Notes under the pieces: model-generated | Databases searched by the model: none | What the model saw: only the letters and a program-made list of their open reading frames with translations | Told to the model about the DNA's origin: nothing | Assembly: GCA_002070025.1 (NCBI GenBank) | Contig: MWCL01000003.1 | Location: forward strand, 1 to 64,000 | Length of the DNA: 64,000 nucleotides | Origin: Spirochaetes bacterium ADurb.Bin215 | GTDB lineage: Bacteria > Spirochaetota > Spirochaetia > Treponematales > Treponemataceae | Reading direction: 5' to 3' | Position numbers and translations under genes: made by a program | In this document: positions 1 through 64,000 of the stretch, piece by piece | How positions within the stretch are numbered: the stretch's first letter is position 1 | Layout: each line of letters starts with the position of its first letter

Positions 1-29
1 TTGTCCAGGGCTTGCATTGCACTCTCCAT
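1..29 (-). CDS. Start of next BREX gene, probably pglX methyltransferase (partial)
   Basis: Only the first codons are in the window; the gene runs off the left edge. An ATG at 29-27 follows the brxC stop directly. A second in-frame ATG at 17-15 has GGAGAG four to six bases upstream and is the likelier start (MQALD...). In most BREX operons the gene after brxC is pglX, an adenine-specific DNA methyltransferase that marks self DNA. That identity rests on gene order alone. Confidence 0.4.
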
Positions 30-3000
30 TTATTTAATCACTACCGGACCGTTCTTCAGAGCGGCAAGTACTTCCTTCTTTTTATCTGCGATCCATGCGT
101 CGAACTCAGCTTCTGTTTTAATGGTTGAGCTAGTGAAGGAAATAAATTGTGCCTTTGGTTCGAGCAACGTCGCAGCACCTTGCGATACAGTTGCGTAGCG
201 GCCGGGCAGTGCAGCAAGCCGGTCATGGAGCGCGTTTACCGAATAGGTGTCGAGCGTCGCGAGAATTGAAGCAGTTGAGTCAACGGCAATGACCGGAACG
301 GCCTTTTCTATCAGCTGATTTCGGGAGCGTAGATCATATTTTTGCTCCGGTTCAAGTTGCTTCCAGTTAGTATCATTCTCCAGAACATTTTCCCGCTTCT
401 TCCATTCTTCATCCCATTGAGCTTTAATCGAATTCAATTCACTCCGGAGAACCTGTACCATTCCGGAAACAAGAGGCGTAAAAGGATTCGGATCACTCAA
501 AAGCTGCCGTTCTTTCTCAATTGTCTGGATCTGTGCAAGATAGATTTCCGCATTTTCGAGAGAGTCAAGATGTTTTGCCAATCTCTTTGCTTCTATCCAT
601 TCCGGCCATCGTTCCTTTATACGTTCTGCGGTTTCTTGCCAATCATCAATCATACGCTCTAAGTCATCCCGGGTGTTGTAAACCGCAAGTAATTGCTCAT
701 TACCGGCGGCGGTTCGGATTGCTTCAAGGATTCTGGTGTCCGGGCGTACCGGTTTTGGCTCTTCGCCACCTGCACTGTCGGCAAGCTCGTTCATCTTCTG
801 CACAAACTGCTGCACATGGGTTAATTCGTCGTTCGGACTGACATGAATCTTGAGCGGTTCTTTCTGGAAGAGTTTCCGAATCGCGATCCGCTGGGGAACG
901 GTTATTACTGTTGATTCGATCTTGAACATAACCTTGCCCAAAGCCTTGCGTTCAAGTTCTTTGGGATCAAGTACTTTTCCACGATCATCCTGCGCACGTA
1001 CAAGCGTTGCAATCAAAAGAACTTGAAGAGCCCCGTCGACAGTATCCCGGGACCAGCCATACCCCTTGCCTTCAAAATACTCACGGATGGCTGTGCCGGT
1101 CTTTCCCCCCGCAATCAGAGAAAGGATTGCCTTGCAGACTGGATGCTGAGCAGGCTCATCATTAGAACCTACTGCTTTTAGCGCGTCGGGCGCTCCTTTG
1201 CTGGCATTCTCGTATACCTTTGCCCAGCCTACATGATCTGAAAGACTAAATTGTGGATAGAGACGGCCGAGCGCATTCTCTGCAGCTTCGCTGATTGCCT
1301 CGCGCAAATCGATTGCAGTAATTTCATTCCCGCCGCCCTGAAACACCCGCGCACCGGAAAACGCATCAGCGAGAAGCTCGTTGATTTTCCCGTCTGCAGT
1401 CTGCCGTATCGTTTCAATGGCGGCCTGGGCTTCCAAACCTTCCGGGGTACTGGTTCCCTTCCGTTTTTCAAGAGTACTCATTGCCGCCTTATACTCGATC
1501 AGATAACGCCGGAGGTCATCCCCGGATCGCTTCGGGACAAACACAAACACCGTCGGACTCTGGTTTCCCGCTTGTCGCGCATCCGAACGCACGGATTCTG
1601 CATCGGTAGACCATTCGTCCCGAAGCCATACACACACCCGAGCATCGGCATCTGATGGAAGCCTTGACTCTGTTGTAATAGAAATATCTCGCGGTACTTT
1701 TGACACCCCTTGTGTAAGGTTAAGGCGCTGGATAATCGAAGCGAATTGCTTCCTGATACGGTCATCCCGCTCGGCATCAATCCGGTGTGCCTCATTTGAA
1801 AGATGTGAATACTCGCTCTGATAATCGTCATTCCAGGCAGAACTTTCCTCAGTCTGGATACGGTATTCGTCACCAACCTTCATGATGAGTTCACAACCAT
1901 CCAATAATGCCGGAAGCCGCGCTCGGAGAGTACCGGAACCTGTCTCAAGATTTTCAACCAGAAGATCTGCAATGCTATCCACAGTTGTATGAATCCCAAG
2001 CTCGGTATTGGACGATGAAAGTTTATTAAGCAGAAAAACCAATGCGCAAGCGCGGGCAGTAAGGCGTTCATCTTCAGAACCTTGTATCCAAATCATTGTC
2101 TTGTCGTAGAGTTTCCTCGGAACAATACGATGCTGGATCAACTTTTCGCCCGTCTCAAAATAGAGATAATCACCCGGAATCACCGTTCCAAGATCTTCAT
2201 CAAGGTTGGTCTGTATCGCTTTGTGAATCATGCTGAGCTGATTCCTGAGCTGACTATCCGTTCCGGTCTGATCAAGAACGCGCAGGGCATACTCCCAGAA
2301 CCTCCGCCTGACAGGCAGTATCGGATAATCCTGCGGGAAAAACGTGATATCATCCTGCCGGTGTGCAATCCCTGTACCGGAGAGATGCCGTGAGATTTCT
2401 CCGATATTATTGTTCATTACGGTCTCGACAGGCGCTTTCACTTCCGGTTTCTTTGCCAGAATCACTTTACGTATCACGCTGTCCACGTCAGCATCGGACA
2501 ACTCCACTCGCACAGTGAAACGGCCTTCAAGTTTTTTCAGATTGCTTGTGCCCGTAACCGCCGTCTGCCCCGTACCGATAAACATGAGCTTCCCGCCGAA
2601 TTTCTTGCAGCAATCCTCTACCACTTCCTGAACATCAAGCGAACGCTGACCGTCCTCACCTATAAACTGCTGAACCTCGTCGAGAACAACAAGCGTGAGC
2701 GGAAATTTTCCTTCCTTGGTCAAGGCTTTCTTGATTGCGGTATACATTTCCTCGCTGGAAATATCCTGTACATGGGGATATAGATTTATTAGTGCCGAGG
2801 CGCAAGTGTTGGCCGACTGGAAAAGAGCAGGCTTCGCCGCCATAAGAGATTCATGCAGTTCTGTTGAAACATAGAAATTATCGAGAGCTTCATCCCAAGG
2901 AACGCCAGCTTTCTCCACGTGCTGTTTTACTTCGTCATATATCCCTTCGTCTTTAAGCCATAACACAAACCGTCCCAGTTGATAACGCTCCGGAAGCCCC

Positions 3001-3473
3001 ACTGATTTAAACAGAACCCGCAGAAGCGCGAGGCGTACACTTCCCGAAGCGCTTGCACCGAGTGTTCCCGACGCAGCATGCCGCCCACCATGACGTTTCC
3101 CTTCAGTATCCAGCTCCTTGAGCTTGTCGTTGATCTCCTGTGGAAGATGCGCGATTCCGCGGGCAGTTGCTCCATCTGGAAATGTTTGATTGATCCAGAG
3201 CGTTCTGAGCATCTTTACCAGATGCGATTTACCCGAACCGTAAAACCCGCTAACCCACACACCGGGTTGTTCTGCCTGATTCACATTTCTCATGAATGTA
3301 TCAAGAATATGGGCCAAGCCCTTTTCATACTGACCATCGCATACAAAGGTCTCAAGTTCATACCGGAGAACTTCGAGAGCCTCGGCAGTTTTATCATCAT
3401 TAACACTGGCCACACCCTGATTTGCCAACTTGTGGACTGAAGGGTCTTTTTGATAAATTTCTCTGTTTTTCAT
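30..3473 (-). CDS. brxC: BREX P-loop ATPase BrxC
   Basis: The 1147-residue protein is the large ATPase of a BREX phage-exclusion system. BREX blocks phage replication and uses methylation to tell self from foreign DNA. A Walker A motif (GFYGSGKS, residues 76-83) is followed by a Walker B strand (LTLVVLDEVQQF, about 259-270). The rest matches the long helical BrxC/PglY architecture, and the length is normal for the family. A ribosome binding site (AGGAGT) lies eight bases before the ATG. brxB ends 17 bases upstream and the next gene follows the stop directly, so this is one operon. Several other BREX types also carry brxC, so the subtype cannot be set from this window. Confidence 0.9.
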   Translation of the reverse strand: MKNREIYQKDPSVHKLANQGVASVNDDKTAEALEVLRYELETFVCDGQYEKGLAHILDTFMRNVNQAEQPGVWVSGFYGSGKSHLVKMLRTLWINQTFPDGATARGIAHLPQEINDKLKELDTEGKRHGGRHAASGTLGASASGSVRLALLRVLFKSVGLPERYQLGRFVLWLKDEGIYDEVKQHVEKAGVPWDEALDNFYVSTELHESLMAAKPALFQSANTCASALINLYPHVQDISSEEMYTAIKKALTKEGKFPLTLVVLDEVQQFIGEDGQRSLDVQEVVEDCCKKFGGKLMFIGTGQTAVTGTSNLKKLEGRFTVRVELSDADVDSVIRKVILAKKPEVKAPVETVMNNNIGEISRHLSGTGIAHRQDDITFFPQDYPILPVRRRFWEYALRVLDQTGTDSQLRNQLSMIHKAIQTNLDEDLGTVIPGDYLYFETGEKLIQHRIVPRKLYDKTMIWIQGSEDERLTARACALVFLLNKLSSSNTELGIHTTVDSIADLLVENLETGSGTLRARLPALLDGCELIMKVGDEYRIQTEESSAWNDDYQSEYSHLSNEAHRIDAERDDRIRKQFASIIQRLNLTQGVSKVPRDISITTESRLPSDADARVCVWLRDEWSTDAESVRSDARQAGNQSPTVFVFVPKRSGDDLRRYLIEYKAAMSTLEKRKGTSTPEGLEAQAAIETIRQTADGKINELLADAFSGARVFQGGGNEITAIDLREAISEAAENALGRLYPQFSLSDHVGWAKVYENASKGAPDALKAVGSNDEPAQHPVCKAILSLIAGGKTGTAIREYFEGKGYGWSRDTVDGALQVLLIATLVRAQDDRGKVLDPKELERKALGKVMFKIESTVITVPQRIAIRKLFQKEPLKIHVSPNDELTHVQQFVQKMNELADSAGGEEPKPVRPDTRILEAIRTAAGNEQLLAVYNTRDDLERMIDDWQETAERIKERWPEWIEAKRLAKHLDSLENAEIYLAQIQTIEKERQLLSDPNPFTPLVSGMVQVLRSELNSIKAQWDEEWKKRENVLENDTNWKQLEPEQKYDLRSRNQLIEKAVPVIAVDSTASILATLDTYSVNALHDRLAALPGRYATVSQGAATLLEPKAQFISFTSSTIKTEAEFDAWIADKKKEVLAALKNGPVVIK

Positions 3474-3490
3474 GTACTATACTCCTCGAG

Positions 3491-4042
3491 TTATATGCGT
3501 GTCTCCGCCGTGATAGGTACCGCCAGATAATTCCAGCCATCGTATGCATCGAGCAAACGATAATTATCGTTCTCAAAACTTCCGGGGAAAAATACCACCA
3601 GTCTGCCCTTCGTAAGCTTTGATAACTTGTCCACAACTTCTTTAACCTTCAACAAGCCAAATAAAGAGGCGACACCGGTTAACGCGATAACATCGTTTTC
3701 AGTGCATTCATGCGCTTGAAGAAATCGCTTGTATTCTTCCACGATAAATGTCAAATATGTTCCAGTAAGTGTCTGAACAATCTCGGGCTGTGCAAAATAT
3801 CTCTTTGCATATCGGTTCCTTGAAAGCCACACCGCGAAAGTATTGGTCATGTCAAAAAGAAACCATCCATGATTGACTTTCTTGGTAGCGATTTCAAATT
3901 CCTCAATTTTCGCATAAAGCCTCAATTCATCATTCTGGTCATAGACGCAGAAAATCACCCGTTGCTCAGCAGCGGAATCAGGCTTCCAGGGTAATTGAAT
4001 GAATGTCTCGTAGGTGTTCAGTAGTTTTTTAATTTTGCTCAT
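3491..4042 (-). CDS. brxB: BREX protein BrxB (DUF1788)
   Basis: This 183-residue protein resembles BrxB, a small conserved BREX component of uncertain biochemical role, required for defence in tested BREX systems. The central stretch ending in GRLVVFFPGSFENDNYRLLD, with its conserved glycine/asparagine turn, is the recognisable part. No catalytic motif is visible. The start overlaps the end of brxA by 14 bases, with GGAG seven bases before the ATG, so translation is probably coupled. Position between brxA and brxC supports the call. Confidence 0.85.
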   Translation of the reverse strand: MSKIKKLLNTYETFIQLPWKPDSAAEQRVIFCVYDQNDELRLYAKIEEFEIATKKVNHGWFLFDMTNTFAVWLSRNRYAKRYFAQPEIVQTLTGTYLTFIVEEYKRFLQAHECTENDVIALTGVASLFGLLKVKEVVDKLSKLTKGRLVVFFPGSFENDNYRLLDAYDGWNYLAVPITAETRI

Positions 4043-4838
4043 GCAGACGCTCCAGTTCCTCTTTTGTAATCAAGGCAGGAAACAAAACTTCGATTACCGT
4101 TCCTATCCTCTTACAAACTATCCATCCTTTCCGGGAGGCTTCTTCGGTCAATTCAAGCATTCGATCAAATGAACAATCCAGCAGTTTAGAAAACTCAGTC
4201 TCGAACAACTCACGTCCTCGCGAACCGCACAGATAACCAAGGAAAAGTGCATACGCGACGCTCCCTGCCGTAGCACCAGCACGGGAACGAATCTTCTTCG
4301 CTTTCCCTATGAGATGTCCCGATTTCGTAAATGAAGAATTGATATTCTGCGCTGTTGATTTAAGCGTTGCCTCGCTGAATCTACCGCTTTCGCAATCATC
4401 AATAATTTTTTCCAATGACTCACGAGTAATCATCGCTCCTTCGGGTGTATCAATAATGAACTTGCTTGCGGATCGCAACACCGAATCACGAGCATAGGCA
4501 GATAGCAAGGCAAGCAGAGCCCTTGACTCGGTGTCCCGTTGCCAGAAAAACCTCATTGCCCGAAAAAGAACAATCTGCGAATCCAGTCCATACAAATCGA
4601 CAAGATGCCGAAAGGTCAATATACGTGTTTTCCCGGAGCGTTTTGCAAGACAATTGTCCTCGACAATAGCCCTCTGATAATCATTTTTACGTGCATCTGC
4701 TTGATTAACATATTCAAACAGACTCGAAAGCTCATCAAGCATAATAGTCCGGGAAGAATGCGCCCCGCCCCGCTCAAAACTGAATCCGACCGCAGATAAT
4801 GCTTGTACCCTGCGGGTGTCGATATCATTCATTGACAT
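4029..4838 (-). CDS. brxA: BrxA-like BREX protein (DUF1819 type, long form)
   Basis: The 269-residue protein sits where BrxA is found, first of the core brx genes. BrxA is a small helical DNA-binding protein. The segment around residues 175-220 (ALFLGYLCGSRGRELFETEF) and the early DNCLAKRSGKTR stretch fit that group loosely. At about 270 residues it is longer than the roughly 200-residue type-1 BrxA, so it may be a divergent subfamily. Three in-frame starts exist (GTG 4847, ATG 4838, ATG 4832). The ATG at 4838 is preferred because GGGGG lies eight bases upstream. It overlaps the end of the HTH gene. It could instead be an unrelated BREX accessory protein. Confidence 0.6.
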   Translation of the reverse strand: MSMNDIDTRRVQALSAVGFSFERGGAHSSRTIMLDELSSLFEYVNQADARKNDYQRAIVEDNCLAKRSGKTRILTFRHLVDLYGLDSQIVLFRAMRFFWQRDTESRALLALLSAYARDSVLRSASKFIIDTPEGAMITRESLEKIIDDCESGRFSEATLKSTAQNINSSFTKSGHLIGKAKKIRSRAGATAGSVAYALFLGYLCGSRGRELFETEFSKLLDCSFDRMLELTEEASRKGWIVCKRIGTVIEVLFPALITKEELERLHEQN

Positions 4839-5019
4839 CAGCAGCACCCCCGCTCTTTACCCAGGCATCAACTTCTTCTTTCTTGAATTTCCAAAGCCGG
4901 CCCATTTTATGAGCAGGCATACTTTGCCTGTCTATCCAGCGGTAGACGGTATCAATTGTTACTCCGAGATACCGCCCAATTTCCTCTGCCGAGAGCCAGC
5001 GATCAGCTAATGTGTCCAT
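4825..5019 (-). CDS. Excisionase/AlpA-type helix-turn-helix protein, first gene of BREX operon
   Basis: A 64-residue protein made almost entirely of one MerR-like HTH_17 domain: LSAEEIGRYLGVTIDTVYRW forms the helix-turn-helix, and the wing carries the PAHKMGRLWKFKKEEVDAWV signature. Such proteins bind DNA as excisionases or transcription factors. It opens the BREX operon and overlaps brxA. A -10-like TATTCT ends six bases before the ATG and no ribosome binding site is seen, so the message may be leaderless. Its role may be autoregulation of the operon, but this is inference. Confidence 0.8.
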   Translation of the reverse strand: MDTLADRWLSAEEIGRYLGVTIDTVYRWIDRQSMPAHKMGRLWKFKKEEVDAWVKSGGAADVNE

Positions 5020-5090
5020 TACACCAGAATATACCCATTACTATAGTGGGTCAACGATTTTAACCGATTTTAACCGACTCTATCCGACTC
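5020..5090 (-). promoter_or_regulatory. BREX operon promoter with palindromic operator and 10-bp direct repeats
   Basis: On the minus strand, TTGACC (5054-5049) and TATTCT (5031-5026) are separated by exactly 17 bases. A TATATT two bases upstream (5033-5028) is an alternative -10. The spacer is an imperfect palindrome (5034-5050, arms CCCAnTA/TAnTGGG). Upstream of the -35 are tandem 10-bp units GATTTTAACC (5056-5065, 5066-5075), GACTCTATCC (5076-5085) and a partial GACTC. A repressor such as the nearby WYL protein could bind here. Confidence 0.7.
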
Positions 5091-5691
5091 AAAACACGCT
5101 ATCGGTTGCTGCTTTTTCTTCTTCTTCGGCCGCTATGCTATCTTTGGAATAGTATTCAAGGTAGATGCGGCCGGTGTTTGTGGTAATTGCATCAACCATG
5201 ACACCAAGATTCAATATATCGCCCTGATATAAGTCCTCCGGTCGTTCTTCCCAATATGCAGCCAGGAACCGTTCTTGTTTACGTAAGGCCATCATCCAAT
5301 CATTAGGTTCATCCCAAATACTCCCCGGTCGCAAGATATCATACGTCTTCGCAGGTCCATACGTTTTTTCGAGGGCTGTAACAATTTTGGTAAAAGCCGA
5401 ATGCAATTCAGTTCCATAAACAGAAGTTGTAACACGTTTCCCGATAGCCTTTATAAAATATACGCCATACGTTGGATGTATCTGAACAACATAGGTTTCA
5501 AAGTCCTGATGTGGATTAGGTGGCGTAACTGTATACGAATTATTCCCGACTGGAACAGGCTCGGTAGTACAAACGGATGTTACTTCATCAAAAGTCATTC
5601 CCATATCCAGGCCAAACGGACCGGCAAAAGCGGGAAGACCAAAAACGACGAACGCCAAAATTACAAACAACCAGAAAGAGCTGTTTTTCAT
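5089..5691 (-). CDS. Secreted protein of unknown function
   Basis: I do not recognise this 200-residue protein. It starts with a clear signal peptide (residues 1-23, hydrophobic core FWLFVILAFVVFGLPAFA, cleavage probably after AFA), followed by GPFGLDMGMTFDEV. That motif is typical of small exported proteins that open with a GLxxGMTxxEV turn. The C-terminus is acidic (AAEEEEKAA). GGAGG lies eight bases before the ATG. The gene lies between the WYL regulator and the BREX operon, and its stop codon touches the 10-bp repeats of the BREX promoter. Nothing ties it directly to defence; it may be passenger cargo of the island. Confidence 0.7.
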   Translation of the reverse strand: MKNSSFWLFVILAFVVFGLPAFAGPFGLDMGMTFDEVTSVCTTEPVPVGNNSYTVTPPNPHQDFETYVVQIHPTYGVYFIKAIGKRVTTSVYGTELHSAFTKIVTALEKTYGPAKTYDILRPGSIWDEPNDWMMALRKQERFLAAYWEERPEDLYQGDILNLGVMVDAITTNTGRIYLEYYSKDSIAAEEEEKAATDSVF

Positions 5692-5785
5692 ACAAAACCT
5701 CCAAAAAGTGTATTCAGGGTACCCTGCCTCTTTGAAGTGTAGACGGAAAGTGTCTCACATCCTGTAACACTTTCTGCAACAGCCC

Positions 5786-6760
5786 TTAATAACCCCTAAT
5801 TGCCCCTGTTAGCTCGTCTTTCACCCGTTCAACCAGTGTTGGAGGTTCCAACACCAGGGCCCCTTTCCCGAAGGAAAGCACCCACCGGACAATCTCCTCA
5901 AAACCAGCAGCGCTAAAGCTAAGTTCAATATCCCCGTCAGGAAGTTCGGTCACCGTTTGTTCCTGGCCCCAGGTCCGTTCGCGTGCATATACCGCTATCT
6001 CTGAAGAAAACCTGACTAACACTCGTATGGGCTCTTCCACAAATATCCCGAAAGAAGGATTCAGATATCGTTCTGGATCAAAGTTTTCAGGAATGCTAAA
6101 TGTTATTTTTGTTTTAACAAGCCTCTTTATACGATCAACCGCAAGAATCCGGATGTTACCTTCATGTTTGGGAATAGCCACAATCACATAGAGCGCGTTT
6201 CCGTGATCAACAAGAGTAAACGGATCAATTTCGTATGTCTTGGGTTCTGGCGACTTTGCGGCCTGATACCACACCGTCGCCCGTGAATGTCCTTCGATAC
6301 ATGCACAAAGTGTATCGATAATCTCTTCTTTCCCCTCATAGGAAACGCTACCCTTAAAACTGTATACTGTCGTTGCAATACGCTTCGTTCTATCATGGAG
6401 TAGTGTAGAATTAAGCTTTGCTCTCAATCCATCCATCCTGGTCTTCAACCGGGTTCCATCAAACACCCGTGTACGGCCCAGAATAGTTCGAAGCATCATC
6501 CGCTCAACATGATCCAGCTTTACCGGAATTGTACGCTTATACTCTGCCTCGTCAATAAACCATCTTTTTGAGCTCGTATTCCCTTGAAGGTCATCTTTGT
6601 TGTAGTAGGGTATTCCGAACATAGCAAGCTTTTCCTGGTATCGGTAAAACGTCGTTCTCTGACAACCCAAGGCTTCACACACTTCCTGCACACTTGCTCC
6701 CTGGGGCCGCCTCATTAGGTCAATTATTTCAAAAAGGCTTGTTTCAGCGTCAACTCTCAT
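5786..6760 (-). CDS. WYL-domain transcriptional regulator (BrxR-like)
   Basis: The protein has an N-terminal winged helix-turn-helix (about residues 1-60, with GASVQEVCEALGCQRTTFYR as the recognition unit), a central WYL domain (about 130-215, containing HGNALYVIVAI) and a C-terminal WCX-like extension. WYL proteins sense nucleic acid or nucleotide ligands. Members of this group (BrxR) repress BREX operons, and this gene lies upstream of one on the same strand, which suggests the same role. Starts are possible at 6787, 6769 and 6760; the last has AAAAGG nine bases upstream. The 5089-5691 gene separates it from the operon. Confidence 0.85.
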   Translation of the reverse strand: MRVDAETSLFEIIDLMRRPQGASVQEVCEALGCQRTTFYRYQEKLAMFGIPYYNKDDLQGNTSSKRWFIDEAEYKRTIPVKLDHVERMMLRTILGRTRVFDGTRLKTRMDGLRAKLNSTLLHDRTKRIATTVYSFKGSVSYEGKEEIIDTLCACIEGHSRATVWYQAAKSPEPKTYEIDPFTLVDHGNALYVIVAIPKHEGNIRILAVDRIKRLVKTKITFSIPENFDPERYLNPSFGIFVEEPIRVLVRFSSEIAVYARERTWGQEQTVTELPDGDIELSFSAAGFEEIVRWVLSFGKGALVLEPPTLVERVKDELTGAIRGY

Positions 6761-6931
6761 TGTGGTCATCCTTTTGCCTATATACATTCAGCAGAATGGA
6801 TTTGCTAGCTACTCTCATACCATTAGTGTAGCAGGCATTCTCTAACAATAAACCTTCTTTTTCTTTTCAACAGTTTTATCTTTTTTCCGTCTTTCTGGAG
6901 TACCAATTTCCCGCTTACACGTCTGAAAGGA

Positions 6932-6959
6932 TTGACATTCCGGGTAATCAGGGTATATT
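6932..6959 (+). promoter_or_regulatory. Sigma-70-type promoter of the small-protein/GNAT pair
   Basis: TTGACA (6932-6937) and TATATT (6954-6959) are separated by 16 bases, a near-consensus housekeeping promoter. It lies about 57 bases before the ATG at 7017, which has a strong AAGGAGG site, so this transcript has an ordinary leader. Confidence 0.75.
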
Positions 6960-7016
6960 TAAGATATACAAATACAGTATTCATCACGGGATCTGATTCT
7001 TTGTAAGGAGGTTATC

Positions 7017-7196
7017 ATGGCTACCGGATCATTTACGTATAAAAATGTCATTAAGGATGACTCGACCGCAGAACGCCTTGTAGCCGCCTTGCAAGCCTCT
7101 GCATCCGTACCATTACCACGTTCTACACTCATCCCTGATGTGGCAGAAAGCCAGAAAAGGGGTTCAGAATTACTCAAACGGTTATCCTCTCGCTGA
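7017..7196 (+). CDS. Small protein preceding a GNAT acetyltransferase (antitoxin-like)
   Basis: A 59-residue protein with a near-perfect ribosome binding site (AAGGAGG, five bases before the ATG). It begins MATGSFTYKNVIKDDSTAER and ends in a basic GSELLKRLSSR. Short proteins with an SFTKxFxVKD-like beginning and a GxELLKR end are commonly encoded just before GNAT enzymes like the next gene. That layout resembles GNAT toxin-antitoxin modules, in which the small partner neutralises the acetyltransferase. The downstream gene overlaps its last nine codons in the -1 frame. The antitoxin role is inferred from layout only. Confidence 0.7.
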   Translation: MATGSFTYKNVIKDDSTAERLVAALQASASVPLPRSTLIPDVAESQKRGSELLKRLSSR

Positions 7197-7759
7197 GAGA
7201 GATACTTTCTCAAATCGGAGACAAACATTCAGCCACGATTCTTTCAAGCTTCTCCTGCCCCAGGGACACTGATGTGGAGGGTTTCCTTCACACCAAAGCA
7301 ATTCCCTTCGAAAAAAGCGATTTTGGCCGGACCTATTTGATCTGTGATCCGGACTCAATAACCAGTTCATTGTCATTCAGAATACTTGCCTATTTCACGA
7401 TAACTCAGAAGGTATTCTATCTTTCAGACGAGCTATCAACCTCCCGGAGAAAGAAACTTTCCGGCCTTTTTTATAATGAAGCTGAAACTGTTGGATATCT
7501 CATTGGCCAACTCGGTAAAAATCACTCACTTCCCGCCAGTGAGAATCCTGTTCACCTCGCAGATATCCTTTCTGTCGCAGCGGAAAAAATATACACAGTC
7601 TATGAGCAAATTGGCGGGCGCTTCATGTTCCTTGACTGCAAAAAAACTAATACCAAAGTTTGTGCAATGTACAAAGCCAACGGTTTTGTCCCTTTTCAGG
7701 ATATTATCCTTGACGAAAAGGTTGAATATCACCAAATGATACGGATGCTTCATGCCTGA
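7169..7759 (+). CDS. GNAT-family N-acetyltransferase, probable ATT start
   Basis: The 196-residue product resembles the GNAT subgroup encoded with a small partner protein. It shows LSSFSCPRDTDVEGFLHTKA near the N-terminus and a C-terminal acetyl-CoA-fold segment with LDCKKTNTKVCAMYKANGF. GNAT enzymes move acetyl groups from acetyl-CoA to amines; toxin members acetylate aminoacyl-tRNA. The first ATG/GTG/TTG start in frame is GTG 7274, which would remove the conserved FSCP region. The frame is open back to 7139. ATT at 7169 has AAAAGGGG six bases upstream and gives the expected N-terminus; CTG 7193, overlapping the TGA of the small gene, is the alternative. Confidence 0.7.
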   Translation: MTQTVILSLREILSQIGDKHSATILSSFSCPRDTDVEGFLHTKAIPFEKSDFGRTYLICDPDSITSSLSFRILAYFTITQKVFYLSDELSTSRRKKLSGLFYNEAETVGYLIGQLGKNHSLPASENPVHLADILSVAAEKIYTVYEQIGGRFMFLDCKKTNTKVCAMYKANGFVPFQDIILDEKVEYHQMIRMLHA

Positions 7760-8063
7760 AAATAACACTCCGTAAAGATACTCCCGCCAAGAATCTTCGA
7801 AAGCCAGAACAAAAATGTTTCATGCATGACCGAACGCGTTCCGCCCGGCGTATCCCGTCCAGATGCGTGTCATAGGCGCCGCACCGTTTCACCCAACCGT
7901 ACTTTGCCGACCACTTGCACCAGGCACCGTACCGCGAAGAGGGAATCCCGTTCAGCGTCAGCGTCTTCAGGATTCCCCTATCACGTCCATAATCCCGATA
8001 AAGACAAAACGCATTCCACGCCGCGTTCGTCTCATCTTCCAGTCGTTCCCACTCTTCGGAAAT
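7704..8063 (-). pseudogene. Phage-type protein remnant (terminase small-subunit-like, W..W..R..AYD.HLD motif)
   Basis: The open frame encodes WERLEDETNAAWNAFCLYRD, then an HTH-like stretch, CKWSAKYGWVKRCGAYDTHL and DGIRRAERV. This W-x-W-R-AYDxHLD pattern is typical of small phage proteins that contain an HTH and are often annotated near terminases. There is no ATG/GTG/TTG before residue ~58; ATT at 8063 has a GGGGGGAGG site five to six bases upstream. After RRAERV the sequence loses resemblance and runs antisense into the 3' end of the GNAT gene, so the C-terminus is probably lost. It lies in the same frame as the 8085-8255 gene, just after that gene's TAG stop. It may be a decayed prophage gene. 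Confidence 0.5.
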
Positions 8064-8084
8064 AAACCACCTCCCCCCGGGTTT

Positions 8085-8255
8085 CTATTTGTCCGGTTCC
8101 AGCTCCAGCACACACAATGAGCGGATAATCCTGATGGCATTCTCAAATTCCGATGCCCATTCCGTATTACCCGAAGTTGTCGCTTGTGCTTTTCGCTTTT
8201 CCAGAAACTTGACCGCACGCTTGATCCCGTCAAGCGAAAGATACGGCTTCTTCAT
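8085..8255 (-). CDS. Small mobile-element protein of unknown function
   Basis: A 56-residue protein (MKKPYLSLDGIKRAV...) with an excellent ribosome binding site (GGAGGT, seven bases before the ATG). It is probably helical and charged, with no recognised domain. It ends with a TAG whose frame continues into the phage-like remnant downstream, with a new ribosome binding site between them, so the two were probably adjacent genes of one phage or plasmid operon. Small proteins of this kind are common in phage early regions. Confidence 0.55.
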   Translation of the reverse strand: MKKPYLSLDGIKRAVKFLEKRKAQATTSGNTEWASEFENAIRIIRSLCVLELEPDK

Positions 8256-8682
8256 TTCCTGCGTACCTCCTTCCCGGATTGTGTCCCGTGCCCTACTCAC
8301 GAAACAGATCCGGAACACTTTGTACGTCCAAACAAAGAATACCGTCAGAGAAGAATAGATTTTTTACCCAATTATTCCATTCGCGCCAGAAAATGATGAA
8401 CTAATTCTATTTTTCTATTTTTTGCTCTTGAAAAACTACTGCATACCACGCATTTCTTTTTCCCCGGGGGTATAGCCACATTGTACGGCCAGTGACGGAA
8501 CCCCGCAAGGCCAAGGCAAGCTCACTCCGTCGCTCCGCATTCGCTTCGCTCCTCCGTTCGGCCTTGCGTGAACCCGCCCCTGGCCCTGGGGAACTTTCGT
8601 CCCCCGGGGAAAAAAGGGGGGGCGGCCCGCTTTTCCATCAAGGCCTAAACAGCTTTGAAATCTAAAGGGCAAGGAGTTTCGT
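8256..8682. other. Non-coding stretch with GC-rich hairpin element
   Basis: No convincing gene is present. The left half is AT-rich. From about 8459 to 8636 the sequence becomes very GC-rich and structured. CGCAAGGCC (8503-8511) pairs with GGCCTTGCG (about 8559-8567), enclosing imperfect repeats of CGCTCC/GGAGCG character. A second hairpin follows near 8586-8621, with GGGGAAC and GTCCCCC arms around a TTTC loop, followed by A6G7. The next gene's ribosome binding site (CAAGGAG) lies at 8671-8677. It may be a structured leader RNA or a mobile hairpin; I cannot identify it. Confidence 0.5.
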
Positions 8683-9108
8683 ATGGGAGATTTGGCAATC
8701 ATTGAACAAGATGCCGTCGAGTACATCGAACGAGCACAAAGCCGGTTTGAACAGAAATGGACACACACACTCTACGCACAAGATCCAATCTTTCTGTTTT
8801 CAAGTCATCGGGTAGAACCGGGAATCCTGGAACACAAGATATCCAGTGTCGCCTGGCATTGCGGGATCCAGTCTCCGGTATTCGTATCACATACCCTGTA
8901 CTACAAACACATCATGAACGGCCTGCAAAATCCGGTCAAGAATGTCGAAACCTTGTGTCACGCGTTTCTCTATGCCGTAGACTGCGATACACAAGACCGC
9001 TGCATCCTGGAGTTTGTCGTACCCGGTAACAACTCGCCGGCATACAAAGCAACCGCCTATCTTCGCCGGCACCTCAACAACAGCATCTACATCGAAAGCA
9101 CCACCTAA
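8683..9108 (+). CDS. Island protein of unknown function
   Basis: I do not recognise this 141-residue protein. It starts MGDLAIIEQDAVEYIERAQS after a CAAGGAG ribosome binding site five bases from the ATG, so it is very likely translated. It appears soluble, mixed alpha/beta, with no signal peptide, membrane segment or metal-binding cluster. It stands alone on the plus strand within the island, upstream of a bidirectional terminator shared with the convergent DUF2292 gene. It could be an anti-restriction or phage-related protein, but nothing in the sequence shows this. Confidence 0.65.
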   Translation: MGDLAIIEQDAVEYIERAQSRFEQKWTHTLYAQDPIFLFSSHRVEPGILEHKISSVAWHCGIQSPVFVSHTLYYKHIMNGLQNPVKNVETLCHAFLYAVDCDTQDRCILEFVVPGNNSPAYKATAYLRRHLNNSIYIESTT

Positions 9109-9115
9109 CGCAAAA

Positions 9116-9141
9116 AAGGCCGGAGCAACCGCTCCGGCCTT
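9116..9141. terminator. Bidirectional intrinsic terminator
   Basis: The stem AAGGCCGGAGC / GCTCCGGCCTT has a 4-base loop. The run of A upstream gives a T-tract on the minus strand, so it terminates the DUF2292 gene well and the plus-strand 8683-9108 gene less strongly. Confidence 0.85.
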
Positions 9142-9160
9142 GTTCCTGCCGACGTGACAT

Positions 9161-9343
9161 CTACTTGGTTTCAATCCCGCCGGAAATCCGCTTGAAGGTA
9201 TTCCGCTCATTCTTCGTAATCGACACCGGCATACCTTCATGCATGGTGATCTCGACCCCGAATGTCCCGAACTGCTTTTGCTCGACCTTCTCAAGGATCC
9301 AGTTGACAAGTTCATCAGTGAACGACTCTTTCGAATACGTCAT
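9161..9343 (-). CDS. DUF2292 (YezD-like) small protein
   Basis: A 60-residue protein beginning MTYSKESFTDELVNWILEK, followed by FGTFGVEITMHEGMPVSI. This matches the short DUF2292 family (helix, then a beta-strand pair with an IxVHxGxVxxI pattern), whose function is unknown. Start choice: ATG at 9343 has GGAAGG eight bases upstream and forms an ATGA overlap with the HTH gene stop, indicating translational coupling. A longer in-frame extension upstream has no such site. It forms a two-gene operon with the excisionase-like gene, close to the integrase. Confidence 0.75.
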   Translation of the reverse strand: MTYSKESFTDELVNWILEKVEQKQFGTFGVEITMHEGMPVSITKNERNTFKRISGGIETK

Positions 9344-9582
9344 GACACCTGCCTTCCCGGCGGCAAGAACCCCACCGGATCCCGACGATACTGATCGAGC
9401 CAAACCAACAGATCCGACCGCTTGAACAATGTTCTCGACCCCATCTTGATACACGGAATGGACCGATGACACACATACCGATAGAGCGTCGACGTCCCAC
9501 ACTTCAAAAATCGCGCCGCCCTCTCGATGTCCATAACCTCATCATTTGAATCATTCACCTGACATACTTCAGAATCAGACAT
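9340..9582 (-). CDS. Excisionase-family helix-turn-helix protein
   Basis: An 80-residue protein with one HTH_17 domain: MDIERAARFLKCGTSTLYRY is the helix-turn-helix and the wing carries IPCIKMGSRTLFKRSDLLVW. Such proteins act as recombination directionality factors (Xis) that help integrases excise elements, or as small regulators. The start at 9582 is chosen over the ATG at 9603 because AGGAGG lies nine bases upstream. It ends in an ATGA overlap with the DUF2292 gene. Its place next to the integrase makes an Xis role plausible. Confidence 0.75.
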   Translation of the reverse strand: MSDSEVCQVNDSNDEVMDIERAARFLKCGTSTLYRYVCHRSIPCIKMGSRTLFKRSDLLVWLDQYRRDPVGFLPPGRQVS

Positions 9583-9706
9583 TTTCCCGAACCTCCTTGG
9601 CATGCTTCACATGCTCACGGTTAGTCTACGGGCACCATCGAGACACTAAACTACCATAAAGTTACAGAACAGGCGTAAAATATACGAACTAATTCTATAT
9701 TAGACC

Positions 9707-11020
9707 TCAACCGGACAAGACTGATGAAAACGCATTACCCAACGCTAACTCAACCACCTGCAAATCGCCCTCCGTCCGGTGATTGGCATAATGTTCCGTC
9801 ATGGCCGCCGTCATGTGCCCCAGTGCAAGCTGCGCTTTTCTCTGGTCAACCCGGTCCGCGACAACCTTCGCATAGTAATGCCGCCAGGAATGAAAGACGA
9901 TGTTCCGTTCCTTCCGCAAGGACTCACTAATACCGATACGTGCCAACGCCTTCTTGAAAGCATCATGGATAACATTGATAACCACAGGACGATCCGGCAA
10001 ATTCCCGTAGAACACAAACCGCTCCGGATCCCAACCAAACGGATTCGACCGTGCAAGCCGTAAAACCTCCAACCGGACAAACGGCAACAACGGCACTACC
10101 CGCTCCTTGCCGTTCTTTGTCGACTTGAGTCCCTCGAAGGTACTCCAAGAATGCCGCACATGTAGACGGTTTTCCCCGATGTCACAAACCCGCAACCCAA
10201 GAATCTCACCTGCACGAAGACCACAGGTCATTGCAACCAAACTTGCCACCCTGGCCCGCTCATCTTCCCACTTCACCGAAAGAATCGCCTTCACTTCCTC
10301 GTCAGAAAGAATATCCCGGGCTTTTGTATCCTTACCATAGCGCGTGAGCCCACTAGAAGGATCCGCCGAGAGCTTCCCGTTGGCAACCGCCCACTTGAAC
10401 GCCGTCTTCCCGACAATCAAAATATGATTCAACGACGCCGCGGACAACCCCTTCTCCGCGAGGAACCGCTCAAAGCCCTTCAGGTCAGAGGTCGTCACAT
10501 CCTCAAGATATTTGGATTCCGTAAAATACTCGCACCAGTGAGCAACCCGCTGCCGTGATGTATGACAATGCTGCCGACCAATACGCTGCTTGTGAATGAC
10601 CTTGTCCTGAACATACGGACTCGTCTCATACGTCCAGAAAGAATCAAGAAATGGTACAAGGAGTGTTTTGGTGGATTCAACTACTGGCACTTGAAAATCT
10701 GTTCCGACGGAATCCCCGGACACCGTAACCCCTACTCCCAACCGGGAAAGGGATCCTGCAATCCGCTCAAGTTCGGAAGAAACAATCTTCCCGTTTTCAA
10801 GCAACCCCAGAAACGCCTTGACCGTAGCCACATCATCAACCGGCCGTGCCCTGCCCTTCTCAGGAACTCCGTCCCTGAGCCACGCACACGCGACTCGCAG
10901 AGCATCAGTATAACTCCGCTGACCCGTAGACCGCGCAGACAGGCGAACTTGAGTCCTCTCGTCAGTGAACTGAACGTAATAAATACCATGTTTTGATTTG
11001 TAAATGTAAAAAGGACGCAT
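9707..11020 (-). CDS. int: Tyrosine recombinase/integrase of the tRNA-Ile2 island
   Basis: A 437-residue phage-type integrase. After an N-terminal arm-binding region (MRPFYIYKSKHGIYYVQFTD) and a SAM-like core-binding domain (about residues 140-230), the catalytic domain shows the family residues: Arg in TCGLRAGEILGL, Lys in LKSTKNGKER, HxxR in HSWRHYYAK, His in LGHMT and the nucleophilic Tyr in TEHYANH. All are intact, so it should be active. ATG 11020 has AAAAGGGG upstream; an in-frame ATG at 11089 would add 23 residues. It lies directly at the 3' side of tRNA-Ile2 on the same strand, the usual arrangement for tRNA-targeted islands. Confidence 0.93.
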   Translation of the reverse strand: MRPFYIYKSKHGIYYVQFTDERTQVRLSARSTGQRSYTDALRVACAWLRDGVPEKGRARPVDDVATVKAFLGLLENGKIVSSELERIAGSLSRLGVGVTVSGDSVGTDFQVPVVESTKTLLVPFLDSFWTYETSPYVQDKVIHKQRIGRQHCHTSRQRVAHWCEYFTESKYLEDVTTSDLKGFERFLAEKGLSAASLNHILIVGKTAFKWAVANGKLSADPSSGLTRYGKDTKARDILSDEEVKAILSVKWEDERARVASLVAMTCGLRAGEILGLRVCDIGENRLHVRHSWSTFEGLKSTKNGKERVVPLLPFVRLEVLRLARSNPFGWDPERFVFYGNLPDRPVVINVIHDAFKKALARIGISESLRKERNIVFHSWRHYYAKVVADRVDQRKAQLALGHMTAAMTEHYANHRTEGDLQVVELALGNAFSSVLSG

Positions 11021-11142
11021 ACAAACCCCTTTTACAAGCATTTCAGACGTTTTGCTGAAACTCTTGCTTAAAGTCTTTAGGTTATGCATACATCCTTTTT
11101 AAAGGGAAGTATCTATTTCCTTACACCGTAAGGATTTCTAGT

Positions 11143-11216
11143 TGGGCCCACCAGGACTTGAACCTGGGACCAATGGATTATGAGTCCACTGCTCTAACCA
11201 ACTGAGCTATAGGCCC
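11143..11216 (-). tRNA. tRNA-Ile2 (CAT anticodon, lysidine type)
   Basis: The 74-base cloverleaf pairs fully: acceptor GGGCCTA/TGGGCCC, D-stem GCTC/GAGC, anticodon stem GTGGA/TCCAT around CTCATAA, T-stem CCAGG/CCTGG with TTCAAGT loop, discriminator A. CCA is not encoded. CAT with the TCATAATC context fits the minor isoleucine tRNA, whose C34 is changed to lysidine to read AUA, rather than elongator tRNA-Met. Its 3' end is the likely attachment site of the integrase island. Confidence 0.9.
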
Positions 11217-11358
11217 AGGTGCAAATCGGCTAAGTGGACAAGTATAACGAGCGGGAATAACATACCAAACAGCCGGAATTGCAAGACTGACTATATAGAA
11301 AAATGCCCTCATGGTCAAGATGAAGGGCTTTAGACGCTCATATCAGGGTACAACAATA

Positions 11359-11395
11359 TTGGCAGCAGTTCGAAAATGTTATATAATGATTACAA
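11359..11395 (+). promoter_or_regulatory. Rubrerythrin promoter with PerR-like box
   Basis: TTGGCA (11359-11364), a 17-base spacer and a consensus TATAAT (11382-11387) form a strong promoter. The -10 lies inside ATATAATGATTACAA (11381-11395), which differs from the PerR box TTATAATnATTATAA at two positions. This predicts peroxide-inducible expression of the gene that follows. Confidence 0.75.
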
Positions 11396-11417
11396 TTATT
11401 CCTAATGGAGGACACAA

Positions 11418-11993
11418 ATGAAATCAGTAAAAGGAACCGAAACCGAGAAAAACCTTCTCGCGGCCTTTATGGGTGAATCCCAGGCACGGAACCGATATAC
11501 GTTCTGGGCAAGCAAAGCGAAGAGCGAAGGCTTTGTTCAGATTCAGCAGATATTTCTGGAGACAGCCGATCAGGAAAAGGAACACGCAAAGCGTCTGTTC
11601 AAGTTCCTTGAAGGCGGAGAACTGACGATCCAGGCTTCGGGCGACGCGGGAATCATCGGTTCAACGCTCGAGAACCTCAAGCAGGCGGCTCACGGCGAGA
11701 ATCATGAATGGCAGCACATGTATCCCGATTACGCCAAAATCGCGAAGGAAGAGGGGTTTGACACCATATCGGCAGTTATGAACAACATCGCAGTTGCCGA
11801 AAAACAGCATGCCAAGCGTTTTGAAGCCATGGCGAAGCACATCGAAGACGGCGACATGTGGGTTCAGGAATCCCCCACCACCTGGCGGTGTCTGAACTGC
11901 GGATTCATTTATGTAGGCAAGGAAGCCCCGGAAATGTGTCCGGCCTGTGCGCATCCCAAAGCATACTTTGAACGCCTTGCCGAAAACTGGTAA
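11418..11993 (+). CDS. rbr: Rubrerythrin
   Basis: This 191-residue cytoplasmic enzyme reduces hydrogen peroxide to water and protects anaerobes from oxygen. Residues 1-145 form the ferritin-like di-iron domain with two ExxH-type metal sites (AFMGESQARNRY, ADQEKEHAKR, AVAEKQHAKR). The C-terminus is a rubredoxin-like Fe-Cys4 domain (CLNCGFIYVG and CPACAHPKAYF). Length and domain order are standard. GGAGG precedes the ATG by seven bases. It is transcribed alone between a PerR-like promoter and a bidirectional terminator. Confidence 0.95.
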   Translation: MKSVKGTETEKNLLAAFMGESQARNRYTFWASKAKSEGFVQIQQIFLETADQEKEHAKRLFKFLEGGELTIQASGDAGIIGSTLENLKQAAHGENHEWQHMYPDYAKIAKEEGFDTISAVMNNIAVAEKQHAKRFEAMAKHIEDGDMWVQESPTTWRCLNCGFIYVGKEAPEMCPACAHPKAYFERLAENW

Positions 11994-12001
11994 GAGAAAA
12001 A

Positions 12002-12031
12002 AATCCGGTGAGCAATCACCGGATTTTTTTT
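12002..12031. terminator. Bidirectional terminator between rbr and the diguanylate cyclase gene
   Basis: The perfect 10-bp stem AATCCGGTGA/TCACCGGATT has a GCAA loop and T8 downstream, with an A-run upstream that gives a T-tract on the other strand. It serves both convergent genes. Confidence 0.92.
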
Positions 12032-13166
12032 ATGCCTCCTGGAACGTATGCTCACAGCAATCGAGCTTGGCTTCAATCTCCCGCGGCGCTTCGAGAAACG
12101 CAACGCCATAGAGAAACTTGTTTCCCAATTTCTTGACCCAGGTTATCTTTCCCGGTATTTCCACATCTCTGCCGCCTTCATCCAGACTGACGAAGACAAA
12201 GCGCATGGATGAATCCACGCAAAAGCTCGTGGCGCTTTCAAACTGGAGTCCGCCGAGCGACACATTCTGTGTCCTCAAGCCGGTACGCGGCGCGGTTTCC
12301 TTTTCATGATAAATAACGATATCCCATGAGCGGGGATACCGTCCGAACTTGCGCCGCTCTTCGGTCGCTTCCGCGATGCAGTCTTTCCCGCTGAATTTTG
12401 CCTGATACAGGGCACGGTCGGCGGCTTCGAGCAGGCTGATCATGTCGTAGGCAGACGACGGATAGGTTGCTGTACCACCGGAGAAGGTGATGCCGTTATC
12501 CTTGAAAAACGGCACGGCATTAACCGTGTTCCGTATGCGTTCCGCGAGGGTGAAAGCCCCCTCTGCATCGGTTTCCGGAAGGATGAGCAAAAATTCTTCT
12601 CCGCCGTACCGGCACAAGATGTCTTCTTCGCGCAGGGTTCCGCGTATGAGCGATGCAATTTCCCGCAATACTTCGTCGCCGAAAAGATGTCCCCGGGAAT
12701 CATTAACAGCCTTGAAGTCGTCGATATCGATGATGCAGATGGACAGGGCCTTCCCGTAGCGGTCGCACCGGTTGAACTCTTTCCGCAGGATGAGGTCCAT
12801 GTACCGTCGGTTGAATATACCGGTAAGACCGTCAATCATGGCGAGTCGTTCCGTCTGGCGGAACACATGTACTTCCACGAGCATGGGTGAATTGAGCGCG
12901 TGATTTTCATTGGTGAAGTAGTCTACCAGTGAAAGGTAGACGCTCGCCCGCCGTCCGATTTTTTCGGAAAGGGCTTCCATGTTGTCAAGAATTTTTCCCC
13001 AGTGCTCAATTGCTTCCTGTTCGGTAAATTCGAGGTGGACAAAGGTTTCAAGAAGCGAGGCAAAGGATTTTGTATCGCCGAGTGATTCGGGAAATACGCC
13101 GTTACTCCCGTTGGCGGTCAGACGCAGGATCCGTTGTCTGAGCCGTTCCGAATCTTTTTCGATCAT
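12030..13166 (-). CDS. Diguanylate cyclase with C-terminal PilZ domain
   Basis: The 378-residue protein makes cyclic di-GMP and probably also binds it. After a helical N-terminal region (about 1-115), a GGDEF domain carries the active GGEEF form (CRYGGEEFLLILPE), with an RxxD product-inhibition site (REED) exactly five residues before it. The last ~105 residues form a PilZ domain with RxxxR (RYPRSW) and NVSLGGLQF. Start choice: ATG 13166 has GGAAGG six bases upstream; an upstream in-frame ATG at 13214 lacks one. No membrane segment is seen. Cyclase and effector in one chain may let the product act on the same protein. The gene lies 65 bases after csoR. Confidence 0.92.
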   Translation of the reverse strand: MIEKDSERLRQRILRLTANGSNGVFPESLGDTKSFASLLETFVHLEFTEQEAIEHWGKILDNMEALSEKIGRRASVYLSLVDYFTNENHALNSPMLVEVHVFRQTERLAMIDGLTGIFNRRYMDLILRKEFNRCDRYGKALSICIIDIDDFKAVNDSRGHLFGDEVLREIASLIRGTLREEDILCRYGGEEFLLILPETDAEGAFTLAERIRNTVNAVPFFKDNGITFSGGTATYPSSAYDMISLLEAADRALYQAKFSGKDCIAEATEERRKFGRYPRSWDIVIYHEKETAPRTGLRTQNVSLGGLQFESATSFCVDSSMRFVFVSLDEGGRDVEIPGKITWVKKLGNKFLYGVAFLEAPREIEAKLDCCEHTFQEA

Positions 13167-13231
13167 GTAGTACCTTCCAACAAAACTTTTGACACAGTAT
13201 ACTATCCGTGTCAAAGTCTTGTCGAGCTTTT

Positions 13232-13501
13232 TCAGGTATTTTTTTCCATAACAGTGATCAATTCTTCCACCTTACGGTCAATATCCTCCGAATTACCACT
13301 TTTGAGGGTATCGGCCACACAACTGCGCAAATGCGCCCGGAGTACCTCCGAACGGGCTTTTTTCAGGATCGACGAGGCCGCCGAAATCTGACCCGTTATA
13401 TCCAGGCAGTAGCGGTCCTCCTCGATCATTCGGAGTACTCCGTCAATCTGTCCGCGCGCGGTGCGCAATAACCGCGCGACGTTCTTGCTGTCTGCTTTCA
13501 T
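13232..13501 (-). CDS. csoR: CsoR-type copper-sensing repressor
   Basis: An 89-residue all-helical DUF156 protein with the CsoR copper ligands: Cys in DRYCLDITGQ, then His and Cys in RAHLRSCVAD (the C-H-C set). CsoR binds operator DNA without copper and releases it when Cu(I) binds. It follows copA by five bases in the same operon, and a palindrome fitting a CsoR operator lies at the copA promoter, so the operon is probably autoregulated. GTG 13504 is an alternative start. A nickel or formaldehyde sensor of the same fold is less likely given the ligand set and neighbour. Confidence 0.9.
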   Translation of the reverse strand: MKADSKNVARLLRTARGQIDGVLRMIEEDRYCLDITGQISAASSILKKARSEVLRAHLRSCVADTLKSGNSEDIDRKVEELITVMEKNT

Positions 13502-13506
13502 CACAT

Positions 13507-15795
13507 TTATCCCATTCGTTTGAAAAATTTTAGGCGCAACGCGTTAAGGACCACGGATATCGAACTCATGCTCATGGCCGCAGCCGCGAACATCGGGCTC
13601 AACTGCCAGCCGAACGCTCCATAGAAAACTCCAGCGGCCAGAGGTATCCCGAGTGTATTGTAGATAAGCGCCCAGAACAGATTTTGTTTGATATTCCGTA
13701 TCACCGATCCGCTGAGCCGGAGCGCGGTAACGGCGTCGCGGAGATCACTTCGAACAAGAACAATATCGGCAGATTCAAGAGCGATATCCGTTCCGGCACC
13801 GATTGCGATTCCCACGTCCGCTTCCACGAGCGAGGGCGCGTCGTTTATACCGTCTCCGATCATGACGACCTTTTTCCCTTCTTCCCGCAGCTTCTTTACA
13901 ACACCGATCTTGTCTTCGGGCATCATCTGGGAAAATACATGATCAATTCCCGCTTCACGGCGTATTCCTTCGGCGGTTGCAGGATTGTCTCCGGTGAGCA
14001 TGATAACCTCAAGACCGGCTTTCTTGAACGCGGTGACCGCCTCCCGGCTTCCCGGTTTTATGGTATCGGCAACGGCTACAATGCCCAGCACCTTCCCTTC
14101 GGTTCCAATGCTCAGGGGAATCTTGCCCTGGCCCGCAAGCTTCTGAACAAGGCCGATTACCGGGGTAATGTCTATCCCGTTATCGGTCATGAGTTTCGGG
14201 CTGCCGATATAATACGTTTTCCCGCCCAGTTTCGCGCTGATTCCCATACCGAATTGAACACGGAAATCGGTTGCCTCCCTGAGCGGTATCCCCGACTTCT
14301 CGGCTTCTTTCCGTACGGGTATGCTGAGCGGATGTTCAGAACGATTCTCGACAGACGCCGCGATCGCGAGAAGTTCGTTATCGTCGAGGTCGCTTACTGA
14401 AATGATATCGGTTAGCACGGGAGTCCCGGTTGTAAGAGTGCCGGTTTTATCCAGTACGATGACATCTGTGGAATGAGCTATTTCCAGAGCCTCCGCACTT
14501 TTTACGAGAATTCCGTTCTGGGCACCCATCCCGGTTCCTACCATGATGGCGGTTGGTGTCGCAAGGCCCAGTGCGCAGGGGCATGAAATGACCAGAACGC
14601 TTATCGCGGAGGAGAGCGCAAAGGAAAATCCGGCGCCGGTCACGATCCAGAAGGCCGCCGAAGCAAGCGCGATCAGAATCACAACGGGTACAAAGTATCC
14701 GCTTATCCGGTCAGCCAGGCGCGAGATGGGTGCCCTTGAAGACGAGGCTTCTTCAACCAGCGCGATTATCCGTGCCAGCGTTGTGTCGTTTCCCACTTTT
14801 TCAGCCCGGAAGGTAAATGACCCGGAAATGTTTATTCCCGCGCTCATGATGCGGGTTCCTTCCCGAACTTCCAGCGGCATGCTTTCACCGGTTATCGCGG
14901 AACAGTCAACGGTTGAATGTCCTTCAATAATTGTTCCATCCACCGGAATGCTTTGACCGGGGCGGATCACCACGATATCTCCGGGAACAATCATGGAAAC
15001 GGAAACTTCTGTTTCCTTCCCGTCACGCATGACCCGTGCGGTATCCGGACGCAGACGTATGAGTTTTTCAACGGCACTGGAGGTAGACCGCTTGGCGCGC
15101 GCCTCAAGATATTTCCCCAACGTGATGAGAGAAAGAATCATGGCGGCAGACTCAAAATAAAGATCCATCATGTACTGATTAACCAGTGCTGCATTATCGA
15201 CCGCCATACCGTGGCTGATCATGTAAATCGCGAAAACACTATAAACCACCGCGGCGCCCGAACCGAGCGCTATGAGGGAGTCCATTGTCGGTGTCCGGCG
15301 GTACAGCATGGAAAAACCGCGGGAGAAAAAAGAACGGTTTGCCGAGAGCACAGGCAATAGCAGCAGAAACTGGGTAAAGGCAAAGATCAGCGGATTTATC
15401 CCGTCGTGGAACACGGCAGGAAGCGGCCACCCCAGCATGTGCCCCATTGCGAGGTATACCAGGGGCAGGCTGAACGTAAACGACACCATGACACGCCGCT
15501 TCATTTCTTGTTGCTCTTTTACTGCGGCGCTATCGTTCTCCCTGGCGGAATTTTTTTTTTGATCATCCAGCGCGGGGTCTCCAATTTTCTCCGCCTTATA
15601 CCCTCCTGATTCCACCGCGGCAACGATATCGGACGGGATCAAGCGGGCGTTGTCATATTCTACAACCATTGAGTTGGAAAGAAGGTTTACCCGTACTTCC
15701 TTCACACCTTCCAGTTGAGCCACGTCCCGCTCCACATGGGCCGAGCAGGAACTGCAGTTCATTCCGGAAACAAGGTATTTTTCTTTAACAGTCAT
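13507..15795 (-). CDS. copA: Copper-exporting P1B-type ATPase CopA
   Basis: The 762-residue inner-membrane pump uses ATP to expel Cu(I). In order: one N-terminal heavy-metal-binding domain (GMNCSSC, residues 11-17), transmembrane helices from about 103, the actuator loop TGES (302-305), the metal-binding CPC in helix 6 (SCPCALGLATP, 404-414), the phosphorylation site DKTGT (449-453), the HP motif (SEHPLSIPV) and the hinge GDGINDAP. Everything needed for activity is present. ATG 15795 has GGAGGA five bases upstream; a longer start at 15819 lacks support. It is the first gene of copA-csoR. Confidence 0.96.
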   Translation of the reverse strand: MTVKEKYLVSGMNCSSCSAHVERDVAQLEGVKEVRVNLLSNSMVVEYDNARLIPSDIVAAVESGGYKAEKIGDPALDDQKKNSARENDSAAVKEQQEMKRRVMVSFTFSLPLVYLAMGHMLGWPLPAVFHDGINPLIFAFTQFLLLLPVLSANRSFFSRGFSMLYRRTPTMDSLIALGSGAAVVYSVFAIYMISHGMAVDNAALVNQYMMDLYFESAAMILSLITLGKYLEARAKRSTSSAVEKLIRLRPDTARVMRDGKETEVSVSMIVPGDIVVIRPGQSIPVDGTIIEGHSTVDCSAITGESMPLEVREGTRIMSAGINISGSFTFRAEKVGNDTTLARIIALVEEASSSRAPISRLADRISGYFVPVVILIALASAAFWIVTGAGFSFALSSAISVLVISCPCALGLATPTAIMVGTGMGAQNGILVKSAEALEIAHSTDVIVLDKTGTLTTGTPVLTDIISVSDLDDNELLAIAASVENRSEHPLSIPVRKEAEKSGIPLREATDFRVQFGMGISAKLGGKTYYIGSPKLMTDNGIDITPVIGLVQKLAGQGKIPLSIGTEGKVLGIVAVADTIKPGSREAVTAFKKAGLEVIMLTGDNPATAEGIRREAGIDHVFSQMMPEDKIGVVKKLREEGKKVVMIGDGINDAPSLVEADVGIAIGAGTDIALESADIVLVRSDLRDAVTALRLSGSVIRNIKQNLFWALIYNTLGIPLAAGVFYGAFGWQLSPMFAAAAMSMSSISVVLNALRLKFFKRMG

Positions 15796-15815
15796 GTATT
15801 CCTCCTGGTAACACC

Positions 15816-15867
15816 ACACCCCGGTAGGGTGTATTACAAATGTAGTTAATTACGAAACAGTTGTCAA
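15816..15867 (-). promoter_or_regulatory. copA promoter and CsoR-type operator
   Basis: On the minus strand, TTGACA (15867-15862), a 17-base spacer and TACATT (15844-15839) form the promoter. Just downstream, ACACCC-TACCG-GGGTGT (15832-15816) is an inverted repeat matching the GC-rich, TAnCC/GGnTA style of CsoR operators. Bound at the transcription start, CsoR would block copA until copper rises. Confidence 0.8.
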
Positions 15868-15884
15868 CGGAAGAAAAAAGAAAA

Positions 15885-15904
15885 CCCCCGGAATTAACCG
15901 GGGG
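15885..15904 (-). terminator. Terminator of the secreted-protein/deacetylase-like operon
   Basis: The 7-bp stem CCCCCGG/CCGGGGG has a 6-base loop. On the minus strand it is followed by a T-rich run (TTTTCTTTTTTC). Confidence 0.85.
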
Positions 15905-15950
15905 TCTCAATGGTATTTTTACCTTGCTGTTTTGTTCTCAGGACGCGCAA

Positions 15951-16571
15951 TTATTCAGCTACGGCAATGTAATAGTCATAGCTGACGGAATACTTGCCCG
16001 AGGTGAAGTCCCAGAACCGGTCCTTCGTCTTGTCGGTTTCGGGAAGGTTCCATTGGACTTCAACACCGTTGTAGCCATAGAGGTTCTGGGTAGTCATGTT
16101 GATCATGAAGCATTTCCGTCCGTCTTTTTCAACCACGGTTCCATTCTCGTCTGCGGGTTTGCCCTGGGAGAAATAGGCACCGGCGGGATCACCGTCTTCA
16201 AAGTCCAGGAAGAATACCACATTTCCGTCTTCGTCTTTCAGTGTCACGTTGTCAACATAGATTACGAGGGGAACATTGGATTTCTTGGTGTTTGATTTTA
16301 CGCGAAGCAGCGCGAGTTTCTTGTGCTTCCCGTTCATTCCGTCATAGGTGATCGTTTTCTTGCTGATTTCGGTTTCATACGTATTCCACTCATTCGGAGT
16401 ATACTTGAGACCGAGTTCGTCGGTTCCCTTCAGATAAAAACACTGATAGGTCTTTGTGTAAAATCCTGCCTGAACCATCTGGGGAAGTTCTCCCGCAGGT
16501 TCGGCAAAAAGCGACGGAGCCATGCCAGCCATAAGCGCAAGCGCTGCGATCAATACAAGTCCTTTTTTCAT
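15951..16571 (-). CDS. Secreted protein, possible carbohydrate-binding beta-sandwich
   Basis: A 206-residue exported protein with a standard signal peptide (residues 1-23, cleavage near LFA). The mature part is rich in beta strands and contains VPLVIYVDNVTLKDEDGN followed by VVFFLDFEDG. That IYVDNVxLxDxxGN pattern is common in jelly-roll carbohydrate-binding modules, where the aspartate often binds calcium. It follows a polysaccharide deacetylase-like lipoprotein gene by 18 bases in one operon, which fits a glycan-binding role. No catalytic motif is seen. GGAGAAAGAC lies before the ATG. Confidence 0.65.
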   Translation of the reverse strand: MKKGLVLIAALALMAGMAPSLFAEPAGELPQMVQAGFYTKTYQCFYLKGTDELGLKYTPNEWNTYETEISKKTITYDGMNGKHKKLALLRVKSNTKKSNVPLVIYVDNVTLKDEDGNVVFFLDFEDGDPAGAYFSQGKPADENGTVVEKDGRKCFMINMTTQNLYGYNGVEVQWNLPETDKTKDRFWDFTSGKYSVSYDYYIAVAE

Positions 16572-16589
16572 CGTCTTTCTCCTTCTTTC

Positions 16590-17306
16590 TTATTCAACAT
16601 ATACCCACAGTACCGGCTCTTTCGGATCCGGGGTTACCCCTTTGCGCCGGAAAAGCTCGCTGACGGTTACGAATTCATAGCCCTGCTTTTTGAGTTCCGG
16701 GATAAGAATGTCCAGCGCTTCGGGTGTGGGATGCGGATACGGCTGTACATCGTGAAGAAGTACAATTGCGCCGTCCCGAACACCATCGAGTACGTTCTGC
16801 GCCCGGTCTTCGGCTTCGGTTCCGCAGCCCGCCCAGTCCATGCCGAGAACACCGCTGGTGAAGGGAAGCCCCACCGTCTCGTGAAGCACATCGCTCGAGG
16901 CAAGATTCGGCGGCCGGAAGAACTTCGGCTCCTGTCCACTGTACTTTTTGATCGCGGCAGACGTCATATCGATCGACTCGCGGATTTCTTCCGGGGTCAT
17001 CTCGTTCATACTGCCCCAGCCCCACGAGTGATTGTTGATTTCGCATCCCATTGATACCATGCGTTCAAGCGTTGGCTGAGTCGATTCGTTAATCAGCTGA
17101 CCAATCACGAAAAACGACGCAACAACATCATATTTTTCAAGCTTGTCCAGAACAAGTGCCGTCATTTCCTCATTGGGGCCATCGTCAAATGTAAGCGCGA
17201 CAAGCTTTGCATTGCTGTCGGAAGCCCTCTGATCCTTGCCGGTTGTTGTACAGGACATAAAAACCACCATGGTCACCAGTATAGTGAATACCAGTATCTT
17301 TTTCAT
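16590..17306 (-). CDS. Polysaccharide deacetylase-like (NodB fold) lipoprotein
   Basis: A 238-residue protein with a lipoprotein signal (hydrophobic to VVFMSC, lipidated Cys19), placing it on a membrane surface. NodB motif 1 (TFDDGP, 39-44), RPP (131-133) and the catalytic LLHDV near 203 are present. Motif 2 is normally HSxxH, but here it reads HSWGW (93-97): the second metal-binding histidine is a tryptophan. Active enzymes remove acetyl groups from chitin-, peptidoglycan- or PNAG-type sugars using Asp-His-His-bound metal, so this member may bind metal weakly or only bind sugar. GGAGG precedes the ATG. It is first gene of the pair with 15951-16571. Confidence 0.85.
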   Translation of the reverse strand: MKKILVFTILVTMVVFMSCTTTGKDQRASDSNAKLVALTFDDGPNEEMTALVLDKLEKYDVVASFFVIGQLINESTQPTLERMVSMGCEINNHSWGWGSMNEMTPEEIRESIDMTSAAIKKYSGQEPKFFRPPNLASSDVLHETVGLPFTSGVLGMDWAGCGTEAEDRAQNVLDGVRDGAIVLLHDVQPYPHPTPEALDILIPELKKQGYEFVTVSELFRRKGVTPDPKEPVLWVYVE

Positions 17307-17376
17307 TTATTCCTCCTCGATCCCAGTGTACAGCCGCTTTTTTTTTCCCGGAATCGGGGAATATCCGTAACCGTAA

Positions 17377-17394
17377 CTAGGTAATTTTACCTAG
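17377..17394. promoter_or_regulatory. Perfect palindrome upstream of the histidine kinase promoter
   Basis: CTAGGTAA-TT-TTACCTAG, two perfect 8-base arms, lies 15 bases upstream of the kinase -35 box and between divergent genes. It has the size of a dimeric regulator site. The LuxR-type regulator encoded downstream is one candidate. Confidence 0.6.
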
Positions 17395-17408
17395 CCCGAC
17401 ACCGGACT

Positions 17409-17436
17409 TTGAATTACGGAACAGCAATGCTATACT
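17409..17436 (+). promoter_or_regulatory. Promoter of the histidine kinase/response regulator operon
   Basis: TTGAAT (17409-17414), a 16-base spacer and TATACT (17431-17436). The ATG is only ten bases after the -10, so transcription would begin about three bases before it; no ribosome binding site is seen. A leaderless transcript is predicted. Confidence 0.65.
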
Positions 17437-17445
17437 GCACAAACC

Positions 17446-19512
17446 ATGGCGTACCGTATCGCGCTTGTACTCAAATATCTCGACGAAGAATATCAGGCAT
17501 CCATTTTCAGGGGCGCCGCGGCTGAAGCCGAGCGGCTCGGTATGGAACTCATCTGTATTCAGGGAGACCAGTTCGATCAGTCCATCTCGGGATCGTCGTT
17601 TTTTTTCTCGTCTTCCTCCGCGCTCCGCCTCGACGGTGTTCTTTTTTTGTCCTCCATACTGCTCGATAACAACACCGGCAACATTTCAAGCCGTCTCAAA
17701 AATATTTTCCCGACAATACCGCTGGTTTCAATCGGAACGGCCTTGAAGGGGATTCCCTCCATTGTATGCGAAACCACCAGACCCATCGCCGATCTGGTTC
17801 ATCATCTTGTCTCCGATCACGGATACCGCCGCTTCCTGTATCTCGGCGGACCGAGGGGAAATCATGACAACCGGGTCCGTGAAGAAGCCTTTACAAAGAC
17901 AATTCTGGGAAAAAAATGGTCAGCAAATACGTGCACCCTTGCCATACGAAACGGAGAACTGTTCAGTGAAACAGCCGGCCTGCAGCTCATCAAACAGTAC
18001 TGCAACGACCACAGTGAGCGGGACATCGATGTTATTCTCGCAGGCAGCGACGACATGGCAGCCGGTATCCGGAAATATCTCCGCACCGGCGCGCCGGAAA
18101 GCTGGAGAGACTGCCCCCTGACCGGGTTCGACGACATTCCGCTTGCCGCGACTCAACCGCTCGCCCTCACAACCATTCATCAGCCGACCGAACGAATGGG
18201 TGCCGCCGCGGCCCGGGCGCTCCACGATGTGCTGCACGGGTCTAAAACAGCTCCGGTGCTGGAGATTCCCGGACGTACCGTACTCCGCAATTCTTGTGGA
18301 TGCCAGGGATACACGGTCTCTGTCCCTCCTGAGGAATCAGAACGCGCACTCCGCCGTGAGCAGTTTCTCCGCGATGTGAGTTACTTCGGTCAGGAGATCA
18401 TGGGCGCATCGTCGGCAGAAGCCCTTGAGCGCCCGCTCCGCGAGTTTCTCACCAATGTCGCATCCCGGGACTTCGCGTTGGTCTTGTATGATTCACCCGT
18501 TTCCAGCATCCCGGACAAGGGCCGAATACAGCTTCACGTCTCCCCCCTTGCGGGTACGCAACCGTTCAGGGACATGACCTTGCGTTCCATGGACGAACTG
18601 TTTGATTCATTGCTCAAAAATCCGGTCAACGCCGGAACCCCTCGCTGTCTTTTCCATCTGCGCGCCGGAGACTATCGGCTGGGATTTGTCCTGTATTCGG
18701 TAGATCAATCCGCTCATACCTATATGAGTGTTTCCGGAATGTTCCTCTCACACGCGGTCAACCGTCTTTTCGAACTCGAACACGAGCAGGACCGCGCTCG
18801 CGAGCTTGAACGGGAAGTTGAGAAACGTACCCGCGAACTCAAGGAAGAAGCCCGTAAGCGCCGCGAGGTTGAGGAAGCGGTTCTCAAGATCAGCGATCTG
18901 GAACGACTCCGCTTCAGTCTCGATCTCCACGATGACATCTGTCAGCGTCTCGCTGCAATGACCATGATCTGCAAATGCGCCGCCGATTCAGACCCGACAA
19001 TGAAAACTCTGTTCGATATGGCGAACGAAACGCTCCGGAAAACCCGGCAGTATGCTCATGAGTCCTTCCCGGTTGAAATAGATTCACTCGATCTCTCGGA
19101 TGCCCTGAACCGTCTTTGCAGCGATATGGATACGGCGGAAAAACCGGTCATTTCCTTTACCCGGTCCGGCAGGACCCGGCCCCTCACCCGTGAGCAGAAA
19201 ATAAATGTATTCCGTATCACGCAGGAAGCCCTGCAGAATGTTGTAAAGCATGCAGAAGCCGGCAAGGTAACGGTTCAGCTGGACTACGGAACGTCGTCGG
19301 TAACACTTGCCATAACGGATGACGGGCACGGATACGAACAGAACGGAAAAGAACCGGCATTGCGGAAAAACCGCCGCCGTCCCCGGGGGCTCGGTATACG
19401 GTCCATGGAGTACCGGGCGCACCAGATGGACGGCTCGTTTACCATCACCGGAAAAAAGGGCAAGGGAACCCGGATTGAGGTTGTCATTCCGGTAACGGGA
19501 GGAGAACAGTGA
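17446..19512 (+). CDS. Cytosolic histidine kinase with LacI-type sugar-binding sensor
   Basis: The 688-residue protein has no membrane segment. Residues 1-285 match the periplasmic-binding fold of LacI/GalR regulators but without their DNA-binding headpiece: it starts IALVLKYLDEEYQASIFRGA and has GSDDMAAGIRKYL and GFDDIPLA typical of that family, ending NSCGC. After a linker and a charged coiled coil (about 440-490) comes a HisKA_3 dimerisation domain with phospho-acceptor His495 (LDLHDDICQRLA), then an HATPase with EALQNVVKHAEAG, DDGHGYE and GLGIRSMEYRA. It should sense an intracellular ligand, perhaps a sugar, and phosphorylate the response regulator, whose gene overlaps it by four bases. 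Confidence 0.88.
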   Translation: MAYRIALVLKYLDEEYQASIFRGAAAEAERLGMELICIQGDQFDQSISGSSFFFSSSSALRLDGVLFLSSILLDNNTGNISSRLKNIFPTIPLVSIGTALKGIPSIVCETTRPIADLVHHLVSDHGYRRFLYLGGPRGNHDNRVREEAFTKTILGKKWSANTCTLAIRNGELFSETAGLQLIKQYCNDHSERDIDVILAGSDDMAAGIRKYLRTGAPESWRDCPLTGFDDIPLAATQPLALTTIHQPTERMGAAAARALHDVLHGSKTAPVLEIPGRTVLRNSCGCQGYTVSVPPEESERALRREQFLRDVSYFGQEIMGASSAEALERPLREFLTNVASRDFALVLYDSPVSSIPDKGRIQLHVSPLAGTQPFRDMTLRSMDELFDSLLKNPVNAGTPRCLFHLRAGDYRLGFVLYSVDQSAHTYMSVSGMFLSHAVNRLFELEHEQDRARELEREVEKRTRELKEEARKRREVEEAVLKISDLERLRFSLDLHDDICQRLAAMTMICKCAADSDPTMKTLFDMANETLRKTRQYAHESFPVEIDSLDLSDALNRLCSDMDTAEKPVISFTRSGRTRPLTREQKINVFRITQEALQNVVKHAEAGKVTVQLDYGTSSVTLAITDDGHGYEQNGKEPALRKNRRRPRGLGIRSMEYRAHQMDGSFTITGKKGKGTRIEVVIPVTGGEQ

Positions 19513-20171
19513 AACAGTACCGTATTGTCGTAATTGACGATCACGCCATCTTTATTCAGGGTTTGTCGCTGTTGATCGGCGGACAGCGGGATTTTCATGT
19601 TACCGGATCGGCCACGAACGCCGCGGCCGGAGAAACGCTCATTGCCGAACAAAAGCCGGACATGGCGATAATCGATCTCAATCTTGGAGACGAGGACGGT
19701 CTTGATCTCATCAAGTCGGTCGCGGAGCATTTCCCGGAAACACGGATTCTCGTTCTTTCCATGCTGCAGGAGCGCTATTACGCAGAACGGTCTCTGGCTG
19801 CGGGGGCCCGGGGGTATGTCATGAAAGACGCCGCGGCGGATACGCTCATCGCGGCCATGCGTACGGTACTCGCCGGCAAAATCTGGCTCAGCGACAACGA
19901 ACAGAAACGGTACATCGATTCGCTCTTCCAGCCCCGCGCGCAAAAGTCTCCGCGCAAGAATCCGCTTGAAACGCTTTCAAACCGTCAGCTTCAGATATTC
20001 CGCATGCTCGGACGGGGACACAGCACGCCCGAAATGGCGCAAACACTTTCCATAAGCACCAAAACGGTTGACGCACACAAGGAGCAACTCAAGAAAAAAC
20101 TCGATTGCGCTTCGGCACAGGAACTGCTCCGTCTTGCCATCTCCTGGAACAAGGATGCCCCGCCGGAATAA
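19509..20171 (+). CDS. NarL/LuxR-family response regulator
   Basis: A 220-residue two-component regulator. The receiver domain (1-120) has acidic residues VVIDDH near the start and phospho-acceptor Asp56 in MAIIDLNLGDEDG. The C-terminal LuxR-type helix-turn-helix (about 150-210) reads LSNRQLQIFRMLGRGHSTPE then TLSISTKTVDAHKEQL. GTG start overlaps the kinase stop (GTGA) with GGAGGAG upstream, indicating coupled translation. It is clearly the partner of the preceding kinase. Targets are unknown; the palindrome at 17377-17394 is one candidate. Confidence 0.94.
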   Translation: MKQYRIVVIDDHAIFIQGLSLLIGGQRDFHVTGSATNAAAGETLIAEQKPDMAIIDLNLGDEDGLDLIKSVAEHFPETRILVLSMLQERYYAERSLAAGARGYVMKDAAADTLIAAMRTVLAGKIWLSDNEQKRYIDSLFQPRAQKSPRKNPLETLSNRQLQIFRMLGRGHSTPEMAQTLSISTKTVDAHKEQLKKKLDCASAQELLRLAISWNKDAPPE

Positions 20172-20176
20172 AAAAA

Positions 20177-20198
20177 ATCCGGCAGAAATCTGCCGGAT
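20177..20198 (+). terminator. Terminator of the kinase/regulator operon
   Basis: The 10-bp stem ATCCGGCAGA/TCTGCCGGAT has a 2-base loop, flanked by an A-run and a short TTGT tail. It lies between the operon and tRNA-Arg on the other strand. Confidence 0.75.
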
Positions 20199-20207
20199 TG
20201 TACGTTC

Positions 20208-20281
20208 TGATCCATAGACGATTCGAACGTCCGACCTGTTGCTTAGGAGGCAACCGCTCTATCCAACTGAGCTAATGGATC
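20208..20281 (-). tRNA. tRNA-Arg (CCT anticodon)
   Basis: The cloverleaf has acceptor GATCCAT/ATGGATC, D-arm GCTCAGTTGGATAGAGC, an anticodon stem around CCTCCTAAG with anticodon CCT, T-stem with TTCGAAT loop, and discriminator A. It reads AGG. CCA is not encoded. No island is attached here. Confidence 0.92.
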
Positions 20282-20332
20282 ATTTAGCGCAGGGAAACTA
20301 TACCGTATTTTCCCCGCGCTGTTCAATGCCGC

Positions 20333-21586
20333 TTATTCCTTCTCGAGGAAGGTGTATGCGTTGCCGGTATTGCCGGCACGGCCGGTTCGGCCGATGCGGT
20401 GCACGTAGTCCTCGTAGGTATTCGGCTGTGAATAATTGATTACATGGGAAATGTCGGCCACGTCAATTCCGCGCGCGGCGACGTCGGTGGCGACAAGAAT
20501 GTCAATTTCATTTTCCTTGAGCCGCTTGATCGCCCGTGTCCGCTGGGCCTGGCTTTTGTTCCCGTGGATCCGGTCGGCTTTGAAGCCGCGGCTCACGAGC
20601 GCCTTGCACAACCGTTCAACGGAATGTTTGGTATCGTCGAAAATGATGGTCTTTCCCCGGTTCTTCGCAATAAGCAGGTCATGGAGTTTGTCGATTTTTT
20701 CCTCGCGGGCCCGGTAATACACAACATCCTGATTAACGCTGTCTACCGTAACGTTCTCGCGGACGGAAACGGTTACCGCGTCATGAGAAAAGGACCGAAC
20801 ATGCTTTTCGATTTCCCCTTCCATGGTCGCGCTGAAAAACAGGGTCTGCCGGTTTGTGGGCATCGCCGAAAAAATGCTGGTTATGTCGCGGATAAAGCCC
20901 ATGTCGAGCATGCGGTCAAACTCGTCGAGCACCGCGGTGGTTATGCCGGAAAGGGACAGGGTCCGCTGCTGAAGGTGATCCTTGATGCGCCCCGGAGTAC
21001 CAATAACCAGGCGGGGGTTGCGGCGGAGATCGCGGATCTGCATGTTCATGGAAGCGCCGCCGATAAGCAGGGCGGTTCGAAGCCCGCAGTTCTTGCTGAA
21101 CGCGAGACATTCTTCCTGAATCTGCTGGGCAAGTTCCCGGGTCGGTGCCATGATGATGGCGTGGTGATCCATCGCGTGGATCAGATCATGGATGAGCGGC
21201 AGGGCGAACGCCGCGGTTTTTCCGGTTCCGGTATTGGCGATGCCGATAAGGTCCCGGCCCTGCATGACGATCGGAATCGTCTTGTCCTGGATAGGCGACG
21301 GGTTGTTGTATCCCTTTGCGAGTACATTGGCGAGTATCCGGGAATCAAGCGAGAAATCGCTGAACGTGTTCACGGAAACATATTCACTCTTTTCCGTGAC
21401 CGTTGCGGTCTTGATAAACTTTGACGGATGAATGAACTTTTTGTTCCTGAGGGCACGGCCGGCTCCGCGGAGCTGACCGCCGGTGTTTCCGGGACGGCGC
21501 CGGTCGGAGGGCAGCCGGACAGGAGCGGATGATCTGGACGATGAACGGGTGGACGCACGTGCGCCCGCATTGTTTGCTGTGTACAT
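20333..21586 (-). CDS. DEAD-box family ATP-dependent RNA helicase (RhlE-like)
   Basis: A 417-residue RNA-unwinding enzyme. A basic, serine/arginine-rich N-terminal extension (about 1-65) precedes the helicase core. The core has Q motif (NPSPIQDKTIP), motif I (ANTGTGKT), Ia (APTRELA), Ib (GTPGRI), motif II as DEFD (VLDEFDRMLD), III (SAT), and the C-terminal motifs ARGID and HRIGRTGRAG. Motif II is DEFD instead of DEAD; the residues that bind ATP-Mg (D, E, last D) are kept. AAAGG lies eight bases before the ATG. The basic tail is N-terminal, unlike the C-terminal tail of Escherichia coli RhlE. Likely roles are ribosome assembly or RNA turnover. Confidence 0.92.
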   Translation of the reverse strand: MYTANNAGARASTRSSSRSSAPVRLPSDRRRPGNTGGQLRGAGRALRNKKFIHPSKFIKTATVTEKSEYVSVNTFSDFSLDSRILANVLAKGYNNPSPIQDKTIPIVMQGRDLIGIANTGTGKTAAFALPLIHDLIHAMDHHAIIMAPTRELAQQIQEECLAFSKNCGLRTALLIGGASMNMQIRDLRRNPRLVIGTPGRIKDHLQQRTLSLSGITTAVLDEFDRMLDMGFIRDITSIFSAMPTNRQTLFFSATMEGEIEKHVRSFSHDAVTVSVRENVTVDSVNQDVVYYRAREEKIDKLHDLLIAKNRGKTIIFDDTKHSVERLCKALVSRGFKADRIHGNKSQAQRTRAIKRLKENEIDILVATDVAARGIDVADISHVINYSQPNTYEDYVHRIGRTGRAGNTGNAYTFLEKE

Positions 21587-21830
21587 TGAGTATACCTTTG
21601 CGTGTAAAGTGTGTAGATAGATTGATCGGAACTCATGGGCAGGGTACCCACAACTCCGCTGCAGGAATGCGCGGGGGATACCAGGTACGGATGAAGACCG
21701 TGTACAGTTCGGGCCGCATGAAAATCATGGCGGCAAAAACGGCTCCCGGGAATGCCGTATAACCCGATTCCCGGAGAAAACTAATTACTGGGTAACACTC
21801 TATCAGAAAAAATATTTTTATAATAGCCCC

Positions 21831-22676
21831 TCAGAGCGCTTTCCGGGCGAGCTGAATCTGTACGTCGCCAAAACCGAAACATTTGGCAAGCCGGTCCGCA
21901 ATCAGTTTGACCGGCGCAGGCGCCATACCCTGCGGAATACCGCCCCAGGTTTTCCGCCGGAGAATACCGAATCCTGCCTGGCGGAGAAGACGCGAAAGAT
22001 GTGAAACGGAAAAAAGATGCACGTGGTCGGCGATGGCGCTCCGCCAGGCGGCTTTGAGACATCGCGCCTGAAAACTCGCGGTATTGGGGGTTACGCAGAT
22101 AAACCATCCGCCGGGTTTCAAAATGCGGTATATTTCGGCTGCAAAACGGTCCGGATCCGGGACGTGCTCGATAACATGGCTCGCGTGGACAACATCAACG
22201 TGATTATCCGGAAGGGCGAGTGATTCGAGGGTGCCGGTATGGATCGTTACCCCGCGATTTTCCCGGCCGTAGCAGGCGGCTTCTTCGCACACCTCCACCC
22301 CTTCGGCAATCCAGCCGCGGGCCTGCACATGGGCAACGAGTGAACCGGTAGCGCAGCCAACGTCGAGAAACCGTTTTTCGCCTGTGAGAGACGCTTCAAT
22401 GCGGGAAAAACCGACGTCATTGAGTCCCAGCTTCATCAGGTTAAAAAAATTACCGGCGTTTTCCACTTCATAATCACGGTACTCGCCGTCGTAGCGCCGG
22501 GAAAGGTGTTCCGCCACGGGGCGAGGGTTCTGGTATACATGCCCGCACCCGGCACAGCGTTGAAAGGAAAAGGAGCCGAGGTCCCACAACGGACGAACGG
22601 AGGCCGATCCGCATACCGGACAAGACACACGGTCGCGAACTTCATCGGGTGCGGGCTCTTTTGAAAACGTCTTCAT
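21831..22676 (-). CDS. SAM-dependent methyltransferase with N-terminal zinc-ribbon
   Basis: A 281-residue class I methyltransferase. Residues ~15-45 form a four-cysteine ribbon (SCPVCGSASV and CAGCGHVYQNPRP), then a Rossmann domain with the SAM-binding FLDVGCATGSLV and VHASHVIEHVPDP (motif IV-like). This architecture is typical of methyltransferases acting on sugars or unknown metabolites in surface-glycan or secondary pathways. No neighbour points to a substrate. The start at 22676 is chosen because TACAAT ends eight bases before it, consistent with other leaderless starts here; ATG 22694 is the alternative. Confidence 0.82.
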   Translation of the reverse strand: MKTFSKEPAPDEVRDRVSCPVCGSASVRPLWDLGSFSFQRCAGCGHVYQNPRPVAEHLSRRYDGEYRDYEVENAGNFFNLMKLGLNDVGFSRIEASLTGEKRFLDVGCATGSLVAHVQARGWIAEGVEVCEEAACYGRENRGVTIHTGTLESLALPDNHVDVVHASHVIEHVPDPDRFAAEIYRILKPGGWFICVTPNTASFQARCLKAAWRSAIADHVHLFSVSHLSRLLRQAGFGILRRKTWGGIPQGMAPAPVKLIADRLAKCFGFGDVQIQLARKAL

Positions 22677-22722
22677 GGATAGCGATTGTAGCATGGATAC
22701 CTGTTGCGCGCCATGCGTAAAA

Positions 22723-22756
22723 AAAACCGCAGCACGGTAGCACCGGCTGCGGTTTT
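22723..22756 (-). terminator. gdhA terminator
   Basis: The 11-bp stem AAAACCGCAGC/GCTGCGGTTTT has a 12-base loop, with a T-run on the minus strand after gdhA. Confidence 0.9.
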
Positions 22757-22776
22757 CTGATCATGCAGGCAGAATG

Positions 22777-24177
<1,401 letters not shown>

Positions 24178-24258
24178 TTATGACTATGGCACGGCTACTC
24201 CAGCGGGAAAAAGTATAGCATTATGGAAAAATCATGTACAGATATTTCGAAAAAAAGC

Positions 24259-24277
24259 CGCCGGCACAGCACCGGCG
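24259..24277 (-). terminator. Terminator after the glycogen operon
   Basis: The stem CGCCGG/CCGGCG has a 7-base loop, followed on the minus strand by a T-run (plus-strand A7 at 24250-24256). Confidence 0.8.
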
Positions 24278-24304
24278 ACGTTATAGTCAAATGGCGTTTG
24301 CCTG

Positions 24305-24826
24305 TTATTCCATGAACAGGCCGCGGAGGTCTTCAAGCCGGGTCTTTACAACAGCGATATCGCCCTTGTGCAGCACTTTTTTGATTTCTTCATTCTGGTT
24401 TTTCGCCATGTCAAGATACGGCAGCATGTCGGGATTGTCCTTGAATTGCTGCTCAAACTGGATCATTTGTTCGTCCATCTCCAGGGTCTGGTACGACGCG
24501 GTAATCACGATCATCTTTTCAAATCCATCGGATCCCATACCGTGTTTTTTAAAAATATTCCGGATTTCGGCGGGAACGTCTATCCCGCGCATCTGGCCGA
24601 ATACGCCGGCGATATCCGCGTCTTCGTCTTCCATCTGTTCATCAATCGGATCAAAGAGGTAATCGTACCGTCCCTCAAGCGCGTCAAGATCGGCTTCGAG
24701 CGCTTCGTAGTTGGCCACGAATGCGTCCACATCGGATGCACTGAGGATCTTTTTTGGCGCTCCCTGCGCGAAAACCATGGCTACGGCGAAAAGAACCAGC
24801 GTTGCTGTTGCTAATATTTTCTTCAT
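24305..24826 (-). CDS. Secreted helical protein of unknown function
   Basis: A 173-residue exported protein with a signal peptide (1-20, MKKILATATLVLFAVAMVFA). The mature part is acidic and mainly helical (DVDAFVANYEALEADLDALE). I do not recognise a family. Its start overlaps the glgP stop by four bases (ATGA), with AGGAGA upstream, so it is translated with the glycogen genes; a glycogen-related role is not evident because it should be periplasmic. A terminator follows. Confidence 0.75.
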   Translation of the reverse strand: MKKILATATLVLFAVAMVFAQGAPKKILSASDVDAFVANYEALEADLDALEGRYDYLFDPIDEQMEDEDADIAGVFGQMRGIDVPAEIRNIFKKHGMGSDGFEKMIVITASYQTLEMDEQMIQFEQQFKDNPDMLPYLDMAKNQNEEIKKVLHKGDIAVVKTRLEDLRGLFME

Positions 24827-27294
24827 GACTGTTTCTCCTGTGCTTGCGGTACGCGTACCTTTTCAAGCTTCCAGATATCACGCACATATTCTTCGATAGT
24901 GCGGTCCGAACTGAATTTTCCCGACCGGGCAACATTGAGCAGCGCGGTCCTGGCCCAGGCCCGCCGGTCCGCATACAGGGCACAAATCTTCTCATGTGCC
25001 GCGACATACGCATCGAAATCCGCCAGTATGTAGTACACATCGGGCCGTTGTCCATCTACACCGTACACCAAAGAATCGTACAATTCACGGAAAAGTCCCG
25101 AGGATTCGGTGCCGTATGTTCCGTCGATAAGCTGGTTCAGTACGGTTTTCAGGGCGGGATTCGCCTGTATGTGGTCATGAGGATTGTAGGAATGTTCCGC
25201 CTCAATCGCCTGGATCTCCTGCGCGGTCAATCCGAATATCACCGCGTTTTCTTCACCGGCTTCTTCCACGATTTCAATATTCGCGCCGTCCAGCGTCCCG
25301 ATTGTCACCGCGCCGTTCAGCATGAACTTCATGTTCCCGGTACCGGACGCTTCCTTTCCGGCGGTTGAAATCTGTTCGGAGACATCGCTGGCGGGAAAGA
25401 GTTTTTCCGCGATGGTTACCCGGTAGTTTTCCACAAAAATGACCCGGAGCCGCCCGCGCACCCGGTGATCGTTATTGATCCGGTCGGCAATGGTGTTTAT
25501 GAGCTTGATGATGCTCTTGGCCCGACGATATCCCGACGCGGCTTTCGCGCCGAATATGAAGGTACGCGGAACCGGGTTGTAGTCGCTTTCGGCGAGAATC
25601 CGGTTATAGAGATACATGATGTGCAGCACGTTCAGCAATTGCCGCTTGTACTCGTGCAGCCGCTTGATCTGTACATCGAAGATTGAATCCGGATCGATGA
25701 AAATGTTCTGGGTATCCTTGAGGTACTTCGCAAGGTCGATCTTGTTCTGATGCTTTATTTCAAGGAATTCGTCGAGCACCGCGTCATCGTCCGCAAAGCG
25801 TTCGAGTTCCCGGAGGCGCGAGAGATCCTTTTCCCAGCCCGATCCGATCTTGCCGGTAATGAAAGCCGAAAGGCGCGGATTGGCAGAAAGGAGCCAGCGG
25901 CGCTGGGTCACGCCGTTCGTCTTGTTGTTGAACTTCGCGGGGTACAGGGCGGACCAGTCTGCAAGCTCCACGTTTTTCAGCAGTTCGGTGTGCAGGGCGG
26001 CAACGCCGTTTACGGAGAAACACCCCACTATGGCGAGCCAGGCCATGTTGATCATGCCGTCGGCAATAATGGACATGCGGCTCTGACGCTGCCAGTCTCC
26101 GGGGAACTTTTCCCTGAGTTCAGCAAGAAACCGGCGGTTTATCTCCTCCAGAATCTGGTATACGCGCGGAAGCAGACCTTCAAAAATATCGATGGGCCAT
26201 CGCTCGAGCGCTTCCGCGAGGAGGGTGTGGTTGGTATAGGCAAAGGTGCGGGTAACGACATCCCACGCGGCATCCCAGCCGAGGCCGTTTTCGTCCATGA
26301 GCAGACGCATCATTTCGGGAATCGCGACCACGGGGTGGGTGTCGTTGAGCTGTACCACGTTGTACACCGGGAAGTCTTCAAAATTGGTTCCATGATCCCG
26401 CTTGAACTTGTGTACGAGATCCTGAAGGCTGGCCGAGGTAAAGAAATACTGCTGTTTGAGCCGGAGCGCCTTGCCCGAGGGCCCGGAATCGTTCGGATAC
26501 AGGACACGGGAAATGTTTTCGGCGTTGTTCTGCCGTTCAACCGCCCGCAGATAATGCATGTCGTTGAAAAGCTGCAGGTCGAATCCGTTTTCCGAGCTCG
26601 CTTCCCACAGGCGGAGGCGGTTCACGGTTCGGGTATCAAACCCGACTATGGGCATATCGTAGGGAGTGGCGGTAATTTCCTCGGCGTTCTCGATCCGGTA
26701 CGTGGTATGACCATTGGTTCCCTTGTCGGCCACCGGCGTGCCGCCGAAGCGTACGGTAACGGCAAGATCCGAGCGTTTTACTTCCCAGGGATCGCGATGT
26801 TTGAGCCAGTTGTCCGGATATTCTACCTGATACCCGTTCTCAATATGCTGTTCAAACATACCGTACTGGTACCGTATACCGTATCCGTGCCCCGGATAAT
26901 CGAGGGTCGCGAGAGAATCGAGGAAACAGGCCGCAAGACGCCCGAGACCGCCGTTGCCGAGACCGGCATCCGGCTCTTCCTCTTCTATGTCCATGTAATT
27001 GAAATCAAGTTCTTCGAGTACTTCCCGAATCGAATCCATTACGCCAAGATTGATGCAGTTGTTTCCGAGAGCCCTGCCCATGAGAAATTCCGCCGAAAGA
27101 TAATACACCTGGCGGATGGTATGACTGTCGTATTCCTTGCGCGTTGCCATCCAGTTGGTCTGGATAAAGTCCATGAGGGCGGCTGATACCGCGTCAAACA
27201 TGTCGTGGCGGGTCGCCTCTTCCAGATTTTTCCCGTAATTCCGTTTGAGCCGGTTCCTGACCCATTCCTTGAACAATTTTTTATCAAACTGCAT
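24823..27294 (-). CDS. glgP: Glycogen/maltodextrin phosphorylase
   Basis: An 823-residue PLP enzyme that releases glucose-1-phosphate from the ends of alpha-1,4-glucan chains. The PLP-binding segment EASGTGNMKFMLNGAVTIGT includes the lysine that carries the cofactor, and the N-terminus has GLGNGGLGRLAACFLDSLAT. Length and motifs are complete for bacterial GlgP. ATG 27294 has GGAGT seven bases upstream; the frame extends five codons more. It lies 33 bases after glgX, so debranching and phosphorolysis are made together. Confidence 0.96.
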   Translation of the reverse strand: MQFDKKLFKEWVRNRLKRNYGKNLEEATRHDMFDAVSAALMDFIQTNWMATRKEYDSHTIRQVYYLSAEFLMGRALGNNCINLGVMDSIREVLEELDFNYMDIEEEEPDAGLGNGGLGRLAACFLDSLATLDYPGHGYGIRYQYGMFEQHIENGYQVEYPDNWLKHRDPWEVKRSDLAVTVRFGGTPVADKGTNGHTTYRIENAEEITATPYDMPIVGFDTRTVNRLRLWEASSENGFDLQLFNDMHYLRAVERQNNAENISRVLYPNDSGPSGKALRLKQQYFFTSASLQDLVHKFKRDHGTNFEDFPVYNVVQLNDTHPVVAIPEMMRLLMDENGLGWDAAWDVVTRTFAYTNHTLLAEALERWPIDIFEGLLPRVYQILEEINRRFLAELREKFPGDWQRQSRMSIIADGMINMAWLAIVGCFSVNGVAALHTELLKNVELADWSALYPAKFNNKTNGVTQRRWLLSANPRLSAFITGKIGSGWEKDLSRLRELERFADDDAVLDEFLEIKHQNKIDLAKYLKDTQNIFIDPDSIFDVQIKRLHEYKRQLLNVLHIMYLYNRILAESDYNPVPRTFIFGAKAASGYRRAKSIIKLINTIADRINNDHRVRGRLRVIFVENYRVTIAEKLFPASDVSEQISTAGKEASGTGNMKFMLNGAVTIGTLDGANIEIVEEAGEENAVIFGLTAQEIQAIEAEHSYNPHDHIQANPALKTVLNQLIDGTYGTESSGLFRELYDSLVYGVDGQRPDVYYILADFDAYVAAHEKICALYADRRAWARTALLNVARSGKFSSDRTIEEYVRDIWKLEKVRVPQAQEKQS

Positions 27295-27327
27295 GAATAC
27301 ACTCCTCAACGCGACAATGAAAAAATA

Positions 27328-29478
27328 CTACACGATCCGTGTTATGAGTACAACCGTGCTTCTTGCCAGGGCAATATACTTGTTCGGAGAGGGAAGTGGC
27401 GCTTCCTTTCCAGGCTCAAGGATATCATCCGGTCCGGCACGCGCAGTATCGATAACCCGGAGCCATTCCTTGCCCGGAGCCGGCGGGCTCACGGTTACGG
27501 TGACATCCCGGGCGGACGCGTTGAAAATCAGGTAAAAATCGTTGTCGTCCCGGTCCGCGAGTATGCTTTCGCGGGCACCCATGAGCCGGTAGGCGATAAA
27601 CCGGTCGGTTTTACCCCAGTCGACCGGTTTCCCCTCCGCGTTGAACCAGGTAATGTCGGGAATGCCGCGCGAAGTGACCCCTTGTCCGGTCAGAAAGTCC
27701 GGACGCATGAACGCCGCATGACGCCGGCGAAAAGCGGCAAGGCAGCGGACAAAACGGAGTATGTCGCGGTTTTTATCCACCAGAGACCAGTCCATCCACG
27801 AGATTTCATTGTCCTGGCAGTAGGCGTTGTTGTTTCCGCCCTGGCTCCGCCGCATCTCGTCTCCCATGAGAAGCATGGGTGTTCCAAGCGAAAGAAGGAG
27901 CGTGGCATGAAAGTTCTTTATCTGCTGTACCCGGAGCTTTTCAATGGAAGGATCCTGCGCCGGCCCTTCCGCGCCGTAGTTGTAGCTGTTGTTATGGTCG
28001 CTGCCGTCCCGGTTATTCTCGCCGTTTTCCTCGTTGTGCTTGCCGTTGTACGATACAAGGTCATTGAGCGTGAAGCCGTCGTGGGCAGTGACAAAATTCA
28101 CCGAATGGAAGGGTTTGCGTCCGTTGCGGAGATATAGATCGGAGGAACCGGTGAGACGGGTCGCGAAATGATGCGTCATGCCGGTATCTCCGCGCCAAAA
28201 AAGCCGTACGTCGTCGCGGTACCGGTCGTTCCATTCGGCCCAGCGGCCGCCGGGGAATCCTCCCACCTGGTAAGCGCCTCCGGCGTCCCAGGCTTCCGCG
28301 ATGATTTTTGTCCGGCGCAAAACAGGATCCTCGGCGATACGCTCGAGCGTGGGCGGGTTGTCGAGAATCTTGCCGTTCTGGTCGCGCCCCAGTACCGAGC
28401 CCAGATCGAAGCGGAAGCCGTCCACATGCATTTCTGTTACCCAGTAACGCAAACAGTCAAGAATGAAATTCTGGACAACCGGATGATTGCAGTTCACGGT
28501 GTTCCCGCAGCCGGTAAAGTTGCGGTAATACCGTTTGTTGTTTTCCAGCATGTAATATATGGAATTGTCGAAACCGCGGAAACTCATTGTAATGCCGCGC
28601 TCATTTCCTTCCGCCGTATGATTGAAGACTATGTCCAGTATTACCTCTATCCCGGCCTTGTGAAGTTCCCGAACCATCAGCTTGAACTCGTTTACCGGTG
28701 CGGATAGACTCCGTTCCGACGCATAGCCGTTTTTCGGCGCGAAGAAGGCGACCGTGCTGTATCCCCAGTAATTGGTAAGCTGCTCGCCGGTATCCGGATT
28801 CGAACGGGGGTTTTCATACTCGTCAAATTCCTGAACGGGAAGCAGTTCAAGACTGGTTATACCGAGATCACGGAGACGGGGAATCGCATCGACAATACCC
28901 CGATAGGTTCCGGGATTGGCGACGCCGGACGAGGGATGGACTGTCAATCCCTTGACATGGGCTTCGTAGAGAATGCTGTGCCTGAGATGATAATTGAGCG
29001 GACGGTCACCCTGCCAGTCAAAATCGTTATTATCCACAACGACGCACTTGGGAAATCCGGCCGCGGTGTGCGTGGTAGTATACGCAAGATCCACGTCTAT
29101 GTGGGGAGGCTTCTGGTTCAGTCCGGTATGGTCGCGGAAAATTGACCCGGCGGTAAGACAGCGGGCGTAGGGATCTATGAGATACTTGTGTACGTTGAAC
29201 CGGAAACCCTCATTCGGCCGAAACGGTCCGTCGACCCGGTATAAATACAGAGCGTCCTTGCCGATGCCGGGGATAAACGCGTGCCAGAGATCTCCGGTTT
29301 TGTTGGTGTCGGGATCCAGTTCGAAAAGCGCATACGGTTCACTGTCTTCCGCATTCCGGAACAACTCGAGAAACACGGCTGTCCCGTTCCGGGAAAACAC
29401 GGAAAAGTTTACGCCGCCGGCCATGCAGGTCGCTCCAAGAGGCAGGGGTTTTCCGGGCAAGCAGGTCAGGTTTTCCAT
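27328..29478 (-). CDS. glgX: Glycogen debranching enzyme GlgX
   Basis: A 716-residue GH13 isoamylase-type enzyme that cuts alpha-1,6 branches left by GlgP. An N-terminal CBM48-like domain (about 10-110) precedes the barrel with VIFNHT-like DIVFNHTAEGN, nucleophile Asp in GFRFDLGSVLGRD, acid Glu in IIAEAWDAGG and the third Asp in FVTAHDGFTLNDL. All catalytic residues are present. TATACT ends 11 bases before the ATG and no ribosome binding site is obvious, so the leader would be about four bases. First gene of glgX-glgP-24305. Confidence 0.95.
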   Translation of the reverse strand: MENLTCLPGKPLPLGATCMAGGVNFSVFSRNGTAVFLELFRNAEDSEPYALFELDPDTNKTGDLWHAFIPGIGKDALYLYRVDGPFRPNEGFRFNVHKYLIDPYARCLTAGSIFRDHTGLNQKPPHIDVDLAYTTTHTAAGFPKCVVVDNNDFDWQGDRPLNYHLRHSILYEAHVKGLTVHPSSGVANPGTYRGIVDAIPRLRDLGITSLELLPVQEFDEYENPRSNPDTGEQLTNYWGYSTVAFFAPKNGYASERSLSAPVNEFKLMVRELHKAGIEVILDIVFNHTAEGNERGITMSFRGFDNSIYYMLENNKRYYRNFTGCGNTVNCNHPVVQNFILDCLRYWVTEMHVDGFRFDLGSVLGRDQNGKILDNPPTLERIAEDPVLRRTKIIAEAWDAGGAYQVGGFPGGRWAEWNDRYRDDVRLFWRGDTGMTHHFATRLTGSSDLYLRNGRKPFHSVNFVTAHDGFTLNDLVSYNGKHNEENGENNRDGSDHNNSYNYGAEGPAQDPSIEKLRVQQIKNFHATLLLSLGTPMLLMGDEMRRSQGGNNNAYCQDNEISWMDWSLVDKNRDILRFVRCLAAFRRRHAAFMRPDFLTGQGVTSRGIPDITWFNAEGKPVDWGKTDRFIAYRLMGARESILADRDDNDFYLIFNASARDVTVTVSPPAPGKEWLRVIDTARAGPDDILEPGKEAPLPSPNKYIALARSTVVLITRIV

Positions 29479-29540
29479 ACAATACCAAAAGTATAGTGCG
29501 ATGACGGATTTTATGCTAGAATGGAAGCTACGGAGTTCAC

Positions 29541-30869
29541 ATGAAAAGCATACCCATAGTCAGTAAAAAACCGAGTACCGTTGCCGCTTTCCGGTCTGCC
29601 TGCGATAAATCCGGCGGTGACTTTATCCCGGTCATCCTGAAAGAGCACGACGCGATCATATCCTATTTCAATTACGAATTGCCCGAGATCAAGATTCTCG
29701 ATTTCGGTGACGGCGATACCGCCGCGGAAAAGATCATGGACGTGATTCACGCGGACCCCTGGCTCCTTTTCGGCGGCATTATCGCCATTGTCCAGGACAA
29801 CAAACAGAAAATTGAAATGGAAAAACAGCGTGACCCGAACATACTGCTGATCCTCCGCCGGCCCGATTTCGAAGCGAATACCGACCGCATTCTCCGCATT
29901 CTTACGCAAAACAAGCAGTTTCTCTTTAACCGCGGTATGCAGCAGCAGATGAATACCAACGAAACAGGCTCCTTCGTCAGCGACAATGACCCCATGGACA
30001 TCCTGTTTTACTGCAATCTCATTACCAGTTACCTCTACAATACCAACCGCATCAACGACGAAGGCCGTGCGGGCATACAGGGAGCGCTCATGGAGCTCCT
30101 CCTGAACGCGGTTGAACACGGTAACTGTAAAATCAGTTATGATGAAAAAACCGAGTGGCTTTCCGCGGGCAAGAACATGCTCGATCTGATAGCCCAAAAA
30201 TGCCGCGACCCCGCGGCCCTCAACAAGAAAGTCTATATTTCCTATGACATATCAAATCTCCGCACACGGATTTCCGTACGGGATGACGGGGACGGTTTCG
30301 ACTGGCGCAAACGGCTCGAGGGCGAGCTGAAAGCGGGACTTCACGGCATGGGTATCAAACTCGCCGAATCATTTGTTTCCTCGGTTTCCTACAACGCGAA
30401 GGGAAACGAAGCATCATTTGAAATAGCCAACCAGCGGAACGCGACCAATACCATCCCGGTCATCATGCAGGAACAGCAGGTTCTGAACTTCGAACACAAA
30501 CAAATTGTATGCCGGGAGAATGAAACAACGAACGATCTGTACTACATCCGTTCGGGAAAATACGCCGTCTATGTACAGAGAAAGCTGGTATCGGTCCTTA
30601 CCACGAACGACATATTCATCGGGGAAATGTCGTTCCTGCTGAATGACCGCCGCGCCGCGACCATCATGGCCATCGGCTCCGGCTCACTCGTGAAAATTCC
30701 CAAAATTGAGTTTATCTCCCTGATCCGTCAACATCCCCACTATGGAATATTTCTCTCCCGTCTTCTGGCACAACGGCTTGCCCGTCAATCCTATCAGACA
30801 GTCCAGATACAGGGTGAACTCAGCCGGATCAAACAGGAACTTGAAACCATAAAGACGCCGGGAATGTAG
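29541..30869 (+). CDS. Receiver-like/HATPase/cyclic-nucleotide-binding fusion protein
   Basis: A 442-residue soluble regulator with three parts. Residues 1-125 look like a receiver fold without a clear phospho-aspartate pocket. Residues ~170-300 form an HATPase_c_2 domain of the anti-sigma serine-kinase type: MELLLNAVEHGNCK (N-box), VRDDGDGFDWRKR and LHGMGIKLAES. Residues ~315-430 form a CRP-like cyclic-nucleotide-binding domain containing YYIRSGKYAVYVQ and IGEMSFLLNDRRAATI. It may phosphorylate or sequester an anti-sigma-factor antagonist in response to a nucleotide. No partner is encoded nearby. GGAG lies before the ATG. addB begins two bases after its stop codon. Confidence 0.82.
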   Translation: MKSIPIVSKKPSTVAAFRSACDKSGGDFIPVILKEHDAIISYFNYELPEIKILDFGDGDTAAEKIMDVIHADPWLLFGGIIAIVQDNKQKIEMEKQRDPNILLILRRPDFEANTDRILRILTQNKQFLFNRGMQQQMNTNETGSFVSDNDPMDILFYCNLITSYLYNTNRINDEGRAGIQGALMELLLNAVEHGNCKISYDEKTEWLSAGKNMLDLIAQKCRDPAALNKKVYISYDISNLRTRISVRDDGDGFDWRKRLEGELKAGLHGMGIKLAESFVSSVSYNAKGNEASFEIANQRNATNTIPVIMQEQQVLNFEHKQIVCRENETTNDLYYIRSGKYAVYVQRKLVSVLTTNDIFIGEMSFLLNDRRAATIMAIGSGSLVKIPKIEFISLIRQHPHYGIFLSRLLAQRLARQSYQTVQIQGELSRIKQELETIKTPGM

Positions 30870-30870
30870 C

Positions 30871-33621
30871 ATGCACCCCGTAGCGGCAGTTATACAGAAG
30901 GAAGGAAACAATCCCGGTACGGTATTTGTATTTCCGTCGGAAATAGCGGCGCGCCTCTGGCTGGAAGCGTCCCTGGACATCCTGAAAAAGGGAAGCTTGC
31001 CGGCGGACCGCTTTATCGCCTGGGACCGCTTCAAGGAAACCGCTGTACGGTCCGCGGTCGCCGGCAGACAACCCGTCTCCGGCCGGCTGAGAAAGCTCTA
31101 TGCCCTGTCCTTCGCGAAACGGAATGCGGCAACAGCGAAGCCCCTGGTTACCGAACTCATTCCGGAAGCGTATGCGGATTCCGGTCAGCTTTTTGCCCCT
31201 TGGATTGCGGGAATTCTTCCGTCCCTTGCCCTGTGGGAACAAAAAGACCCCATGGCGGAAGACGCGGAAACCCGGGATTTACGGTTTCTCAAACAAGATT
31301 ACACCGCCTTTCTCGAATCCCGGAACCTCTTTGAGCCTGCCTGGCAAAAACCGCCTCTTATGGATACCGGCAAACGCTACATACTGTTTTTCCCCGAGGC
31401 TCTTGAAGATTTCCGGGAATACCGGACCCTGATCGCTTCCGCTCCTTTCATTGAAACGGTTCCGGTTGAAGAGGCCCTTTCACGCCTGCCCGAAAACGAT
31501 GCGAAGGTACGTTTTTACCCCACGGCGCGGCAGGAATTGCGCACGGCAGCCCTTGAAATTGAACAGCTTCTTGCAAACGGCAACCCTCCCGAGTCAATCG
31601 CGGTGCATGTACCGGACATCGAGTCCGTATATCCCTATCTATCACGGGAACTGACTCTGCGGGGCATTCCGTTCGATTTGCGGGCGGGCACAAAGCTCAC
31701 ATCCCATCCCGCCGGCCGCCTCTTCCCCCTGCTACGGGATTGTGCGGCAACCGGATTTTCCTTTCCTGCGGTAAAAGCCCTCATGCTCGATCAGCTTGTT
31801 CCCTGGAAAGACCGTGAAACGGCGGAACAGCTTGTCGCGTTCGGCATCAAGAATCATTGCATTACGCCCTGGATGGAAGACGGCAAGCCGGTGGATGTGT
31901 GGGAAGCGGCATTCAAAGAATCTGCCTCTCCAGCCGAGTCCGGACTCGGGAACTGGTATCAGCAGCTGCGCAAACACGTATCGGCAATGACCGGCGCCGC
32001 GTCTTTCTCCGATATCAGGAAGCACTACTTCCCGTTCAAAACCCGGTTTCTCGACATGGAGCTGCTCGCTCCCGGGGAAGACGCGGTCATCGCCCGCTGT
32101 CTGGAGGAACTCGCCAATCTTGTCGCGCTCGAAAGTCTGTATCCCGAGCTTGTTCCGGACAGTCCCTGGTCCTTTTTCATATCCATTCTTGAGGACACCA
32201 TCTACGTACCACAGCGCACCGGAGGCGGTGTCAGTCTCTTTCCCTACCGTGTTGCGGCCGGAACCCCCTTCCTCCATCAGTTCGTACTCGATTCCAGCCA
32301 GGACCGGGCGACCGTGGTGTACCGTGAACTCCCCTTTCTCCGCCACGACCGCCGCGTTGCACTCGATCTTGCGGATACCGACGCGTCTCCCGCCTTTTTC
32401 GGCATGTACCGGCTTTCAGACGCCGCGTTTACCGTTTCCGCGCATACCTTCTCCGGCTACCGGACCCCGCACGGATATTTCTCCGCGCTTCACGCGACAG
32501 ATACTCCCGAACAGGACCCGTTCCGGAAGGAAGCGGCATTCTTTGCCGACCCCGCCAACCTGCCCGACCGCCGCTATCCCGTACAAAAAACAGGATTTGA
32601 CCGATGGAAGGAACGACGAAACACCGGGCGTTATTCCTGCCTGCACGAACCTTTTTCCGGCCGCCTGGATCTACTCACCGAAAAAATCGCGGAATCGATC
32701 ATGGACGGCTCCGATGTCCGGACCGCCCAGAAGGATCTGAACCTTTTCACCTTTTGTAATACCCGGTGGTTTCTCACGAAGGTTTTGAACCTCAAGCGGC
32801 AGGAACGCGACGCCGAAATGATCAACGAACGGAATACCGGGCTCGTGGTACACGACGCGCTTCATGCGGTATATGAGCGCATACTGAACGAGGACGGCCG
32901 GTTTCTCTCCGCAAATCTCGAAACCTATCACCACTGGGCCGATGAAGCGGCCGCGCACGCGACCGCCCAAAGCGCAGAGTTCACCGGGCCGATTGCCGCA
33001 CCCCTCATCGCCCTTCTCTCGCGCAGAATCGCCGAAAACATCCGCTTCGTGCTGGATATGGATGCCCGGGTCCTCGACACCTTCATCCCGGAGTATCTTG
33101 AGAAATGGATCGAATTCCGCCGGGACGGAATCTGTTATGTCGGTATTGTTGACCGGATTTCCCGGGATCCCGCAGACAATGCTCTCGTACTCATGGACTA
33201 CAAGACCGGCTATGTGCCCAAAACAAAATCATATTGCCCCGATCCTCCGGACGCCCGGCCCGATGAACAGGTGCTTCAGGATTATCAGATGCCCATGTAC
33301 ATCCATCTTGCCGAAAATACCATCACGCTCGGGGATGAACCGGCAACGATCGGGGATGCCTGGTTCGCCGACATCAAAAACAGGAAATACCAGCCGGTCG
33401 TAAAGGGTGAAGCCGGCGAACGGGTGCCGAATACCCGTTCCGGTGTATCCCGGGACGATTTTGAGCCGGCCATGCAGGTATTTCGGCATACTGCCGCGCG
33501 TTTTGCCGATGCCGTCCGGCAACAGGACTTTACGAAACCGGAGAATCTGCCCCGAAAGAACTGTCTGGCATGTGATTTTTACCGCATTTGCCGGACCACC
33601 TACCTGGCGGGGGACAAATGA
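30871..33621 (+). CDS. addB: AddB-like exonuclease/helicase subunit
   Basis: The 916-residue protein resembles the AddB/RexB partner of AddA, which processes double-strand DNA breaks and loads RecA. A PD-(D/E)XK nuclease domain near the C-terminus has LMDYKTG (about 773-779). Cysteines at about 629 (FCNTRW) and 897-906 (CLACDFYRIC) frame it as in the iron-sulphur-bound AddB nuclease. The N-terminal helicase-like region is divergent and has no clear Walker A. The stop overlaps the addA start in ATGA, so the two subunits are made together. It could instead be called a PD-(D/E)XK family protein in the same role. Confidence 0.78.
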   Translation: MHPVAAVIQKEGNNPGTVFVFPSEIAARLWLEASLDILKKGSLPADRFIAWDRFKETAVRSAVAGRQPVSGRLRKLYALSFAKRNAATAKPLVTELIPEAYADSGQLFAPWIAGILPSLALWEQKDPMAEDAETRDLRFLKQDYTAFLESRNLFEPAWQKPPLMDTGKRYILFFPEALEDFREYRTLIASAPFIETVPVEEALSRLPENDAKVRFYPTARQELRTAALEIEQLLANGNPPESIAVHVPDIESVYPYLSRELTLRGIPFDLRAGTKLTSHPAGRLFPLLRDCAATGFSFPAVKALMLDQLVPWKDRETAEQLVAFGIKNHCITPWMEDGKPVDVWEAAFKESASPAESGLGNWYQQLRKHVSAMTGAASFSDIRKHYFPFKTRFLDMELLAPGEDAVIARCLEELANLVALESLYPELVPDSPWSFFISILEDTIYVPQRTGGGVSLFPYRVAAGTPFLHQFVLDSSQDRATVVYRELPFLRHDRRVALDLADTDASPAFFGMYRLSDAAFTVSAHTFSGYRTPHGYFSALHATDTPEQDPFRKEAAFFADPANLPDRRYPVQKTGFDRWKERRNTGRYSCLHEPFSGRLDLLTEKIAESIMDGSDVRTAQKDLNLFTFCNTRWFLTKVLNLKRQERDAEMINERNTGLVVHDALHAVYERILNEDGRFLSANLETYHHWADEAAAHATAQSAEFTGPIAAPLIALLSRRIAENIRFVLDMDARVLDTFIPEYLEKWIEFRRDGICYVGIVDRISRDPADNALVLMDYKTGYVPKTKSYCPDPPDARPDEQVLQDYQMPMYIHLAENTITLGDEPATIGDAWFADIKNRKYQPVVKGEAGERVPNTRSGVSRDDFEPAMQVFRHTAARFADAVRQQDFTKPENLPRKNCLACDFYRICRTTYLAGDK

Positions 33622-36600
33622 AACAATACCATGAAATTCTGACATCCCTGGATACCAATCAGCAGCAAGCGGCCACCATCGATAAAAACGCCGTGATTGC
33701 CGCGGGAGCCGGATCCGGCAAAACACGGGTGCTTTCCGCGCGCTATGTTCACCTCGTGGTGGAACGCGGCCTCGCCGTAGACCAAATACTCACGCTCACC
33801 TTCACCACCAAAGCCGCGGCGGAAATGTACTCGCGCATTCATGCCACCTTGCGGGAAACCGACCATCCCAACGCTCGAGCCGCCCTTGAGTCATTTCATC
33901 TCGCAAAAATCCAGACCATCGACTCCTTCTGCAACGCGGTTGCCCGTTCCGCCTGTCGTTCATACGGAGTCTCCCCGGACTTTTCCATAGACGCGGATCA
34001 GGCCAGGAGGCTGGCGGAATCCCTCGCGCTCGCATTTTTCCTCGAGCACCGGACAAGCCGCGCGCTTTCGCATCTGCTCAAGAACAACTCCATGGCGAAT
34101 CTCCCGGCCGCCCTTTTTGCCGAAACCATGATTCGCCACTCCCCCATTTCCGCACCGATTGATTTCCCGGCGGTCTTTGAACGCCAGTGCGCCGAAATGG
34201 AACAGCTCCTTGAAAAAACCCTGGACGCCGTGTATTCCTCCGCCGCCCGGCTCGGAAGCATCCAGGCAAAGTCCGCAGCGGCGGAAAAACTCCGCCCGAT
34301 TCTTGAAAATTTCCCCGTGCGGCCCGATCCTTCAGACCGGAACGGTCTCATACAGCTTCTTGCGGCATCGGATAAAATTGCCGGAATCAGCAAACCGGGA
34401 AACGCGAAAAACCCTGATATTCTTGCACTCAAGGAAGAACTCGGCAATTACAAGGACCATTGGCACGGCCAGCTTGCCGCGGTAAGCAATTTTATCCTGA
34501 ACAGGGACATAATCCGGGAAACCTTTTCCCTGCTTGCCGAATTCCAGCAAATCTTCAACACCAAAAAGCGGGAAGCCGGCATTCTCACCTTTACCGATGT
34601 ATCCCGTATGGCCGTGGACGCCCTCGTCTCCAATCCCGAACTCCGTTCCGGATACAAGAACGGCATCAAAGCCATCATGATCGACGAATTCCAGGACGAC
34701 AACGATCTTCAAAAGGACCTTCTTTTCCTGCTTGCGGAAAAGGAAGAACGACGGGAATGTTCCCTTCCCCGCCCGGACGAACTCTGTCCGGACAAACTGT
34801 TTTTCGTAGGTGACGAGAAACAGTCCATTTACCGGTTCCGCGGCGCCGATGTTTCGGTATTCCGCACCCTTGCCCGGGATCTTGGCGAAGAAGACATGCC
34901 CCGCCTCGATACCAACTACCGCACGGAAAAACCGCTTCTTGATCTGTTCAACCGGATTTTTCCCGCGGTTTTTCTTGCAACATCCGGAGCGGACGATACG
35001 GATATCCCGCTCTACGAAGCCCGCTTCGCCCCGATACAGGCCTTCCGGAACCATCCCGGGCTCGAACCCCGTATGGAAGTGCATCTTGCCTTCGCCGAAG
35101 AACAGGACGACGGGGACGATCCCGACGCACTGGATCACCATGAAGCCGAGGCCGAGGCGGTAGCGCGCACCATTTCCGGACTGCTTGCCTCGGGGTATCC
35201 GGTACGCGACGGGGATTCCATACGCCCCGTCCGCAGCGAAGACATAGCCATCCTCTTCCGTTCCGGAACCCGCCAGTACCTGTATGAACGATTTTTACGC
35301 GAATACGGCATTCCCTCCCAATCCGAAACCTTGCGCGGCCTGTTCAGCGACGCGCCGGTAAACGATCTGTACGCCCTGCTCCGCCTCGCCGTGTTCCCCC
35401 GGGACACAACCGCCTATGCCGCGCTTCTCCGCTCACCCTTTGTCGCGGTGGGAGACGATGCCTTTACACTCGCGTTGCTGGACCGGATTTCCGAAGATCC
35501 GGAACGCTTCGAGCCCTTCTCCATGAAAACCGCGGACAACTTGTCCGGTACGGACCGGGAACGGTTTTTGCAGGGCAGGTCGCTGTATGAGGAAGTCCGC
35601 GCCAGGGCAGACCGCATGCCGGTCACGGAACTGGTGAGCGATCTCTGGTACCGACTCGGATACCGGTATTCGCTGATAACAAACAGTTCAATCGCGCAAT
35701 TTTCCGAACTCTACGACTATTTCTTCGAACTCGCCCGTCAAAGTGACGAAATGAATCAGCCCATAGCCGTATTTCTGGATTCCATCGCCGACACCATGGA
35801 TTCGGGTGAGAAGATTGACAATCTCGACATCCCGGTAGAACGGACCGGCGGCGTACGGCTCATGACGGTTCATAAAAGCAAAGGGCTGGAATTTCCCGTG
35901 GTTTTTCTGGTGGACGCGTCCTATACCGGCAACAAGGACACCAACAGGGAACCGGTTCATTTTTCACGCGAAGCAGGGCTCTCCATCAATACGGCCAGTC
36001 CCGACGACTGCGAAAGCGCCGGCAGCAACTGGTTTTATGAACGGGACCGTGAAGAAGAACGCCGCATGAACGAGGCCGAGCTCCGACGGCTTCTCTACGT
36101 TGCCATGACCCGGGCGGAAACGGCCCTGTATATAACCGGAAAAATCACCGGCAAACTCGATGATGACGACGATACCGCGACTCCTTCAGGCATTTCCGCG
36201 ATTCTCGCCAGGAAGCTGGAGAAAAAGCGACCCGTATATTCGAGTTTTCTCGATCTGCTCCTGCCGGTTCTTTCCGGCGATCTGCCGGACAACCTGCTGA
36301 TCCGGGCAATTTCGGCCGAAGACCGGAACTCCGCGGCCGAAACTGCCGGGACCCGACCCGCTGCAGGGAAAAACGGCGCCCGCGAATCCGACTGGGCGCG
36401 TCTGGATATGGTCCCGGTTACTGAATACAAACCATCAAGAAAAACCCGTTTCCCGGTTACCGCCCTGCATATCGCAGCGGAGCGGCCGTACTCCGGTGCG
36501 AAACGACCCCGGGACGAGCTTGACCGGCTTCTGGAAGAACAACGCCTTACTCCCGCGGAATTCGGCACAATCGCACACCGGGTTATCGAATCCGGTTTTA

Positions 36601-37019
36601 CCGGCCTTCCCGCCACGGTCCCCGCCGGCGTACAACAAGCCGCAAACGACATGGCAAAACGATTTTTCGCCTCCGCTCTCGGTGATATGGCCCTGAAAGC
36701 CGCCTGGCGCGAGGCGGAGTATTCGTTTATAACCCGACAAACTATCGGCGGACAAATTCTCACCCTCACCGGGCAAGCGGACCTCGTCTTTGAGCACGAC
36801 GGTGAAATTCACGTGGTGGATTACAAGACCGATTCGGTGGAAGATCCGGAAGAACACCGGTTCCAGCTTTCGATATACCGCCTCGCCATGTCGGAAATTA
36901 TGGAAAAACCGGTAAAAACATGGATTTTCTATTTGAGAAGCGGAAATGCCGTCTTTGTCGATACTGAAGCGGCAGCATCAAGTTTTTTCACCGATTTACC
37001 GATAATCATACCGGAATAG
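33618..37019 (+). CDS. addA: AddA-like UvrD/Rep helicase-nuclease
   Basis: The 1133-residue protein has a superfamily 1 helicase core: Walker A AAGAGSGKT (about 28-36), Ia TFTTKAAAEM, motif II IDEFQDDN (about 353-360), motif III GDEKQSIYRFRGAD and motif VI VAMTRAE. A C-terminal RecB-like nuclease has VVDYKTDSVED near residue 1066. It is the motor and one nuclease of the AddAB recombination complex. ATG 33618 overlaps the addB stop; an upstream in-frame ATG at 33588 lies inside addB. The RexA/RecB alternatives are less likely because no RecC or RecD is encoded here. Confidence 0.88.
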   Translation: MKQYHEILTSLDTNQQQAATIDKNAVIAAGAGSGKTRVLSARYVHLVVERGLAVDQILTLTFTTKAAAEMYSRIHATLRETDHPNARAALESFHLAKIQTIDSFCNAVARSACRSYGVSPDFSIDADQARRLAESLALAFFLEHRTSRALSHLLKNNSMANLPAALFAETMIRHSPISAPIDFPAVFERQCAEMEQLLEKTLDAVYSSAARLGSIQAKSAAAEKLRPILENFPVRPDPSDRNGLIQLLAASDKIAGISKPGNAKNPDILALKEELGNYKDHWHGQLAAVSNFILNRDIIRETFSLLAEFQQIFNTKKREAGILTFTDVSRMAVDALVSNPELRSGYKNGIKAIMIDEFQDDNDLQKDLLFLLAEKEERRECSLPRPDELCPDKLFFVGDEKQSIYRFRGADVSVFRTLARDLGEEDMPRLDTNYRTEKPLLDLFNRIFPAVFLATSGADDTDIPLYEARFAPIQAFRNHPGLEPRMEVHLAFAEEQDDGDDPDALDHHEAEAEAVARTISGLLASGYPVRDGDSIRPVRSEDIAILFRSGTRQYLYERFLREYGIPSQSETLRGLFSDAPVNDLYALLRLAVFPRDTTAYAALLRSPFVAVGDDAFTLALLDRISEDPERFEPFSMKTADNLSGTDRERFLQGRSLYEEVRARADRMPVTELVSDLWYRLGYRYSLITNSSIAQFSELYDYFFELARQSDEMNQPIAVFLDSIADTMDSGEKIDNLDIPVERTGGVRLMTVHKSKGLEFPVVFLVDASYTGNKDTNREPVHFSREAGLSINTASPDDCESAGSNWFYERDREEERRMNEAELRRLLYVAMTRAETALYITGKITGKLDDDDDTATPSGISAILARKLEKKRPVYSSFLDLLLPVLSGDLPDNLLIRAISAEDRNSAAETAGTRPAAGKNGARESDWARLDMVPVTEYKPSRKTRFPVTALHIAAERPYSGAKRPRDELDRLLEEQRLTPAEFGTIAHRVIESGFTGLPATVPAGVQQAANDMAKRFFASALGDMALKAAWREAEYSFITRQTIGGQILTLTGQADLVFEHDGEIHVVDYKTDSVEDPEEHRFQLSIYRLAMSEIMEKPVKTWIFYLRSGNAVFVDTEAAASSFFTDLPIIIPE

Positions 37020-37100
37020 CGCAACCAAGGAAATATGATGAAAAATGAATTGCACTGTGCTAAACTTATGAGACACGGTACGGAATCAGAAGGATTGTCA

Positions 37101-38009
37101 ATGAAGGACTTGCAGGAATACATCAAATGCCCTAAAGCGGATACCCATAATCACCTGAATCTGGGCATGCACTATGATTCGTATCTTCAGTGGTCCGGCA
37201 GCCCCATCCCCGATTTTCCGCGAAGCATGGACGGTCTCGATGAAATGCACGAGATCATATCAAAATACACCCGACCGCGCTGCCGTACCGCCGAGGATGT
37301 AGTCAGTCTCGTTGACATGTCCATTCAGGATGCCATAGAGGACGGCGTAACCGTTCTGGAAGGGTCCATCGATATCGGTTTCGTCATTCATTTTAAAAAA
37401 GATACCGAACTGTTCCTCAAAACCGTCTCCGGCCTTGTTGATAAATATGCCGGAAAGATTGATATCCGTCCGGAACTTGGTCTGGGAAAAACCTTCGACA
37501 AGGACAAGATTTCCCGCTGGGCTCCGGAACTTATGGACAGCGGCGTATTCAAGAGCATTGACCTGTACGGACCGGAAATTGAGGACGGTATTGATGAATT
37601 CAAATACCTGTTCGAAAAAGCGGAACGTCTCGGGTTAAAAAAACGCGCCCATGTGGGTGAATTTTCGGACGCAAAGTCCGTCCGCCGTTTCGTTGAATTC
37701 TTTGATCTTCATGAAGTACAACATGGAATCGGTGCGGCGCAGGACGAATCAGTTCTCAAATTCCTCGCGGACCGAAAGGTTCGCTGCAATGTATGCCCCT
37801 GGAGCAATGTCATGCTCGGAGCCGTTACCTCGCTCAAGGAGCACCCGGTCAAGAAAATGCTCGATGCAGGGGTATCAGTCTCCATCGGTACCGACGATCT
37901 TCTGTTCTTCGGAAAGACCGTGAGCGAGCAAATTTATGATCTTGTGAGGGAATCGGTCATTACCCCGCAGGATGCCGACCGGCTCCTGAATGCCGGCCTC
38001 GTCTCCTAA
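37101..38009 (+). CDS. Adenosine deaminase-like metal-dependent hydrolase
   Basis: A 302-residue TIM-barrel hydrolase of the adenosine/adenine deaminase superfamily. Metal and catalytic residues are visible: HxH in [17 protein letters not shown] (ADA HAGE, with the catalytic Glu), QHGIGA (ADA-type His) and SIGTDDLLF (the metal-binding Asp-Asp). Such enzymes deaminate purine nucleosides or related amines; the substrate is not shown by the sequence. ATG 37101 has AGGA seven bases upstream; an ATG at 37035 would add 22 residues and also has AAGGAA upstream. It overlaps the mnmG end tail to tail by four bases. Confidence 0.85.
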
Positions 38010-39868
38010 CGCAGATAAATCATCAACAACATGATATCGGAGTTCCGCAATCCGGAGATACGTCCGGCCTGACCCAGCGTAGCGGGCCGGATGGACTCGA
38101 GTTTGCCCCGCGACTCGGCGGAAAGGCCCGTAATCGCGCTGTAGTCGAAGTCCGCAGGAATCTTCGTAGAATCCATTTTTTTAAGCTTCTCCACCCGTCG
38201 GTCCTGCGCGTCAATATAGTGCTCATAACGTATTTCAAGCTCGGCGGCCTGGGCAATGGCGGGATCAGTGCCCGCGAAACCATCGTCAAGCGACTGAATG
38301 GTATCCAGCGGAATCTTCGGATCACGAAGCGCATCGGCACAGGTCTTGCCCACATGAGCGCGAAGCTCGGGAAAGCGTTCAGCGTCGTCATTCTTGATCC
38401 GGCGTGCGCTCCACAGTGCGGTTATCGCGTCCCGTGCGGTTTCCTTGTTCCGGAGTCGCTCCATTGCAGAATCATTCTTGAGCCCGAGCTTCCAGGCACG
38501 TTCAGTAAGCCGCTCGTCTGCGGTGTCGTGGCGCAGGCGGAGCCGGTATTCGGCGCGGGCGGTAAACATCCGGTACGGCTCCCGGATACCGAGTGTCACC
38601 AGATCGTCGATAAGCACCCCGATATAGGCCTCCGAGCGGGAAAGAACAAAGGGCTCATACCCGGGACCCGAGCGTACGTACAGGGCGGCGTTTATTCCGG
38701 CAATGAGGCCCTGACCACCCGCTTCTTCGTATCCCGACGTGCCGTTTATCTGTCCGGCCGTAAAAAGACCGCGGACGCGTTTTGTTTCAAGCGCAGGCGT
38801 AAGCTGGGTGGGATCAATATAGTCATATTCCACGGCATAGGACGGGCGGGTTACCACCGCGTCGGCAAGCCCGGGGATGGTACGCATGAACTCATCCTGT
38901 ACTTCTTCGGGAAGGGACGAGGAAAGTCCGTTGATGTATATTTCTTCGGTATCGAGACCTTCGGGTTCAAGAAAAAGCTGGTGACGGTTCCGTTCGGCAA
39001 AGCGGAGTACCTTGTCTTCAATTGATGGACAATACCGCGGACCCACCCCCTGGATTTTCCCGCTGAACAGGGGCGAGCGATGGGAGTTATCGCTGATGAT
39101 ACGGTGGGTTTCCTCGTTGGTATAGGTAACCCAGCAGGAAACCTGGTCGAGGGCAACCGGCTTGCCGGAAAAGGAAAAGCCCTGAACGTCGGGATCACCG
39201 TCCTGTTTTTCGAGGGTACTGAAGTCTATGGTGTTTTTCAGGATGCGCGGCGGCGTGCCGGTCTTGAGCCGCCCCATGGTAAACCCTTTTTCCCGCATGG
39301 CCGTCCCGAGCCCGATCGCAGCCTGTTCTCCGAGCCGGCCGGACGCCGCTTCATACTCACCGATATAGATTTTACCCTCAAGGAAGGTTCCTGTTGTAAG
39401 AACCACAGCTTTAGCCGAAATCTGTCTGCCCCGGTCGGTCACCACCGCGGCAAGGCGCGGCTGTGTGTCATTCTCGACAACAAGGTCGACAATGGTATCC
39501 TGATACAGGTGCAGGTTCTTTTCCAGTTCCAGTGTCTGTTTGGCGAGAAGATGGTATTTGAACTTGTCGGACTGAACCCGGGGCGCCTGCACCGCAGGTC
39601 CCCTGCTCCGGTTCAACAGCCGGTACTGGATCATGGTCGCGTCGGCAAGACGCCCCATCTCTCCGCCGAGCGCGTCTATTTCGCGCACGATATTACCCTT
39701 GGAAATTCCGCCTATTGAGGGATTGCAGGAGAGTCGGCCGATACTGTCCAATGTTTGTGTTACGAGCAGGGTTGAAGCCCCCATCCGCGCCGCCGCGAGG
39801 GCCGCCTCAATGCCGGCATGTCCCCCGCCCACGACGATTACGTCATACTCGGTAAATCTAAAACCCAT
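38006..39868 (-). CDS. mnmG: tRNA uridine-34 modification enzyme MnmG (GidA)
   Basis: A 620-residue FAD enzyme that, with MnmE, installs carboxymethylaminomethyl groups on U34 of certain tRNAs. The N-terminal FAD-binding motif [20 protein letters not shown], the [17 protein letters not shown] signature, [14 protein letters not shown] and the C-terminal helical domain are present. Length is typical. ATG 39868 is preferred because the N-terminal FAD strand should start close by; the longer frame to 39940 runs into repeats. TATACT ends eight bases before it with TAGACA 17 bases further upstream and no ribosome binding site, so it is probably leaderless. Confidence 0.96.
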
Positions 39869-39876
39869 AGGGCGCA

Positions 39877-39905
39877 AGTATAGCCATGCGCCCGGCGAAT
39901 GTCTA
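39877..39905 (-). promoter_or_regulatory. mnmG promoter
   Basis: On the minus strand, TAGACA (39905-39900), 17 bases and TATACT (39882-39877), ending eight bases before the ATG. The -35 lies inside one copy of the local repeat. Confidence 0.65.
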
Positions 39906-39983
39906 CGAGCGTGCGATGCTCCCGGCGGGGTGTTGCGCACCCGGCGGGGTGTTGCGCCCCCGGCGATTGTCTACGAGCGTGCG
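39891..39983. repeat. Local direct repeats between mnmG and thiQ
   Basis: A 25-base unit beginning CCCGGCGAATGTCTACGAGC occurs at 39891-39915 and again at 39959-39983 with one base changed. Between them CCCGGCGGGGTGTTGCGC occurs twice (39921-39938 and about 39941-39958). All four copies start with CCCGGCG. Confidence 0.85.
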
Positions 39984-39985
39984 GT

Positions 39986-40624
39986 CTATGCCAGCTCCAG
40001 AATACGGTCGCCGAGAATTTCGGCGTCGGCCGCGTCGTGGGTAACATACACGGCCGTGTAGCCCTGTTCCTGTTGGCGGCTGCGCAGTTCCCGGCGGAGC
40101 CGGTCCCTGAGGCCGGCATCGAGAGCGGAAAGGGGCTCGTCAAAAAGCACAAGCGCCGGATCGACAACCAGGGTTCGGGCAAGCGCAACCCGCTGCTTCT
40201 CCCCGCCGGAAAGGGTTTCCGGCCGGCGCCGGGCGAAACCCTCGAGCGAAAAGCGGCGGAGCCATTCGTCGGCCATTGTCCGGCTTTCTTTCCGGCTCAT
40301 GCCGCCGGACACAAGCCCGTACGCGATATTGTCTTCCACGGTCAAATGGGGAAAGAGCGCAGCATCCTGAAACACCATGCCGACCCGTCGTTTCCCCGGG
40401 GGCAGATCAGTTATATCGACGTTGTCCAGATGGATTCGTCCTCCGTCGGGTTTTTCGAGTCCGGCAATCATGCGGAGCACGGTCGATTTCCCGATACCGG
40501 AACGGCCGAGCAGGACGAGGGCTTCGCCCTTTTCCAGCGAGAAACTTACCCGGACCAGCTGCATGGTCCACTTTTTCAGAAGATTATCCACAAAAAAATA
40601 GGGGGTTCCCCCGGCTGTATTCAT
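39986..40624 (-). CDS. thiQ: Thiamine ABC transporter ATP-binding protein
   Basis: A 212-residue ABC ATPase with Walker A GRSGIGKST, Q-loop VFQDAALFPH, signature LSGGEKQRVALAR, Walker B LVLFDEPLSALD and His-switch VTHD. It powers import of thiamine or its phosphates through the ThiP-like permease. The name rests on the operon: a ThiB-like binding protein and a TPP riboswitch lie upstream. It overlaps the permease gene by four bases (ATGA) with AAGGAG before it. At 212 residues it is short, like ThiQ, and lacks the regulatory extension of iron or maltose importer ATPases. Confidence 0.88.
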   Translation of the reverse strand: MNTAGGTPYFFVDNLLKKWTMQLVRVSFSLEKGEALVLLGRSGIGKSTVLRMIAGLEKPDGGRIHLDNVDITDLPPGKRRVGMVFQDAALFPHLTVEDNIAYGLVSGGMSRKESRTMADEWLRRFSLEGFARRRPETLSGGEKQRVALARTLVVDPALVLFDEPLSALDAGLRDRLRRELRSRQQEQGYTAVYVTHDAADAEILGDRILELA

Positions 40625-42249
40625 GAGGAACGCTCCTTTTCACTGTCCTGAAGAAAAAAGACTACGCCCGTAATGAGCGCCAAAAGCACGGCACAGGCAC
40701 TAGCCTCGGTAAAGCGATACGACCCGGACAGCCGGAACAAGAGCAGGGCAAGGTTCTCAAACTCCGGCAGGGAAAGTATCAGCGGAAGCGAGGCATCCCC
40801 CGCGCTTATGGCAAAAGCGAATCCGGCGCCGGAAAGAATACCGCGCCGCGCGAGCGGAACAAGTACCCTGAAAGACACATCGGACGCACGCGGAGAAAGA
40901 AGCAACGCCGCCTGCGGTATCTCTTTGGGAATACGGTCCAGCGACGCGCGTATCTGGGTCCACGCAAACGGCCAGGACACGGCGGCCTGGGCGACGACAA
41001 GAACGGCGACGCTTCCTTCCGGTACCAGCATCGTCCATCCAAATCCGAGTACCACCGAAGAAACCGCAAGCGGTAACAGGGGCAGAGTCCGCATGAAGGT
41101 GCTTTCGCTACCCCGCTTCTCCTCATACAAGGCAAAGGCGAGAGCCGCTGCGGTGGCAAGAAAAGCCGTAGCGCATCCAACGGCGAAAGTCGCGGCAAGG
41201 GCGGAATAGAACGAAGGCAGGGTAAAAAGCGATGCCCATCCTGACAACGCAAATCCCGTTGCGCCCGTATACTGTCCGCCCGATGTAACCGTGAGTGAAC
41301 GTACCACGATCATGCAAAGCGGCCCGATAAAGAATACCGCCAGCAGGACAAGATACCCCGTACCCGGGCCTATCTCCCGAATCCCGCATAATGGTTTTCT
41401 GGAACGCAAAACGTTCATTCCGCGAGTATGGCTGAAATACCGTCGGGTAAACGCGTGGAGAAGAACAAAGCCGATGGCGCACAGGGTTTCCACGACCGCG
41501 ATAAGGGCGGCCCCGCGCAGATTGGTTACATTACGCGCCGCCTGATACAGTTCAACTTCAAGTGTTGTTCCCCCGATCGTACCGAACATGAGGACAATCA
41601 CGAAACTGAAAAAGCAATAGAGAAAAACAAGCAGGGCCGACGAGACAAGTGGTCCGGCCAGTGCGGGCATGGTAATAGTACGGAAAACCCGAAAGGGACC
41701 GGCGCCAAGAAGCAGGGCTGCTTCTTCCCGGTCGGCGGGAAGCCGTTCCCAGGCACGGGATACGGTCCGGAGCACCACCGGGAAATTGTACAGGCCATGG
41801 GCAAGAACCACACCGGCAAGGGAATAGAGAAATGTAACCGGCGGGGCATCCAGAGCAAAAATCGCCATAAGCACCGAATTCAACACCCCGCTCCGTCCGT
41901 AAAAGAGGACAAACGAAAGAGCGATAACAACCGGCGGAACACAGAGTGGTACGCCGGAAAGGGAAAGAAGGATCCGTCTTCCGGGAAAGTCCCTCCGTGC
42001 GGCAAGAAAGGCTCCGGGAAGACCGACGAGCACGGCAAGTATGGCCGAAAGAACGGCCTGCAGTACGGTAAACCGGAGCGCGGGCAGTATTCGCGAGACG
42101 AAAAACGCCCCGAGCGCGTGTCCACCGTCCGGATTGGGCGCAAACAGCATCGTGCCGGCGGCCACCGGCGGCAAGACCGCGGCCAGCGCTACAAGAACAA
42201 GGGACACGCCCCCGAGGGCGGATACCGTACGCATCAAACCAGGACGCAT
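40621..42249 (-). CDS. thiP: Thiamine ABC transporter permease (fused double permease)
   Basis: The 542-residue membrane protein contains two binding-protein-dependent permease domains in tandem (about 1-265 and 285-540), each with six hydrophobic segments. Cytoplasmic EAA-like loops are visible (LPADREEAALLLGAGPFRVF in the first half, IPKEIPQAALLLSPRASDV in the second). This layout is that of ThiP and of the related FbpB iron permease; the operon and riboswitch favour thiamine. Its ATG shares a base with the thiB stop (TGATG). ATG 42234 is an alternative start. Confidence 0.88.
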   Translation of the reverse strand: MRPGLMRTVSALGGVSLVLVALAAVLPPVAAGTMLFAPNPDGGHALGAFFVSRILPALRFTVLQAVLSAILAVLVGLPGAFLAARRDFPGRRILLSLSGVPLCVPPVVIALSFVLFYGRSGVLNSVLMAIFALDAPPVTFLYSLAGVVLAHGLYNFPVVLRTVSRAWERLPADREEAALLLGAGPFRVFRTITMPALAGPLVSSALLVFLYCFFSFVIVLMFGTIGGTTLEVELYQAARNVTNLRGAALIAVVETLCAIGFVLLHAFTRRYFSHTRGMNVLRSRKPLCGIREIGPGTGYLVLLAVFFIGPLCMIVVRSLTVTSGGQYTGATGFALSGWASLFTLPSFYSALAATFAVGCATAFLATAAALAFALYEEKRGSESTFMRTLPLLPLAVSSVVLGFGWTMLVPEGSVAVLVVAQAAVSWPFAWTQIRASLDRIPKEIPQAALLLSPRASDVSFRVLVPLARRGILSGAGFAFAISAGDASLPLILSLPEFENLALLLFRLSGSYRFTEASACAVLLALITGVVFFLQDSEKERSS

Positions 42250-43271
42250 CAGCGCGAAAGAAGGTCCAGAACCCGGTCCATGGCTGCCTTGATATCACCA
42301 TCGGGAAGCGGAAGAATGCGATCCACCGCGGGCGCTGCCCGGTATGAATCCGGAAGCGGAACCGAAGCATTCACGGGGTACATCCACTGGGTAAGCGGAA
42401 GAACATTCTGTGCTTCACTGCTTATGAGAAAATCCAGGAAGGCAGCTGCTCCGTCCTGATTGCCTGCGCCCCGGACCATACCGGCGCCTTCAATCTGACG
42501 AATATGCCCCTCCGGAAAAACGAGTGCCCTGAAGCGCGAACTTTGTTCGTATTCCTGATGATACGCCGGACTCGTGGTATAGCTGATTACCAATGGAGCC
42601 TCCCCCGCGACAAAGAGGCCGTAGCCTGCGTCCCAGCCGGGAGCAAGGGTAAGGATGTTCGGTTTGAGCCGTTCCCAGTAATCGGTATGGCGCTCGCCGT
42701 AAACCGCCATGGTCCACGCAAGAAAGCCCGCGCCGGGAGTACTCATTCGGGGATCCATCAGTATAATACGTCCCCGATATGCCGCACCGGTCAACTCTTC
42801 AAGAGACGCAGGCGGCGCAATGTCCGATTCAGTATCGCAAATAATGGAAAATACACCCCAGTCATAGGGCGTCAACAACCAGTCGTCCGATAAAACAAGA
42901 TCGTCCGGAATATGCTCATCTGCCCCTTTCGGCCGGTAGGGTACAAGAACACCGGAAGCCCGGGCTTGTGCGAGAAGGGTAGTATCAATACCGACGAGAA
43001 CATCCGCGCGAGGCTTGCTTTTTTCACGGACAGCACGGGAAAGAACCTCCGCCGCATCACCGCAGGAAACGAGCGTAACCGTGTAGCCGGTTTTTTCCTC
43101 GAAGAGCCGTTTCAGCTCGGGCCCCGGTCCCCATTCGGAAACAAAGGAATCGTACGCATACACTACAACTTCCCGGCTGCGGCCGGCGTCATCACCGCTG
43201 CCGCGCGCATACATGTTTACGAAAGCCGCACCAATGATCATGAAAAGAACAATACAAAGAGGATTTTTCAT
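42249..43271 (-). CDS. thiB: Thiamine-binding periplasmic protein
   Basis: A 340-residue exported binding protein. After an N-terminal signal segment (about 1-22), the mature sequence follows ThiB closely: VVVYAYDSFVSEWGPGP, RADVLVGIDTTLL, ILMDPRMSTPGAGFLAW, SYTTSPAYHQEYE and the C-terminal WMYPVNA. It captures thiamine, TMP or TPP in the periplasm and delivers it to ThiP. The ATG lies two bases after GGAGGGAG, which is part of the TPP aptamer stem, so translation should be shut off by TPP. First gene of thiBPQ. Confidence 0.93.
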   Translation of the reverse strand: MKNPLCIVLFMIIGAAFVNMYARGSGDDAGRSREVVVYAYDSFVSEWGPGPELKRLFEEKTGYTVTLVSCGDAAEVLSRAVREKSKPRADVLVGIDTTLLAQARASGVLVPYRPKGADEHIPDDLVLSDDWLLTPYDWGVFSIICDTESDIAPPASLEELTGAAYRGRIILMDPRMSTPGAGFLAWTMAVYGERHTDYWERLKPNILTLAPGWDAGYGLFVAGEAPLVISYTTSPAYHQEYEQSSRFRALVFPEGHIRQIEGAGMVRGAGNQDGAAAFLDFLISSEAQNVLPLTQWMYPVNASVPLPDSYRAAPAVDRILPLPDGDIKAAMDRVLDLLSR

Positions 43272-43273
43272 CG

Positions 43274-43381
43274 CTCCCTCCGCCGGTATTACCCGGATAC
43301 AGGTTGGAGAGCCGTACCGGCTCCCGCGTAAGGGTCTGATCTCAGCCGGTTCACCGCAACGGTACCGACACCCCTGGCGGA
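43274..43381 (-). promoter_or_regulatory. TPP (THI-box) riboswitch of thiBPQ
   Basis: The minus strand carries the conserved TPP aptamer elements in order: AGGGGTG, GGCTGAGA, ACCCTT, ACCTG, GGGTAATACC and CGGAGGGA. P1 pairs TCCGCC (43381-43376) with GGCGGA (43284-43279). The ribosome binding site GGAGGGAG (43281-43274) overlaps the 3' strand of P1 and the ATG is at 43271. Ligand binding would hide the site, so control is translational, with thiamine transport repressed when TPP is plentiful. Confidence 0.95.
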
Positions 43382-43424
43382 CACATACTACTCCGAAAGG
43401 CCGTTTATCTCAAGAGACATAAAA

Positions 43425-43454
43425 AAACCCGCGGGGTGTCTTCCCCGCGGGTTT
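43425..43454 (-). terminator. rny terminator
   Basis: The 12-bp stem AAACCCGCGGGG/CCCCGCGGGTTT has a 6-base loop, with a T-run on the minus strand. It insulates thiBPQ from rny transcription. Confidence 0.92.
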
Positions 43455-43471
43455 ATCATTTGAAACGGTTA

Positions 43472-44998
43472 TTACCGGGCATATTCGACTATGCGTGTTT
43501 CCCGGATCAGGGTTACCCTGATGCGTCCCGGATACCGCAGATCGTTCTCTATGCGCTTTGCAATCTCCCGGCCGAGATCCTTGACCTCGGGATCGGGAAT
43601 CTTTTCATTATTGACAATTACGCGAAGCTCGCGTCCGGCCTGAATGGCATACGCCTTTTCAACACCGGGGAAACTTTCGGCTATTGCCTCAAGATTCTCA
43701 AGCCGCTTTACGTAGTTGTCTATCGTCTCGCGGCGGGCACCCGGGCGGGCCGCTGAAATGGCGTCCGCAATCTGCACCAGTACCGACTCGATACACGAAG
43801 GTTCAATGTCGTTATGATGCGAACCAATGCCGTTTATAACCCGGGGATCCTCATTCATCTTGCGCGCAAGGTCCATACCCACTTCCGCGTGGTTCTGGTC
43901 GGAATCATTCTCCGCTCCCTTTCCGATATCATGGAGCAGAGCCGCACGTTTTGCGAGATCCCGGTTGGCGCCGATTTCAGCCGCGAGCATGCCGGCAATC
44001 ATTGCAACTTCCTTGGAGTGATACAGCACGTTCTGGCCGTAACTCGTGCGGAAATGGAGGCGTCCCAGTGCGCGGACCCCGTCCTGGCTCATGTTGTGAA
44101 TACCGAGATCAAAGAGGACTTTCTCCCCTTCTTCATAGATCTTCTGGGAAATTTCGCGGGTTACCTTCTGGACCACTTCTTCAATGCGGGCAGGGTGAAT
44201 CCGTCCGTCGAGAATGAGACGCTCGAGGGCTACCTTGGCGATTTCCTTGCGTACCGGGTCAAAACACGAGATAACAACCGCTTCCGGGGTATCGTCGATA
44301 ATGACATCAACACCGGTGAGGGTTTCAAGGGTACGAATGTTCCGTCCCTCACGGCCGATAATGCGGCCTTTCATCTCGTCGGTGGGCAAACTGACGGTGG
44401 CGACAGTTATGTCTCCGGTGGTTTCAGTCGCAATACGTTGTATGGTCGTAACAAGAATGTCACGGGCTTTTTTCTCTGACGCTACCTGGGCTTCCTGCTC
44501 AATCTTGTTAAGCAACGCCTGGGCATCGTGTTTTGCCTCATTTTCCAGATCTTTGATAATCAGGCTCTTGGCTTCATCGGTTGTCAGACCGGAAATCCGC
44601 TCAAGTTCCTGCCGGTAGCGTTCTTCCTCACCGAGGAGGAACTTTTCACGGTCAACAAGAGTCTGGGCCTGTTCGGCAAGGCGTTCTTCCTGCTTATCCA
44701 TATTCTCACTGCGCTTGTCGAGAGACTCCTCTTTAAGCGTCAGCCGCCGTTCATATCGTTGGAGCTCACTTCTGCGCTCACGATTCTCCCGCTCCTGCTG
44801 GTTTCTTTCCCGAATAAGCTGTTCTTTAGCCTCTAGAAGAATTTCCTTCTTTTGAGCTTCTGCTTCTTTTATGGCATCCTGTATTACACGTTCCGCTCTC
44901 TGTTCAGATGCAGATAGTTGAAATCTGGCATACAGCCAGCGAATAGTCCATCCTAGAAATAAACCAACAGCAGGCAGGATCACATACAAAATATCCAT
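43472..44998 (-). CDS. rny: Ribonuclease Y
   Basis: A 508-residue membrane-anchored endoribonuclease that starts decay of many mRNAs. In order: an N-terminal transmembrane helix (about 1-22), a long charged coiled coil (25-190), a KH RNA-binding domain with MKGRIIGREGRNIRTLE, and an HD metal domain with RAALLHDIGKGAENDSD. Length and order are those of RNase Y. ATG 44998 is chosen because GGAAGGAG lies seven bases upstream; ATG 45004 is too close to it. Terminated by a strong hairpin. Confidence 0.95.
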   Translation of the reverse strand: MDILYVILPAVGLFLGWTIRWLYARFQLSASEQRAERVIQDAIKEAEAQKKEILLEAKEQLIRERNQQERENRERRSELQRYERRLTLKEESLDKRSENMDKQEERLAEQAQTLVDREKFLLGEEERYRQELERISGLTTDEAKSLIIKDLENEAKHDAQALLNKIEQEAQVASEKKARDILVTTIQRIATETTGDITVATVSLPTDEMKGRIIGREGRNIRTLETLTGVDVIIDDTPEAVVISCFDPVRKEIAKVALERLILDGRIHPARIEEVVQKVTREISQKIYEEGEKVLFDLGIHNMSQDGVRALGRLHFRTSYGQNVLYHSKEVAMIAGMLAAEIGANRDLAKRAALLHDIGKGAENDSDQNHAEVGMDLARKMNEDPRVINGIGSHHNDIEPSCIESVLVQIADAISAARPGARRETIDNYVKRLENLEAIAESFPGVEKAYAIQAGRELRVIVNNEKIPDPEVKDLGREIAKRIENDLRYPGRIRVTLIRETRIVEYAR

Positions 44999-45119
44999 AT
45001 GCATGCTCCTTCCAAATAGATGCTGTCACTGTACATAGTATCGGGGAAGGTAACGGATGTCAAGAAAAAACGATTCTACAAATATGGTAGAAACTTGCAC
45101 CATAAACCAGAATTAATCA

Positions 45120-45148
45120 TTGAACCTGTACTGATTATGGCATACAAT
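45120..45148 (+). promoter_or_regulatory. Promoter of the DUF2135 lipoprotein
   Basis: TTGAAC (45120-45125), exactly 17 bases, then TACAAT (45143-45148). The ATG follows nine bases later, so the transcript would start about two bases before it, with no ribosome binding site. Confidence 0.7.
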
Positions 45149-45157
45149 AACCGTGAA

Positions 45158-46639
45158 ATGAAACGGATCATCCTGCCGTCCCTATTGGCATGTCTCCTCG
45201 CCGCAACGGCGTCCCTTTCCTGCTCAATGGAACCGGGCCCGTACAGGGAAACCATACAATCCCCGATCGAAGGCACCCTCTATATCGACCTGCCCACCAC
45301 AGTGCCCTACACCTTCCAGGAAGCCGGATTATACGGAGACGTTCAGATACTTGTAGGGAAACAGGAAGTTACCGTGGATCACTCGGTCATCATGTACGAT
45401 TTTGTACAGCACCGGTTAGAAATTCCGCTCAGTGTTACGGTCAACTTTGACGGTGTAGCCGTTATCACCTGTGTTTCCCGGCTCTCCTACGCGGAACCCA
45501 TAACCGAAGAAGAAGCTGCCGAAGCCGGGGAAGAACCCGGCGACGAACAATCCGGTGGTACGGATACACCAGAAGAACCCGTTGTGGAAGACGAACCGGC
45601 CGCAGAAGAAGAACCCGCAGATTCAACACCGATTCCGTATGCGGGCTACCTGATAACCAGCCTCACAAAAGACCGTACCAACAGGATAAACGATACCGAT
45701 CACAACGGCTCCGTCTCCAGTCTGGAAGAAGAGACCATGCCGCTTCTGCCGGCAGTACGCTTTTATACCGATCCCGCTGAAACCTCCCCGGTCAGGGTTG
45801 ATAACGCCCCGGTTATAAACCTTTTTGATTCTTTGCCGCGGCATACAACACCGAACCTTTCAACGACCATCTCGGGAGCCGTATCCTCCCTCGAATGGGC
45901 GCTGGTGTACGCGCGAATAAACAATCAGTACCAGTGGCTTGAAACAGCTCAGGACTTGTTCATCCCGGATCGGGTAGTTTTTCCGGAAGGGGAAGAAGAT
46001 CCGTTCGTGATACCGCTAAAACCCGGTATTAACGAAATTGAGCTGATCGCGGTCAATTCGCAGGGGTATACTTTTTCTGATATCATCACCGTAGACTGTA
46101 CCGCACAACTGGTTGCGGAAAAGGAAAACATCCTGGTTACCCTCACCTGGGACACCCTTGCCGATCTTGATCTGCATACCTGGTACTATCTGCCCGAAGA
46201 AAAGGAATTTGTCTGGCACAATTCCTATGCAGACAAGGAGGCCCCGGATACGGACTCCCTGGTCAACCTGGACGCGGATAATCAGACAGGATTCGGCCCT
46301 GAACACTTTACCCTGCTCGGCGCAGCGAACGGATATTACATTATCGCGGTAAACGCACACAGCCTCGCCGGGCTCCCCGCGGCAAACGCGTTTGTTTCCA
46401 TCGAAACAAACGAACGGCTTCATTCTCTCGGACCGTTCCGCATAACCGGTGAAAGCGAAGATGAATACCCGGTTAACAACAATTTGTCCTGGGCCCGGAT
46501 TACTGACATCGTGATTACGGAAGGGGCGGCGGAAATTCTTGAACCGGACATGGATCTCGAACCTCCCGAAATGTTCGATCCCCAGCCATCGTTGCGCGCA
46601 CCGCCCCGCAGCATAAAACACATGTTAAAATTCCGCTGA
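45158..46639 (+). CDS. Large surface lipoprotein with YfaP/DUF2135-like domain
   Basis: A 493-residue lipoprotein: signal MKRIILPSLLACLLAATASLSC with lipobox Cys at about 22. A proline/glutamate-rich linker (about 125-165, many PEEP/EDE units) precedes a C-terminal region with TLTWDTLADLDLHTWYYLPE and NADNQTGFGPEHFTLLG-like text. This is the DLHV...GPE pattern of the DUF2135 (YfaP) family, a beta-sandwich of unknown role in exported proteins. The ATG at 45158 is chosen because a perfect promoter ends nine bases upstream; an ATG at 45137 lies inside that promoter. Converges with lptB three bases apart. Confidence 0.78.
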   Translation: MKRIILPSLLACLLAATASLSCSMEPGPYRETIQSPIEGTLYIDLPTTVPYTFQEAGLYGDVQILVGKQEVTVDHSVIMYDFVQHRLEIPLSVTVNFDGVAVITCVSRLSYAEPITEEEAAEAGEEPGDEQSGGTDTPEEPVVEDEPAAEEEPADSTPIPYAGYLITSLTKDRTNRINDTDHNGSVSSLEEETMPLLPAVRFYTDPAETSPVRVDNAPVINLFDSLPRHTTPNLSTTISGAVSSLEWALVYARINNQYQWLETAQDLFIPDRVVFPEGEEDPFVIPLKPGINEIELIAVNSQGYTFSDIITVDCTAQLVAEKENILVTLTWDTLADLDLHTWYYLPEEKEFVWHNSYADKEAPDTDSLVNLDADNQTGFGPEHFTLLGAANGYYIIAVNAHSLAGLPAANAFVSIETNERLHSLGPFRITGESEDEYPVNNNLSWARITDIVITEGAAEILEPDMDLEPPEMFDPQPSLRAPPRSIKHMLKFR

Positions 46640-46642
46640 TCA

Positions 46643-47371
46643 TTACATCCTGAACTGTTCGCCCAGATACACCTGCCGCGCGATGTCGGACTTGAGTATC
46701 ACATCCCGTGAACCTTCTTCCACGATCTCGCCTTTGTTGATAATGCAGGCACGGTCGGTAATCTCGAGGGTATCACGGACGTTGTGATCGGTAATGAGGA
46801 TACCGATGCCCTGATCAGCCAGATGCCGGATAATAACCTTGATGTCATGTACCGCAATGGGGTCAATTCCGGCGAACGGTTCATCGAGGAGTAAAAACCG
46901 CGGCTCAATGGCAAGAGAACGGGCAATTTCCGTTCTCCGCCGCTCCCCGCCGGAAAGGGTGTAGGCAGGCTGTTTGCGGTTATCAGTTATGCCGAATTCA
47001 TCAAGAAGATATTCAAGACGTTCGCGTTTTTTTTCATCGGTCAGATCTTTTCGTGTCTCCAGGATTGCCCAGATATTGTTCTCAACCGAGAGCTTCCTGA
47101 ACGCGGAAGCTTCCTGGGGCAAATAGGACAACCCGGCCCGGGCCCGTTTGTACATGGGGAGCCCGGCGAGAGACAGGTCGTTTAGGTAAATTCCGCCGCT
47201 ATGGGGTTTATAAAACCCTACGACCATATAGAAGGTCGTGGTCTTCCCCGCTCCGTTGGGACCGAGCAAACCAAGAATTTCACCGGATTCCATGGAGAAG
47301 GTGACATCCCGTACCGCATGCTTTTTTCCGAAATACTTGTTCAAACCCTCAACACGCAGCGTGTCACTCAT
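46643..47371 (-). CDS. lptB: Lipopolysaccharide export ATPase LptB
   Basis: A 242-residue ABC ATPase that powers extraction of LPS-type lipids from the inner membrane. It has Walker A GPNGAGKTTTFYMVVGFYKP, the LptB-typical YLPQEASAFRKLSV, signature TLSGGERRRTEIARSL, Walker B FLLLDEPFAGIDP and DHNVRDTLEI. Start choice: ATG 47371 has GGAAGGA seven bases upstream; it overlaps the lptA stop by eight bases. Gene order lptC-lptA-lptB with downstream ATPase is standard. The presence of Lpt genes implies an asymmetric outer membrane, unusual among some spirochaetes such as Treponema pallidum that lack LPS. Confidence 0.93.
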   Translation of the reverse strand: MSDTLRVEGLNKYFGKKHAVRDVTFSMESGEILGLLGPNGAGKTTTFYMVVGFYKPHSGGIYLNDLSLAGLPMYKRARAGLSYLPQEASAFRKLSVENNIWAILETRKDLTDEKKRERLEYLLDEFGITDNRKQPAYTLSGGERRRTEIARSLAIEPRFLLLDEPFAGIDPIAVHDIKVIIRHLADQGIGILITDHNVRDTLEITDRACIINKGEIVEEGSRDVILKSDIARQVYLGEQFRM

Positions 47372-48137
47372 CATCGGTTCCTTCCCCGGTTTCCGGAGTA
47401 TCATTTCCGCTCAGGGCGTCATCTGCCGCCAGTTCGCCCGCGGAAGATTCAGTCATGCCGGAACCCGCCGGTTCTCCCGCTGAAGATTCACCCGCTTCGC
47501 CGGATGACGGTGATTCAGCGGTACTCTCGAGGGTTCCCGAAACAGAACCGTCAAGGGAGATGTATTCCGTTTCCAGATCAACAGCGATCCTGTCGGCCGA
47601 AAACACATCTCCGCCACGGGTTACTTTGGGCGATCCTGAAAGTTCCAGCCGCGAAAGCGTTCGCCGGTACAAGGCAAATCCGGAAACAGATTCAATATTT
47701 TTCCGTTTCAATCGTACATCTATCTGTAAAAAGGCTACTTCCGTCTTCTGGTTGTAGGAGATAATCCCCGCAGAGGTTTCCACCTCATTTTCCGTATCCC
47801 GCAAAACGGCATTCCCCTGAAACGAGGCTATTTCGGTTTCGCGGTCATACATGAGCCGGTCTGCCGTAAAGGAAAAACCCTTTTCACTGTCCGATCCTGT
47901 TATGTTTCCCTCGGCAAGAACAAACCTGAAATCCTTTCCTGAAAGCTCGATCCGGTCGCCGGTTATCTTGAGGGTTTCAACCAAAACGCTCGCGTTGCCC
48001 TCAAGAACAGTAATGCTGTCTTTTTTTCCCGAGGTTCCGCTCATGCTGTCCGCGGAAAAAGAAATGGTCTTTTCCAAACCGGTCAATGAGACCGCACAAA
48101 ACAGAATACATGCAAGAAACACCGGTAATCTTTTCAT
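47364..48137 (-). CDS. lptA: LptA-like periplasmic bridge protein
   Basis: A 257-residue exported OstA/LptA-type protein. After a signal peptide (about 1-20), repeated beta-strand units appear (EGNASVLVETLKITGDRIEL, LAEGNITGSDSEKGFSFTAD, FQGNAVLRDTENEVETSAG), as in the jelly-roll bridge that carries LPS across the periplasm. The last ~45 residues are a low-complexity Ser/Gly/Glu tail (SSAGEP repeats) not usual for LptA. A TTG at 48143, six bases after GGAG and overlapping the lptC stop, is an alternative start. Confidence 0.85.
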   Translation of the reverse strand: MKRLPVFLACILFCAVSLTGLEKTISFSADSMSGTSGKKDSITVLEGNASVLVETLKITGDRIELSGKDFRFVLAEGNITGSDSEKGFSFTADRLMYDRETEIASFQGNAVLRDTENEVETSAGIISYNQKTEVAFLQIDVRLKRKNIESVSGFALYRRTLSRLELSGSPKVTRGGDVFSADRIAVDLETEYISLDGSVSGTLESTAESPSSGEAGESSAGEPAGSGMTESSAGELAADDALSGNDTPETGEGTDDE

Positions 48138-48139
48138 GA

Positions 48140-48718
48140 TCAACGGATCTCCCCGTCTTCATCATCCGAACCGGTTACGATCACTCCGGAAAAATTATCT
48201 TTGAAAAGATACGATCGGCTGAGCGTATTAGCGAAAAACCCGGTACCGCTGACTGTTGAACCGTCATCCTTGATAATCTCCACCATACCGGTTTCCGGAC
48301 CGTAGAGGCGGTGAAGTTTTTTTACCCATTGAAGATCAGAGGCCCGCATGCGGAGCCCGTCATCACGGATAAAGAACTCGGTGCCGTTCCCGAGGGTGTA
48401 GATTCCCTCCTTGTCGTCAAGAAGCAACAAGCCGGCGTTCCCCTCAAGTTCGATAATTCCGGTTCCGTCGTTTGCATATTCAACAAAGGAAACCTGTTCC
48501 GCCGCCCATACCCGGTCAGCATCATACACTTCCAGAATGGCGGCATTGAATACTACTGATTTTTCCGCCTGTTCATATCGCGAGGCTTCGGCATTTCTCA
48601 TTACCATCTCCGGAGCACTGTCCCCGGAAAGTGCTTCATCACGATAGTTGAAGGTACAGGAGATAAGGAATATGTATAACACCGCAAGAAGACAGTGCCG
48701 GATGATAGTTCGCATCAT
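48140..48718 (-). CDS. lptC: LptC-like LPS export protein (lipoprotein form)
   Basis: A 192-residue protein in the LptC position. The N-terminus (MMRTIIRHCLLAVLYIFLISC) has a lipobox ending in Cys21, so it may be lipid-anchored rather than have the usual transmembrane helix. The remainder shows the LptC/OstA beta-strand pattern (VVFNAAILEVYDADRVWAAE, IELEGNAGLLLLDDKEGIY). Promoter TTGACG-17-TATAGT ends six bases before the ATG, so the operon transcript is probably leaderless. The next gene overlaps its stop. Confidence 0.8.
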   Translation of the reverse strand: MMRTIIRHCLLAVLYIFLISCTFNYRDEALSGDSAPEMVMRNAEASRYEQAEKSVVFNAAILEVYDADRVWAAEQVSFVEYANDGTGIIELEGNAGLLLLDDKEGIYTLGNGTEFFIRDDGLRMRASDLQWVKKLHRLYGPETGMVEIIKDDGSTVSGTGFFANTLSRSYLFKDNFSGVIVTGSDDEDGEIR

Positions 48719-48724
48719 GCGTTC

Positions 48725-48753
48725 ACTATATCCTTATTGCCCGGTTTCGTCAA
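48725..48753 (-). promoter_or_regulatory. lptCAB promoter
   Basis: On the minus strand, TTGACG (48753-48748), 17 bases and TATAGT (48730-48725), ending six bases before the lptC ATG. No ribosome binding site fits in the six-base gap. Confidence 0.7.
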
Positions 48754-48833
48754 AACATCCGCACTCATTGACAGGCGGATTAAGAGGTTTTAAACTTTGA
48801 ACGGGACCGTGAGAAGCGGATACAGGAGTTTGA

Positions 48834-49649
48834 ATGGCATACTTTCTTGCAGACACCGATTTTGAACGGTTTCGTACGCTCATATATGATGCCAGCGGCA
48901 TAACCTTTTCCACGACTAACCGGTCCATTCTGGAAAGCAGGCTCAAGGAGCGCCTCCGGGAAAAAAACCTGGTAAAAATCGGCGATTACCATGAACTTCT
49001 GCTGAACGACAAGGAGGAGCTCAAATATCTCCTTGACTCGGTAACCACCAACCTCACCCGCTTTTTCCGCAATCAACCCCACTTTGACGCCCTGATCAAT
49101 CATGTACTTCCAGAAGTACTCAAAACAAAAAAAGCGGCAAACAGCACAAAGATCAAAATTTGGAGCGCCGGCTGTTCAACCGGGGAAGAACCCTATACCC
49201 TTGCGATGATCCTCAAGGACAAACTTCCCCCATCATTCACGGCGGAAATAATCGCGTCGGATATCTCGCTCAAATCCCTCATGGTGGGAAAGTCGGGATT
49301 TTACCCGGACAGCCGGATTGTCGGCGTTCCCGATGCCTATCTTTCACGGTTTTTTGAACGAAAAAACAACGGCTATCAGGTTCGTGACGAACTCATGAAA
49401 ATGATCCGTTTTGATTACCATAATCTCAAGAATGACTCTGGCCTCCGGCAAGTAGATATCCTGTTTTGCCGGAATGTGTTAATATACTTCGACGAGGCAG
49501 CCCAAAAAGCCGTAATCGACCGATTCTGGGAAGCGATGTCTCCCCGGTCGTTTCTTTTTATCGGCCACTCCGAATCACTTTTCGGAATGAAAACCCGGTT
49601 TGAATTCCTTAAAACCGACTGGGCGTGTCTCTATCAAAAAAACACCTGA
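48834..49649 (+). CDS. cheR: Chemotaxis methyltransferase CheR
   Basis: A 271-residue enzyme that methylates glutamates on chemoreceptors with SAM, balancing CheB. An N-terminal helical domain (about 1-75) is followed by the SAM-binding domain with KIWSAGCSTGEEPYTLAMIL, a conserved RNVLIYFD and FLFIGHSESLFG. All are family signatures. AGGAG lies five bases before the ATG. cheB starts 14 bases downstream, so the pair is co-transcribed. Confidence 0.95.
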   Translation: MAYFLADTDFERFRTLIYDASGITFSTTNRSILESRLKERLREKNLVKIGDYHELLLNDKEELKYLLDSVTTNLTRFFRNQPHFDALINHVLPEVLKTKKAANSTKIKIWSAGCSTGEEPYTLAMILKDKLPPSFTAEIIASDISLKSLMVGKSGFYPDSRIVGVPDAYLSRFFERKNNGYQVRDELMKMIRFDYHNLKNDSGLRQVDILFCRNVLIYFDEAAQKAVIDRFWEAMSPRSFLFIGHSESLFGMKTRFEFLKTDWACLYQKNT

Positions 49650-49662
49650 CAGGATTGATTGC

Positions 49663-50883
49663 ATGAATCCGGTAAAAGTACTGATAGTCGACGATTCCGC
49701 GCTCATGAGGAGTCTGATCGGAAAAATTATTGAAACAAGCGAAGATCTCTCCGTTGCCGACAAGGCAATGAACGGACGTTTCGCGCTTCAAAAACTTTCC
49801 CACGCGGAACCCGACGTGATTGTCCTCGATATTGAAATGCCGGAAATGAACGGTATTGAATTCCTCCGTGAACGGAAAAAACTTGCACTGGACATTCCGG
49901 TGGTGGTCCTTTCGAGCATAGCCCGTGAAGGCGCCCGGGTAACCATGGAATGCCTGGAGCTGGGAGCCAGCGACTTTGTCACCAAGCCTTCGGGTTCGGA
50001 TTCGGCCGATCTGCACACCGTTGCCCGTCAACTCGTTGAACTGCTCACCGGATTTGGCCGCCAATACCAGCGGGACAAGAAAACCGGACGAGCAAAGAAA
50101 ATCCCCCGGGACAAACTGGCAGCCTACGGGGCCGACTATCTCCCCGCGTCGCCGCGCCGGGAATCGGACCGGGAAACCATTTCTCCGGAAACCCTGGCAA
50201 CTTTTCAGCGTGAACGAACAACGATAGGTGACCGCAACGCGCGTGAAATACGAAAACCGGTCGCGGTAGCTGAAAAACCAAAGCCCGAACGCAGCCCGGG
50301 CAAGATTGAAATTATCGCCATCGGTATTTCTACCGGGGGACCGAGCGCCCTGCGCGATATATTTTCCCGGATCGATCCGGACCTTCCCCAGCCCATTGTA
50401 GTGGTACAGCACATGCCGGCAGGGTTCACCGAGGAATTCGCCAACAGCCTCGACCGGATATGTCCCCTCGAGGTAAAAGAAGCCGCCGATGGGGACCTTG
50501 TAAAACCCGGACGCATTCTCATAGCGCCGGGGAACCGTCATCTGGAAGTTATCAGGAAACCCTTAGCCACCATAGCGCGTATAACCGACGAGCCTCCTCA
50601 GAACGGACACCGTCCGTCTGTGGACGTACTCTTCGAATCCGTTGCCCGCGAGTTCACCAATCGTGCCCTGGGCATCATCATGACCGGTATGGGCCGGGAT
50701 GGGGCGGTCAAGATACGGGAGCTGTACAAGCAGGGATCCCGAACGATCGGTCAGGACGAAGCAACCAGCGTAGTATACGGCATGCCAAAAGTTGCATGGG
50801 AGCTCGGCGGCATCATGGAACAAGTAGCGCTGGGTGACATGGCGGCGGCGATAAACAAGTACGCCTTCGAATTTCGTCCGTAA
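49663..50883 (+). CDS. cheB: Chemotaxis methylesterase CheB
   Basis: A 406-residue response-regulator enzyme that removes methyl groups from chemoreceptors when phosphorylated. The receiver domain (1-120) has KVLIVDDSALMR and phospho-Asp in VIVLDIEMPEMNGIEFL. After a charged linker (about 145-215), the esterase domain has the catalytic Ser in GISTGGPSAL, His in QHMPAGFTEEFA and Asp in MTGMGRDGA. ATG 49663 has AGGA upstream and the frame extends 21 codons into cheR. All active residues are intact. Confidence 0.95.
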   Translation: MNPVKVLIVDDSALMRSLIGKIIETSEDLSVADKAMNGRFALQKLSHAEPDVIVLDIEMPEMNGIEFLRERKKLALDIPVVVLSSIAREGARVTMECLELGASDFVTKPSGSDSADLHTVARQLVELLTGFGRQYQRDKKTGRAKKIPRDKLAAYGADYLPASPRRESDRETISPETLATFQRERTTIGDRNAREIRKPVAVAEKPKPERSPGKIEIIAIGISTGGPSALRDIFSRIDPDLPQPIVVVQHMPAGFTEEFANSLDRICPLEVKEAADGDLVKPGRILIAPGNRHLEVIRKPLATIARITDEPPQNGHRPSVDVLFESVAREFTNRALGIIMTGMGRDGAVKIRELYKQGSRTIGQDEATSVVYGMPKVAWELGGIMEQVALGDMAAAINKYAFEFRP

Positions 50884-50896
50884 CCGTACGGACAGA

Positions 50897-51301
50897 TCAG
50901 GACACTACAACCGCAGAAATTTCGGGAAAGCCCGCTTCTCCCACATGTATCATGCGCGCAATCAGTGCAGCAGTTAGGATAACCGCGCCGATGGCAATGA
51001 CTGATTGCAGCACCGAGCCGGCAATGGGAGCCAGAAGGGGGAGCGCCGCGTAGGAGACCGCTCCGGTTATCAGGGGAAGCCCGACAGACACGGCCCCCTG
51101 CAGCAGCTGGCGTCCGGGCCGGGCGTGAACTCGCACCTCGCTGCCGATCGAGAGAGGAAACTTTCGCCGGTTTATTACCGTAAAAACGCTGCCCTCCGAC
51201 TTGCACTGGTCGTTCGAGCAGCCGAGGCACACCTCAAGATCGAGCGGCACCACCGATACCCGTCTTCCGTCAATCGCGATTACTCGTGCTTTTTCAGTCA
51301 T
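50897..51301 (-). CDS. RseC/MucC-family membrane protein
   Basis: A 134-residue protein of the SoxR-reducing-system RseC family. It has an N-terminal four-cysteine motif (CLGCSNDQCK, near residue 25-35; a further Cys is not obvious), then a beta region and two transmembrane segments (about 70-115). These proteins assist electron transfer for SoxR or modify sigma-E signalling in other bacteria; here neither partner is seen. The start overlaps the YmdB-like gene by eight bases, with AGGA upstream. Confidence 0.78.
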   Translation of the reverse strand: MTEKARVIAIDGRRVSVVPLDLEVCLGCSNDQCKSEGSVFTVINRRKFPLSIGSEVRVHARPGRQLLQGAVSVGLPLITGAVSYAALPLLAPIAGSVLQSVIAIGAVILTAALIARMIHVGEAGFPEISAVVVS

Positions 51302-52118
51302 GATTTTTATCTGTTCCTTCTTCTTCCGGCACCGTACAGGAAACGGAAACCGGACGGATTGCCGTTGCTTTTCCGTCATCGTTCATTTCAATGATCAGGC
51401 CCTGCAGGCAGGGTTTGCCCCACGCGTCCCGGGACCAGTCGGGTATTCCGGTACGGTATTCCCGGATTTTTAAATTCGGTTCGGCGCCCCCGACCGAATC
51501 CTGACTACCGGTCCTGCCCGCGTCGGTAATGACGGCAGTGCCGCCCGGAAGAATTCCGGGATCCGCCGTTCTGACCCGGGAATGCGAACCGATAACCGCG
51601 GAAACCTTGCCGTCGGAATGAAAGAAAAAAGCCTGCTTTTCCGCAGTTGCCCCCGAGTGAAAGTCCACCAGTATAAAGGGCGTTTCAGCACGGAGCCGTT
51701 CGGAAAGTGCCGTTACGGCGAGAAAGGGATTTTCTCCGTGAACCCGGCCAAACCCGACACGACCGAGCAGGGAAATGACCGCCAGGCGGGCCTTTCCCGC
51801 CTTTACATACCGCCAACCGAAACCCGGGCTTTCCGGCGGATAGTTCGCCGGACGGATAAACCAGGGAACCGACGCAATGTTCTCCACGAGATCCTTTCTG
51901 AAAAAGGCATAATCGCTGCCAATCAGTAGATCGGCACCAAGTTTGCGCAAATAACCGGCATGCTGCTTGCCGATTCCGGCACCGCCGGTTGTTCCATCGG
52001 CATTCACAATAACACAATCGGGCTGTTCCGCCTTTTTTAACGCCGGAAGCGCCTGTTTTATGCACCAAATACCAGCCTTTCCGACCACTTCGCTTATGTA
52101 CAGGACCCGAATTCCCAC
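51294..52118 (-). CDS. YmdB-family metallophosphoesterase, divergent at metal ligands
   Basis: A 274-residue protein with the fold signature of YmdB, a cyclic-nucleotide phosphodiesterase linked to biofilm control. Alignment by eye shows that most metal ligands of Bacillus subtilis YmdB are replaced: Asp8 to Glu10 (ISEVVG), Glu39-Asn40 to Asp41-Gly42 (NADGTTGG), Asn67 to Ser68 (IGSDYAFF) and His177 to Arg in GSHSRVRTAD. VDFHSG and the first His of GSHS remain. It may be inactive as an esterase or use another metal set. Operon with the RseC-like gene and, four bases upstream, a TPR gene; RNase Y lies elsewhere in the window. Confidence 0.8.
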   Translation of the reverse strand: MGIRVLYISEVVGKAGIWCIKQALPALKKAEQPDCVIVNADGTTGGAGIGKQHAGYLRKLGADLLIGSDYAFFRKDLVENIASVPWFIRPANYPPESPGFGWRYVKAGKARLAVISLLGRVGFGRVHGENPFLAVTALSERLRAETPFILVDFHSGATAEKQAFFFHSDGKVSAVIGSHSRVRTADPGILPGGTAVITDAGRTGSQDSVGGAEPNLKIREYRTGIPDWSRDAWGKPCLQGLIIEMNDDGKATAIRPVSVSCTVPEEEGTDKNHD

Positions 52119-52121
52119 GTA

Positions 52122-52652
52122 TTACTCTCCGTTTTTCCGGAATTTATCTCCGAGAAGCCGGGTACACATATCCCGCTGTTCGGTTTTTCCAAGCTCATCA
52201 TAGGTATCCCGGAGATTATACAGAGCATCTTCAAAATCGGGAATAAGGGCCAAAGCTTTTTCAAATGACGAAGCCGCGTCCGCATATCGTGCCTGACTAA
52301 ACTGCAGCACACCAAAGTTGTTCCAGATTCTGCCGTTACCCGGAGCAAGTTCCAGCGCCTGACGGTACGCCTCTCCGGCTGAAGAATCCTCGCCCAGTTC
52401 ATGAAGCACCACCGCAAGCGTATCAATGATATCCGGATCTGCGGGATTGGCTTGTACGGCATTCATGAGCGCGGTCCTTGCTTCCTTCCGGTTGCCGATA
52501 GCACGATAACTCAATGCAAGATTAAACCAGAGTATGCCGTTTCCCGGTTCAAGAAGCAGACCTTTCCTGAGACACGCGATCGCTTCCTTGTGACTGCCTT
52601 CGGACGCAAACAGCACGGCACTGTCGTTGAGATATTCAGCGGTTTCTTTCAT
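52122..52652 (-). CDS. Tetratricopeptide-repeat protein
   Basis: A 176-residue protein made of about four TPR units (KEAIACLRKGLLLEPGNGIL, KEARTALMNAVQANPADP, AGEAYRQALELAPGNGRIWN, ADAASSFEKALALIPDFEDA). TPR proteins are scaffolds for protein complexes. No signal peptide or enzyme domain is seen. AGGAGG-type spacing before ATG (GGAGGACCTGC) fits. It heads the operon TPR-YmdB-like-RseC-like and follows the bifunctional-nuclease gene by 36 bases. Partner unknown. Confidence 0.82.
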   Translation of the reverse strand: MKETAEYLNDSAVLFASEGSHKEAIACLRKGLLLEPGNGILWFNLALSYRAIGNRKEARTALMNAVQANPADPDIIDTLAVVLHELGEDSSAGEAYRQALELAPGNGRIWNNFGVLQFSQARYADAASSFEKALALIPDFEDALYNLRDTYDELGKTEQRDMCTRLLGDKFRKNGE

Positions 52653-52687
52653 GCAGGTCCTCCCAGGCGTTCGGCTTCCCGGCAGGA

Positions 52688-53254
52688 TTAATGATGCCGG
52701 GAAAGTTCCGCGAGACGGTCGCGCAGATGCGCTGCGCGTTCGAATTCCTCATGATCAACCGCCGTCTGCAGTTCCCGCTTCAAGAAGGATACTACGGACG
52801 CCGGTTCCCGAATATCGCCGTTGCTCTCCGGAGTACCGGCAACACGATCGGCCGGTATGCCGTTATGCATCAGCACTTCTTCCGCAACCAGAACAGCGCT
52901 CTGCGTTCTGGCCGCCAGGCATAAAATGTCGGAGGGACGTGAATCCAGACAAATTTCGGTCCCGTCTTTCTCCAATACCATAGTACAAAGATATGAACCC
53001 TGAAGGCAAGCATAGATTTCAGAACGAAGGAATCGGGCTCCCAGCGCGGAAGCCACCGAGAGCAGTTGTTCGTGAATCATGGGTCGGGGAGCCAGAATCC
53101 TGGTCAATTCTACCAGAATGGTCTGGATGTCATTTTCCGATACGTATACCGGCAGAACAACCGCAGACTGCTCCGGCTTAAGGAACACGGCATTGCCTGT
53201 CCCGGCATGTGATATTGTCCAGATACTGGTTGGAACAAAATCCCTGCTACCCAT
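52688..53254 (-). CDS. Bifunctional-nuclease-family protein (DUF151) with UVR motif
   Basis: The 188-residue protein has a DUF151 domain (about 15-140), with VVLPVYVSENDIQTILVEL and RPSDILCLAARTQSAVLVAE, as in a plant nuclease acting on DNA and RNA and in many bacterial proteins of unclear role. The C-terminus has a UvrB/UvrC-like motif (LKRELQTAVDHEEFERAAHL), which binds UvrA/UvrB-type partners. Start is M1 at 53254; no strong ribosome binding site was seen. A DNA-repair or regulatory role is inferred. Confidence 0.85.
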   Translation of the reverse strand: MGSRDFVPTSIWTISHAGTGNAVFLKPEQSAVVLPVYVSENDIQTILVELTRILAPRPMIHEQLLSVASALGARFLRSEIYACLQGSYLCTMVLEKDGTEICLDSRPSDILCLAARTQSAVLVAEEVLMHNGIPADRVAGTPESNGDIREPASVVSFLKRELQTAVDHEEFERAAHLRDRLAELSRHH

Positions 53255-53309
53255 ACCATAAGCGTACTACAGTGACGCTCTGAAAACAAGAAAACGGCCA
53301 TTATTCCTT

Positions 53310-54353
53310 TCAGGAAAGTCCGGACAACATCGAATCAAAAAGTCCGCATATCAGTTCTGCTGCAGGAGCCTCAGGGTACCGGCCTCGAAGCGAAAGACTT
53401 GTCTGCTCAATGAGCCGCACTCCATACGAACGGGCTTCCTCTATCGCTCCGGAAGCCATGAGCAGGCCGATAACCTCTTCTACTGCCGGAGAATCCGGGC
53501 CTTCATGCCGCGCCCGGACAAATGCCGCGGAAATTTGCGTCAGATCTTTCGGATTTTTCTCGAGATGAAGGATAACCGGCAGGCTTTTCTTACCCTCCAC
53601 GACATCGTCTCCCCGATTTTTACCGGGATTTCCCGTGGTCAGGTTCCGCACATCGTCGAGAACCTGGAATCCAACCCCGACACGGGCGGAAAGATCACCG
53701 AAGGCAGCTGCTGTCGATTCATCCTTTCCGGCCGCGAGCATCCCGATTTCACCGGCAAGCCGTGAAAGGGTTCCCGTCTTCAGGGTAACCATGGCTTCAT
53801 ATTCCGCGCGGACCGGCACAAGGGACGGATTCCGGTGCCAGGCGATGTCCATGGCCTGACCGAGATGCAGCCGCCGGAGTTCCCGGCTGGCGGTTTTAAA
53901 CAAAAGGAGCTTCAGAGCGTCTGAAGCGGGAAAGGCCTCAATCACCGACTGTGCGTGAAAATACAGCCAGGAAGCGGCATTGATGGCGGTATCTTCGCCG
54001 AAAAGGAGATGCACGGCCGGTTTTCCCCGGCGTTCATCGGCATGGTCCTCAATATCGTCATGAATCAGGCTGGCTGTGTGGGAAAACTCTACAACCGGAG
54101 TCAAGGCATACGCACGCTCCCCTCCCCCGCCGAGTTCACAGGCTAGCACCATGAGCAGCGGCCTCCAGCGCTTGCCGCCCCGATGAAAGAGGTCGGCACA
54201 GGATTCAACCAGGGGTGCGACATGACCGGAGCGGACAGCGGACGGCAAAGACGAAAACGTTCCACGCATCCAGTCCGGGTCAGCTGAAAGGGGCAGTGCG
54301 GAATTCAGCACCGATTCAATCTTTTCAAGACGTCGTGTATATTCTATAGTCAT
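53310..54353 (-). CDS. Trans-type polyprenyl diphosphate synthase
   Basis: A 347-residue isoprenoid-chain enzyme (farnesyl to octaprenyl diphosphate type). The first aspartate-rich motif is intact (LIHDDIEDHAD), with GGKRWRPLL upstream. The second reads LDDVRNLTTG: DDxxN in place of the usual DDxxD. The chain length cannot be told from the sequence. The start at 54353 is preferred over the 54407 frame because TTGCAA-16-TACAAT ends six bases upstream with no ribosome binding site (leaderless). Divergent from rlmE with 43 bases between. Confidence 0.9.
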   Translation of the reverse strand: MTIEYTRRLEKIESVLNSALPLSADPDWMRGTFSSLPSAVRSGHVAPLVESCADLFHRGGKRWRPLLMVLACELGGGGERAYALTPVVEFSHTASLIHDDIEDHADERRGKPAVHLLFGEDTAINAASWLYFHAQSVIEAFPASDALKLLLFKTASRELRRLHLGQAMDIAWHRNPSLVPVRAEYEAMVTLKTGTLSRLAGEIGMLAAGKDESTAAAFGDLSARVGVGFQVLDDVRNLTTGNPGKNRGDDVVEGKKSLPVILHLEKNPKDLTQISAAFVRARHEGPDSPAVEEVIGLLMASGAIEEARSYGVRLIEQTSLSLRGRYPEAPAAELICGLFDSMLSGLS

Positions 54354-54359
54354 GACGGT

Positions 54360-54387
54360 ATTGTATCCGATACCAGTTTTCTTGCAA
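54360..54387 (-). promoter_or_regulatory. Promoter of the polyprenyl synthase gene
   Basis: On the minus strand, TTGCAA (54387-54382), 16 bases and TACAAT (54365-54360), six bases before the ATG. The -35 overlaps the rlmE ribosome binding site region on the other strand. Confidence 0.65.
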
Positions 54388-54396
54388 GGGGAAAAA

Positions 54397-55002
54397 ATGT
54401 CTGCCAAAGCCTATGAAAAACCGGATTTCTGGTCCAAGAAAGCCTTTTCCGAAGGCTATCCGGCCCGTTCCGTCTACAAGCTCAAGGAGATGGACGAAAA
54501 GTTCTCCCTGTTTACACCGACGGCCCGGGTCCTGGATCTTGGCGCAGCCCCCGGAAGCTGGACGACCTATGTCCTCAGGAAAATTCGCGAACCGGGCAAG
54601 GTTGTCGCCATAGACCTGTCCCCGCTCGACAAGGCATTGGTAAGTCCGCTCCTCACTTTTTTCCAGGGGGATCTGTGCTCGCCGGAAATACGGAAGAAGG
54701 TGAAAGCCGAAGGTCCGTTTGACGCGATTATTTGCGACGCAGCACCGGCGACAACCGGAAACAAGACCGTTGATACAGCCCGATCGTCCGGCCTCGTGGA
54801 AATTGCCCTCTGGTACGCGGAAACCCTGCTGGTACCGGGAGGAAATTTTGTCGTCAAGATATTTCAGGGCGGACAGGAACGGGAACATCTGGTAAAAATG
54901 CGGGAACTGTTTACCTCTGCACGGGGATTCAAACCCGAAGCATGCCGTACCACAAGTTTTGAAACCTACCTTGCCGGTTTGGGCAGAAAATCCTTTTCCT
55001 GA
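54397..55002 (+). CDS. rlmE: 23S rRNA uridine-2552 2'-O-methyltransferase
   Basis: A 201-residue RrmJ/FtsJ enzyme that methylates U2552 of 23S rRNA in ribosome assembly. The K-D-K-E catalytic tetrad is visible: SVYKLKEMD, DAIICDAAPATTG, FVVKIFQGG and SFETYLAG. SAM-binding VLDLGAAPGSWTT is also present. ATG 54397 has AAGGGG six bases upstream; the frame reaches back to 54352 inside the divergent promoter. Length matches the family. Confidence 0.93.
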   Translation: MSAKAYEKPDFWSKKAFSEGYPARSVYKLKEMDEKFSLFTPTARVLDLGAAPGSWTTYVLRKIREPGKVVAIDLSPLDKALVSPLLTFFQGDLCSPEIRKKVKAEGPFDAIICDAAPATTGNKTVDTARSSGLVEIALWYAETLLVPGGNFVVKIFQGGQEREHLVKMRELFTSARGFKPEACRTTSFETYLAGLGRKSFS

Positions 55003-55062
55003 CGTAAATTTACGCCGAATATGTACACAAACGGCCATTTCAAATGATATACTGGAGCGGTT

Positions 55063-56001
55063 ATGATCCCGAAAGCCCGATTCGCAGCACGACTGTTTAT
55101 TGTCATCCCGAGTTTTATCTGCGTATTGGCGTATAGCGCCTGTTCGCAGAACACGGTTGTACCCGATTCCCTTGCCGAAGAAACGGCTTCCGAAGAGACC
55201 CTGACCGGTATGGGCGGCGCGGATACCGTGCTGTATTCCGAAAACCAGGCAGAGACCATGCGCCGGGGGCCGGATTTATACTACACGGTTTATCGGGTAA
55301 AACAGGGCGACATGGTGGGAAAGATTGCCGAAACGCACGGAGTGAGTCAGGACGCGCTGATCAGCCTGAACCGGCTCAAGAATACCCGTACACTGCAAAT
55401 CGGTACGCTGCTAAAAATCCCGTCCCTCGACGGAATCCTGTATACGGTAAAAAAGGGCGATACGCCCGAATCCATAGCGGACAAGTACCGGATTTCACTT
55501 GAACAAATCGCGGTAGTCAATTCAATTCCGGACAACACGGTACCCGAAGGTACCATCCTCTTCCTCCCCGACGCCAAACTCGACTGGGTTACCCTGCAGG
55601 AAATAAACGGCGATCTTTTCCGCAAACCGCTCCGCAGCCGCTACTATGTTTCGTCCCGGTACGGATGGCGAAATAATCCCTTCAGCGGAAGGAGAACCTT
55701 CCATAACGGCGTGGACATGGCAGCGTCAATGGGAACGCCCGTATATGCCGCCCTTGACGGACGGGTTGTGCGAACGGGATATGATGTAACCTACGGAAAT
55801 TTCGTGATAATTGCCCATCATTCCGGATACCAGAGCATGTATGCGCATCTGTCTTCCATTACCGTATCGAACAGGGCTTATGTATCCGCGGGAACCAGGA
55901 TCGGCTTGGTGGGGAATACCGGGCAGAGTACCGGAGCGCATCTGCACTTTACGATTTATAAAAACCGGTCGACAATCAATCCGGTAACCCTCTGGAATTG
56001 A
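55063..56001 (+). CDS. LysM/M23-family murein hydrolase lipoprotein
   Basis: A 312-residue lipoprotein (lipobox AYSAC, Cys near residue 27). Two LysM peptidoglycan-binding domains (about 72-118 and 125-170) precede a lysostaphin-type M23 peptidase with HNGVDMAASMGTPVYA and AHLHFTIYK, the HxxxD and HxH zinc sites. The zinc residues are intact, so it is probably an active endopeptidase involved in cell separation or remodelling (NlpD-like in layout). GGAG lies before the ATG, although TATACT also ends nine bases upstream. A terminator follows. Confidence 0.93.
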   Translation: MIPKARFAARLFIVIPSFICVLAYSACSQNTVVPDSLAEETASEETLTGMGGADTVLYSENQAETMRRGPDLYYTVYRVKQGDMVGKIAETHGVSQDALISLNRLKNTRTLQIGTLLKIPSLDGILYTVKKGDTPESIADKYRISLEQIAVVNSIPDNTVPEGTILFLPDAKLDWVTLQEINGDLFRKPLRSRYYVSSRYGWRNNPFSGRRTFHNGVDMAASMGTPVYAALDGRVVRTGYDVTYGNFVIIAHHSGYQSMYAHLSSITVSNRAYVSAGTRIGLVGNTGQSTGAHLHFTIYKNRSTINPVTLWN

Positions 56002-56007
56002 TCCGGG

Positions 56008-56036
56008 AAACGCTTAAAACCCGGTTTTAAGCGTTT
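56008..56036. terminator. Bidirectional terminator overlapping a coding end
   Basis: The perfect 13-bp stem AAACGCTTAAAAC/GTTTTAAGCGTTT has a 3-base loop. It lies just after the M23 gene and spans the last codons of the convergent anti-sigma-like gene, so one hairpin serves both. Confidence 0.75.
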
Positions 56037-56505
56037 TAAACCGTTTGACGAAAAGATCGATATTGGTACCGACAAAAAGCCCTCCGTACGCGGTTACCGC
56101 ACATCCACAGAGAATATAAAAAGGCACAACAAGGGCTTTACCAAATTCGGCCTGCATCCAGATTCCCGACGAAGTGAACGGAAACAGGGCGAACCCCCCG
56201 GCAAGAAGAATCCCGACCAGAAACCAGCGGAGCAGGGAAACCCGTTTCGCGACTGGATCCCGTACCGGATAGGCAAGACCCGCGGCGGCAATTTTATCAA
56301 GCGCAGCTGAAAGAACCGGATCGTCGGACAAATTGCTCTTGGTCAACCGAACCGAGAGAGGCCGTGAAAGAAGTGTTTCTGCAGCAGCCATTTGCCGAAC
56401 CGCCGCGCGGCAAACCGGACAAAATACCAGATGAACCATAACCGGGAGCGGAACCCGCTCATGTTTGTCGAGCGCGATATAATGATCAAAGGCCTTGGAA
56501 CAGTT
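56014..56505 (-). CDS. Zinc-finger anti-sigma-factor-like membrane protein
   Basis: A 163-residue protein with an N-terminal anti-sigma zinc finger (MNCSKAFDHYI...HLVFCPVCRAA: Cys, His, CxxC) and two transmembrane segments (about 95-113 and 122-145). It probably binds and holds the sigma factor encoded just upstream at the membrane. GTG 56505 is chosen because AAGGAG lies six bases upstream and MNC is a typical start of this family; ATG 56520 would overlap the sigma gene. The released sigma factor's signal is unknown. Confidence 0.8.
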   Translation of the reverse strand, partial: NCSKAFDHYIALDKHERVPLPVMVHLVFCPVCRAAVRQMAAAETLLSRPLSVRLTKSNLSDDPVLSAALDKIAAAGLAYPVRDPVAKRVSLLRWFLVGILLAGGFALFPFTSSGIWMQAEFGKALVVPFYILCGCAVTAYGGLFVGTNIDLFVKRFKTLKTGF

Positions 56506-56509
56506 CACA

Positions 56510-57076
56510 TTAAACTCCTTCATCAAGCCGTTCCCGTAGCATTTTTTTTGCCCGGAACACATGTGATTTGATGGTATTTACCGGCTGACCGGTAACCTCG
56601 CTGATGTCGGCATAGGGCATATCGTAGAAGAAAAAAAGGTCGACACAAACACGGTATCGTTCGGGAAGCTCAGCGACTGCTTCGCGGATAGCGTCCCGTG
56701 AGGAGCGCAAAAGACACTCCTGTTCCGGATTATTCGCGGTGTCGATAACATCAAAGTCCTCGGCAAGCGAAGTATATTCCCGTTTACGCTTTTTGGAATT
56801 GATTGCCGTGTTGTACGCGACCCGCATGAGCCAGGTTGAAAAACGCGATTCACCCCGGAAGGACGCGAGGGACACATACATCTTTACCAGCACATCCTGC
56901 AAAAAATCCTCGGCGTCGTCCGGATTCCGGAAAAACCCGTACCCGAGACTGAAAATCCTCTTGCGGTACTTCTCCGCGAGAACGGCAAAAGACCGCGAGT
57001 TACCGGCGAGAACGTCTGCGCACAGGACAATATCCTCCTGTTGTGGATCCGGTGCAGTATCGGCAGGAAGTTTCAA
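56510..57076 (-). CDS. ECF-type RNA polymerase sigma factor
   Basis: A 188-residue sigma-70 family factor with region 2 (YGFFRNPDDAEDFLQDVLVK) and region 4 helix-turn-helix (PYADISEVTGQPVNTIKSHV). It redirects RNA polymerase to a small regulon. A zinc-finger anti-sigma-like gene follows it, the normal pairing. The start is a TTG that overlaps the upstream gene's TGA (TTGA), so translation is probably coupled. The regulon cannot be named from this window. Confidence 0.92.
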   Translation of the reverse strand: MKLPADTAPDPQQEDIVLCADVLAGNSRSFAVLAEKYRKRIFSLGYGFFRNPDDAEDFLQDVLVKMYVSLASFRGESRFSTWLMRVAYNTAINSKKRKREYTSLAEDFDVIDTANNPEQECLLRSSRDAIREAVAELPERYRVCVDLFFFYDMPYADISEVTGQPVNTIKSHVFRAKKMLRERLDEGV

Positions 57077-57429
57077 CTATCTTTTCTGTTTGGCCGCGCT
57101 ATGAAATAGAACGCGATAAGACTTCCTCCGCATGCAAGAGGTATCAGGCCGCCGAGCAAGGCATAACTGATTCCCTCGAGGAAGACAAACAGTAAAGACA
57201 GGGTTAACCCCGTACCCGCAAGCAGGAATCCCGCCAGCAGGCAAAACAGAAACAAATCAAACACCGGTTTCTTGTAGATGCCCGCCTGTATCTGGCGGAC
57301 AATCTGCCGGTGTCTCCACAGAAGGTAAAAAAACACGACAACCGCGCCCATTACAATACCGACAATCGGTATTACCGCTATCACTATCTGCGCGGCAGGC
57401 ACCGCATTCGCAGTACCAATCCCAACCAT
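57073..57429 (-). CDS. Small membrane protein preceding the sigma factor
   Basis: A 118-residue protein with about three hydrophobic helices (13-36, 58-78, 83-108). No family was recognised. GGAGG lies five bases before the ATG. Its TGA overlaps the sigma factor's TTG start, so the two are coupled. It may be a membrane sensor or partner of the anti-sigma-like protein, but this is inference from gene order only. Confidence 0.7.
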   Translation of the reverse strand: MVGIGTANAVPAAQIVIAVIPIVGIVMGAVVVFFYLLWRHRQIVRQIQAGIYKKPVFDLFLFCLLAGFLLAGTGLTLSLLFVFLEGISYALLGGLIPLACGGSLIAFYFIARPNRKDS

Positions 57430-57491
57430 ACCATCCTCCTATGCTGTATAGGACAGCCAATTCCTCCAACGGTTGCACCGTTTGGACAAAA

Positions 57492-58004
57492 TTATTCAAG
57501 AACCAGATAATCACCAAAATAGAGCGTGTTTATGCGTCCCAGAACGAATAGCCGGTTAATTTCTTCAAGCAGCTGGTCTTTTACCTGTTTTTCTCCAGCG
57601 GCAGTAATTTCTTCCAGAGTTCTCGAAGCAAACCATTCCAGGATTACCCGTCTGATTGCCCGGTTTTTACCGGTCAATTCCTCTTCAAACGCGCTATCGC
57701 GTGCGGGATACGGGAAATAGACCGTGAGCACCACCGTTATAGGGCGGTCATCCTTGGTTGGGGCACGAAGCGTGCCGAGACCGGTATAGACTGCGGTAGC
57801 GCCGCTCGCGTCCTCACCGGGCACATCAGCAGCAGCGGGATCCTTCACGGAAGACGAGAAAAGGGGCCGGCCTTGCCGGGCACGAATATTCACATGCCCA
57901 CCGGCAAAAGCCCAGAGGGTTCCGGCTGCGATAACCAGAACAATGAGCGCAGCGATAATGAGCAGGGCAACCGTTACCCCGCCGGCGCTTCGGGTTTTAC
58001 GCAT
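57492..58004 (-). CDS. FliL-like flagellar basal-body protein
   Basis: A 170-residue protein with one N-terminal transmembrane helix (about 10-30), a low-complexity linker and a periplasmic FliL-like domain: TVVLTVYFPYPARDSAFEEE, then RRVILEWFASRTLEEI and INRLFVLGRINTLYFGDYLV. The last 60 residues match the FliL pattern (RxxIRDxIIxxLSSKT... GRVxxVYFTDFVV). FliL stabilises the flagellar motor. It overlaps hflX rather than lying in a flagellar operon, so it may be a second copy. ATG 58004 has GGGAG ten bases upstream. Confidence 0.72.
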   Translation of the reverse strand: MRKTRSAGGVTVALLIIAALIVLVIAAGTLWAFAGGHVNIRARQGRPLFSSSVKDPAAADVPGEDASGATAVYTGLGTLRAPTKDDRPITVVLTVYFPYPARDSAFEEELTGKNRAIRRVILEWFASRTLEEITAAGEKQVKDQLLEEINRLFVLGRINTLYFGDYLVLE

Positions 58005-59262
58005 GGTACTCATACTCCCGTAACAGGGCGGCAATCCGCCCGTCAGTTCCGGCGCGGATCAAAATACCGTCGTCCCGGTAGTCAACTTTCGAAACAGTCC
58101 CCTCCCGATGAAGCCGGGCGACCAGATCGCCCCGGTCAAGGGGCAGAAGATAGTCCTGTTCGGAGCCGGAAACCAGTGCTTCGAGCAGCTGCGCGAAGGC
58201 ATCAAACCCTTCGCCCGTCCGGGCGCTGATCAACACCGATCCGGGAAATTCGACCGGAAGACGGGCGCGCGTATGTTCGTCAAGAAGATCCGCCTTGTTG
58301 AGCACAATGAGCTCCGGCCGGGAACGGGCGCCGATTTCCTCGAGAACCGCCAGGGATGTATCATACTGCAGTTGAATGTTCGAATCTGAAGCGTCCAGAA
58401 TTATCAGAACCCCCGTGGCAAACGAGGCTTCTTCGAGCGTTGAGCGGAACGCGTCAATCAGGGTATGGGGGAGATCGTGCACAAACCCGACCGTATCAGT
58501 CAGGAGAACCTTCCGTCCCGAAGGAAGATCATAGCGCCGGGTCGTGGGGTCAAGGGTTGCGAAAAGTTTGTCTTCGGCGAGTACCGCGGCACCGGTTAGC
58601 GCGTTGAGCAGGGTCGATTTCCCCGCGTTTGTGTACCCCACTATGGCACAGGACGGCACCGACACCCGTTCCCGTTGTTTGCGCTGGGTGGACCGGTCCT
58701 TCCGGACTTCCTTGAGCTCTCCCTGGATACGGGTTATTTTTTTAAGAATGGAACGGCGGTCCAGCTCGAGCTGGGTTTCTCCACCGCCGCGAGTACCGTA
58801 TCGTCCACCCCGTTGCCGGGAAAGGGCTGAATAGGTGTGGGCAAGACGGGGAAGGGAGTATTTGAGGCGGGCAAGTTCGATCTGGAGAACCGCTTCACGG
58901 GTCATGGCACGATCGGCAAAAATTCTGATTATTACTTCCTGGCGGTCAAAACAGGTAAGACCGGTCAAGGTCTCCCAGTTCCGTTGCTGGGTCGGAGTAA
59001 TCTCGAATTCAAACACGATCGCCTCTGCCCCGCAGCTCTCCGCCACATGCATGATTTCTTCGGCTTTGCCGGTTCCCATGCCGAATTTGGGCGCGGGATC
59101 GAAGCGTCTGAGAACGACAGTGTCAACCGGCTGCATGCCGGCGGTTGTTACTAGACCCGAAATTTCCGCAACGACCTCACGGTCCGAAAGAACGCGGTTT
59201 TCTGTTCGGGAAACCAGTAAAACCGGCAGGGAACGTTCCTGCTCTTTATCGACATCCATCAT
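57997..59262 (-). CDS. hflX: Ribosome-associated GTPase HflX
   Basis: A 421-residue GTPase that rescues or splits stalled ribosomes. The N-terminal domain has DPAPKFGMGTGKAEEI and GRYGTRGGGETQLELDRRSI, then the G domain with G1 VGYTNAGKSTLL, G3 LTDTVGFVHDLPH and G4 VLNKADLLDE. Length is standard. ATG 59262 is chosen because TATAGT ends seven bases upstream; GTG 59271 would lie inside that box. It overlaps the FliL-like gene start. No ribosome binding site is seen. Confidence 0.95.
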   Translation of the reverse strand: MMDVDKEQERSLPVLLVSRTENRVLSDREVVAEISGLVTTAGMQPVDTVVLRRFDPAPKFGMGTGKAEEIMHVAESCGAEAIVFEFEITPTQQRNWETLTGLTCFDRQEVIIRIFADRAMTREAVLQIELARLKYSLPRLAHTYSALSRQRGGRYGTRGGGETQLELDRRSILKKITRIQGELKEVRKDRSTQRKQRERVSVPSCAIVGYTNAGKSTLLNALTGAAVLAEDKLFATLDPTTRRYDLPSGRKVLLTDTVGFVHDLPHTLIDAFRSTLEEASFATGVLIILDASDSNIQLQYDTSLAVLEEIGARSRPELIVLNKADLLDEHTRARLPVEFPGSVLISARTGEGFDAFAQLLEALVSGSEQDYLLPLDRGDLVARLHREGTVSKVDYRDDGILIRAGTDGRIAALLREYEYHA

Positions 59263-59373
59263 TATAGACACTATACTCTACCCGTAAGAAAATGAATAGT
59301 TTGTTGCTGCTTTTCTCATGTACGGCCCTACTTGTTCCGATACTGTAATGAAGGATTATTTTCTGGAGGTTCT

Positions 59374-61467
59374 GTGCGTACCGCACCGAAGATCGCGTTA
59401 AGTTTACTCATATCATTATTCCTCTTTACCGCACTGCTGGCGGCATCGTACGCGGGATTATTCACCCTGCTCGAGACACGCTTTTATCAGCCTTCAGTCG
59501 CCGCATCCCTGGAAAAACGCCTGACATCCATTTCCGGCGAACTTGAGGAATGGCATGAAGCCAATTTTACCCAGTTTGAATCCTTTGTAACGGCAGATTC
59601 CGTAAAACGGAGTCTCCTGCCTAATCAGAATGCTTCAGATATAACAGACCGCGAAAGGCGGGCCGGAGAGCTCCTTGCCCAAAACCCGGGATTAGCCGGA
59701 ATACGCATCATAGACGCCGGAACCGGCAGCGTTGAAGAAGCTACAGAACGGAAAACCCGCCGCATCCATTACAGCACCTTCGAACGGGATTTTCTCAAAC
59801 GGGAAGATTCCCGAATTGCCTATGAATTATACGGCCGGTCAACACGGGAAGTCCCTTTCGAATACCTGTCCGTATCTGGCGAACGAGACCCCGTGCTCCT
59901 GCCGGACGCATCGTCCGATCGATTCCTGTATGTATTCCCGTTTCATGATGCGTATGGAGCATGGCGGGGCGTTGCGGTCTTTTACGTAACATCCGGCTCC
60001 GCAGTACAATACCTATTCTCCCGCAATCTTCTGCGCTTGAGCGACGAACTCAGCCTTGTCCATAACCCGGATTACTCGCTTTCCGGCGTAGTCCTCGATA
60101 TGCCCCGTGCCGGAACGGAAATACTTGAAAATGTAATCCTGGACAAATGGTCCAGAAACGATCTTGAAACTGCCAGAATACTGGACACCAACGACTCCGG
60201 CTGGATGCTGGTATCCGCCCGGTCACAGAACGGACGAGTTCTCGGCCAAATCGTAAACGAAACGGTTTTTTCCTTTTCGCGGGAAGTACGCATCCTTTTT
60301 CTTGTTGTAAGTTTTTTAACCGCCTTTCTCGTTGTATTCCTCCTTTTCAACCTCCGCCAGGATGACCTCGTAATCGTACGGAACCGTATCCGCCGATTTC
60401 AATTTCAACTGATCCAGGAGCTCATGGAGTCCGGCGATTCCGCAGCACCGGAAAAACTGTCTGCAGACCTCAATGCCCGCAAGCACGATATCAACAACAA
60501 AATAAAGAAAGGCTTCGCGCGCAAGATCAGAAAGAAACATGAGAAAGAGATCGACGAGCTGTTGACCAAAAGTTGGGATGAAATTCTTACAGCCCTCGGA
60601 CAACAGAAGCCTGCGCCCCGCACAACCATCGACGCGAATGAAATCAAGCTCATGCTCGAACAGGTTTTGCAGAACAACGCCATTTCCCTCAACCTCACCG
60701 GCGCCGCAATGACTGCGGCCCGTCCCGTAAAAACCGGCGAACCTGAAGAGTTGAACGAACTCGACGAGGTCGAAGAACTCGACGAAGTCGAAGAAATCGA
60801 AGAAATCGACGAAGTTGAAGCGATGGGCGAACCTGGCGAGGTCCAAGAGCTCGACGAGGTCGAAGAACTCGACGAAACTGAAGAATTGGCCGAACTCGAC
60901 GAAGCGGACGAATTTGAAGAATTCGCTGCGGCGGATTCCCCGCTCATTGATGAACCGGTTGAGGCCAGCGAAGTTGAATACCTGGAGGGCGAATGGGAAC
61001 CCGAGCTCCTTGAAGTCGCTACCGAGGAAGAACTCAATGACTATGTTCGGGAAACATTTCCCGACTCGGTCCTTGTATACAATTTTGAGGAAACCCCGGG
61101 GCTGGATACCTTTGAGCGACCCGTTCTCGATGAATCAGACCTGCTTGACGATTCTATCGACGCAAGCGGGCTGGATTTCTCCATGCTCGACGAGGAAGAC
61201 GCACAGGATGTGGTATACACCGATCCCTACCCTGCCGGTACGCTTCAAAGAGTTACCACTCACTATGCCGAACAACCAGTATATGAATTTCTTGAAGTTA
61301 TTGGAGACGAAGAACCGGCAGAGCTCCTGGCGGTTGAAGACCTGCCCGAAGAAGAACACATCGTTAACAGGGACGGCATCTATGTTATTGCGGAAAGAAT
61401 CCGCAACAGAAAAAACAACCCGATGAATACTGATTTTCAGGATCTTGTGGATTCGGTATTGAAATAA
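59374..61467 (+). CDS. Large acidic membrane protein with repeat tail
   Basis: A 697-residue protein. A transmembrane segment (about 7-28) is followed by a likely periplasmic sensor-like region (about 35-300), a second transmembrane helix (about 305-325) and a long cytoplasmic part. After a basic helical stretch (about 340-410, IKKGFARKIRKKHEKEID), a highly acidic repeat begins: DEVEELDEVEEIEEIDEVEA and similar, about 60 residues. I do not recognise the family. GTG at 59374 has GGAGG four bases upstream. The architecture suggests a receptor with a charged scaffold. It ends overlapping the mutT gene tail to tail by 31 bases. Confidence 0.75.
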   Translation: MRTAPKIALSLLISLFLFTALLAASYAGLFTLLETRFYQPSVAASLEKRLTSISGELEEWHEANFTQFESFVTADSVKRSLLPNQNASDITDRERRAGELLAQNPGLAGIRIIDAGTGSVEEATERKTRRIHYSTFERDFLKREDSRIAYELYGRSTREVPFEYLSVSGERDPVLLPDASSDRFLYVFPFHDAYGAWRGVAVFYVTSGSAVQYLFSRNLLRLSDELSLVHNPDYSLSGVVLDMPRAGTEILENVILDKWSRNDLETARILDTNDSGWMLVSARSQNGRVLGQIVNETVFSFSREVRILFLVVSFLTAFLVVFLLFNLRQDDLVIVRNRIRRFQFQLIQELMESGDSAAPEKLSADLNARKHDINNKIKKGFARKIRKKHEKEIDELLTKSWDEILTALGQQKPAPRTTIDANEIKLMLEQVLQNNAISLNLTGAAMTAARPVKTGEPEELNELDEVEELDEVEEIEEIDEVEAMGEPGEVQELDEVEELDETEELAELDEADEFEEFAAADSPLIDEPVEASEVEYLEGEWEPELLEVATEEELNDYVRETFPDSVLVYNFEETPGLDTFERPVLDESDLLDDSIDASGLDFSMLDEEDAQDVVYTDPYPAGTLQRVTTHYAEQPVYEFLEVIGDEEPAELLAVEDLPEEEHIVNRDGIYVIAERIRNRKNNPMNTDFQDLVDSVLK
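60745..60917 (+). repeat. Imperfect acidic coding repeat (ELDEVEE units)
   Basis: Within 59374-61467, units of 15-27 bases built on GACGAGGTCGAAGAACTC recur with small changes and encode ELDEVEE-type text. This kind of repeat changes length by slippage. Confidence 0.75.
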
Positions 61468-61847
61468 GCTTCCCGTATCTTGTCCAGAAGACACTCGTCC
61501 GCCGGCGCAAACAGATAATCATCCATTTCGTGAACAGTAACCCATCGTATTTCATCATGATCGTGCAGGGTAAAATGACCGTCAAGCAAAATGGCGCGGA
61601 CAGCGATCAGATGCACTATCTTCGTACCGTAATCATGCACGGTATCTGCAATAACATCACCGGCTTCAATCCGCACATGCATTTCTTCATGAAGCTCGCG
61701 GGCGGCGCATTCCGCCGGAGATTCACCCGGCTCAATCTTGCCGCCGGGAAATTCCCAATAGCCGCCGAGAAACGTGTCCGCTTTTCTGCGAGCGATGAGG
61801 ATCCGGCCATCTCTGTTTTCAAGTACCGCCGCGGCAACTTCAATCAT
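61437..61847 (-). CDS. NUDIX hydrolase (MutT-like)
   Basis: A 136-residue Nudix enzyme: GGKIEPGESPAECAARELHE with EEM gives the complete Nudix box (Gx5Ex7REUxEE). Family members with this length and a start like IEVAAAVLENRDGRILIARR clean oxidised nucleotides such as 8-oxo-dGTP. Exact substrate is not proven. ATG 61847 is chosen because TTGACA-18-TATACT ends six bases before it, with no ribosome binding site; the frame reaches 61913. Divergent from a thioesterase gene. Confidence 0.88.
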   Translation of the reverse strand: MIEVAAAVLENRDGRILIARRKADTFLGGYWEFPGGKIEPGESPAECAARELHEEMHVRIEAGDVIADTVHDYGTKIVHLIAVRAILLDGHFTLHDHDEIRWVTVHEMDDYLFAPADECLLDKIREAYFNTESTRS

Positions 61848-61853
61848 ACTACC

Positions 61854-61903
61854 AGTATAGGTCTCAAATTCTTCCGTTGTCAAAAATGAAATGCAGGTAT
61901 ACT
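61854..61903. promoter_or_regulatory. Overlapping divergent promoters of mutT-like and thioesterase genes
   Basis: On the minus strand TTGACA (61883-61878), 18 bases, TATACT (61859-61854), six bases to the mutT-like ATG. On the plus strand TTGTCA (61877-61882), 15 bases, TATACT (61898-61903), eight bases to the thioesterase ATG. The two -35 boxes occupy the same bases. Confidence 0.7.
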
Positions 61904-61911
61904 CTATAGGC

Positions 61912-62313
61912 ATGAAATTTACAGCAACCCATTGTGTACGAAGTTATGAGCTGGATGCGTACAATCATGTAAACAACGCAGTATATCTCCAATACCTTGA
62001 ATACGGACGAATGGAATTTCTCAAAGCAGTACACTTCGATTATGAAGGACTCACCCGGGCAGGATATTCCCTGTTCATTACCCATGTCGACATCCGTTAT
62101 CGGGTTCCGGCCCGGCTCTTTGATGTACTATCAATCGAAGCGGAACCGGTAAAACTCGGAGGATTTTCGGGAACATTCCACCAGCGCATCCTTAACCAGC
62201 GGAATGAGGTATGCGCGGAAGCGGACGTTACCTGGTGTTGTACCAATTCAAACGGAAAACCGGCGCGGATCCCCGACGAATTCCGGGTTCCGGAACTTTC
62301 CCCGACGGTATAA
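61912..62313 (+). CDS. Acyl-CoA thioesterase (YbgC/4HBT family)
   Basis: A 133-residue hot-dog-fold thioesterase: YELDAYNHVNNAVYLQYLEY includes the catalytic Asp and the HVNN signature of YbgC/4-hydroxybenzoyl-CoA thioesterase-type enzymes. It hydrolyses acyl-CoA. YbgC is tied to Tol-Pal and phospholipid metabolism in other bacteria, but no tol genes lie here. The ATG at 61912 follows TATACT by eight bases with no ribosome binding site; the frame extends seven codons upstream through the -10. Confidence 0.9.
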   Translation: MKFTATHCVRSYELDAYNHVNNAVYLQYLEYGRMEFLKAVHFDYEGLTRAGYSLFITHVDIRYRVPARLFDVLSIEAEPVKLGGFSGTFHQRILNQRNEVCAEADVTWCCTNSNGKPARIPDEFRVPELSPTV

Positions 62314-62355
62314 CAGCGGTGAAATTCCCACTAACAACCGATACAGGAGACCAAA

Positions 62356-62736
62356 ATGATCAACGTTGATTTTTTTATGAAGATTCTCGACATCATTTCC
62401 CATGTCATCAGTGTAATCAGTGTCGGTGTAGTCATTTACGGAACGGCGATCGCAACGGGAAAATTCATCTGGAATGAACTCCGCCGCTTCAAGTGCAAAA
62501 ACATCACCCACCAGATACGCGTACTTCGGGCGGACCTTGGAACATACCTGCTGCTCGGTCTGGAATTTCTCATCGCATCCGACATTCTCAAAACAATTAT
62601 CGAGCCCGGTCTGCACGAGCTGCTTATTCTCGGAGGGATCGTTCTGCTCAGAACAGTTTTGTCATTCTTCCTCGACCGGGAAATCAGACTCATCGAGATG
62701 GAAGCGCGAAGGAATCCTGAAGGAATGAACTGCTAA
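62356..62736 (+). CDS. DUF1622 membrane protein
   Basis: A 126-residue protein with three hydrophobic segments (about 8-32, 65-82, 88-107) and the RRFKCKNITHQIRVLRADLG then YLLLGLEFLIASDILKTI signature of DUF1622, a family of small bacterial membrane proteins of unknown function. AGGAG lies seven bases before the ATG. It follows the thioesterase by 42 bases and may share its transcript. It converges with the PHP phosphatase with a four-base overlap of stops. Confidence 0.85.
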   Translation: MINVDFFMKILDIISHVISVISVGVVIYGTAIATGKFIWNELRRFKCKNITHQIRVLRADLGTYLLLGLEFLIASDILKTIIEPGLHELLILGGIVLLRTVLSFFLDREIRLIEMEARRNPEGMNC

Positions 62737-63542
62737 CGGCGTACCGCATTATCACGGACAAAAGACAGAACGTCCGCGGGGTCCTGTACGGAAAGCCCCG
62801 CTTCTTCCGCAAAGCGACGGGCGTTTCGAGCCGGTTTCAGCACATCCTCGGGCCGGTGAGCATCCGAATTGCAAATAATAATCGCGCCGGCTTCAGCAGC
62901 CATTTCCCAGAATTCACGGACCGGATAGGGAGCCCGCGAGCCGCCATCCCCGGCAATCGGCTGACGACTTAATCCCAATCCGTTAATCTCCATCGGTAAT
63001 CCGGCCGCAACGGCCGCGGAGATTATTTCCCGGCAGACTGAAAGAACGGTCTCGTCAAGATGGGGATATCCGGCAAGAAAAATGTCCGGATGGGCAATAT
63101 AATCATACAACCCGCTTTGAATACCCTCAACGGTCATATTGGCATATCGAATAAGCCGGTCACGACCCGGATACTCGGGGATGTACAAAAACTCTCCATT
63201 TTCAGACACCCAGTGGGAACCATATACAAGGTATTCGGCACCGAGTTCATGCCGGAGATAATCGCGGTACCAGGATTCATAGCCAGGGTGCCATTCACAT
63301 TCAAAACCCCAGTACACCGGGAAAGGGGCTGTTTCCCGGGCCCGGGCAACAAGCTGCAGGTATTCGGGAACATCGGCAACCGTCATGCGGCTGCCGGCCC
63401 AGGTGGGATCCGGATAGGGACAGTGATCGGATATTCCAAGCGCGGAACAACCTTCGACCGCCGCCTGACGTACATAATCAACCGGTTCGCCGGTTGCGTG
63501 CTTGCATAAGCGAGTATGGGTATGGAAACTGCTGATATTCAT
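62733..63542 (-). CDS. PHP-domain phosphatase (histidinol-phosphatase-like)
   Basis: A 269-residue PHP-family hydrolase: SFHTHTRLCKHATGEPVDYV with its HxH metal pair, GISDHCPYPDPTW, GFECEWHPG, YGSHWV, DYIAHPDIFL and ICNSDAHRPEDV. This motif order fits HisK/HisJ-type histidinol-phosphatases, which hydrolyse histidinol phosphate, but no histidine genes lie nearby, so other phosphate esters are possible. TATACT ends eight bases before the ATG with no ribosome binding site; the -35 is poor. Confidence 0.85.
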   Translation of the reverse strand: MNISSFHTHTRLCKHATGEPVDYVRQAAVEGCSALGISDHCPYPDPTWAGSRMTVADVPEYLQLVARARETAPFPVYWGFECEWHPGYESWYRDYLRHELGAEYLVYGSHWVSENGEFLYIPEYPGRDRLIRYANMTVEGIQSGLYDYIAHPDIFLAGYPHLDETVLSVCREIISAAVAAGLPMEINGLGLSRQPIAGDGGSRAPYPVREFWEMAAEAGAIIICNSDAHRPEDVLKPARNARRFAEEAGLSVQDPADVLSFVRDNAVRR

Positions 63543-63583
63543 GTACCGTGAGTATAGCGAAAAGCGGAACGGCCGGCTATGGG

Positions 63584-64000
63584 CTATTCGCCCTTGAGAT
63601 AGAGCTGCATGAGCATGACAAAGGCGTAGATTTTCTTGTATACCTCGACTATCCAGTCCTTTATGGGTTTTTCCGCGTTCATCTCGATCTCTTTCCAGTT
63701 GGTAATGAGCGCATGGGGAGATTTTTCATAGTCTTCCAGAATTCCCTTGAGATTCCGGGCAATAATGATGAAGTGCTGTGTCCCGTCGGTAAGGAATTTG
63801 AGGGCTTTCTCATTCACGTCTTTCAACTGGGTACGCAGCTGCTTGATTACTTCCTTGTCCCGTTCGGCGCGCGTAAGCATAACGCGCAACTTTGAACCGA
63901 TTTCGTCATCCTCCGCAAGAGCTTCGTCAAATGCCGTAATCCGGTCGGAAATATCGAGGAGCTCATGAAAACTCTGGGAATAGGCAACCGAGAGACTGGC
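63584..64000 (-). CDS. C-terminal part of a conserved helical protein (partial)
   Basis: The open frame runs to the window edge; about 138 codons are visible, with no start inside that looks real. The text (YSQSFHELLDISDRITAFDE, then EDYEKSPHALITNWKEIE) is helical and charged, and it ends in a hydrophobic helix (YAFVMLMQLYLKGE). I do not recognise the family. Its stop lies 41 bases before the PHP gene start on the same strand. Confidence 0.6.
   Translation of the reverse strand, partial: ASLSVAYSQSFHELLDISDRITAFDEALAEDDEIGSKLRVMLTRAERDKEVIKQLRTQLKDVNEKALKFLTDGTQHFIIIARNLKGILEDYEKSPHALITNWKEIEMNAEKPIKDWIVEVYKKIYAFVMLMQLYLKGE

Follow-up and report, generated by a model that had tools for sequence, protein, structure and literature searches.

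A soluble sensor kinase with a LacI-type core and its conserved operators: a probable xylan-responsive two-component system in treponemal spirochaetes

What is a sugar-repressor fold for when it has no DNA-binding headpiece and is joined instead to a histidine kinase? The question is raised by a gene pair within the stretch of DNA analysed here (the window), the first 64,000 nucleotides of contig MWCL01000003.1 of Spirochaetes bacterium ADurb.Bin215, from an assembly of 2.6 Mb in 189 contigs; of the named entries in the collections, Treponema sp. AS08sgBPME_211 and Candidatus Treponema scatequi are closest to it. The kinase gene is followed by that of a response regulator, the start of which overlaps the kinase stop by four bases, and a pair of candidate operators sits between the kinase gene and a divergent deacetylase gene (Table 1). 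The reading that we favour, and regard as moderately probable, is that of a xylan-responsive two-component system with a soluble cytosolic kinase as its receptor. In this organism it would act locally, on an esterase divergon, and in sister species it would reach xylan genes more broadly.

Table 1. Positions of the genes, protein domains and candidate regulatory elements at the kinase locus
Feature	Position	Strand	Basis
Secreted protein (206 aa) without a known family, encoded behind the deacetylase gene	15951..16571	-	
CE4-type deacetylase lipoprotein; probable acetylxylan esterase and, in the proposed scheme, the main target	16590..17306	-	Pfam, structure-sequence matches
Likely -10 hexamer (TACACT) of the deacetylase gene	17325..17330	-	Read from the sequence
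Distal, weaker candidate operator, ATCGGGGAATATCCGTAA	17353..17370	.	Matrix scan, conserved spacing
Proximal candidate operator (the palindrome noted initially), CTAGGTAA-TT-TTACCTAG	17377..17394	.	Sequence, cross-species scan
Sigma-70-type promoter match of the kinase gene, TTGAAT-16-TATACT	17409..17436	+	Sequence
Sensor histidine kinase, 688 aa, cytosolic	17446..19512	+	ORF list, Pfam, AlphaFold2, Foldseek, hydropathy
LacI/RbsR-type core	kinase residues ~1-280		
RxSCGC junction	kinase residues 281-286		
GAF-like domain	kinase residues ~295-420		Succession of secondary-structure elements in the model
Long helix with HisKA_3 and H495	kinase residues 421-540		
HATPase_c	kinase residues 587-684		
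NarL/FixJ-type response regulator (receiver and GerE helix-turn-helix)	19509..20171	+	PF00072, PF00196

The initial annotation, made from the sequence alone, had described the kinase as a cytosolic LacI-like sensor fused to a histidine kinase, and this description is borne out by domain searches, structure prediction and hydropathy. Pfam recognizes Peripla_BP_3 at residues 120-284 (PF13377, E 5.6e-15), HisKA_3 at 486-533 and a C-terminal HATPase_c domain, and finds no LacI helix-turn-helix headpiece; in the AlphaFold2 model, which was built with 21 orthologs and has a mean pLDDT of 82, the first strand starts at residue 4. The N-terminal core of that model resembles LacI, RbsR and CcpA structures, LacI ancestors among them, in Foldseek searches (TM ~0.8, target length). 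The highest hydropathy of any 19-residue segment is 1.44, so the protein has no membrane helix. Residues 295-420 match no Pfam family in any of the 22 kinase members scanned and are called GAF-like from the order of predicted elements. HisKA_3 was recognized in all 22 and HATPase_c in 21, the exception (L055) ending at a contig edge. The phosphoacceptor H495 is invariant in the ortholog alignment, the N- and G-box residues are N598, D625, G627, G648 and G650, and D56 of the regulator's receiver domain is likewise invariant among orthologs.

The sensor pocket offers an indication of what the kinase might recognize. Three residues, R145, D202 and D229, are invariant among 22 orthologs and a fourth, Q246, is present in more than 90%; all four align with sugar-binding pocket positions of RbsR and LacI, and because these positions are invariant or nearly so the ligand is likely a sugar. 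The same residues are found in the kinases of the branch associated with CE4 genes and in those of the xylan branch. Across the rest of the family, Pfam identifies the kinase's usual neighbours as GH10 enzymes with CBM4_9 and CBM9 modules, GH67, GH43, GH3, GH8 and GH30 enzymes, and ABC sugar-uptake genes. Since these neighbours are xylan genes, a xylan-derived sugar is the ligand that we infer to be most likely.

The kinase was found in 25 of 99 relatives and in 13 of 296 genomes sampled from the phylum, every one within a single order, and a scan of genome collections with short exact-type patterns returned three loci, all spirochaetal. The design had been called uncommon, which it is; it is not singular, given its presence in a quarter of the relatives and six further LacI-fused signalling proteins in the same genome (L002-L007). 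The outputs of these six, as read from their sequences, are GGDEF domains in three, an HD-GYP domain and a LuxR-type helix-turn-helix in one each, and in one a domain lost at a contig end. What the fusions have in common is the end of the LacI core. An RxSCGC motif closes the core in all 29 kinases examined and in five of the six paralogs (L002-L006), SCGT standing in its place in the remaining one, and an ordinary LacI repressor of the same genome (L008) is without it. The R-x-S part is common at the ends of LacI-family proteins; CGC, to our knowledge, is not. It is a speculative and rather unlikely proposal that spirochaetes of the Treponema order possess an interchangeable cytosolic LacI-type receptor, linked through RxSCGC to kinase, diguanylate cyclase, HD-GYP and LuxR outputs, in which the paired cysteines of the dimer provide a metal- or disulfide-dependent coupling needed for signalling. 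If that were true, the xylan two-component system would be one member of a receptor class, and the invariant CGC junction would pose a specific question for the class as a whole.

Evidence for what the system may control begins at its own promoter. The palindrome CTAGGTAATTTTACCTAG is a perfect 8+8 repeat with a 2-bp spacer, and the number of chance occurrences expected for this 18-mer in the window is 0.00. It lies about 15 bp upstream of the kinase's sigma-70-type promoter match, with its centre probably near -58 of that promoter (~58 bp upstream of the kinase start). An element recognizable as the same one is present upstream of orthologous kinases in ten other species, and in Ca. T. scatequi it is a perfect 10+10 palindrome. 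When every species was scored by a matrix made from the others, the operator at the kinase promoter was recovered in 11 of 11 training species at p 0.005-0.02 against mononucleotide shuffles. These shuffles are a rough null, and the species, being related, do not count as independent. The same place is occupied by an operator (p 0.005) in a held-out genome, G315 (locus L120), that was fetched afterwards as a test, and in the window, L040, L041 and L120 the operator is centred at -60 to -63 relative to the start codon. The initial annotation had suggested that the palindrome is the regulator's own site, and its recurrence at kinase orthologs, the held-out one included, supports that suggestion strongly, if indirectly. 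A genome-wide search had also been proposed, with uniqueness to count against the palindrome. No further copy of CTAGGTAA-N0-4-TTACCTAG was found across the 2.6-Mb assembly, yet the element is conserved across species, and for that reason uniqueness within one genome is a poor refutation test.

A second, weaker element, missed in the first reading, is found upstream of the palindrome at a distance of exactly 24 bp, which is the same in six species belonging to the window's clade. At the same offset there is an element beginning with ATCGG in L010, L011, L012 and L014 (matrix scores are good in two of the four) and one beginning with ATCAG in the test genome. The scores in L010 and L014 are low (~1), and conservation there therefore covers only part of the distal element. 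This distal operator is centred ~34 bp upstream of the TACACT hexamer, and no consensus -35 element was seen for the deacetylase gene on reading the sequence. Its centre would thus fall near -43 of the deacetylase promoter, a typical place for an activator.

The deacetylase itself contains a NodB domain (PF01522, E 5.8e-31), and its best matches among solved structures are 2c71 of Clostridium thermocellum (247 bits) and 7ax7 (169 bits), both of which are named acetylxylan esterases (PMC10967932); the best peptidoglycan deacetylase reaches 106 bits. The first of these enzymes, CtCE4, strips 2-O and 3-O acetyl groups off xylo-oligosaccharides (PMC4311478). The CE4 proteins of the window's clade share an unusual metal site, in which the second histidine of the usual HSxxH motif has been lost (HSWGW in the window protein, HSWSY in 2c71), and the stretch HDVQPxPHPTPEALDI is common to the window protein and 2c71. 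The window enzyme is thus probably an acetylxylan esterase of the CtCE4 subtype, and this likeness ties the divergon to the xylan theme of the sister species. That said, CE4 enzymes vary in substrate, which is a point against the xylan reading, and a structural grouping sets acetylxylan esterases beside peptidoglycan deacetylases (PMC10967932). The order of divergent deacetylase, kinase and regulator is kept in the window, L010, L011, L012, L014 and L120, which fall within one branch of the kinase tree (support 100/99); L055 shares the branch and has an unlike gene context. The deacetylase divergon had earlier been named as a possible target, and the arrangement in six species, together with the likeness to acetylxylan esterases, speaks in favour of it.

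The association of the operator with xylan genes is seen in relatives. A matrix built only from kinase-flanking sites was scanned over other DNA, and its matches precede xylanase, alpha-glucuronidase, GH3, solute-binding-protein and deacetylase genes. Counting intergenic DNA within 150 bp of genes, and excluding kinase promoters and gene classes chosen post hoc, 8 matches were counted in the 1,227 bp that lie in front of xylan-type or CE4 genes, as against 5 in the 8,259 bp in front of other genes (Fisher p 5e-5). Elsewhere in the DNA there are 4 matches in 288,326 bp (p 2e-15), and if two sugar-gene classes are added post hoc, 11 of 17 matches are accounted for. ORFs were called mechanically, and the starts of some genes may be misplaced. 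In about half of the xylan-linked kinases the site stands before xylan genes and not before the kinase, which counts against the favoured reading. Genome G005 has sites ahead of a CBM4-GH10 xylanase and of an ABC permease, at a distance from the kinase. Two perfect-looking genome-wide matches stand before GGDEF, deaminase or unknown genes, so some of what the motif scan picks up is background or belongs to other targets. One ortholog group (L057, L121-L127), which adjoins chromate-transporter-like genes and serves as a negative control, has no operator by matrix scan; it is a third kinase branch that has lost the element, and its lack of the site is likewise a point against the favoured reading. 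G005 also has near-perfect matches (L091, L099 and L095) ahead of an ABC permease, ahead of a PAS-GGDEF gene and within the beginning of a different gene; the last two could be additional targets or due to chance.

The window's own genome gives a more restricted picture. At three or fewer mismatches it has 83 sites, as against 69 for a reversed control pattern, so that at this threshold no regulon beyond the divergon can be claimed, though weak sites may have escaped the search. Apart from the divergon, a single site with two mismatches (G000 C7) was found, and it lies inside a coding gene. This genome carries two GH10 genes, and the matrix scan found no operator near either, so it is through the CE4 gene and the sister species that this organism is linked to xylan.

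The architecture of the proteins, the conservation of the operators and of the gene pairing, the association of operators with xylan genes and the subtype of the CE4 enzyme come from the analysis itself; the ligand, the phosphotransfer, the binding of DNA and the direction of regulation are what we infer in the following scheme. Xylan fragments would enter the cell by uptake, and a pentose or short xylo-oligosaccharide would bind the LacI-type pocket. Closure of the two lobes would then act through the RxSCGC junction and the GAF-like domain on the helical bundle, where H495 would be phosphorylated, and the phosphate would pass to D56 of the NarL-type regulator, as the motifs of both proteins suggest. 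A dimer of the regulator would bind TAGG-N8-CCTA operators, two of which, 24 bp apart, would serve the divergent promoter pair in this genome. The distal operator, overlapping the -35 region of the acetylxylan-esterase gene, should activate that gene, and the proximal one, upstream of the kinase, should autoregulate. In sister species the same operator stands ahead of xylanase and sugar-uptake genes.

The scheme must be weighed against other readings of the same locus. The circuit may have been re-targeted to care of the cell envelope in the window's clade, with an amino sugar or muropeptide fragment as the ligand and a CE4 protein that deacetylates peptidoglycan or chitin. The top NCBIfam models for the deacetylase are PdaB and PgdA (all far below their cut-offs), the kinases linked to CE4 genes form a separate branch, and the bare GH10 genes of this genome fit such a shift as well. 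We nonetheless consider it unlikely: acetylxylan esterase structures lead by 140 bits, the altered metal site and the shared stretch point the same way, the pocket residues do not differ from those of xylan-linked kinases, and the CE4 genes of L044 and L047 share loci with xylanase genes, that of L044 having an operator of its own.

Another regulator, such as a LacI-type xylose repressor encoded elsewhere, might own the operator, the two-component system being merely one of its targets. The motif is tied to xylan genes generally and not just to the kinase, and in L048 a LacI repressor gene lies beside the kinase gene, but within the CE4 clade the operator keeps its place at the kinase promoter, and it is the regulator gene, and no conserved repressor gene, that accompanies the loci. 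LacI operators usually have a central CG, which this motif lacks, and its TAGG half-sites resemble sites of the GerE type; an outside owner seems improbable to us. It is very improbable that the primary input is a redox or metal state read by the CGC cysteines, with the LacI pocket a modulator only. The recurrence of RxSCGC in kinases and paralogs of differing output, and its absence from the ordinary repressor, would suit such an input, but the pocket residues are equally invariant, the neighbours are sugar genes, and there are only two invariant cysteines per chain.

The component parts of the favoured xylan-responsive system are already known. LacI/GalR repressors such as RbsR, CcpA and LacI share its core fold, pocket residues and cytosolic location, whereas they have a DNA-binding headpiece where this protein has none and signals instead through a histidine kinase and a separate regulator. 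The HisKA_3/NarL-type systems NarXL, UhpBA, LiaSR and DesK have similar kinase cores and regulator domains. Their kinases are membrane proteins; the one described here is soluble and has a sugar-repressor core as its sensor. The NCBIfam equivalogs for NarXL, UhpBA, LiaSR and MctSR all missed their cut-offs widely (at best 95.8 bits against 700, for MctS). Phosphorelay control of hemicellulase genes is known from XydS/R of Clostridium cellulolyticum, a Cellvibrio japonicus system and Bacteroides hybrid systems, described in a review as involving a transmembrane kinase that recognizes an external stimulus (PMC10766802), whereas the receptor here is intracellular. LacI-core GGDEF and HD-GYP fusions, among them the paralogs of this genome, have the same cytosolic sensor with RxSCGC and an output in second-messenger turnover as opposed to the phosphotransfer predicted here; a 2022 review of c-di-GMP sensing lists LacI-like periplasmic-binding domains as only putative sensors whose ligand is unknown (PMC8846402). 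No description of a cytosolic LacI-core histidine kinase, or of its operator, was found in the openly available papers searched. If a repressor core in a soluble kinase does read an imported sugar, the choice between a one-component repressor and a phosphorelay would amount to exchanging the output while the receptor stays the same. Concrete and testable predictions now exist for the operator, for its regulon in the uncultured, fibre-degrading treponemes that inhabit digesters and guts, and for the class of ligand.

Several minor features of the locus deserve mention. A tRNA-Arg gene (CCT) lies immediately downstream of the regulator gene on the opposite strand (20207-20282). The secreted 206-aa protein is kept behind the CE4 gene in three further species (L040, L011 and L120) and belongs to no Pfam or NCBIfam family; AlphaFold2 models of three sequences were poor (pLDDT 55), Foldseek gave no significant match, and the protein is predicted, with low confidence, to be all-beta. 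In Ca. T. scatequi (L011, 3519-3569), three tandem 17-bp copies (CAGACATCACTTAATTC) lie between operator and promoter and push the operator to -122. Finally, the kinase start codon of the window is just 9 nt past the TATACT hexamer, and by a crude count a TATAAT-like hexamer ends 6-9 nt ahead of the kinase start codon in 12 of 29 orthologs (the window at 17431-17446, L022, L023, L029, L030, L120 and others), compared with 48 of 307 control ORFs; the kinase mRNA looks to be leaderless or nearly so.
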